Assembly: GCA_001873365.1 (NCBI GenBank)
Contig: MNYZ01000032.1
Span: forward strand, 1 to 32,611
Length of the DNA stretch: 32,611 bases
From: Oscillatoriales cyanobacterium CG2_30_40_61
Lineage (GTDB): Bacteria > Cyanobacteriota > Cyanobacteriia > Cyanobacteriales > Microcoleaceae
Direction: 5' to 3'
Of the stretch, positions 1 to 32,611 are shown piece after piece (within the stretch, counting starts at the first letter, position 1; every line of letters starts with the position of its first letter). The position numbers and the translations under genes are program-made. The notes beneath the pieces were generated by a model. It was not told the origin of the DNA. It saw only the letters and a program-made list of their open reading frames with translations, and did no database searches.

Positions 1-40
1 CGACCACGGGGGGATGGGGGCGACCACGGGGGGATGGCCC
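1..40. repeat. Two tandem copies of a 20-bp G-rich unit
   Basis: Two adjacent 20-base units share the same first 17 bases (CGACCACGGGGGGATGG) and differ only in the last three. The window starts inside the first unit, so the array may extend to the left. The second unit runs into GGCCCCTACA, which resembles the GTAGGGGC-type palindromes found elsewhere in the window (21973-22000). Confidence 0.8.
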
Positions 41-886
41 CTACAAAGAATGAAACAGCCCTGCCGAGTAGGGGCGATCGCCTAACGAAAATTGAGCGAT
101 CCAATTATCAATATCTGTAAGTACCGTTTGAGGAATTTCCCAAGGGAATAAATGGGCGGTATTTGGATAACAATAAAATTGGGAATTGGGTAATAATTGC
201 GCCGTTTCTTGGCTGGATATGGCGGTAATATGGCGATCGCATTCTCCTGCTAAAACTAACGCCGGACAGTGAATTTGTTGTAAGTATTCTAAGCGATTAT
301 AGCCCGATATCAAGGCTTGATTTAGAGCTTGAGTTGCAAACCCAGAAGTTTTTATAAAAGCTGGAATTGCTGCTTTTGCTAAATAGTGGTACGCGCTGGA
401 ATTATGTTGTTGAATTAAATAGCGAAAGAGCGATCGCTTTCCCAATATTTCAATATTCCATCGCCAACTCGGAAATACCCAATTAATAATTCCGGCTAAA
501 CCCGTATAAACATAATCTAAATTAGAAATTGGCGGATGATTTCCCCTCGGTTTTGCCGCGGAAGCAATTAAGATTAAACCTTTAACTTTTTCGGGAAATT
601 TTAAGGCTAATTCTAAGGCTAAAATTCCCCCTAATGACCATCCCAAAACCAAACATTGATCAATATTAAATTCTTGGAAAACAGTTTCTAAATCCTGTAA
701 ATGATCCCCCATTTCAAACCCTTGACGGGTGCGACTATTTCCATACCCTCTTAAATCCGGTGCGAGGGTGAGATACCGTTGCGAAAGATGGTTAGTAAAA
801 ACAGACATACACTGACCCGAACCCGGATGTCCATGTAAACAAATAATCGGAAATCCTTGACCTTGAATTTGAGTATTTAACCGCAA
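41..886 (-). CDS. alpha/beta-fold hydrolase
   Basis: A 281-residue alpha/beta hydrolase of unknown substrate. Visible family signatures are the oxyanion-region HG (residues 18-19, LHGHPGSG), the nucleophile elbow GWSLGG with Ser84, a likely acid Asp217 (GECDRH) and the catalytic His245 (NTAHLF). The start is a TTG: an in-frame TGA lies only two codons upstream, the next ATG (residue 27) would cut off the HG motif, and a GAGG sits seven bases before the TTG. The last 14 or so residues (from LGDRPYS) are encoded by a HIP1 site and a GTAGGGGC-type repeat, which also supplies the TAG stop, so the native C-terminus may have been replaced. A BioH- or esterase-like role is possible but cannot be decided from sequence. 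Confidence 0.85.
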   Translation of the reverse strand: MRLNTQIQGQGFPIICLHGHPGSGQCMSVFTNHLSQRYLTLAPDLRGYGNSRTRQGFEMGDHLQDLETVFQEFNIDQCLVLGWSLGGILALELALKFPEKVKGLILIASAAKPRGNHPPISNLDYVYTGLAGIINWVFPSWRWNIEILGKRSLFRYLIQQHNSSAYHYLAKAAIPAFIKTSGFATQALNQALISGYNRLEYLQQIHCPALVLAGECDRHITAISSQETAQLLPNSQFYCYPNTAHLFPWEIPQTVLTDIDNWIAQFSLGDRPYSAGLFHSL

Positions 887-948
887 TTTTCAACCTCGAG
901 AATTTTTTAGATCGGTCGTGAACTACCATCAGTTATTAGTGTAAGAGT

Positions 949-1044
949 TATAGCAGTCGCCATAACGCTATTGACATAGATTACCGCACTGAGGCGGTAA
1001 TGACAGCCGATAAGTAGTCCTAATAGCTAGGCGCGGTTGCTATA
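949..1044. repeat. MITE-like palindromic element, copy 1
   Basis: A 96-bp element bounded by TATAGCAGTCGC and, at the other end, GGTTGCTATA, which form imperfect terminal inverted repeats. Inside is a perfect 7-bp stem, TTACCGC/GCGGTAA (981-1000), with a 6-base loop. Related copies lie at 16694-16811 and, inverted, at 28336-28429. It encodes no protein. Heptamer-like sequence lies on both sides (about 930-938 and from 1077), as for copy 3. Confidence 0.8.
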
Positions 1045-1076
1045 TCGGTAAAAGTTAACACTAAAGAGTTCATTTC

Positions 1077-1181
1077 ACTGATAACTAATGACTGATAACT
1101 AATAACTAATAACTAATAACTGATAACTAATGACTGATAACTAATAACTGATAACTGATGACTGATAACTGATGACTGATT
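1077..1181. repeat. Heptamer tandem array (15 units of ACTRATR)
   Basis: Fifteen consecutive 7-bp units of the form ACTGATA, ACTAATA, ACTAATG or ACTGATG. The last unit overlaps the TAA stop of the serine hydrolase gene on the minus strand. This belongs to the class of cyanobacterial short tandemly repeated repetitive (STRR) heptamers. The same unit family forms the large array at 27945-28335 and the shorter tracts around 4672-4777. Confidence 0.9.
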
Positions 1182-2490
1182 AAAGTTGCCCATTCTCAAC
1201 AATATATTCGGCTATTTTATGAATGCTAGTGCTAATTTGGGGAACATTAGCCGTGTTATTATCAATAGCCGTAATAATATATTTTTCTCCATTAATTTGT
1301 GCCGCGACTGTTGTTCCAATTACCCGGGAATTTTGACCAGTTTTTTCTCCTAACCATTGGGTTTTGGGTAATCCTTGTAAACCTGCATAACCAATGACCC
1401 GATCATATTGACGATTTAAGGCATCAATTAATACCTGGGATGAGGGTTGTTCATAATTATAAATCTGTACCATCATTTCCGTGAGTTCATTACTGGTTAA
1501 TTGATTTCTTCCGGTTCCCGGTCGCCAAGGCATAATCCGATCGCCCATTAATTTAAAATTAACTTTGGTGAATTTATAGCCTTGGGATTCTAAATATTTA
1601 TTAATATAATCCGACCCTAAATAATCAATTAATTGATTCGTAGCAATATTACTACTGTGATCAATCATTTGTCCCATTAAGTCTTTTAAAGAGTAGGATT
1701 GACGAGCTTGAATCGATGAAGCATCTTCGGTAAAGTTACCTCCTACGACCAAAACTTTTTGCTCTAAACTAATTTTTTCCTCACCTGTTTTATGTAAAAG
1801 TGCGATCGCCACGGGAACTTTAATTAAACTCGCCGGACTCGCCGGAGGTTGGTTTCCTCGTAAATCAACACAGTCTCGTTTTAAGGTACAAACTGTTAAC
1901 ATCGCCTGACGAGTTAAGCCACTTTCTTGACGAATTTGTTCTAATATTTTGGAGCGAGCGTCTAATAATTCATCGGTAATTTCTGATAAACTGAATTTGT
2001 ATTGTTTAATTTTGTTAGAGGTTTGACTAGCTAATAGGGAATGGGGGGAAATTTCCTCTAAATTATTAATTGCTTTTCCCCAAAGTTCTTGAACTTGTTT
2101 TCGTTGTTGGGGAGAGGGATTATTAGGATTAGCAATTTTTTGCGCTTGGGTGACTAAACGGCTGGCTTGTTGCCAATTATCTTCGGATCGTTGTTCAACT
2201 AATATTTGAATTTCAACTGTTTTTAACTTTTGTAATAAAATTTCATCTGGTTCAAATTTCAGGGGATCGGTAAATAAAGAATTAAAAAAATTAGGTTGTA
2301 GTTGATTTTCAGGTGGCGTTTCTAACTCTTGAATTAAGCGATCGCGCAGGTTAATTAACTCTTTTAAAGAACCCGCCCCATAGAATTGTGAAGCCGCCCC
2401 CTGGGAAGGAAGTACCTGAGTCAGTCCCAAACCCAAGATCATCCCTATACTACCTGTTACCGTTGTAGTCCAACGCCAAACTTGACGCAT
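1180..2490 (-). CDS. Secreted class A beta-lactamase-like serine hydrolase
   Basis: A 436-residue penicillin-recognising serine hydrolase. The three active-site motifs are present in order and at sensible spacing: SLIK (Ser221-Lys224), SSN (279-281, replacing SDN) and KTG (383-385). The N-terminus (MRQVWRW, then a hydrophobic stretch and QGAAS) looks like a signal peptide, so the protein is probably periplasmic or membrane-anchored. Residues 40-190 form an extra helical N-terminal region not found in compact beta-lactamases. The start is taken at the ATG at 2490, because an AGGAG lies eight bases upstream; the longer GTG start at 2508 would put that ribosome site inside the gene. True beta-lactam hydrolysis is uncertain: many cyanobacterial relatives are uncharacterised, and the Glu166 (omega loop) equivalent was not identified. 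The stop codon abuts a heptamer array. Confidence 0.85.
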   Translation of the reverse strand: MRQVWRWTTTVTGSIGMILGLGLTQVLPSQGAASQFYGAGSLKELINLRDRLIQELETPPENQLQPNFFNSLFTDPLKFEPDEILLQKLKTVEIQILVEQRSEDNWQQASRLVTQAQKIANPNNPSPQQRKQVQELWGKAINNLEEISPHSLLASQTSNKIKQYKFSLSEITDELLDARSKILEQIRQESGLTRQAMLTVCTLKRDCVDLRGNQPPASPASLIKVPVAIALLHKTGEEKISLEQKVLVVGGNFTEDASSIQARQSYSLKDLMGQMIDHSSNIATNQLIDYLGSDYINKYLESQGYKFTKVNFKLMGDRIMPWRPGTGRNQLTSNELTEMMVQIYNYEQPSSQVLIDALNRQYDRVIGYAGLQGLPKTQWLGEKTGQNSRVIGTTVAAQINGEKYIITAIDNNTANVPQISTSIHKIAEYIVENGQL

Positions 2491-2568
2491 CCTTAAAACT
2501 CCTAACACACAAGTTCCATCAGTTTATCAAAAATGGGAGCAATAAGACCCAAATCCTTAAAAAATTCG

Positions 2569-3471
2569 TTATTTTTTTTGTTTTCTTATAACTTTTTTGA
2601 CTAATATTGGAATTTCAGAAGGCTGTTTAGCAACGAGAACTTCAGCATTTTTAAAAGCAGAAACTTTGCTTTCAACCGTTCCCGGATCGACCATATTCTT
2701 AACAACTTTTGAAGTCATTAATAGACTAGCATGACCCAAAAGTTTGGTAGTAGGAGCGTGGAACCCAGCCACATAAGCAACAACGGGTGTATCAATCGAT
2801 TCCGCAATATAAGAAGCCGCTTCTTCTTCGCTAGTTCCCCCCATTTCTCCGACTAAAACAATAACATCGGTATTTTCATCTTCATCCAAAATTTCTAACC
2901 ATTGCAGAAATGAAGAACCGACAATAAAATCACTACCAATACTAACAGCAACCGATTGACCTAACCCCGCTTGAGTTAACTCCGCCGCCACTTCATAGGT
3001 TAAGGTACTACTGCGACTTAATAATCCCACATTTCCCGGTCGATAAAATTCAGGTGGATGGGTTCCTAATAATAACTGATCAGGAATAATAATTCCCGAA
3101 CAATTAGGGCCAATCACTAAAGTTTCTGTGATTTCGGCTTTCCGAACCAAATGTACCATATCTAAAGGGGGGACTCCCTCGGTCACAATAATTAACTGAC
3201 GAATTCCGGCTGCAATTGCTTCTAATGCCGCATCCAAAACTTGATAGGGATGAACAAAAATTACACTAATATCAATTTCACCCAGATTAGCAATTACTTG
3301 TTCTACCAAATCAAAAACTGGAATTCCACTTAACTCCCGTCCTCCCTGACCCGGACTAACACAGGCGACAACACGAGTTCCATAGGTTTTCATCTGCACC
3401 ACTGCATGGGTTAAGGAGGGCGATATTGTTGTACCCTGTATAATTACTTTAGTATCAGGAGTTAAATTCAT
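2569..3471 (-). CDS. sucD: Succinyl-CoA synthetase alpha subunit
   Basis: A 300-residue alpha subunit of succinate-CoA ligase (ADP-forming), which forms or uses succinyl-CoA in the TCA cycle. Recognisable family segments are SPGQGG, the TEGVPPLDM loop, GPNCSG, SRSSTLTYE, and GHA containing the phosphorylated His (His247). It lies 45 bp downstream of sucC on the same strand, so the two are probably co-transcribed, as expected for subunits of one complex. The N-terminal CoA-binding loop reads QGTTISPSLTHAV, where the E. coli enzyme has the Gly-rich QGFTGSQGTFHS, so this part is divergent. GPNCPG and SRSGT of the enteric enzyme are also altered (GPNCSG, SRSST). Length is close to the usual 290-300. 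Confidence 0.9.
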   Translation of the reverse strand: MNLTPDTKVIIQGTTISPSLTHAVVQMKTYGTRVVACVSPGQGGRELSGIPVFDLVEQVIANLGEIDISVIFVHPYQVLDAALEAIAAGIRQLIIVTEGVPPLDMVHLVRKAEITETLVIGPNCSGIIIPDQLLLGTHPPEFYRPGNVGLLSRSSTLTYEVAAELTQAGLGQSVAVSIGSDFIVGSSFLQWLEILDEDENTDVIVLVGEMGGTSEEEAASYIAESIDTPVVAYVAGFHAPTTKLLGHASLLMTSKVVKNMVDPGTVESKVSAFKNAEVLVAKQPSEIPILVKKVIRKQKK

Positions 3472-3516
3472 ATTTGATCATTATTCACAGAAAGTTTTAG
3501 AAATTTAATCAACTTG

Positions 3517-4671
3517 CTATTTGGCTAAATTAACCGCCGCTGTCACAGCTAAATCCAAGCGATCAAATAAATTCACAGGTAAATCAGTAAACGGTTCTAT
3601 ATCAGATTCGGGTTTAACTCCAGCCAACCTCAGAACAAATTTAGGTAAATTACTGGTTCTAGCTTTTCGTTTCAAATACCCGGCAATTTCTCCTAATAAA
3701 GAAGAACGAATGATCGGTTGAACTAAAAGATTAATCACAACTACTTTCACCTGTTTAGATTGAGTTATGCGATCAATTCCTTGATACAAACGTTGGCGAA
3801 AATTTTCTGTAATTTCATAGTGATCTGCCCCACCTAGATTTAAGAAATTAGCAGGTTTTCCCGAGGATTGCATGATTAAATCTAACGTTGCCATAGTTAA
3901 ACCTGCACCATTGCATAAAATCCCAATATTACCTTGTAATTCGACTAAATTCAGTTCGGGGTGAAACAATTGATCGGAAATTATTGGTAGGGAGAGAGAA
4001 CTACATTTTTCTTGAGCTTTAAGTAAAGTAATTAAGTCTTCATGGCGTCCTAATGCTCCATCATTAGCAATTACTTTCCCATCCAATGCCATCACCTCTC
4101 CCGTGGGACTAATCCCCAAGGGATTAATTTCTACGAGATCCAAATCTTTCTGCACAAATAGATGATACATTTTTTCCACAATCGCACTGACCAAGAGAAT
4201 TAAATCTCCCTGTAATCCCATTTTTAGGATTAAACGTCGAGCATAAAAAGGAGAAAAATCTTGATCTACTATCACCTGCTGAATTTTGGAAAGAGTTGCT
4301 TCCACATTCACTCCTCCCTGTTGCGATCCCAATAATACCGGACGCCGTGACCCGGAATCCAAGGTTACGGCTAAGTATAATTCCCGATCCGCATCATATT
4401 TAGCTTCTGCTAACAGGACTTGGGGACATTCACCCCGAATCGGCAAATTAAAAATCATTTGAGCCGCAGCAACTGCATCAATGGTATTTTCCGCAAAGCG
4501 AATTCCTCCAGCTTTTCCCCTACCTCCAGCCCGGACTTGGGATTTCAACACCACCGGATAGGGAATTTTTAAACCCTTTAAATCCTGAGCATTGTTAATG
4601 CTTTGTGAGGGTAAAACCGGAATCCCCATCTCACGAAATAAGGTTTTAGCTTGATACTCTAGTAAATCCAT
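3517..4671 (-). CDS. sucC: Succinyl-CoA synthetase beta subunit (ATP-grasp)
   Basis: A 384-residue beta subunit of succinyl-CoA synthetase. The start MDLLEYQAKTLFREMGIPV is typical of the ATP-grasp domain of the family. KSQVRAGGRGKAGG is the nucleotide-binding glycine loop, EINPLGISPTGEVMALDGK the metal-binding region, and NGAGLTMATLD with PANFLNLGG the C-terminal ligase domain that contacts the alpha subunit. It is the first gene of a two-gene unit with sucD. No Shine-Dalgarno sequence is seen: the ATG directly follows a short heptamer tract (4672-4693), which therefore forms the 5' untranslated region or has displaced it. Length matches the usual 385-400 residues. Confidence 0.93.
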   Translation of the reverse strand: MDLLEYQAKTLFREMGIPVLPSQSINNAQDLKGLKIPYPVVLKSQVRAGGRGKAGGIRFAENTIDAVAAAQMIFNLPIRGECPQVLLAEAKYDADRELYLAVTLDSGSRRPVLLGSQQGGVNVEATLSKIQQVIVDQDFSPFYARRLILKMGLQGDLILLVSAIVEKMYHLFVQKDLDLVEINPLGISPTGEVMALDGKVIANDGALGRHEDLITLLKAQEKCSSLSLPIISDQLFHPELNLVELQGNIGILCNGAGLTMATLDLIMQSSGKPANFLNLGGADHYEITENFRQRLYQGIDRITQSKQVKVVVINLLVQPIIRSSLLGEIAGYLKRKARTSNLPKFVLRLAGVKPESDIEPFTDLPVNLFDRLDLAVTAAVNLAK

Positions 4672-4777
4672 AATTAGTTATTAGTTATTAGTTGTAGGGG
4701 CGGGTTCATCGAGATTTAGGTGATTAACAAAGATCTAACACCAAGCCGCCCGTACCAGTTATTAGTTATCAACTGAT
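4672..4777. repeat. Heptamer tracts with a nested GTAGGGGC palindromic element
   Basis: Short heptamer tracts (TTATTAG type) at 4672-4693 and 4756-4777 flank a 62-bp element at 4694-4755. The ends of this element are near-perfect inverted repeats, GTAGGGGCGG and CCGCCCGTAC, with one mismatch. The arrangement suggests that the element inserted into an existing heptamer tract. The left tract touches the sucC start codon and the right one touches the stop codon of the glycosyltransferase gene. Confidence 0.75.
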
Positions 4778-6354
4778 TACCGATTATTGCCTTGATGAAC
4801 GGTCTTGACCCACTTGAGTTGTTTGGCACGAATCCCCATCCGAGGAGTTGTACTTCCTACTACTAATAACCAGTGCAGCATATAGATCGTACCCCGCAGG
4901 GTATCAATTCCCAGGGTTGATTGTTCGGAAAAGGGGGGAAATGTCTGGCTGCTGTGGGTTGAACCCGATTCTGGGTTAATATTAACCATGGTCCCTGGTG
5001 TTTGGCGAATCCGTCGTAATCCTAAGAACATTCCCAATAGGGATAGAGTCAGGGTAAAACCGGTTAGGGGTGTGGTTAACGGTAAACGACCTTGAATCAG
5101 CGATAGCACCAAATCAGGAGCCGCCGCCGTCGGTAGGATATATTGGGTGAGCCAGAAGCAAAACAAATCCAGGCTTTTTTGAGTTCCCATGCGATTGCGT
5201 ACAATCAACTGCCCATAGTCTAAATAGCGTTGATAGCCGCCTTCGGCCCAACGGTTGCGTTGATGCCAAAGGGCCTTAAAATTGGTGACTCCCTCCTCGT
5301 ATACCGGGGGAAAAGATAAACATTCAATATCCCATTGATCCAAATGCAGCCGAATGGTTAAATCTAAATCATCGGTGATGGTTTCTTCACTCCAACCCCC
5401 ACAGCTTAACAGGGCTTCCCGTCGGACAAACTGCCCATTTCCCCGCAGTTCTCCAATTCCACCAATACTAATCCGTTTTTCTTGGAAATAGGCATCTAAA
5501 GCCATTTCTGCGGCTTGGGAGCGAGTCCAAAAATTTTCGGAAGCATTATTAATCGCTTTTCGCACTTGGACGGCGCCTACTGATTCGGGGTGGAATAGGG
5601 GAACAATATGGCGTAACATATCCGGTGCGATTTGAGCATCGGCATCAAAGACCCCGATAATCTCTCCTTGAGTTAAGCCTAAAACTTGATTTAAAGCCCC
5701 TGATTTTCCCCCACTGGCATTCTCCGAGCGCCGTAATACTTTGAGTTGTGGATAGTCTTGGCTGAGTTTTTCCAAAACTATAGGGGTTTTATCGCTACTA
5801 TGATCATCAACAACCCATAATTCATAACAATCACTGGGATAATCTAAGTTACATAAATTTTTAACTAATTGACTAATAACGGCTTCTTCATTTTTAGCCG
5901 CCACTAATAGGGAAATATAGGGCCAATCCTGTTGAGGTTTTTCCGGTACGGTTTGTTGTTGGGAGCGTGTCGGAGCTAAGAAAAGTCTGAGGGCGTGAAT
6001 GGATAATAGACCTGTTAGACCCAGGGTAAACCCCATCCCCCAAGACACAAAATGCAGGGCAATCATCCCGCCCCAAATTAAGATTAAGGCAAGGGCGGCT
6101 TTCCGTCTGCGACCTTGATACCATTGGGGATAAACCTGGAAATTTGAATGGTTTTGATTCACACCCCTGCTCGGGTACAATGGGTTACTGGCTACCGAAG
6201 GGTAAACAGTCTCACGGTATCGACTTTCTTCCTGATGCAGTTGGGACTGGGGAGCCGGAGATTGACCAAGACACTCTTGATCGCGGGTGAGCTTCTTTAA
6301 ATCACTATTGTCTGTACTGTCAGAATCCTGTTCTGGCCAAGACTGTTTTGGCAT
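4777..6354 (-). CDS. Membrane family 2 glycosyltransferase (processive type)
   Basis: A 525-residue inverting GT-A glycosyltransferase with the full D,D,D,QxxRW signature of cellulose- or hyaluronan-synthase-like enzymes: DD at 183-184 (VVDDHSSD), DAD at 237-239, TDDLD at 327-331 and QRNRW at 365-369. Hydrophobic segments at about 85-128 and further ones after residue 390 place it in the cytoplasmic membrane, with the catalytic domain facing the cytosol. The first 80 residues are polar and low in complexity. No PilZ domain is seen. It stands alone between repeats, so the sugar and product (exopolysaccharide, glycolipid) cannot be named. The TAA stop is immediately followed by heptamer sequence. 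Confidence 0.88.
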   Translation of the reverse strand: MPKQSWPEQDSDSTDNSDLKKLTRDQECLGQSPAPQSQLHQEESRYRETVYPSVASNPLYPSRGVNQNHSNFQVYPQWYQGRRRKAALALILIWGGMIALHFVSWGMGFTLGLTGLLSIHALRLFLAPTRSQQQTVPEKPQQDWPYISLLVAAKNEEAVISQLVKNLCNLDYPSDCYELWVVDDHSSDKTPIVLEKLSQDYPQLKVLRRSENASGGKSGALNQVLGLTQGEIIGVFDADAQIAPDMLRHIVPLFHPESVGAVQVRKAINNASENFWTRSQAAEMALDAYFQEKRISIGGIGELRGNGQFVRREALLSCGGWSEETITDDLDLTIRLHLDQWDIECLSFPPVYEEGVTNFKALWHQRNRWAEGGYQRYLDYGQLIVRNRMGTQKSLDLFCFWLTQYILPTAAAPDLVLSLIQGRLPLTTPLTGFTLTLSLLGMFLGLRRIRQTPGTMVNINPESGSTHSSQTFPPFSEQSTLGIDTLRGTIYMLHWLLVVGSTTPRMGIRAKQLKWVKTVHQGNNR

Positions 6355-6668
6355 AGATAATCTAATTTACCCCTCAATATTCGTCCAATCTGCTACCAGT
6401 GTATCTAATATTGTGACGGTATCTACAAATATTGAGGTTAATAGGCTGGTCTTCACCAGATGGCGGAAAACGTACGGGGATAATAGCTTGTCGGCTGATT
6501 TTATTGATAAAAAGGATTTTACCCCAAAATCCTTTTTTTGTGCAGTTTATGATGAAGTTGCGATCGCCTTTGAAAATAAAAAGCGATCGCTACCCCTACA
6601 ATTATTGAACTATTGAGTCATTGTACAAGACGCGATCATCTTCAAGTTATTCCCAATTTTAAACCAAC
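6355..6668. other. Intergenic region between the GTPase and GT2 genes
   Basis: A 314-bp gap between two minus-strand genes. It contains a small CTGGT-CTTC-ACCAG hairpin (6446-6459), a strong 12-bp inverted repeat (6509-6537), and two HIP1 octamers (around 6560 and 6583). The GT2 promoter should lie near 6360-6450 on the minus strand, but no clear -10/-35 pair was identified. A 109-codon plus-strand frame crosses it but is not convincing. Confidence 0.5.
6509..6537 (-). terminator. Strong hairpin, possible bidirectional terminator
   Basis: A perfect 12-bp inverted repeat (AAAAAGGATTTT / AAAATCCTTTTT) with a 5-base loop. The arms end in T runs on both strands, as in intrinsic terminators. It lies about 130 bp beyond the stop of the minus-strand GTPase gene, so termination of that transcript is the simplest role. 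The stem is AT-rich and its strength is uncertain. Confidence 0.6.
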
Positions 6669-9428
6669 TCAAGAAAACAGTTGGTTTGATAAGTTTATTA
6701 TTGTTTTCATACCTGATTTAAGGTTCTCTACACCTGACTTGAGCATATCGATGAACGTCTTGTAATCATTAATTTCATCCTGAAGCTTTTTGGCAATATC
6801 TACCTCGCCTTCCTGCTTGGCTACTTCGTTAAGTGTTTCAAGGTAGTCCAGATAGTGTGGATTAAATGGTGCCATCACAAGTGTTGAAAGTTCATCTACA
6901 ACCAGTCGCAATCCTTTCAATTTTTCTTCTATTTCAGAATCAAGAGAACTGATTTTTTGGTTGATTTCTTTTTGCAATTTCTTTCTGTTAAGCAAATCCT
7001 GCTCTTTACCTTGTTTTTTCTTCAGGTTCTCATTGTCAGTAATTTCCTCTCTAATTTCCTCCCGATCCATTCTGGTGCATTCATGGGTGTGAACCGTGTA
7101 TCTATGACCACATTTAGTACACATTCCCTGCGAGTTCATAGCGGAGCAGCCACTTAGATCTAATTGCTTGTATGACAAACCACAGTTGACATGACAGTTA
7201 CTACCACAAATTGTACAGAAAGTGTTCCACATGGCTGGTGTCTCTTTAGCTGAAACCCTGATCCTTTTCACCGTGATATTGCCGATATCCTTAGACAAAT
7301 CATCCAATTCACGAATTACTTTTTTTAAGGCTTGTTTGTGATTATTTAATGTCGCAATTTGAGCATAAATTTCACTACGATTTTTTTCCAACTGCTTCCT
7401 TTTTTGAACTATATTTTTAAATACTTTTGAAGAAACTGGATCGACTTCTTGGGCTAACTGTATTAGTTCATTAAATGATTGGTTTGCTTCATTTCTGAAC
7501 ATCAAAGATACCCTACTCCACTCTTCAGCAGTTACCCACAAATTATCAAAACAGATGACGGGACATTGCTCTAAACCTGCGGCTTCTATTGCATCCTTTG
7601 TATCGGCATCAACCTCTAATGTATTAGTCACACAAACTACAAGGTTTTTGTAACGATCTTTAGGCAATAATTCTTTCAAGCATCCTACAACAAATTTCTG
7701 CTCCGTCGTTAACCTCTTTTCATTCCAAACAATCCCAAATATATGTACCTGGTTTAGTTGTGTTATCTGCTCAAGAATTTGCTTCATGTGAGAGCGATCT
7801 GTTTCCACACCTGTTGTATCAGCAAAACCAGGAGTATCAATAATGTGTAAATCAAACTCTTGAGTTTTAAATGTATATTTGGAAGTCGATGTAGTTGCAC
7901 TAGCCCCCTTTGCACGTTGTTGGTTTTCGGTATTCAGGTGTGCAAATTGCTCTTCAGCTTCTAATTTATTGCCTTTTTGTGATCTTGTAGAGATACAGTA
8001 TTTACGTTCTGTTTTGTTTTTCCCATCAACACCAAGACACCAGTTGTAGAAGGCATTGATCAATGTTGACTTTCCAGCACCAGTCTTTCCTACAAAACAT
8101 ATAGTAAGCTCTTTCCGTGGTTGTATTTTATCTGCCATTGGAAGCGAGTCGTTCAGGTTAACTAATTGTCCGTCTTGTGAATTCATTAGAGAAGCTCCAT
8201 AACTTGCTATTTTCTGTTGTTGCAGATTTTTCAATGCTTCAAATTCAGTCTGTATCCATTCCAAGGGGAAATCACTCTCTAACTGAAATAAACGAAGTTC
8301 GTGAGAAGGGTTAATCTGCAAGTAATATAAATCGGCAAAAAAAGCTGCCAGTAATTGGTGGATTTTTACGATCGCATCTTTAATAAGTTTGAGACTTTCA
8401 TCTTTTGTCTTTCCACCCGATGTCTCTAACTGATGTTTTTCTTCCAGCCAATTCCAAGTAAACGTTTCTGGAAGTGATCCCTCACAACCCCAAAAATGTA
8501 TATGAAAATAAATTTTTTCATTGGTTACGTCGCTATAAATAACCACTGTTGGGATCGGAGATAAATCTCTTTCTAGCTGCAATTTTACTTCTGTATCAAA
8601 AACCGAACTTTTGAAAAACTTTCCGTAGAATTCGACAGGGCAAAGCTCACTATCAAGTGGATAGTATTTCCCTATAAACTCTTTTAGTTCACTTCGCACT
8701 GTCTTATGGAAAGTGGCATCAAATTCTGGGCAGCCTTCAATATCTGGGGGAGACACAAGTATGAGCAGATGATGTTTCTGTCGCCCTCTGACAAGGATCT
8801 CTCGCATTTCCTCGCGGCTTAAAACACCAGACCAGTTTTCTCGATCCCATGTCGCCTGAATTTCTTGAAGCTTTAAATCAATATCTTTGGCTTTATTTTC
8901 TTGCACAAGTTGTAAGTGCAGATAACTTAGCTGGAGTCTTTCCGCCCGTTCTTTTTCTAATATCTCTAACTCGCGTTCCCGCAGTTCTAAAGTTCGTTCA
9001 ATTTGCTGTTGCTGAACTTCAGCGATGTTGCCATCCTGTTTGAGTCGCTCTTTAGCTAACTGTAAAGCTTGTTTTTTCAGTTGCAGATCCTTTTCGGAAA
9101 TTTCGAGAGCGCGTTCTCCTCGCTGTGCTTCTGCTGCGGCAATCTCCATACCTGCTCTAATCTCGATCTCTCGCATACTGGCAAGGTCTGCTTGGATCTT
9201 GACTAACTCCTGCTCACGTTTCGCTTTGCCTCGCAGATACTCAGCCTCAGCTTTTCGGATCTGGTCATTTTCGGCTCGTTTAGCTAGTGCTGATTGATTT
9301 GCGGGAGGAGATGATTTACTTTGTGGAGAAGTATTTGCAAGTTTTCTACTAGCAACGTTTGCAATAATTCGGCTAGCAGTTATTGATATAAACGAACCAA
9401 TTGCAACAAAAATTTGAGTAGTCACCAT
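6669..9428 (-). CDS. Large coiled-coil GTPase with a Cys/His cluster
   Basis: A 919-residue protein with an unusual architecture. Residues 1-28 are hydrophobic or amphipathic and may bind membrane. About 45-190 is a charged coiled coil. About 200-395 is a domain I cannot name. About 440-650 is a GTPase with P-loop GKTGAGKST (447-455) and DTPGF (531-535); VTNTLEVD may stand in for the G4 motif. It resembles AIG1/septin-like GTPases more than classical translation factors. A second coiled coil leads to a cluster of Cys738, 741, 745, 749, 761, 770, 773, 784 and His746, 775, 780, 782, likely to bind zinc. A further coiled coil follows to the end. From memory, similar Cys/His segments occur after G domains in eukaryotic AIG1-like proteins; this needs a profile search. 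A small Asp-rich gene lies 48 bp upstream. Function is unknown; membrane remodelling or a conflict/defence role are guesses. Confidence 0.85.
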   Translation of the reverse strand: MVTTQIFVAIGSFISITASRIIANVASRKLANTSPQSKSSPPANQSALAKRAENDQIRKAEAEYLRGKAKREQELVKIQADLASMREIEIRAGMEIAAAEAQRGERALEISEKDLQLKKQALQLAKERLKQDGNIAEVQQQQIERTLELRERELEILEKERAERLQLSYLHLQLVQENKAKDIDLKLQEIQATWDRENWSGVLSREEMREILVRGRQKHHLLILVSPPDIEGCPEFDATFHKTVRSELKEFIGKYYPLDSELCPVEFYGKFFKSSVFDTEVKLQLERDLSPIPTVVIYSDVTNEKIYFHIHFWGCEGSLPETFTWNWLEEKHQLETSGGKTKDESLKLIKDAIVKIHQLLAAFFADLYYLQINPSHELRLFQLESDFPLEWIQTEFEALKNLQQQKIASYGASLMNSQDGQLVNLNDSLPMADKIQPRKELTICFVGKTGAGKSTLINAFYNWCLGVDGKNKTERKYCISTRSQKGNKLEAEEQFAHLNTENQQRAKGASATTSTSKYTFKTQEFDLHIIDTPGFADTTGVETDRSHMKQILEQITQLNQVHIFGIVWNEKRLTTEQKFVVGCLKELLPKDRYKNLVVCVTNTLEVDADTKDAIEAAGLEQCPVICFDNLWVTAEEWSRVSLMFRNEANQSFNELIQLAQEVDPVSSKVFKNIVQKRKQLEKNRSEIYAQIATLNNHKQALKKVIRELDDLSKDIGNITVKRIRVSAKETPAMWNTFCTICGSNCHVNCGLSYKQLDLSGCSAMNSQGMCTKCGHRYTVHTHECTRMDREEIREEITDNENLKKKQGKEQDLLNRKKLQKEINQKISSLDSEIEEKLKGLRLVVDELSTLVMAPFNPHYLDYLETLNEVAKQEGEVDIAKKLQDEINDYKTFIDMLKSGVENLKSGMKTIINLSNQLFS

Positions 9429-9476
9429 ACAACCTTAACACTGTTAATTGTTAGTCTTTTAATTCAAACTTAAGAT

Positions 9477-9707
9477 TTAATCGCAAGAGTCGTCACCCCC
9501 GTAATCGCCAGCATCACAATCTCCATCATGATCGTTGTCTTCACAGCCATCGTAGTAATCATCATTATGGTCGTCATACTCCTCTTGATGGTCATGATCA
9601 TAAGGATCTTGGTAGTCATCACCACTACTATCACCTTGATAGGAAGAATGATTTCGACGACGGCGAAGCTCATCTGTGAGAGCATTTAAGGCATTGTGAA
9701 CATTCAT
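9477..9707 (-). CDS. Small Asp-rich acidic protein, unknown
   Basis: A 76-residue frame. The first 20 or so residues are helical and basic (ending RRRRNHSS); the rest is dominated by Asp, with Tyr, His, Gly and three Cys. By my count 21 of 76 residues are Asp. It could bind metal ions or mimic nucleic acid, but no family is recognised. It lies on the same strand as the GTPase gene, 48 bp upstream of its start, suggesting one transcript. No good Shine-Dalgarno sequence is visible. The GAT/GAC-rich DNA is close to a trinucleotide repeat, so a chance open frame cannot be excluded. The alternative frame (Met/Ile/Thr-rich, 9470-9685) is clearly the less protein-like one. Confidence 0.5.
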   Translation of the reverse strand: MNVHNALNALTDELRRRRNHSSYQGDSSGDDYQDPYDHDHQEEYDDHNDDYYDGCEDNDHDGDCDAGDYGGDDSCD

Positions 9708-9826
9708 AATTGATATTGAAGATATCGTTCAGATTGATCGTAACAATAAATTTTTATTTTGTCCGTACTAAAAAGCCTACTTAATATCGGGAGTTTTCCA
9801 GACAACAACCTAAAATAAAATGGGTA

Positions 9827-9864
9827 AATAGGGGGAAATGTTGGACAATAGGGGGAAATGTTGG
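9827..9864. promoter_or_regulatory. Tandem 18-bp direct repeat before the STAND gene
   Basis: AATAGGGGGAAATGTTGG occurs twice with no mismatch, at 9827-9844 and 9847-9864, a 20-bp period. It lies between the divergent acidic-protein and STAND genes. A plausible promoter for the STAND gene overlaps it: TTGGAC at 9841-9846 and TACAAT at 9866-9871, with a long 19-bp spacer. A 20-bp period means almost two helical turns, fitting a pair of protein-binding sites on the same DNA face. The binding protein is unknown. Confidence 0.55.
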
Positions 9865-9900
9865 GTACAATATAACCAAAGTTGACATCTACCAGACTTT

Positions 9901-11274
9901 ATGAATCTTGAGAACGTGTTAAAACTTGCTGATGATCTGATATTTGCGAGAACAGGTAAGCATCTGAATGATTTACAAGAAACGATTCTACGAGGAACAT
10001 GGGATGATGAAGACTACAAAGAAATTGCCAAAACTGTTAATCGTTCTGAGGATCGAGTTAGAGAAGTTGGAATGGAATTATGGCAAATTCTTTCACAGCA
10101 GTTAGGGGAAAAAGTTAGTAAATCAAATTTAAGATCAGCAATGGAAAGGTTACAAGTCTCACTATTTTCAAATGTCGGACAAGATCATGTTCAAGTTGGT
10201 AATATTAACTTTTGTGAAAAAATAAGACAACCACCAGATATACCTAACTCAAATTCAGATTATCAACAATCACCAACTGAAAATCACGAATTAAGTGAAA
10301 TGCCAGAATTAGGTGTTTTTTACGATCGCACTTCCGAACTCGAAACCCTAAAAACCTGGATTTTACAAGAACATGGTCGCTTGATTACAATTACGGGTAT
10401 CAGTGGTATTGGAAAAACGAAATTGACCGTAAAACTTATACAAGAAATCCAACATAATTTTGAATATATTTTGTGGTATAATTTAGATTACTCCTCAAGT
10501 TTTACTGAATTTAAAACCGAATTAATAGAGTTATTTGATCAAAGCACAGATAGTGAATTAATCGCTAAAAATGGAAAGCGTTTAAAACCAATTAAATATT
10601 TACAAAAGCATCGCTGTTTAGTTGTTATTGATAATCTTCATCACCTGTTTTATAGTAATCAACTAGCAGGACAATATCAATCAGAATATGAAGAATTTCG
10701 CTATTTATTCAAACAGATAGAAGAATTATCTCATCAAAGTTGCTTTCTGCTCATTGGTTGGGAACAACCCATAGAATTAGCTGAAATTAGAAGCTCAAAT
10801 CCACGATTTAAAGCCCTAACCATTCGAGGGTTAGAAACAACAACTATAGCAGAGTTTTTTCCAGAACAAGAATTGGGAGAATATGAAAAATTAACCCCCA
10901 GGATTCATCACTATCAAGGTAATCCATTATGGTTAAATATAATAGCAAATTTTATCCCAGAAATGGAAGATTTTGGGGATAAAATTATTGAAAATAATAC
11001 TATTTTTTTACCCCAAAGTTTAAAGGATAATTTACAAAAGCAATTTAATCGTTTATCCCCAATTGAAAAACAAGTTCTATTAGAATTAGTTCAGCAAGAG
11101 CAACCTGTAAATTTAGCCCAACTTTTGATCAGGGGACAAATTCCTTCCTCAGATTTACTCAACGCCCTACAATCTCTATTCAGAAGGTGTTGGTTAGAAA
11201 AGCCAGACCATTTCTACTATTTACCCCCTGTTCCCAGGCAATATATCGCTCAAATGTTAACAAAACCTGACTAA
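9901..11274 (+). CDS. STAND-type NTPase with N-terminal vMAP-like helical domain
   Basis: A 457-residue protein. Residues 1-85 resemble the helix-turn-helix-like domain common at the N-terminus of cyanobacterial NB-ARC proteins (LNDLQETILRGTWDDEDYKE). A linker follows, then an NB-ARC-type ATPase: P-loop GISGIGKT at 166-173, Walker B CLVVIDNL at 239-246, and a GNPLW segment typical of the helical part of STAND proteins. A winged-helix-like region ends the protein. There are no WD40, TPR or other C-terminal sensor repeats and no obvious enzymatic effector, so it is short for the class. STAND proteins act as nucleotide-driven switches in signalling or defence. It is divergent from the GTPase/acidic-protein pair and is preceded by a tandem 18-bp repeat. 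Confidence 0.8.
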   Translation: MNLENVLKLADDLIFARTGKHLNDLQETILRGTWDDEDYKEIAKTVNRSEDRVREVGMELWQILSQQLGEKVSKSNLRSAMERLQVSLFSNVGQDHVQVGNINFCEKIRQPPDIPNSNSDYQQSPTENHELSEMPELGVFYDRTSELETLKTWILQEHGRLITITGISGIGKTKLTVKLIQEIQHNFEYILWYNLDYSSSFTEFKTELIELFDQSTDSELIAKNGKRLKPIKYLQKHRCLVVIDNLHHLFYSNQLAGQYQSEYEEFRYLFKQIEELSHQSCFLLIGWEQPIELAEIRSSNPRFKALTIRGLETTTIAEFFPEQELGEYEKLTPRIHHYQGNPLWLNIIANFIPEMEDFGDKIIENNTIFLPQSLKDNLQKQFNRLSPIEKQVLLELVQQEQPVNLAQLLIRGQIPSSDLLNALQSLFRRCWLEKPDHFYYLPPVPRQYIAQMLTKPD

Positions 11275-11438
11275 ACACAGCCAAGATATTAGAATTATTT
11301 TTTGAGGATAGGATCAAACTGCTCCTACTACTGATCAACGATTTAGACAGTCAGGGTCAGGATTTTAGCCTTGAGGATGAAATCTGGGATAAATTAAGAG
11401 TAGGTAACGCGATCGCAGGAGTAACAATCTATGACTGA
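11271..11438 (+). pseudogene. Possible gene remnant, open frame without a start codon
   Basis: A 55-codon frame between two stops, with no ATG, GTG or TTG. It encodes a protein-like sequence containing FEDRIKLLLLLINDLD and LEDEIWDKLRVGN. It follows the STAND stop directly in another frame and ends in a TGA overlapping the first codons of the next gene. It may be a fragment of a decayed gene or chance; no family is recognised. Confidence 0.25.
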
Positions 11439-11820
11439 CATGACAGTCGCTCTGACTCAACTCAAAGCCGCTGAGAAACGGGAAATTGGGGTCTACCTGC
11501 CCTACTATGATGAAAAGAAGCGCAAATACTTGCCCTATTCGATTAGCCTTTATAAAGAAAAGAGCTTGGAAGGCGCTCGGAATATTGATGGCGGAGATGG
11601 AATTCCCTTTGTGGCTACTTGGAATGTTTCCTCTTTACCCGCCGATTTAACCCGTTGTCGAGTACAGTTTGATGGCAATGCCGATCTCAGTTATGAAGTG
11701 ATCCTGTGTAACTATGAATTTATTAAGTATTTAATTGAAGTTCTGCAAAATTTTAGCCGGACTCGTACCGTTGATTTTTCTCAAGAGTTCTATAAGAAAC
11801 TTTTGCATTTGGATCATTAA
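11431..11820 (+). CDS. ebsA: EbsA-like type IV pilus-associated protein
   Basis: A 129-residue soluble protein conserved in cyanobacteria. The segments REIGVYLPYYD, GIPFVATWNVSSLPADLTRCR and QFDGNADLSYEV match what I recall of the EbsA family. In Synechococcus elongatus, EbsA is needed for type IV pilus assembly and biofilm self-suppression. There is no signal peptide or membrane segment, so it should act in the cytoplasm with the pilus motor. An AGGAG at 11417-11421 is nine bases before the ATG. The following BioD/DRTGG gene is on the same strand 150 bp downstream, an arrangement I believe recurs in other cyanobacteria. The assignment rests on remembered sequence, not on a search. Confidence 0.7.
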   Translation: MTDMTVALTQLKAAEKREIGVYLPYYDEKKRKYLPYSISLYKEKSLEGARNIDGGDGIPFVATWNVSSLPADLTRCRVQFDGNADLSYEVILCNYEFIKYLIEVLQNFSRTRTVDFSQEFYKKLLHLDH

Positions 11821-11973
11821 ATAAAGATTCACTCTACAATAGAAAGGCTACTGTTAAACTGTGCTAATTTCCTTTGAAAAGACTGATTACCTTAAATATT
11901 TTAAGGGGGAGTCTGGGGGAAATGTCATAATTTTTTGAATTGAACGATAACGAATTCAGGAGTAAATTTGGTC

Positions 11974-13062
11974 ATGGATCATCGAAAATATATATTAATA
12001 GGGTCAACGGAGCCTTACACAGGTAAATCGGCTATTACCTTGGGTCTGGGTCATCTGTTTCAGGATCAGGGGTTAAAGATTGTGTATGGTAAGCCTTTGG
12101 CTACCGATATCAGTGATGAGAATGAATCCTTTGATGCTGATCTTCAGTTTGTGGCTCAAACCTTAAAATTGTCTCAAGAACAACTGTTATTCCCGATTTT
12201 AACCCTAGATGAAACCACAATTCATCAACGTTTACGAGGGGAAGATTCGGTCAAATATACGGAATCTTTGACTTCCTATCAACAGGAATCCTCTGCCGAT
12301 CTGATTTTACTCGAAGGGCCAAGAACCTTACAAGAAGGGCTGTTATTTGGTTTGTCTGTTCCTCAAATCGCCGATCAACTAGATGCGTCAGTTTTGTTAG
12401 TGGCGCGTTTCAATTCTCTCTTAGCATTAGATGATTTACTATACGCTCAACAACGTTTAGGCGATCGCTTATTAGGAATTATTATTAATGATGTTCCCCC
12501 CGAAAAACTAGAAATTACCACCACTCACATGCAACCGTTTTTGGAAGCCCAAGGAATTCCAGTATTTGGAGTTTTACCCAGAAATCCTATTTTACGAAGT
12601 GTCACCGTTAAAGAATTAGTTAAACAGTTGAAAGCCCAGGTTCTTTGTGGTCATGAACGCTTAGATTTGATGGTAGAAAGTTTGAGTGTCGGCGCCATGA
12701 ATGTCAGTTCGGCGATGAAGTATTTTGATAAATCTGTGAATATGGCCGTTGTGACCGGGGGCGATCGCACCGATATTCAACTAGCAGCTTTAGAAAAGTC
12801 TACTCACTGTTTAATTCTCACCGGTCAACTTCCCCCCGCACCCATGGTTTTAAGTCGGGCTGAAGATTTAGAAGTACCCGTCCTTTCTGTTGATTTAGAC
12901 ACCTTAGCAACGGTAGAAATTATTGATCGGACGTTTGGTCAAGTTCGTCTCCACGAACCGATCAAAGTTGCTGCTGTGAATCAACTTATGGATAAACATT
13001 TTGAACTGGAGCGTTTTATCCAATGGTTAGGAATTTCCTTACCTGTATCGGTTATTGGCTAG
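11974..13062 (+). CDS. BioD-like P-loop protein with DRTGG domain (phosphotransacetylase family)
   Basis: A 362-residue protein. Its N-terminal BioD-type P-loop domain has GSTEPYTGKSA near residues 10-20, and a central/C-terminal DRTGG domain includes VVTGGDRTDIQ. The same two domains form the N-terminal half of large phosphotransacetylases, but the catalytic PTA domain is absent, so acetyl-phosphate synthesis is unlikely. A regulatory or ligand-sensing role is inferred. The start is taken at the ATG at 11974. A TTG six bases upstream (11968) is also possible because AGGAG (11958-11962) is five bases from the TTG and eleven from the ATG. The gene ends eight bases before a strong inverted repeat. 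Confidence 0.82.
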   Translation: MDHRKYILIGSTEPYTGKSAITLGLGHLFQDQGLKIVYGKPLATDISDENESFDADLQFVAQTLKLSQEQLLFPILTLDETTIHQRLRGEDSVKYTESLTSYQQESSADLILLEGPRTLQEGLLFGLSVPQIADQLDASVLLVARFNSLLALDDLLYAQQRLGDRLLGIIINDVPPEKLEITTTHMQPFLEAQGIPVFGVLPRNPILRSVTVKELVKQLKAQVLCGHERLDLMVESLSVGAMNVSSAMKYFDKSVNMAVVTGGDRTDIQLAALEKSTHCLILTGQLPPAPMVLSRAEDLEVPVLSVDLDTLATVEIIDRTFGQVRLHEPIKVAAVNQLMDKHFELERFIQWLGISLPVSVIG

Positions 13063-13069
13063 TATGAAT

Positions 13070-13105
13070 CTTTGTAGAGACGTTGCTGGTAATGTCTCTA
13101 CAAAG
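13070..13105. repeat. 12-bp inverted repeat after the DRTGG gene
   Basis: CTTTGTAGAGAC and GTCTCTACAAAG are perfect inverted arms around a 12-base loop. The GTAGAGACGTT-type palindrome is a familiar intergenic repeat in cyanobacteria. It sits between convergent genes and could also help end transcription, although no T run follows. Confidence 0.7.
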
Positions 13106-13192
13106 TTAAACGATAATATTGATAATTAAGAGTTCTAATCAGCTTTCGGATTAGGATTGTAAAATCCATTTAAAATTGCTATATTTCTGCTT

Positions 13193-14569
13193 TTATTGCA
13201 TTAAAATTTTTTTAATTAACCATTCTTTGCCTTTGTAGGGTGCATAACGCAGGGGTAAATCTAATAAAAATGTTTGTTTTAATACACTGCGATCATGGGA
13301 AAATCGATCAAAGGTGGTTTTTCCATGGTAACTTCCTATCCCACTTTCTCCTACGCCGCCAAAGGGTAAAGATTTACCCCCAAATTGTAATACTGTATCA
13401 TTAAAACATAGTGTTCCTGATGATGTTTCTTGTAAGATTCGGTTTTGTTTGTCTTTATCCCTGGAGAAAAAATATAATGCTAAAGGTTGGGGACGACTGT
13501 TAATTTTTGCGATCGCTTCTCCTAAATTATGATATTCTAAAATAGGTAAAATCGGCCCAAAAATTTCTTCCTGCATAATTAAATCATCCCAGGAAATATT
13601 ATCGATTAAAGTGGGAGCAATATATTTAGTTTCGGGGTTGGTTTTGCCTCCAGTAATAATATTACCCGCTTTTAAGAATTGCTGTAATCGGTTAAAATGA
13701 AATTGATTAATAATTCGGGAATAGTCGGGACTTGTTTCGGGGTTATCGCCCCAAAAAGTTTTAATCCATTTTGGCAACGCTATAATTAATTCCGATTTTA
13801 TTAGAGAATTTACTAAGATATAATCGGGGGCAATACAAGTTTGACCCGCATTAATAAATTTACCCCAAATAATTCGTTTGGCTGTATAATCTAATTGGAT
13901 ATCATCCTCGACAATACAAGGGCTTTTTCCTCCTAACTCTAAGGTGACCGGGGTTAAGTGTTTAGCCGCAGATTCCATGACAATTTGACCTACTTTTGTT
14001 CCCCCGGTAAAGAAGATATGATCAAACTTTTCGGCTAATAATTCTTGACTGGTTTCTATTCCTCCTTCAACTACGGCAATATATTCAGAATTAAAAGTTT
14101 TACTAATAATTTTTTTGATGATTTTAGAGGTATTTACAGCAATTTCTGAAGGTTTTAAAATCGCACAATTTCCCGCCGCAATCGCTCCAATTAAAGGAGA
14201 AATTAATAGTTGAAACGGATAATTCCAAGGTGCTATAATTAACACAATTCCCAAAGGTTGAGGATAAATCCAGGTGGAAGCGGGAAGTTGACTTAAAGAC
14301 GCCCGGACTTTTTGCGGTTTAACCCAAGATTTGAGATGTTTCATGGCATAATTAATTTCAGCCACGGGGGAGAGTTCAAAATAGGATTCCAGGTCAGGAC
14401 GGCCTAAATCGGCTTTTATGGCATTAATAATCGCTGTTTCATGGAAGGCGATCGCCTGTTTCAAACCCTGAAGTTGGGTAAAGCGAAACTGGATATCCTG
14501 GGTTTGTCCCGTGGCAAAAAAGTCTCGCTGTTGCTGGATTAAATCTTGAATTGCTGTTTTTTGACTCAT
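13193..14569 (-). CDS. Aldehyde dehydrogenase (class 3-like, NAD(P)-dependent)
   Basis: A 458-residue aldehyde dehydrogenase oxidising aldehydes to acids. The nucleotide-binding FFTGGTKVG, general-base Glu211 (LELGGKSP) and catalytic Cys245 (GQTCIAP) are all present, and the length and C-terminal layout fit the class 3/fatty-aldehyde group. The start is the ATG at 14569, preceded by GGAAAA; a longer TTG form (14626) adds 19 residues that do not look like the family. Cyanobacterial relatives act on fatty aldehydes and apocarotenals, as reported for the Synechocystis enzyme. It is divergent from a carotenoid cyclase gene, which fits such a role, but the link is inferred. Confidence 0.92.
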   Translation of the reverse strand: MSQKTAIQDLIQQQRDFFATGQTQDIQFRFTQLQGLKQAIAFHETAIINAIKADLGRPDLESYFELSPVAEINYAMKHLKSWVKPQKVRASLSQLPASTWIYPQPLGIVLIIAPWNYPFQLLISPLIGAIAAGNCAILKPSEIAVNTSKIIKKIISKTFNSEYIAVVEGGIETSQELLAEKFDHIFFTGGTKVGQIVMESAAKHLTPVTLELGGKSPCIVEDDIQLDYTAKRIIWGKFINAGQTCIAPDYILVNSLIKSELIIALPKWIKTFWGDNPETSPDYSRIINQFHFNRLQQFLKAGNIITGGKTNPETKYIAPTLIDNISWDDLIMQEEIFGPILPILEYHNLGEAIAKINSRPQPLALYFFSRDKDKQNRILQETSSGTLCFNDTVLQFGGKSLPFGGVGESGIGSYHGKTTFDRFSHDRSVLKQTFLLDLPLRYAPYKGKEWLIKKILMQ

Positions 14570-14610
14570 TTTTGCTTTTCCAAAATTCCTTGATCCCCTT
14601 TTTATGGTAC

Positions 14611-14629
14611 AACTTGATCTAGTCAAGTT
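14611..14629. promoter_or_regulatory. 19-bp palindrome between aldehyde dehydrogenase and cruA
   Basis: AACTTGA-TCTAG-TCAAGTT is a perfect 7+5+7 inverted repeat, located 24 bp before the cruA start and 41 bp before the dehydrogenase start on the other strand. Its size and place fit an operator for a dimeric regulator controlling both genes. The regulator is unknown. Confidence 0.45.
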
Positions 14630-14653
14630 ATCGCAACTGAGGTCAAGCTGAGA

Positions 14654-16693
14654 ATGGCAAATATTAAAGAAATTTTATATCTTGAAGTTCCCACTCCCGG
14701 CACTCAACAGGTTTGTAATTGGTTGCAACAAAACTTTCGAGCACCAAATGGAGAAAAAATTATTACTCCCGATGGGTTTCGATTACAATTTTATCAACCT
14801 AATCAAAATCTAACAGAATCCAGTGAACTTTCGATTTTTGTCTGGTCAGTTCAACGCACCACTTATTTAAAAGTCTTCCGATTTGGTCAACCGCCTAAAA
14901 TCCAAGAAAAACTATTTTTAAAGCATTTAGAAACGGAAATTAGAACCGCATTTCCCCATCAATATCCCGAACCTCCAGAGATTAATTTATCTCAACAATC
15001 CATTTTTGAAGGATTAGAAAAAGATTATCCCCTAACGGTTAAATACTTCAAAAAAATGCCCAATGGAGAATTTGATCTTAAACGGGTTTATTGGTGGGAA
15101 AAACGCTGGCGAGAAGGGGTAAGAAATCCCCAAACTCCTCAACAAGTTATTTTTAAAACCGATGATTCCCAGACCGATGATTCCCCTAATTATGACTTAA
15201 TTTATATCGGGGGTGCTTTAGGGGTGATTCATGCAGCAGTTATGGCAAGATTAGGCTATAAAGTATTATTACTGGAACGGTTGCCCTTTGGTCGGATGAA
15301 CCGAGAATGGAATATTTCTCGCAGTGAGTTAAAAAGTTTAATTGATTTAAAATTATTTACCCCGACAGAAATAGAAAGTTTTATCGCCAGAGAATATAAA
15401 GATGGATTTCATAAGTTTTTTGATGCTTATAATCCTAAAATTGCTCAAGCCAAAATTCTCCATACTCCCAGGGTTCTAAATGTTGCCTTAAATGCTGAAA
15501 TTTTATTAAAATTATCAGGGGAAAAACTCAAACAAGCTGGGGGAGATATTTGGGATGAAACGGAGTTTTTAAAAGCGAATATTAATCGGGATCAAGTAAC
15601 CCTTGAATCCCTCCATATTCCCAGCCAAACTGAACGCAGTGCCACGGGACGGCTATTAGTAGATGCCATGGGAACGGCATCCCCCATTGCTTGGCAACTG
15701 AACGGAGGACGGGCTTTTGATAGCGTATGTCCGACGGTGGGAGCGGTAATTGAGGGGGGGTTTGAACCGGGGGTTTGGGATGCTACCTATGGAGATGTTT
15801 TAAATAGTCATGGGGATATTTCTAGGGGAAGACAGTTAATTTGGGAACTGTTTCCTGGGGCGGGCAATGAGTTAACTTTTTATCTATTTCACTATCATCA
15901 AGTTAATCCTAAAAACCCAGGTTCTCTGTTAGAAATGTATGAGGATTTTTTCACTATTTTACCAGAATATCGTCGCTGTGACATGGATAAATTAGTTTGG
16001 AAAAAACCAACTTTTGGTTATATTCCAGGGCATTTTAGTAATGGCAGTCGCGATCGCAAAATTAGTGTTGATCGATTAATTTTAATTGGGGATGCCGCTT
16101 CTTTACAATCTCCCTTAGTCTTTACCGGATTTGGGTCTTTAGTGCGGAATTTATCTCGATTAACTGATTTATTAAATACCGCTTTAAAACATGATTTATT
16201 AACCGCAGATTGGTTAGATCAAATTCGGGCGTATCAAACCAATATTTCCGTAACCTGGTTATTTTCTAAAGGGATGATGGTGCCCATGGGGAAATATTTA
16301 CCACCGGAGAAAATTAACTCAATTTTAAATACTTTTTTTGGGGTTTTAGCCACGGAATCTCAAGAAATTGCCGAAACCTTTATTAAAGATCGAACAACTT
16401 GGTGGACTTTCACAAGGTTAGCGCTAAAAGCTGCCCGGATAAATCCTCTATTATTAGTTTGGATTTTAGACTTTATAACGGTTAGAGAAGTTGTCAGGTG
16501 GCTGAAGAACTTTATTCAATTCATGGTGTTATCTATAATTAGTTTCTTTTGCGGTTGGCTTCCTAATTTCAGTCGCAAAATTCAACCCTGGTTAGAACCC
16601 CGTTATCCTAAGCTTTGGATGTGGTTATTAACAACCAGTTATGCTTTAACTGATGGGATGGGAAAACCTCAAACTCCATACTTTCACACATAA
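14654..16693 (+). CDS. cruA: CruA-type lycopene cyclase (FAD flavoprotein)
   Basis: A 679-residue flavoprotein. After an N-terminal extension of about 175 residues comes the FAD-binding loop IGGALG (185-190). PFGRMNREWNISR (212-224) follows, a signature of the CruA/CruP family, and the second FAD motif LIGDAA lies near 477-482. Hydrophobic segments after about residue 590 suggest membrane association. CruA converts lycopene to cyclic carotenes in green sulfur bacteria and in cyanobacteria that lack CrtL. The PFGRM form and long N-terminus favour CruA over its paralogue CruP, which cannot be fully excluded. A 19-bp palindrome lies just upstream, shared with the divergent aldehyde dehydrogenase gene. 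Confidence 0.82.
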   Translation: MANIKEILYLEVPTPGTQQVCNWLQQNFRAPNGEKIITPDGFRLQFYQPNQNLTESSELSIFVWSVQRTTYLKVFRFGQPPKIQEKLFLKHLETEIRTAFPHQYPEPPEINLSQQSIFEGLEKDYPLTVKYFKKMPNGEFDLKRVYWWEKRWREGVRNPQTPQQVIFKTDDSQTDDSPNYDLIYIGGALGVIHAAVMARLGYKVLLLERLPFGRMNREWNISRSELKSLIDLKLFTPTEIESFIAREYKDGFHKFFDAYNPKIAQAKILHTPRVLNVALNAEILLKLSGEKLKQAGGDIWDETEFLKANINRDQVTLESLHIPSQTERSATGRLLVDAMGTASPIAWQLNGGRAFDSVCPTVGAVIEGGFEPGVWDATYGDVLNSHGDISRGRQLIWELFPGAGNELTFYLFHYHQVNPKNPGSLLEMYEDFFTILPEYRRCDMDKLVWKKPTFGYIPGHFSNGSRDRKISVDRLILIGDAASLQSPLVFTGFGSLVRNLSRLTDLLNTALKHDLLTADWLDQIRAYQTNISVTWLFSKGMMVPMGKYLPPEKINSILNTFFGVLATESQEIAETFIKDRTTWWTFTRLALKAARINPLLLVWILDFITVREVVRWLKNFIQFMVLSIISFFCGWLPNFSRKIQPWLEPRYPKLWMWLLTTSYALTDGMGKPQTPYFHT

Positions 16694-16811
16694 TATAGTT
16701 GTTGCGCTTCAGCGCATCCAGGCTCGCCATAACGCTATTGACATGGATTACCGCACTAAGGCGGTAATGACAGCCGATAAGTAATCCTAATAGCTAGGCA
16801 CAGTTGCTATA
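16694..16811. repeat. MITE-like palindromic element, copy 2
   Basis: From CGCCATAACGC (about 16724) to TTGCTATAG it matches copy 1 closely, with the same TTACCGC/GCGGTAA stem and loop ACTAAG. The left end is altered: TATAG is followed by a TGCGCT-TC-AGCGCA hairpin (16703-16716) before the element resumes, so it may have been interrupted. It starts at the cruA stop codon. Confidence 0.7.
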
Positions 16812-16880
16812 GAAAAGTTCAGATAATAGGGATAACAGATTTAAGAAGATTACGCCAACTAACCCCAATTGGAGGACAAA

Positions 16881-16924
16881 TTAAAATCCGTGAAATCCGT
16901 GAAATCCTCTTAAATCCGTGATCC
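16881..16924. repeat. ATCCGTGA repeat tract
   Basis: Contains AAATCCGTG three times and is nearly identical to 27278-27311, from which it differs mainly by an extra 9-bp GTGAAATCC unit. It is a dispersed intergenic repeat ending just before the ftsH stop codon. Confidence 0.7.
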
Positions 16925-16931
16925 TCATTTC

Positions 16932-18875
16932 CTAACTAACCTTAACCACAGCAGGAGTATATTCTGCCACTAATTGCCGAAATTGTTCTCCCTCTAAGGT
17001 TTCAATTTCTAACAGTAATTCCACCAACTGATCCATTAATATTCTGTTTTCCCGAACCATTTTTCGGGCTTGTTCATAACATTCAAAAGCCAGATCTCGA
17101 ATTAGATGATCAATTTGGGTAGCTACTTCCTCCGAATATTCCGATTGAGAGGGAAATCCTCGACCCAAAAACACTTCCTCCGAGGGACTTTCTAAAGCCA
17201 CTAAACCCAATTCCGACATCCCATAACGAGTTACCATTTCCCGGGCTAAATTCGTCACCGTTTGAATATCATTACTAGCTCCAACCGTAACTTCCGAATC
17301 CCCAAATACCTCCATTTCCGCCGCCCGTCCGCCCAAACAAATCGTAATTTGATCAATTAACCAGGATTTGGTATATAATCCACTATCGACCATTTCCTCA
17401 TTAAACATTTGTTGAGCAAAACCGCCAATTCCTCCAGAACGCGGAATAATGGTAACTTTATTTAAAGGATCGGAATTCTTCAACAAAGTCATTAACAAAG
17501 CGTGTCCGATTTCATGATAGGCAATCAGACGCTTTTTCTTACTATCTAATAACGGCGTTAAAGCTAACCCAATCGTAATCCGATCAATCGCATCATCAAT
17601 TTCTAAAGGAGTAATTGCTTCCTGGCGACGTCGGGCGGTTAAAATTGCCGCTTCATTGAGTAAATTCGCTAAATCTGCCCCCGATAATCCCGGAGTCCGA
17701 CGGGCGATCGCCTCTAAAGAAACCTCCTCCGATAACTTCTTATTCCGAGCATGAACTTCCAAAATCCCCAAGCGGCCATTAAAACTCGGTAAATCCACCA
17801 TCACCTGTCGATCAAATCGACCCGGACGTAATAACGCCGCATCCAAAACATCAGGGCGGTTAGTCGCCGCAATCACAATAATTCCCGTATTTCCTTCAAA
17901 CCCGTCCATTTCCGTTAATAATTGGTTTAGGGTTTGTTCGCGCTCATCATTTCCCCCACCAATACCCGCGCCCCGTTGACGTCCGACCGCATCAATTTCG
18001 TCAATAAACACCAAACAGGGGGCATTTTCCTTCGCCTTTCTAAATAAATCCCTGACCCGGGAAGCGCCGACCCCCACAAACATCTCCACAAATTCCGACC
18101 CAGAAATACTAAAAAACGGTACTCCCGCCTCTCCAGCCACCGCCCGGGCTAATAGGGTTTTTCCTGTCCCTGGCGGCCCAATTAACAATACCCCTCGGGG
18201 AATTTTAGCCCCAATCGCGGTAAAACGCTCCGGTTGCTTCAAGAAAGTGACAACTTCCTGCAATTCTTCCTTAGCTTCCTCAATTCCGGCCACATCCTCA
18301 AATAGAATTCCGGTTTTCGCCTCCATTTGAAATCTGGCCTTGGATTTGCCAAAATTCATCGCCTGACCCGATGCTTGGGTAGACCGTCGCAAAATCATTA
18401 ATAAAACCGCCAATAGGCCAAAAATAATCAGCATATTGACAATCAGCCCCATGGCCACACTATTATCCGCCGAGGGACTCACCCCATACTCGACATTATT
18501 CGTCCGAATTTCCCGCATCAATTCCGGGTTTTGGGCAAACAGGGATACAAAATATACCGACCCAGGTTTTTTATCTTTTTCCCCTTTCAAGGTGACTTTC
18601 GCCATTTGTCGCGAGGGGTCTTCTTCAATTTTTTGGACTTCCCCGGCTTGAATTTTCTGCAACAGTTGACTGTAGGTGATGGTTTTTGGGGTGTTATCGG
18701 CAAAGGCCGGAGTTCCCAGTAGCACCCCCTGGGCGATGATCCAAGTCCCCAAAAGCCTTCCCAGTTGTTTCCCAATCTTCGTTTTTTGGGGGACTATCTG
18801 TTGAGGATTTGACCCTCCCATCCAGGTTTTGATCCAAGACCTATTCATTCTACCTTTTCCTGTTGCTACGCTCAT
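16932..18875 (-). CDS. ftsH: FtsH membrane AAA+ zinc metalloprotease
   Basis: A 647-residue ATP-dependent membrane protease. There is a hydrophobic N-terminal segment (about 40-60, ending before ADNTPK), a luminal/periplasmic domain, and a second membrane helix (about 140-162). The AAA domain has Walker A GPPGTGKT (233-240), [15 protein letters not shown], and the second-region-of-homology arginines ([20 protein letters not shown]). The zinc motif is HEIGH (454-458). It degrades unassembled or damaged membrane proteins; in cyanobacteria, FtsH complexes act in photosystem II repair. The [20 protein letters not shown] region is closer to what I recall of the FtsH1/FtsH3 types than of FtsH2. Cyanobacteria carry several copies, and which orthologue this is needs a tree. 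Confidence 0.96.
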
Positions 18876-19049
18876 TTCTATCTAGTTTAACGCCCCGATG
18901 GGGAAATTATGGCTCAAGTCGTCAGAATTCAAGGGTTAGGCTACTAGGTAACCATAAAATATTATAAATTTTTAGCAATAACAACCTAATTGTAGTTATT
19001 CTACTTTATTACTTCGTGTCTTAGTGCCTTTGTGTTTCTCTCTTTAATC

Positions 19050-20261
19050 TTAAATTTTAATCCATTGATTCAAGATTTTATAAATATTAACTAATCCTTG
19101 TATATGCGATCGCGGAGAACGTCCATATAAAAAATCATGCAGACTGATTTGATAATTATATTGCATCGCTAAATCTAACCATAAATTATTATAGGCTTCC
19201 CCGGTAATATAATCAGGAATTGTGTTATAATAATAGGGAAAACTATCTAAACAAGTATTAAAAAAGTTTTTTCGTCCTCGATATTTTAAATAATTAAAAC
19301 GCGGTTGAAAAACCGTTAAATCTTCTAAAGCAGTATGGATAGTATCAGCTAAGGATTCGGGATCAAATTCAGATAATAACCCCGACCCTGGAGGGAATAA
19401 TTCAGCTTTACCTCTGAGATATTGATTAAATTCCCTAAAACAAATCACCGGAATATTACAACTCATTGCTTCTGAAATACTGCGGTTTTTTCCTTCTAAA
19501 AGACAACCCAAAACACAAACTTTAGACCGAGAATAATAGAGGGGCATTTCTTGATAATAGTCAACTTGAGAAACTATTTTAATATCATCTAAATTGTGAA
19601 CTAAAATATTTTGAATTTTTTGCCATTCCAATTGAGCTTCACTACTGAGTAAATAAATAGAGTTTAAATCAAAATAATCCTCTAAAATCAACTTCATTTT
19701 TAAAGATTTATTATATTTTTTTTGGTAGACTTTCAACGCTTTGACAATTATCGGTAAATTATAAATAGGAGATAATTTCGCCACACATATAATATCAATA
19801 TCTTTGATATTTATAGGTTGAGGTGCAATCAAATATTCATTAATAAAATCTGACTCAGACAAAGGAATTAAAACTTTATTTGCCCGTTGGGGATAGGTTT
19901 TTTTAAACCAATTTGCCCGGGATGGATAATCATATAAACAGAAATAGGCATCAGCCGTATTAGACCAAGGGTAGGCGCACCAAAGGGAATCAGCTATTGA
20001 AAAGAAAACCTCAGAAAGTTGAGGTAAAAGTTTATTTAATAAATCTACAGATTCACTAAAATACAATCCTTTAATAAATTTACCTTGATATAATAAAGGC
20101 GGGAGTAAAACCTGGAAATTTACGTTTTCAAACCGATTAGCTTCCTGTTCAAAAATTTCATTAGTCCAGCTATCTAAATCAGAATAAATTTCTTCTGAGG
20201 ATTTATAAATTTCAGGACTATTAAAATATTGGCTTTGGCTTTCGTAGTTTCCTATTCCCAT
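19050..20261 (-). CDS. GT4-like glycosyltransferase (GT-B fold)
   Basis: A 403-residue protein. The C-terminal half carries a group 1 (GT4) acceptor/donor region: YYSRSKVCVLGCLLEGKNR followed by SEAMSCNIPVICF and FPPGSGLL, the usual E-x7-E-type nucleotide-sugar site. DIICVAKLSPIYNLPIIVKAL matches the beginning of the second Rossmann domain. The N-terminal half is poorly conserved. No membrane segment or signal peptide is seen. Substrate unknown; a capsule, lipopolysaccharide or other surface glycan is likely. It is isolated, with ftsH downstream and repeats upstream. Confidence 0.75.
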   Translation of the reverse strand: MGIGNYESQSQYFNSPEIYKSSEEIYSDLDSWTNEIFEQEANRFENVNFQVLLPPLLYQGKFIKGLYFSESVDLLNKLLPQLSEVFFSIADSLWCAYPWSNTADAYFCLYDYPSRANWFKKTYPQRANKVLIPLSESDFINEYLIAPQPINIKDIDIICVAKLSPIYNLPIIVKALKVYQKKYNKSLKMKLILEDYFDLNSIYLLSSEAQLEWQKIQNILVHNLDDIKIVSQVDYYQEMPLYYSRSKVCVLGCLLEGKNRSISEAMSCNIPVICFREFNQYLRGKAELFPPGSGLLSEFDPESLADTIHTALEDLTVFQPRFNYLKYRGRKNFFNTCLDSFPYYYNTIPDYITGEAYNNLWLDLAMQYNYQISLHDFLYGRSPRSHIQGLVNIYKILNQWIKI

Positions 20262-20416
20262 AATATTTTAGACTTTTTTATTAATTAGGTGAGCTAGGCA
20301 ATATTACTGTCAATTTTAAGACTAAAATCAGGCTATAAAACTTAAAATATATTGCTTTTCCTCTGGTTGATATCCCCCTAGCCCACCTTTTTAATAGCGG
20401 CGAAAATACTTCAAAG

Positions 20417-20435
20417 TCCCCCTTGGGAAGGGGGA
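20417..20435. repeat. CCCCC/GGGGG hairpin repeat
   Basis: TCCCCCTT-GGG-AAGGGGGA is a perfect 8-bp stem with a 3-base loop, followed by more GGGGGAT blocks to about 20459. This is a common cyanobacterial intergenic repeat. It lies downstream of the minus-strand hydrolase gene and might aid termination. Confidence 0.7.
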
Positions 20436-20492
20436 TTTAGGGGGATCAAATCTAGGGGGCTGCTTAATTTGACACCAAGGGCATAGAATAGT

Positions 20493-21392
20493 TTATCTTA
20501 TACTCAATTGGTTTAACCAATTCAAAATAATAGAATTGACCTGTTCAGGACGTTCATCATGGGGACAATGACCCGTATCGGGAATTGAAATAAATTCAAC
20601 AGATGGATTAATTTCCGCTAAATCTTGATAAATTTTTGCCCCGGTAATCGGTGTCCAAGGGTCAGTTTCTCCCCAAATAATTAATAACGGTTGTTGAATT
20701 TGGGGTAATAATTCTGAGGGTTGGGGGCCGGGAGGAGCGGTTAAAATTGAAGCAAAAACCTGTTGAGCACCAATATCATTAGAAGGATTATATAATAAAT
20801 CTACTAACTCATCGGTAATGGCTTGTTTATTACCATAAACTTGATTTAAGGTATTACGAATCCGGTGTTTTTGTCGAATTTGATTGAACATCAACGGCCC
20901 GAGAATAGGATTACTCACAACTTTTGCAAATAATCCCATAATCAACCGTAGGGGTAAATTCAATTCTTCGGGGCGATGATTTAACCCTCCTGCACAATTA
21001 ATTAATACCGCCCCGGATGATATTTCGGGATGGTTAGCAACCATAATTAAGCCTAATAATGCTCCGATGGAATTGCCGATAAAAATGGCAGGTTGTTTGA
21101 TTTTTTCTGCCCAAAAATCCGTTAGTAATTCTTCCCACAATTCTAAGCTATAATCGAGATTGGGTTTCGCAGAGGCGCCAAACCCTAATAAATCTAAAGC
21201 AAAAACCTGGTATCCTCCTTGGGCTAAAATGGGGATATTATGACGCCAATGTCCAATGGATGCACCAAAACCGTGAATCAAGACTAGGGGCTGTCCGCTT
21301 CCGGTGGCAGTATACTGGATTTGATGACCTTTCCATGTCCAGCTTAGGGGTTCAAAGGCGGTTGTTATTTGGGGGGAGGTTGTGGTTGTCAT
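20493..21392 (-). CDS. alpha/beta-fold hydrolase (pheophytinase-like group)
   Basis: An alpha/beta hydrolase of 299 residues from the ATG at 21392; a GTG at 21413 would add seven. Signatures: LIHGFGAS (oxyanion loop), nucleophile GNSIGA (Ser108 from this start), acid in WGETDPWTP, and His in DTGHCPHDE. LDLLGFGASAKP and the PHDERPE ending match the group that contains plant pheophytinase and its many cyanobacterial homologues. Chlorophyll-derivative cleavage is possible but unproven. It is divergent from the MEKHLA gene with a gap of only 16-37 bp, so promoters must overlap coding or start regions. Confidence 0.88.
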   Translation of the reverse strand: MTTTTSPQITTAFEPLSWTWKGHQIQYTATGSGQPLVLIHGFGASIGHWRHNIPILAQGGYQVFALDLLGFGASAKPNLDYSLELWEELLTDFWAEKIKQPAIFIGNSIGALLGLIMVANHPEISSGAVLINCAGGLNHRPEELNLPLRLIMGLFAKVVSNPILGPLMFNQIRQKHRIRNTLNQVYGNKQAITDELVDLLYNPSNDIGAQQVFASILTAPPGPQPSELLPQIQQPLLIIWGETDPWTPITGAKIYQDLAEINPSVEFISIPDTGHCPHDERPEQVNSIILNWLNQLSIR

Positions 21393-21429
21393 TTTATTAA
21401 GATTTGTAAACACTATCTTTCTATCATAG

Positions 21430-21894
21430 ATGATTTCACCCTGGAAACAAGACGGAATTATGATTCATACCCAAAGAATTTTGAGGAGTTATCAACATTG
21501 GATGGGGGAAACCCTATTGAATTTGAATGATACCCCGGAGGAGGTTGCAGAAACCTTATTTTACGCGCCTTTTGTGTTAGTTTCCCACGGAATTGAACCC
21601 GATCCAATTTTTAATTATGGCAATCAAAGAGCTTTAAAAATGTGGGAATTAACCTGGGAAGAATTAACTCAAATGCCTTCTCGAAAAACCGCCGAACCGA
21701 TGTTACAGGAGGAACGCGATCAGTTATTAGCTGAAACCGCGGCAAAAGGATTTGTTAAAAACTATCAAGGGGTGAGAATTTCTAGTAGTGGAAAACGGTT
21801 TTTAATTCAAGATGTTTTAATTTGGAATGTTTTAAATGAACAAGAGCAGTATTGTGGACAAGCTGCCGTTTATTCTAAATATATGTACCTTTAA
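21430..21894 (+). CDS. MEKHLA (PAS-like) domain protein
   Basis: A 154-residue single-domain protein. FVLVSHGIEPDPIFNYGNQRALKMWELTWEELTQMPSRK with the later GVRISSSGKRFLI matches the MEKHLA domain, a PAS-like fold found in cyanobacterial stand-alone proteins and at the end of plant HD-ZIP III factors. It probably binds a small ligand or senses redox or light, but there is no output domain. A second ATG at 21460 (MIHTQ) is an equally reasonable start given the very short divergent gap. Function unknown. Confidence 0.8.
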   Translation: MISPWKQDGIMIHTQRILRSYQHWMGETLLNLNDTPEEVAETLFYAPFVLVSHGIEPDPIFNYGNQRALKMWELTWEELTQMPSRKTAEPMLQEERDQLLAETAAKGFVKNYQGVRISSSGKRFLIQDVLIWNVLNEQEQYCGQAAVYSKYMYL

Positions 21895-22609
21895 TCATTG
21901 ATCAAATCGGTTAACCTTTAGGACTGTTCTATCTAATAGGACTTACGCAGAATACCCAATTATACACCATCTGTAGGGGCAAACGGCCGTTCGCCCCTAC
22001 TATGCCGGAATTGGGGTGATCTAAGCGGAAATTCACCTTAAAATCTGCGATCGCCAATTATTATAGACAATTTGTTAATAGGATTGATGTCAATAGGGAT
22101 AATCACTATCAATAAAAATATGAACCACATTCTATCATAATCAAGGGTAATTTGTCTAGGGATAAACCCGAAAATTATTAAATAATTAAATTTAGTACCC
22201 TAGCAAAGAATAAATAAATTTTTGTTATCAACTCTCTAAAAAATAGTGCTAATTTTTGGGAGAGGCTGGGAAAGTGTGATCATCGACCAAATTCATGTTT
22301 TAAACCTGCCTCAAGACCCCAAAATACTTGATCCCCTTTGATATAAAAGCGATCCTGACTGAATTTAATTGCCCAGTGCTTAGTGACAGTCTTGTGGAAA
22401 CTCCATTAGACTATTGATAATAAGGCTAATATTCCTTGTCAAAAAATAAATATCAGGGTCTGGCGGATATTGAGATAGTCACGGATTTTTCCCCGAAACA
22501 GACATCCAGGCAAAATCCCCAGGAGAGGTTTGTTAACCTTTTTTTAATTTTCATGAAAAAATGTCAAAACTTAATAGAAATAATCGTAAAATGAATTAGG
22601 GAGGGATAA
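21895..22609. other. Long intergenic region before the light/c-di-GMP gene
   Basis: About 715 bp without a convincing gene. It holds a GTAGGGGC palindrome (21973-22000), an AATTATT-A-AATAATT palindrome (22173-22187) and AT-rich sequence. No riboswitch fold or clear promoter was recognised. A strong ribosome site, AGGGAGGG (22598-22605), closes the region and serves the small frame at 22610. Confidence 0.5.
21973..22000. repeat. GTAGGGGC palindrome
   Basis: GTAGGGGC and GCCCCTAC form 8-bp inverted arms around a centre containing ACGGCCGT, itself a palindrome. This is a common dispersed element in cyanobacteria, related in its ends to 4694-4755 and the left edge of the window. Confidence 0.75.
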
Positions 22610-22756
22610 ATGAAAAACTCTTGGTATGTCAAACACTCTGCAAGAAGCACGATAACTACGAGTGATCTCATCGATAATGCACAGAACCTAGTTGATGCTC
22701 AACAAAAACCGGATACAGATCAATCAAGACCAACTTTATCCGATTGTATCTATTGA
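22610..22756 (+). CDS. Small open frame overlapping the start of the LOV gene
   Basis: A 48-codon frame ([13 protein letters not shown] at its start) with the best ribosome site in the area, AGGGAGGG at 22598-22605. It ends 62 bases inside the large signalling gene, in a different frame. It may be a leader peptide that couples translation, or the original N-terminus of the large protein separated by a frameshift (joining would need a +1 shift). No homologue is recognised. Confidence 0.4.
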
Positions 22757-25700
22757 TCAGGCGTGGGTCATGGATACAAATATAGAAGTTGGATTGTCTG
22801 AGAGTCCCATACTGATACAAGTCATTGCAGACCTACTGCAAGTTGCCTTGATTATCAGTTATCAGGATGATGACAGAGTTTTTTATTGTAATTCTCGCTT
22901 CCAACACACCTTTGGATTGCTACCATCGGAACGGTCACACTTTTCTGAATCCGATATTTTTGCGAATCCCACGGATCGAGAAATTCTGCTAGAAAGGCTA
23001 CAAGAACAGAAGTCTATACAACACCCTCTACAAGTCAAACGAGCCGACGGAACCCTGTGGTGGACATTAGTATCCATGCGTTTACTGACCCTGAATGGGG
23101 AAAAGTTGGTTTTGTCTACCTACTCCAATCTCCGTCAGCTTCCCCTGAGCCAACCCCTGCCCTGGGATTATCTTCCCAGTTTTGACCATTGGCAACAGGG
23201 GGTAATTTTGATCGGTACGGAAAACCAGATTATCGATTGGAATACGGTGGCTGAACAAATGTTGGGATATGACAAATCTCAAGTTCTGGGTAAAACTCTG
23301 GTGGCTTTGAATTTGTCCCCGTTTCAGGAATTCGCCCTCGATTTACACCCCCTGTTACCTGAGTTGGAATATTCCGGCTGTACCCGTGAAATTCAATTCT
23401 CCCGTCGAGATGGGAGTTTGGGTCGTTGTCGTGCCACCCTGTTACCCCTACGGAATCAATGGGGCCAGTTATTTGCCACCTTAATCAGTACCCAGGAAAT
23501 CGCGGAAGTGTCCGGTGCATTGGTGCCAGTAGACCCCCTTTTGGCTAGTTTGCAGTCTCGGGTCAGCCAACAAGCTACCGTTGCTCACCTGGGTCAACAG
23601 GCTCTGATTCATTCTGACCTATCGGCTTTAATGGATGAAGCGGTCTCGTTGGTAGCCCAAACCTTGAATGTAGAATACTGCAAACTGCTCGAACTTATGC
23701 CCGGGGGTCATGCTTTTGGGTTGACGGCGGGATTCGGTTGGAAAAAAGGACTGGTGGGTAATGCTCGGGTGAGTGCCTATATTAATTCCCAGGCTGGCTA
23801 TAGCTTAATCAAAAATGAACCTATTATTGTGGATGATTTACGGGTTGAAACTCGATTCTCCGGTAGTCCCCTACTGCATAATCATCGGGTGATTAGTGGT
23901 ATGAGTGTGGTTATTGCCCGTTGGGATCAGAATTCTGGGTTGAGTCCAACCCAGACAGAGTCCCAGATTACCAAAGCCTGGGGGGTTTTAAGTGTCCATT
24001 GCGATCACCACCGCCAGTTTACCTCCGAGGATGTGCATTTTTTAGAAGCGATCGCCAATGTCCTAGCGGCGGCGATTGAACGTCATCGCGCCCAAGAACA
24101 CCTGCAATTAATGGAACGAGCGATTAATAGTAGTAGTAATGGGATTGTAATTACCGATGCTACACAACACGATAATCCGATTATTTTTGTTAATAATGGA
24201 TTTGAACGAATTACCGGATATGGCCGGGAAGATATTTTAGGCAAAAATTGCCGCTTTTTACAAGGAAATAATTCTAAAGATCCCGCCGTTAATCAACTTC
24301 GTCGCGCTATTTTAGAAGGAACAGAATGTCATGTCGAACTCCAGAATTATCGTCAAGATGGGGTATTTTTCTGGAATGAACTTTCCATTGCTCCTGTCTA
24401 TAGTTCCAAAGGATATTTGACTCATTTTATTGGGATTCAAGCGGATATTACTAAACGCAAGCAATCCGAACAATCTTTGCTTTCACAATCCCAAGCCTTA
24501 GCTGAATTTAGTTCTAATCTCAAACATTTGCATCGGATTACCACCTATAATCATCAAAATTTAGATGAACTTTTTCGAGATTATCTACAAGTGGGATGTG
24601 AAATTTTTAAATTATCCATTGGTTTAATCAGCCAACTAGAAAACAGTAATATTATTATTGATACGGTTCATTCCGATTTAGATCTAATTCAACCAGGGAT
24701 GAGATTACCTGTTGAACAAAGCTACTGTTTTCAAGTCATTCAAACTCAGACCACTCAAGTTCATACCCATATTGGTCAAGATCCTCTGTTCAACCAACTC
24801 CAAAGCTATCAAAAGTTTCATCTGGAAACCTGTTTAGGAACTCCAATTTGGGTCAACGGTGAAATTTATGGGACATTAGCTTTTGCTGATTTAGAAGCTA
24901 AAACCGTAGATTATAAATCCTATGAACTGGAAATTTTAGAGTTAATGGCTCAAAGTATTGGTCGATTTATTGCGGCTAATCAAACTGAAAAACAACGGAT
25001 TAAAGCCGAATTAGCTCTAAGAGAAAGTGAAGAACGCTATCGCCGTTTAGTGGAATTATCCCCCGAAACTATTGCCATCCATGATGGAGAACAATTAGTT
25101 TATATTAATATGGCTGGAGCAAAATTATTAGGAGCAAATCGTCCTCAAGATTTAATCGGTCGCTCTATATTTGATTTTCTGCCCCCAGATTATTTTAATT
25201 CGATTCAGATTCACATTCAAGAGCATACTAATGAACAGCAACCCCTGGAGTTAATCGAACAAACATTAACTCGATTAAATGGAGAAGTTATTGATGTAGA
25301 AATTGTCGGAATTCCAGCTACCTATCAGGGTCAATCTGCGATTCAAATTATTATTCGGGATATTACCGAACGCAAACAATTTGAAGCCAAACTTATGTAT
25401 GAAGCCCTACATGATGCCCTCACCCAATTACCGAATCGGAGCTTTTTTAATGAACGGTTAGCCCAATCTTTAAAACGATCTCGACAAGAACCTAATTATC
25501 AATTTGCCGTTTTATTTTTAGACTTAGATCGATTTAAAGTCGTTAATGATAGTTTAGGACATTTGATCGGAGATCAACTTTTAATTGAAATTTCCCATCG
25601 TCTTTTATATTGTGTCAACCCATTAGATACCGTTGCTCGTTTGGGAGGAGATGAATTTACAATTTTGATTCATCGGGTTGAAAGTATATTTGATGCTACC

Positions 25701-26969
25701 CGCATGGCGGAGAAAATTCACTATGAATTAACCCAGCCTTTTTATATCCAAGGACACGAAATTTTTACCAGCGTTAGTATTGGGATTGTTCCCAGTCGAG
25801 GTCATTATCCACTATCGGAAAATAATAGTGAATCCCATCAGTGTTTATTGTATAATAACCCTGACGATTTTTTACGGGATGCGGATATTGCCATGTATCG
25901 AGCTAAAGCAAAAGGCAAAGCTCGATATGAAGTTTTTGATTTAAGTATACATAGTCAAACTCTGTCTATATTGCAGCTTGAAACGGATTTACGACAAGCT
26001 ATTTATGGACGAATACAAATGGTTAATCCACAGCAATCTCAGTCCGTAACTCCCTTAGAAAGTTTCAATTTGAATGGATTAAAAACCACAGAACACCTAT
26101 TAGAAAGCTCCCGTGATCAACCCACAAATCTCAGGGGTTTTAAAGTCTATTATCAACCAATTGTTTCTTTATCCAGTGGTAGAATTACGGGCTTTGAAGC
26201 CCTAGTACGTTGGTTACATCCTACCCGGGGTTTAGTATCTCCAATAGAGTTTATTCCGGTAGCAGAAGAAACTGGGTTAATTATTCCCCTAGGGGCTTGG
26301 GTTTTACGAGAAGCCTGTCATCAATTGCAAGTTTGGAAACAACAATTAACCCAAAAATTTAGTTTAATTCAAGCTGCTTCTACGGAACAGATTCATCCTC
26401 AAAAACCACGCTCTGATTATGATATTTACCCCTTAAATATGAGTGTAAATCTATCGAGTAAACAACTTTGTCAAACTAATCTACTAGAACAAATTGACCA
26501 GATTTTAGTCGATACAGGTTGTAATCCTAGTGATTTAAAACTAGAAATTACCGAAAGTGTGATTATGGAAAACCTATCCACTTCGTTTATGATTCTAGCT
26601 CAACTCAAATCTCGGAAAATTCATCTATCGATTGATGATTTTGGTACGGGGTATTCATCCTTGAGTTATTTACATCAATTCCCCTTAAATAGCTTAAAAA
26701 TTGATCGTTCATTTATTAGCCCTTTAGATCAGAAAAGTGGTATCTTTAAAGGGAAAAAAAGCCAGCCTTTACAAATTGTCAAAGCTATTATTTCTTTAGC
26801 TCAAAATTTGGATTTAGACGTTGTGGCTGAAGGTATAGAAACCCGTGAACAAAGGAGAATTTTACAGGATTTGGGCTGTCCATTCGGACAGGGTTATTTA
26901 TTTGCTAAACCCTTAGAACCGGAACAAGCCACCCAACTATTACTATCGGAGGCTAAAGAAATTTCATGA
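22695..26969 (+). CDS. Multi-sensor LOV/PAS/GAF diguanylate cyclase-phosphodiesterase
   Basis: A 1424-residue protein with no membrane segment. In order: PAS (about 45-150), PAS (160-270), GAF (290-465), LOV (470-590), GAF (610-770), PAS (775-895), GGDEF (900-1090), EAL (1130-1420). The LOV domain has GKNCRFLQG with the photoactive Cys519, plus [18 protein letters not shown], so blue-light sensing through flavin is expected. GGDEF is intact (ARLGGDEF, 984-988), but the upstream inhibitory-site Arg is Asn (NPLD). EAL motifs are complete: FEALVRW (Glu1168), [33 protein letters not shown] and GQGY. Both synthesis and breakdown of cyclic di-GMP are possible. The ATG at 22695 lacks a Shine-Dalgarno sequence; starting at MDTNIEVG (22770) is also possible. 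The stop overlaps the next gene by four bases. Confidence 0.95.
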
Positions 26970-27238
26970 TTACACTGATTTTATACAGTAAACCCGGCTG
27001 TCACTTATGCGAAGGACTGCAAGAAAAATTAGAAAAAATTCAATCTTCATCTCAAAAATTAGGAGAATTTCAATTAGAAATTCGAGACATTACCACCCGG
27101 GAAGATTGGTTTCAAGCCTATCAATATTCTATTCCTGTTCTGTTTAAATCCGGTGAACCAGACCAACCTATTCCCCGTCCTTCACCGCGAATGTCGGTTA
27201 TGCAGTTGGAACAAATGTTACAGCAGTATTGGGAATAG
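26966..27238 (+). CDS. Glutaredoxin-like thiol protein (DUF836 type)
   Basis: A 90-residue thioredoxin-fold protein. [19 protein letters not shown] carries a CxxC (CHLC) at about residues 12-15, and SIPVLF supplies the cis-Pro loop. This fits the glutaredoxin-like DUF836 family. It starts inside the stop codon of the light/c-di-GMP gene (ATGA overlap), so translation of the two is coupled. Whether it acts on that protein or is merely co-transcribed is not known. Confidence 0.85.
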
Positions 27239-27239
27239 G

Positions 27240-27311
27240 GATCACGGATTGAAGATGATTACGCAGATTAACACAGATTAAAATCCGTGAAATCCTCTTA
27301 AATCCGTGATC
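27240..27311. repeat. 72-bp element with 11-bp terminal inverted repeats
   Basis: GATCACGGATT at 27240 and AATCCGTGATC at 27301-27311 are perfect inverted ends. The inner part (27278-27311) repeats the ATCCGTGA tract seen at 16881-16924. It is probably a small non-autonomous element, and its hairpin could also stop transcription between the convergent thiol-protein and hisB genes. Confidence 0.65.
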
Positions 27312-27344
27312 GGTAATGGGTAAGGTTTATTGATGCCGACCTAC

Positions 27345-27953
27345 TTACAAAACTCCTTTGGAACTGGGGATAGTATTGGCTCGACGGGGATCAATTTCTA
27401 CCGCCATTCTTAGAGCTCTAGCAAAGGCTTTAAACCCAGCTTCAATAATATGATGGGAATTAATTCCATCTAACTGACGTAAATGCAATGTTAGTTGACT
27501 ATTATTAACAATAGCCACAAAAAATTCTCGGACTAATTGAGTATCATAAGTTCCTACTCGTTGGGTCGGAATTTCTAAACTATAGGTGAGGTGAGGACGA
27601 CCGGAAAAATCTAACGCCACTTGCACTAAGGCTTCATCTAAAGGGGCAATAAAATGACCAAACCGGACAATTCCTTTGCGATCGCCTAGGGCTTTAGCTA
27701 AAGCCAAACCTAGAGTAATTCCTACATCTTCATTGGTATGGTGATCATCAATTTCAATATCTCCGGTAGCTTGAATTTCTAAATCAATTAAGCCATGGGA
27801 CGAAATTTGATGCAACATATGATCTAAAAAGGGAACTCCCGTAGAAACCTTACAGATTCCTGTTCCATCTAAATTAACCGTAACATTAACCTCTGTTTCT
27901 CCGGTTTTGCGATATACCGTAGCAATTCTCGGGAGCATATTTGAATCAGTCAT
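27345..27953 (-). CDS. hisB: Imidazoleglycerol-phosphate dehydratase
   Basis: A 202-residue monofunctional HisB, which dehydrates imidazole glycerol phosphate to imidazole acetol phosphate in histidine synthesis. Metal-binding motifs are clear: [23 protein letters not shown] and [16 protein letters not shown], and the C-terminal PSSKGVL is typical. The first codons (MTDSN) are encoded by heptamer repeat sequence. The ATG at 27938 ([14 protein letters not shown]) is probably the ancestral start, giving 197 residues. No ribosome site is seen because the array begins inside the gene. fabI lies upstream on the same strand beyond the array. Confidence 0.95.
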
Positions 27954-28335
27954 CAGTTATCAGTTATCAGTTATCAGTTAATAGTTAACAGTTTTTAGTT
28001 ATCAGTTATCAGTTAATAGTTATCAGTTAATAGTTAACAGTTAATAGTTAACAGTTAATAGTTAACAGTTTTTAGTTAACAGTTTTTAGTTAACAGTTTT
28101 TAGTTAACAGTTATCAGTTAATAGTTAACAGTTAATAGTTAACAGTTAATAGTTAACAGTTTTTAGTTAACAGTTTTTAGTTAACAGTTAACAGTTAATA
28201 GTTAACAGTTAATAGTTAACAGTTAATAGTTAACAGTTTTTAGTTATCAGTTAACAGTTTTTAGTTAACAGTTGTCAGTTAATAGTTAACAATCATTAGT
28301 AATCAATTATCAGTTAGCAGTCATCGTTAATCAGT
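27945..28335. repeat. Large heptamer array (about 55 units of YAGTTWW)
   Basis: About 391 bp of 7-bp units, mostly CAGTTAA, TAGTTAA, CAGTTTT and CAGTTAT. Much of it shows a 14-bp higher-order rhythm (CAGTTAA-TAGTTAA or CAGTTTT-TAGTTAA). Units are degenerate near the right edge. The left edge lies within hisB codons 1-3. Because 7 is not a multiple of 3 and the units contain TAA/TAG, every frame is stopped quickly. This is the cyanobacterial STRR class of repeat. Confidence 0.95.
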
Positions 28336-28429
28336 TATAGCAACCGCGCCTAGCTATTAGGACTACTTATCGGCTGTCATTACCGCGACAGCGGTAATCC
28401 ATGTCTTAAGCGTTATGGCGACTGCTATA
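28336..28429. repeat. MITE-like palindromic element, copy 3 (inverted)
   Basis: A 94-bp element, the reverse complement of copy 1 with few changes. The 7-bp stem TTACCGC/GCGGTAA is preserved, while the loop is different and shorter. It is inserted in the heptamer array, and TCAGT occurs directly on both sides (28331-28335, 28430-28434). This could be a target-site duplication, but the array itself is full of CAGT. Confidence 0.85.
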
Positions 28430-28540
28430 TCAGTAATTAGTTAATAAGCTAACAGTTAATTTACTCCTAAACTGATAACTCCTAAACTGATAACTCCTAA
28501 ACTGATAACTGTTAACTGTTAACTGATAACTGATTGATTA
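28430..28540. repeat. Right part of the heptamer array with three 15-bp units
   Basis: Degenerate heptamers on both sides of three exact copies of CTCCTAAACTGATAA (28464-28508). It ends in heptamer sequence that runs into the TAA stop codon of fabI on the minus strand. Confidence 0.85.
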
Positions 28541-29314
28541 CATTCCCATAATGCAATAACCCGAATCGACATACAGAATTTGACCTGTAATGCCGCTGGA
28601 TAAATCACTACAGAGAAATGCAGCCGCATTACCCACTTCCGTTTGAGTCACCGTCCGTTTCAAGGGAGCGATGGACTCAACGTGATGGATCATGTCCAAA
28701 ATCCCACCCACGGCCGAAGATGCTAAGGTACGAATCGGGCCAGCCGAAATCCCATTCACCCGAACTCCCAAGGGGCCCAATTCCGCCGCCAGGTAACGAA
28801 CATTCATTTCTAGGGCAGCCTTAGCAATTCCCATCACATTGTAATTAGGAATGACTCGCACACCGCCTAGATAGGTGAGGGTGACAATACTACCACCCTG
28901 GGTCATTAAAGGTTTAGCCGCCGCACTCAGTTGGACTAGAGAATAGGCACTAATATCCAGGGCGCGAGTAAATCCAGCCCGGGATACATTGGTAAAGTCC
29001 CCAGAAAGTTCCTCTTTGCCCGCGAAAGCCAGACAATGGATCAGAATATCAATTCGTCCCCATTGGTCACGGATGGCCGTAAATAACTGCTCAATTTGAG
29101 CATCATTCTGGACATCACAGGGCAGAAATAAACTAGGGTTGAGGGGTTCAACTAATTCTTGCACCTTTTTTTCAAAACGACCTTTCTCATCGGGAAGGTA
29201 GGTGATTCCAAGATTAGCTCCAGCTTGGTGAAGCTGTTGGGCAATGCCCCACGCAATGGAGCGATTATTGGCAATGCCGGTAACAAGTGCGTTTTTTCCG
29301 TTCAAATTTAGCAT
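28538..29314 (-). CDS. fabI: Enoyl-[acyl-carrier-protein] reductase (NADH)
   Basis: A 258-residue FabI, the last reduction step of each fatty acid elongation cycle. The N-terminal nucleotide loop is the FabI-specific TGIANNRSIAWGIA, the catalytic motif YNVMGIAKAALE has the Tyr-x6-Lys spacing of the family, and the C-terminal SSGITGQILYVDSGY is typical. Length equals the usual 256-262 residues. It is divergent from ntcA with 187 bp between the start codons. The stop codon directly precedes repeat sequence. Confidence 0.96.
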   Translation of the reverse strand: MLNLNGKNALVTGIANNRSIAWGIAQQLHQAGANLGITYLPDEKGRFEKKVQELVEPLNPSLFLPCDVQNDAQIEQLFTAIRDQWGRIDILIHCLAFAGKEELSGDFTNVSRAGFTRALDISAYSLVQLSAAAKPLMTQGGSIVTLTYLGGVRVIPNYNVMGIAKAALEMNVRYLAAELGPLGVRVNGISAGPIRTLASSAVGGILDMIHHVESIAPLKRTVTQTEVGNAAAFLCSDLSSGITGQILYVDSGYCIMGM

Positions 29315-29446
29315 AATAGATTATTCTATAAGCAATTGGTATCCTAATCAAAGCCATGGATTTACCCATTTCTACCAGGGATAAAATATTGATCGGACAA
29401 TCATCGGTCGATTAAACAGATAAATGATGCAATTAGCGTAATTAGC

Positions 29447-29460
29447 GTAAACTTAAATAC
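29447..29460. promoter_or_regulatory. NtcA-type box GTA-N8-TAC
   Basis: GTAAACTTAAATAC is a perfect match to the NtcA consensus GTA-N8-TAC, located 41 bp before the ntcA start, in the shared ntcA/fabI upstream region. A TATATT at 29467-29472 follows by only six bases, closer than the roughly 20-24 bases of activated NtcA promoters. The site may therefore repress, or serve another start point. Confidence 0.6.
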
Positions 29461-29501
29461 GGAAGATATATTAGAGCATTGTTAGTGCAAGGGATCGGGT
29501 C

Positions 29502-30167
29502 GTGACGTATGATAGACCGTTAGCAGAAGTGTTCCGCAGCATCGGCGGAGGGGCGTTCCCTCCTGTCGTGGAAAGCTTTGAACGGGGTAAGACGATCTTC
29601 TTTCCCGGCGATCCGGCGGAGCGCGTCTATGTTCTGATCAAAGGTGCGGTGAAATTGTCCAGAGTCTATGAAGCTGGAGAAGAAATTACTGTCGCTTTAC
29701 TGCGAGAAAATAGTGTATTTGGTGTTTTATCGTTAATTACAGGTCATCGGTCAGATCGGTTTTACCATGCCGTCGCCTTTACCTCTGTAGAATTACTCTC
29801 AGTTCCGATTGAACAGGTGGAGAAAGCCCTGAAAAGCGATCCCGAACTGCCGATGGTGATGTTGCGGGGATTGTCGTCTCGGATTTTACAAACGGAGATG
29901 ATGATTGAAACCTTAGCTCACCGAGATATGGGATCGAGATTAGTTAGTTTTCTGCTGATTCTTTGTCGAGATTTTGGTGTACCGGGTAAAGATGGAATTC
30001 GGATTGATTTGAAACTTTCCCATCAAGCGATCGCCGAAGCAATTGGTTCCACGCGAGTTACAGTTACCCGTTTATTAGGAGATTTACGGCAAAAAAACAT
30101 GATCTCAATTTATAAGAAAAAGATCACAGTCCATAATCCCGTTACCCTAAGTCAACAATTTACTTAA
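29502..30167 (+). CDS. ntcA: Global nitrogen regulator NtcA
   Basis: A 221-residue CRP-family transcription factor that activates nitrogen assimilation genes when 2-oxoglutarate is high. The effector domain contains [11 protein letters not shown] and [20 protein letters not shown], the dimer helix [28 protein letters not shown], and the recognition helix [20 protein letters not shown]; all are nearly invariant in cyanobacteria. The start is the GTG at 29502, preceded by AAGGGA; the N-terminal ten residues are variable, as usual. A GTA-N8-TAC box upstream suggests autoregulation. DUF3084 and YqgF genes follow on the same strand. Confidence 0.97.
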
Positions 30168-30330
30168 TCTGTCGGTAGGTTTCCTAGATTAACCCAGAAA
30201 AGATCTAGGAAACTTGCTCATAGATATAATCAGAGAAAATTGAGCAAACTGCATTAACTAGATTATTAAATTTTTAGATTCTCAGGTCTTAAAATCCTGA
30301 GTTTCCACTCTCCCAGATTTTTCTGACTTT

Positions 30331-31938
30331 ATGACCGCAGGAATTATCCTGGTTATATCCATCTTGGTTTTAGGAGGTGTGATTGCAACCGTTAGCGATC
30401 GCCTTGGAACTAAAGTGGGAAAAGCCAGGTTGAGTTTATTTAATCTCCGCCCCCGCAACACTGCTATGGTTGTGACTATTTTAACAGGCAGTGTGCTTTC
30501 GGCATTGACCTTGGGGATTTTATTTGCTTCGAGTAAACCCCTACGTCGAGGTGTGTTTCAAATTGATCAAATTCAAAGTAGATTGAATGATGCTCGCAAG
30601 GATTTAACTCGGGCCGAAGATGAAAAAAAACGGGCAGAAAAGGATTTAGCCCGGGCTAAAATGGAAATTAACACCGCCATGGCGCAGTTAAATACGATTA
30701 ATCAATCCTTACAAATTGCTCAATCTCAAGCCATGAGAACATCAGAAGAATTGGAAAAAACTCAAAATCAATTAGGAGATCTTCAGAAACAATTACGCGA
30801 AATTCAAGTAGCCCGCACCGCAACGGAAGCTGAACTTAAAAATAGAGAAGATCGACTCCAAGTGGTGTTTCAACAAAAACAAAGTTTACAATCAGAAATT
30901 CAAAAACTGAGAACGGAACGTCGAAATTTGATTCAGCAACAGGAACAAGTTAAGGCACAAATTCGCAATCGCGATCAAGAAATTGCCAAACGGGATCAGG
31001 AAATTGGCAAACGTGATCAAGAAATGAAACAGCAGGATCGCGAACTCGAACAACAGGAAAAACGGATTACTGAACAGGATCAAATTATTGCTAAACGGGA
31101 ATCTCGACTTCAAGAATTGGAAACTGAACAGACAAAATTAGAACAGCAAAAACAAGTTTTAAGTCAACAGGTGGAACTGATTGGACGGGATTTTCAATTA
31201 TTACGAGAAGGTAGTGTGGTTTTAGAACGGGGCCAGGTTTTATCCAGTGGCTTAGTTAGAATTAGTGACCCAAAAACTTCAATTCAAGCGGTTAATACGC
31301 TTTTAAAAGAAGCCAATAATTATGCCATTGAGTCTGTACAATTAGGAAATATTAAGGTAGATCAAGCCCGGGTGATCCAAATTACAAAAGCAGAAGTTGA
31401 AGACTTAATTAATCAAATTGATGATGGTCGAGATTATGTGGTACAAGTGATTTCGGCTGCTAATTATTTAGTTGGGGAAACTAAAGTATCGGTTTTTACT
31501 AAAGCTGAACCGAATCGATTATTATTTACAACAGGAGAAATTATTGCGGGCACAACCTTGAATCCTTCTATTTTATCTAATGATCAATTAAGAAGGCAAA
31601 TGCAACAACTTTTAGATGCGTCTAGTTTTCGGGCGCGTTTTGTTGGGGTTGTGGGGGGAAGAGTACAAATTGGTAATGATAGAATGGATACATTAATTCG
31701 TTTTTTCCAACAAGTTCAAGAACATAATCAACCCTTGGAAATTCAAGCTATTGCGGCTGAAGATGCCTATACAATTGGGCCGTTAAGATTGGATTTATTA
31801 GCACTTCGCAATGGAGAAGTAATATTTAGTACCCGACAACAGGAACAGTTTAATAATTCTAATCAATTAGAAAATCCCTCAACTGAAATACAGAATAATA
31901 TAAAAAATTCTACTTCCCAATCTGATACTATTCAATAA
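30331..31938 (+). CDS. DUF3084 coiled-coil membrane protein
   Basis: A 535-residue protein conserved in cyanobacteria. Two N-terminal membrane helices (about 4-20 and 48-66) enclose the conserved VSDRLGTKVGKARLSLFNLRP loop. A long charged coiled coil (about 85-290) follows, rich in repeats of RDQEI type, then a globular C-terminal domain (about 295-500) and a polar tail. Function is unknown; the design suggests a membrane-tethered scaffold. The DNA around its stop is duplicated (31918-31951 and 31979-32012). Confidence 0.85.
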   Translation: MTAGIILVISILVLGGVIATVSDRLGTKVGKARLSLFNLRPRNTAMVVTILTGSVLSALTLGILFASSKPLRRGVFQIDQIQSRLNDARKDLTRAEDEKKRAEKDLARAKMEINTAMAQLNTINQSLQIAQSQAMRTSEELEKTQNQLGDLQKQLREIQVARTATEAELKNREDRLQVVFQQKQSLQSEIQKLRTERRNLIQQQEQVKAQIRNRDQEIAKRDQEIGKRDQEMKQQDRELEQQEKRITEQDQIIAKRESRLQELETEQTKLEQQKQVLSQQVELIGRDFQLLREGSVVLERGQVLSSGLVRISDPKTSIQAVNTLLKEANNYAIESVQLGNIKVDQARVIQITKAEVEDLINQIDDGRDYVVQVISAANYLVGETKVSVFTKAEPNRLLFTTGEIIAGTTLNPSILSNDQLRRQMQQLLDASSFRARFVGVVGGRVQIGNDRMDTLIRFFQQVQEHNQPLEIQAIAAEDAYTIGPLRLDLLALRNGEVIFSTRQQEQFNNSNQLENPSTEIQNNIKNSTSQSDTIQ

Positions 31939-32012
31939 AATGATCAAAAACCTTCCTGTTCCGGTGTTCCCTTACTCTGAATCTAATTATATTCAATAAT
32001 ATGATCAAAAAT
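31918..32012 (+). repeat. Imperfect duplication of a gene junction
   Basis: The 34 bases at 31918-31951 and 31979-32012 match at 28 positions, offset 61. Each copy contains a TAA after an ATTCAA codon pair, followed by ATGATCAAAAA. The first ATG opens a 19-codon frame (MIKNLPVPVF) ending at the second TAA; the second ATG starts the YqgF-like gene. Confidence 0.75.
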
Positions 32013-32411
32013 AAAATGATTTTAGGGTTTGATCCCGGTCGAGAAAAATGTGGAATTGCGGTGATGGGTAATGATTCCCAGTTATATTATCATCAGGTGA
32101 TTTTGGCAGCGGATGTTCCTAAAATCATTACATCTCTTTGTCAACAATTTACTATTGAAACGGTGGTGATGGGAGATCAAACCACTTCAAAAATGTGGAA
32201 ACAAAAACTAACTGAAATTTTGCCGAAATCCCTTTCTATTATTCAAGTGAATGAACGATATTCCACTTTAGAAGCGCGCGATCGCTATTGGCAACTTTAT
32301 CCCCCCAAGGGTTTAACTCGTTTAATTCCCAAGGGAATGCGAACCCCACCCCGTCCGATTGATGATATTGTGGCGATTATATTAATTGAACGATATTTGA
32401 ATCAGAAATAA
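32001..32411 (+). CDS. YqgF/RuvX-like RNase H-fold nuclease
   Basis: A 136-residue protein with the RNase H-like fold of the YqgF/RuvC superfamily. MILGFDPGREKCGIAVMG holds the first acidic residue, VNERYSTLEARDRYW the central one, and PIDDIVAIILIERYL the C-terminal acidic pair, so a three-acid metal site is complete. YqgF relatives mature the 16S rRNA 5' end or were proposed as Holliday junction resolvases. Cyanobacteria usually have another, canonical YqgF, so the role of this one is open. It follows the DUF3084 gene closely and is probably co-transcribed. Confidence 0.8.
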   Translation: MIKNKMILGFDPGREKCGIAVMGNDSQLYYHQVILAADVPKIITSLCQQFTIETVVMGDQTTSKMWKQKLTEILPKSLSIIQVNERYSTLEARDRYWQLYPPKGLTRLIPKGMRTPPRPIDDIVAIILIERYLNQK

Positions 32412-32611
32412 AAGTTTTCGGCGAATATAATTCGCTACTACAAAAACAAAGTCCACCTGCGTGGACTAATAAAAATTCAGGTTTCTGAACCCATGAAGGT
32501 GGGTTTTATCTGTGTAGCTGCGATTTCTAATCGCCAAGAAAAGAAAAGAAATAAAAGTTTTCGGCGAATATAATTCGCTACTACATAAACAAAGTCCACC
32601 TGCGTGGACTA
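32405..32611. repeat. Tandem hairpin-chain repeat, 143-bp period
   Basis: A 64-bp block at 32405-32468 recurs at 32548-32611 with one mismatch, and the window ends there. Each block holds GCGAA-TATAA-TTCGC and GTCCAC-CTGC-GTGGAC hairpins. The spacer holds AACCCA/TGGGTT (32488-32505) and GCGATT-TCT-AATCGC (32520-32534). This is a known style of cyanobacterial intergenic hairpin repeat and could also end transcription of the YqgF-like gene. Confidence 0.85.

Follow-up and report, generated by a model that had tools for sequence, protein, structure and literature searches.

What does a 919-residue GTPase with a dense cluster of cysteines and histidines do in a cyanobacterium, and with which genes does it act? 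The preliminary description read the locus as a two-component system, a GTPase paired with a small acidic protein. Here, we find a three-gene cassette that includes a conserved, divergent STAND gene, which that description had overlooked. The sequence is contig MNYZ01000032.1 of Oscillatoriales cyanobacterium CG2_30_40_61 (assembly GCA_001873365.1), and "the window" denotes its full 32,611-nt stretch. Comparison loci and genomes carry L and G codes, respectively; L025 is from Oscillatoria princeps. The features are:

6506–11239, no strand: segment with no counterpart in congener G390, through gain in the present genome or loss in G390.
6669–9428, minus strand: GTPase gene, 919 aa (dN/dS 0.125 against its orthologue).
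7077–7217, minus strand: cluster of eight Cys and four His, GTPase residues 738–784 (composition, conserved ligands).
7494–8156, minus strand: TRAFAC-type G domain, septin/AIG/GIMAP-like, residues 425–645 (Pfam; dN/dS 0.056).
8184–8846, minus strand: N-domain, residues 195–415, cyanobacterial, common to WD40- and FGE-sulfatase-fused proteins.
9477–9707, minus strand: gene for a small Asp-rich protein, 76 aa (dN/dS 0.115).
9708–9900, no strand: divergent promoter region shared by the acidic and STAND genes, aligning with O. princeps.
9827–9864, plus strand: repeat array ahead of the STAND gene, in which a 20-mer composed of two alternating 10-mers occurs in 1.9 copies.
9866–9871, plus strand: TACAAT, a -10-like hexamer directly 3' of the array and 35 bases before the STAND start.
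9901–11274, plus strand: STAND gene encoding 457 aa, of which residues 1–83 are the HTH-like N-terminus and residues 131–457 the NB-ARC.

From N- to C-terminus, the GTPase consists of a hydrophobic or amphipathic start, a long helix, the N-domain, the G domain, a further helix, the Cys/His cluster and a C-terminal helix. The P-loop (GKTGAGKS, residue 447) and DTPG motif (residue 531) noticed at first inspection are both present in the open reading frame, and the AIG1-like kinship suggested for the G domain is supported by Pfam, with 30.7 bits against a gathering threshold of 27, over profile positions 29–133 of 212 only. MMR_HSR1, also above its cut-off, scores higher (33.2 bits). A PDB search with the G domain returned septins and GIMAPs at E values of 0.04 to 1 only. 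The match to LeoBC (PADLOC, E 1.2e-11) was rejected as an identity, spanning just residues 403–536, the P-loop region. The proposed membrane-type N-terminus is marginal, with a best 19-residue hydropathy of 1.62, and 1.12 in the orthologue; the coiled coils proposed on three sides are putative.

Eukaryotic AIG1-like proteins also carry a Cys/His pattern after the G domain, to which the present cluster may be similar. The twelve-ligand cluster described here (Cys 738, 741, 745, 749, 761, 770, 773 and 784; His 746, 775, 780 and 782) proved robust: none of 20,000 shuffles of the protein's own 37 Cys and His residues placed twelve within 47 residues, and the sole orthologue keeps all 12 ligands, compared with 28 of the 35 other residues of the cluster. 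No Pfam model scored above threshold on it; it is probably a zinc-binding module. The model of the G domain with the Cys/His region, built from two input sequences, reached a pLDDT of 40 and was therefore not used for a fold search.

The 200-residue domain left unnamed in the preliminary description is real and represents a cyanobacterial family mostly fused to WD40 repeats (25 of 30 loci, judged by eye from the final 200 residues; 11 of 14 in another set). Its AlphaFold model (pLDDT 67.7, pTM 0.70) matched no PDB fold at E up to 0.001. Some relatives adjoin genes that by eye resemble sulfate transport. Within 1.5 kb on either side of the 30 loci, a STAND match occurred in one genome only (G229) and a clear G-domain match in one other only (G586), so adjacency to either is not general for N-domain genes. 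In G229, an N-domain protein (hhalign 97.4%, E 1.5e-11) is faced by a STAND whose N-terminus is 78% identical to that of the window STAND, its nearest relative among those compared. In G586, a septin-like GTPase frame lies 34 bp past an N-domain gene, with no STAND within the 6.8 kb read.

The Asp-rich frame noted upstream of the GTPase is confirmed, 48 bp away on the same strand and with 21 Asp and 4 Glu among its 76 residues. Its conservation shows that it is a gene: it shares 71% identity with its O. princeps counterpart, differs by in-frame indels and is under purifying selection. The acidic gene precedes the GTPase in both orthologous loci, although two are few, and its profile found a match in only one of 386 genomes of the phylum, its own. 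Calcium binding was considered but not adopted: DxDxDG occurs once per orthologue, yet when the residues of the protein were shuffled 5000 times, 625 of the shuffled sequences had one too. The metal- or nucleic-acid mimicry first suggested for the peptide is a putative function.

The only GTPase orthologue found, 83% identical, is that of O. princeps, making two loci in all. There the three genes stand in identical divergent order between different flanks, and DNA similarity to the window begins at 6667 and ends within the STAND gene, at 10418. The O. princeps cassette is flanked by SWIM_XIII and WGR_XIII genes, which PADLOC models assign to a type XIII retron; the cassette genes themselves match no PADLOC retron model. 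In nine congeners, no GTPase match reached E 1e-4 or better. At the congener loci L062, L063 and L066, the glycosyltransferase and EbsA regions that flank the window cassette adjoin one another and the cassette is absent; in L067, the G390 locus, only a TnpB-like frame lies between these regions, window positions 6412–6505 and 11240–13100 matching its positions 5839–5932 and 6021–7880. Searches of plasmids, phages and viral contigs found no relatives of the GTPase or N-domain.

It is rather unlikely, but deserves consideration, that the GTPase and acidic protein form a septin- or dynamin-like membrane-remodelling or cytoskeletal module for stress or housekeeping, with no defence role and a retron location due to chance. 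The predominance of WD40 fusions among N-domain relatives, some of them beside the sulfate-transport-like genes, would suit it, as would the surroundings of the window copy, where the proteins scanned were metabolic, signalling or proteolytic enzymes or of unknown function. A defence island was sought there but none was found, nor was any defence gene recognised. Two candidates for such genes were dismissed, an IetA-like match at 16935–18875 being an FtsH-type protease and a JetC-like match at 30331–31938 a DUF3084 protein. Against this, the GTPase behaves as an accessory rather than a housekeeping gene, because it is very rare, missing from the nine congeners and inside a retron in the other genome.

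The NB-ARC region of the STAND protein scores 35.1 bits in Pfam (gathering threshold 23.5) and has a P-loop, GISGIGKT, invariant in all six sequences of set A7. The STAND N-terminus may be a helix-turn-helix, a weak assignment: Sigma70_r4 reaches 17.8 bits, below the cut-off of 24.1, several HTH families match weakly, and a PDB search gave no useful match. Sigma70_r4 also matches 7 of 12 STAND members at E up to 0.1. Sequence identities show that the gene is a hybrid. Residues 1–83 are 69.9% identical to O. princeps and 54–58% to four congeners, whereas residues 131–457 are 49.1% identical to O. princeps and 74–86% to the congeners. In addition, the NB-ARC dS to G157 is 0.255, compared with 0.742 for the flanking glycosyltransferase. 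The HTH-like part thus goes with the O. princeps cassette and the NB-ARC with the congeners. When members of one gene family recombine, however, the breakpoint needs no functional explanation.

Could the STAND instead act as an NLR-like sensor and partner of the GTPase, switching it by direct binding, its repeats setting only STAND dosage? The weakness of the HTH assignment leaves room for this, and published accounts treat STAND NTPases as effector switches and sensors in bacterial conflict systems (PMC7159879, PMC8195603). However, contact between NB-ARC and GTPase is disfavored because the NB-ARC half was exchanged, yet N-terminus, promoter and cargo stayed together. The neighbors of the STAND family also look too diverse for a single shared contact surface. 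We consider such direct switching distinctly unlikely.

A transcriptional connection is suggested by the repeats. Upstream of STAND genes, identity at a lag of 10 is 0.393, compared with 0.291 in shuffles (z 17) and 0.278 in controls. Period-10 arrays precede 28 of 38 STAND genes in the discovery set, which contains orthologues among congeners, and 3 of 159 controls (ATG frames of at least 150 aa from the loci used, deduplicated by 20-residue stretch), one of the three being a gene that faces a STAND across that STAND's own array. Among held-out promoters an array was found in 22 of 40 (one of these genes lacking an ATG at the aligned start), and in 13 of 26 once thinned by a crude ungapped similarity limit; arrays were thus below threshold in 10 of 38 discovery and 13 of 26 thinned promoters. 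Within the 38, the L083, L084 and L085 genes match the STAND in the N-terminal part only, and the L084 start codon is doubtful. From the source genome, with 33 STAND-like matches, 18 upstream regions were inspected; L081 and L082, without the STAND N-terminal part, were left out. The window array has just two 20-bp copies, and the only two exact 18-mer sites in the genome fall within it.

The arrays usually sit just ahead of a -10 box. A good -10 hexamer occurs at 25 of the 38 STAND genes (43 of 159 controls) and lies at -39 to -32 in 24 of those 25 (9 of 159 controls). The repeats are operator-like and located at a putative regulated promoter, with binding by the STAND a prediction. The nearest upstream frame of at least 70 aa, a count that includes spurious frames (e.g., in L025 and L033), is divergent for 32 of 38 STAND genes, 38 of 40 held-out genes and 60 of 159 controls. 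These divergent neighbors vary widely. Repeat similarity and N-terminal similarity correlate weakly when identity is under 75% (r 0.286, p 0.0035); under 60% the correlation is not significant (r 0.162, p 0.10).

The reading we favor, with close to an even chance of being right, is a mobile three-gene cassette in which a STAND switch at phased repeats governs a divergent operon of acidic protein and GTPase effector. That so few N-domain loci adjoin a STAND weakens it slightly. The STAND would be made from its own promoter, where phased 10-bp repeats precede the -10-like box, and its HTH would bind those repeats. Upon a signal, nucleotide exchange at the NB-ARC and oligomerization would lead it to switch on both the STAND gene and the divergent operon encoding the acidic protein and GTPase. 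The GTPase would assemble by way of its N-domain and long helices, perhaps at a membrane, as an effector of the AIG/septin kind whose Cys/His module is of zinc type, the acidic protein being its small partner. Its role would lie in stress or defence. That the STAND is an unrelated neighbor, leaving the GTPase and acidic gene as the unit, is quite improbable: STAND-like matches are abundant enough in this genome for adjacency to be fortuitous, the NB-ARC half belongs to the congener type and the G586 pair has no nearby STAND, but O. princeps keeps divergent order and shared promoter sequence despite other flanks, and G229 places an N-domain protein opposite the STAND whose N-terminus is closest among those compared.

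Most likely, a family of STAND transcription switches in cyanobacteria takes exchangeable cargo, and the GTPase/acidic pair is one instance of it. More tentatively, and somewhat short of an even bet, we propose that the NLR-like STAND switches of filamentous cyanobacteria form a large family. Each would have its own 10-bp-phased operator replacing the -35 element and a swappable divergent cargo, ranging from GTPases and AAA ATPases to small peptides and secreted proteins, RTX proteins among them; DNA-binding part, operator and cargo would move together, the NB-ARC would be exchanged, and this GTPase would be one cargo, an immunity-type effector. STAND/NLR proteins, to which the regulator is related, form the hub of plant and animal immunity. 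Open-licence PMC literature yielded no targets for the many cyanobacterial relatives. If the proposal holds, dozens of orphan STANDs per genome would become regulators with a target predicted from the facing neighbor and, in the adjacent operator, a binding site that can be tested. The GTPase is a further candidate for an AIG-like effector in bacteria; it has a Cys/His module, and its cassette has made its way into a retron.

The initial impression that no bacterial system with such a layout had been described holds in part. AIG-type GTPases are already known as effector domains of bacterial iSTAND conflict systems (PMC7159879); neither this GTPase architecture nor the repeat/cargo rule was found in open-licence PMC papers. 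Like those systems, the present locus combines, in a cyanobacterium, an AIG1-scoring P-loop GTPase, helical extensions and a nearby STAND-type NTPase. It differs in that the GTPase is fused to the N-domain and Cys/His cluster, and the divergently transcribed STAND combines an intact P-loop with an HTH-like part. It also differs from the iSTAND/VMAP MoxR-vWA ternary systems: MoxR and vWA are absent among the immediate neighbors in the window and O. princeps and among ten further window proteins from larger ORFs (Pfam). The type XIII retron surrounds only the O. princeps cassette; the scan of window proteins recognized no retron gene.

STAND transcription activators such as MalT combine a DNA-binding part with a STAND ATPase and act at promoter repeats. 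The STAND described here resembles them in its putative DNA-binding part, its STAND ATPase and the repeats at its promoter. Unlike in MalT, the HTH-like part is N-terminal and closest, weakly, to sigma region 4, the repeats are 10-bp-phased beside the gene's own -10-like box, and there are no large sensor repeats. Cyanobacterial NB-ARC-bearing sigma70-like proteins have been classified by domain architecture (PMC11119718). The repeat arrays and variable divergent neighbors, to which the available parts of that classification make no reference, set the present family apart; a sigma-region-4-like part and an NB-ARC joined in one protein are what the two have in common.

Both open reading frames of the preliminary description, one for a GTPase and one for a small Asp-rich protein, were found in the window (contig C101 of a 4.8 Mb genome), and the motifs and Cys/His cluster ascribed to the GTPase were all confirmed. 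The genome is cyanobacterial, as Oscillatoria princeps belongs to its order.

6669-9428, minus strand: GTPase ORF, with P-loop at residue 447 and DTPG at 531
9477-9707, minus strand: Asp-rich (acidic) ORF
GTPase residues 738-784: Cys/His cluster (8 Cys, 4 His)

The density of this cluster, 12 Cys/His in 47 residues, was attained in 0 of 20000 shuffles. A pattern scan of 84,980 species genomes, with a reach limited to close relatives, gave one GTPase orthologue only, at locus L025 of Oscillatoria princeps RMCB-10 (83% identity). All 12 ligands are conserved there, compared with 28 of the 35 other residues of the stretch, and the acidic gene accompanies the GTPase gene (71% identity, with in-frame indels). 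Between the two loci, dN/dS is 0.125 in the GTPase (0.056 in its G domain) and 0.115 in the acidic gene. The supposed membrane-type N-terminus of the GTPase is marginal in hydrophobicity (1.62; 1.12 in the orthologue).

The observation holds, and is of greater interest than first described. A system of two components had been proposed, and both genes stand; a third component must be added, a divergent STAND gene separated from the acidic gene by 193 bp. Its product has an NB-ARC domain (35.1 bits against a cut-off of 23.5), and its residues 1-83 resemble sigma region 4 or a helix-turn-helix, with a score under Pfam's cut-off. The divergent arrangement is the same in O. princeps, and DNA similarity between the two loci runs from 6667, just beyond the GTPase stop, to 10418, within the STAND gene.

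Three congeneric loci (L062, L063 and L066) have their glycosyltransferase and EbsA regions side by side without this three-gene cassette, and in a fourth, L067 of genome G390, window positions 6506-11239 lack a counterpart between flanking matches. Because L067 retains the final ~35 bases of the STAND gene, loss of the cassette there is as likely as gain in the window; the site in L067 is unstable. A TnpB-like ORF, named by eye, lies at the left side of this site (L067 4618-5829). The GTPase is very rare, since its G domain and Cys/His half matched only the own genome among 386 phylum genomes (E up to 1e-6) and three of 378 order genomes (E up to 1e-4), namely the own genome, O. princeps and G586, the last weakly and in the G domain only. 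No GTPase match was found in the plasmids, phages and viral contigs searched, or in the nine congeners among the order genomes. The acidic protein matched one of the 386 phylum genomes.

The STAND protein is a hybrid. Its residues 1-83 share 69.9% identity with L025 and 54.2-57.8% with four congeneric STAND proteins; for residues 131-457 the values are 49.1% with L025 and 74.1-86.1% with the same four. Relative to genome G157, the NB-ARC part has a dS of 0.255 and the glycosyltransferase beside the cassette one of 0.742, a difference suggesting that exchange of the NB-ARC part came later than the split of the two species. It therefore seems that N-terminus, promoter and cargo (the genes facing the STAND gene) travelled together and the ATPase part did not.

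At L025, the cassette and a HicA/HicB pair are flanked by a SWIM_XIII gene (E 3e-239) on one side and a WGR_XIII gene (E 0) on the other; an RT_XIII gene (E 6e-202) lies on the far side of SWIM_XIII.

L025 413-12938: type XIII retron with RT, SWIM and WGR genes; HicA/HicB and cassette between SWIM and WGR

We read this as a retron interrupted by the cassette, a reading that leans on the usual retron gene order.

The own genome holds 33 STAND-like matches. Upstream regions were compared for 38 genes that carry the STAND N-terminal part, 18 of them in the own genome and 20 elsewhere. Their lag-10 identity was 0.393, whereas dinucleotide shuffles gave 0.291 (z 17); more peaks stood at 20 and 30. 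Arrays at a threshold of 18/30 matches at lag 10 preceded 28 of the 38, but only 3 of 159 control regions; the retron RT gene of L025 (1816) is among these three controls, with 19/30. A good -10 hexamer was present in 25/38 STAND genes and 43/159 controls. It lay exactly at -35 from the start codon in 15 of the 25, and between -39 and -32 in 24, an interval occupied in 9/159 controls. In printed alignments the repeats, whose unit varies from gene to gene, usually extend up to the hexamer and occupy the usual place of the -35 element. The nearest upstream ORF was divergent in 32/38 STAND genes against 60/159 controls. Among 40 held-out STAND genes (26 after thinning), repeats were found in 22 (13), the -10 box in place in 21 (11) and a divergent neighbour in 38 (24).

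Repeat similarity tracks N-terminal similarity (r 0.459, all pairs; r 0.286, p 0.0035, for pairs below 75% identity), without significance for pairs below 60% (p 0.10). An 18-mer of the window's array has two exact sites in the own genome, both within the array, and four further sites with 1-2 mismatches (one for the reversed control). Of nine divergent neighbours scanned, four exceeded Pfam's cut-offs (two RTX proteins, one AAA ATPase, one lipase-like protein), FG-GAP-like and Gtr1/RagA-like matches fell barely under them, and three gave no Pfam match. The Gtr1/RagA-like protein, just sub-cut-off, faces a STAND gene of the own genome (L079 2744-3811, contig C7) and may be a second case of a G protein as cargo. 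Tiny ORFs (58-75 aa) face STAND genes at L068 (upstream of 3999), L035 and L036, possibly a class of small-protein cargo.

For the 200-residue domain upstream of the G domain (the N-domain), left unnamed in the preliminary description, GTPase residues 115-414 matched proteins in 20/386 cyanobacterial genomes, own genome counted. Where ORFs were read, at 14 of those loci, the C-terminus carried WD40 repeats in 11 (by eye), a Pfam-confirmed FGE-sulfatase in two (L016, L017) and something else in one (L020). N-domain/WD40 genes at L002, L004, L005, L008, L009 and L012 adjoin sulfate-transport-like genes (by eye, for a sulfate ABC transporter ATPase or sulfate-binding protein). In genome G229, the STAND protein with the N-terminus nearest to the window's (78%) faces a 729-aa protein with this domain (hhalign probability 97.4, E 1.5e-11). 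From there a distant branch was found in 141/378 order genomes, ending in WD40 repeats in 25 of 30 loci read (by eye); a second N-domain protein of the own genome (C1:25186-26082, 938-aa frame) belongs to it. The window's N-domain matched no Pfam model; its profile gave no sequence match among solved proteins except a coiled-coil hit (E 0.57), and no PDB structure matched its model (pLDDT 67.7, pTM 0.70) at E up to 0.001. G586 carries an N-domain gene and, 34 bp after it, a GTPase ORF ended by an early stop; this ORF scores 35.8 bits for Septin (over the cut-off) and 14.9 for AIG1 (below it).

L090 3200-6052: G586 N-domain gene and septin-like GTPase ORF (early stop), further ORF behind

N-domain and GTPase are separate adjacent genes in G586 and one fused protein in the window. 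Within 1.5 kb, a STAND match was found in 1/30 loci (G229's own) and a clear G-domain match in 1/30 (G586's own), which speaks against a general rule for either neighbourhood.

What the DNA displays directly is the parts, their conservation, their presence or absence and the geometry of repeats and promoter. On this basis, the cassette would comprise a STAND transcription switch, an operator and one cargo operon. The STAND N-terminus would bind the repeats, NB-ARC would oligomerise and activate, and the GTPase would serve as a stress or defence effector, aided by the acidic protein. MalT is the closest working analogy for such a switch.

From the setting of the GTPase, a regulatory design of wide occurrence is suggested, one not found described in the literature searched; titles and abstract openings yielded neither repeat arrays nor variable divergent neighbours of such STAND genes. 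Related themes are conflict systems, for which Kaur et al. 2021 (PMC8195603) outline STAND, AIG GTPases and ECF-like HTH, cyanobacterial sigma-like proteins bearing NB-ARC (as introduced in PMC11119718) and bacterial AIG proteins, for which PMC7053062 was consulted. In the outline of Kaur et al. 2020 (PMC7159879), bacterial iSTAND systems use AIG-type GTPases as effector domains, alongside MoxR and vWA partners. Unlike the systems outlined there, the cassette has no MoxR or vWA partner among the neighbours scanned, in the window and at L025. The GTPase is a new architecture inside an already known kind of effector.
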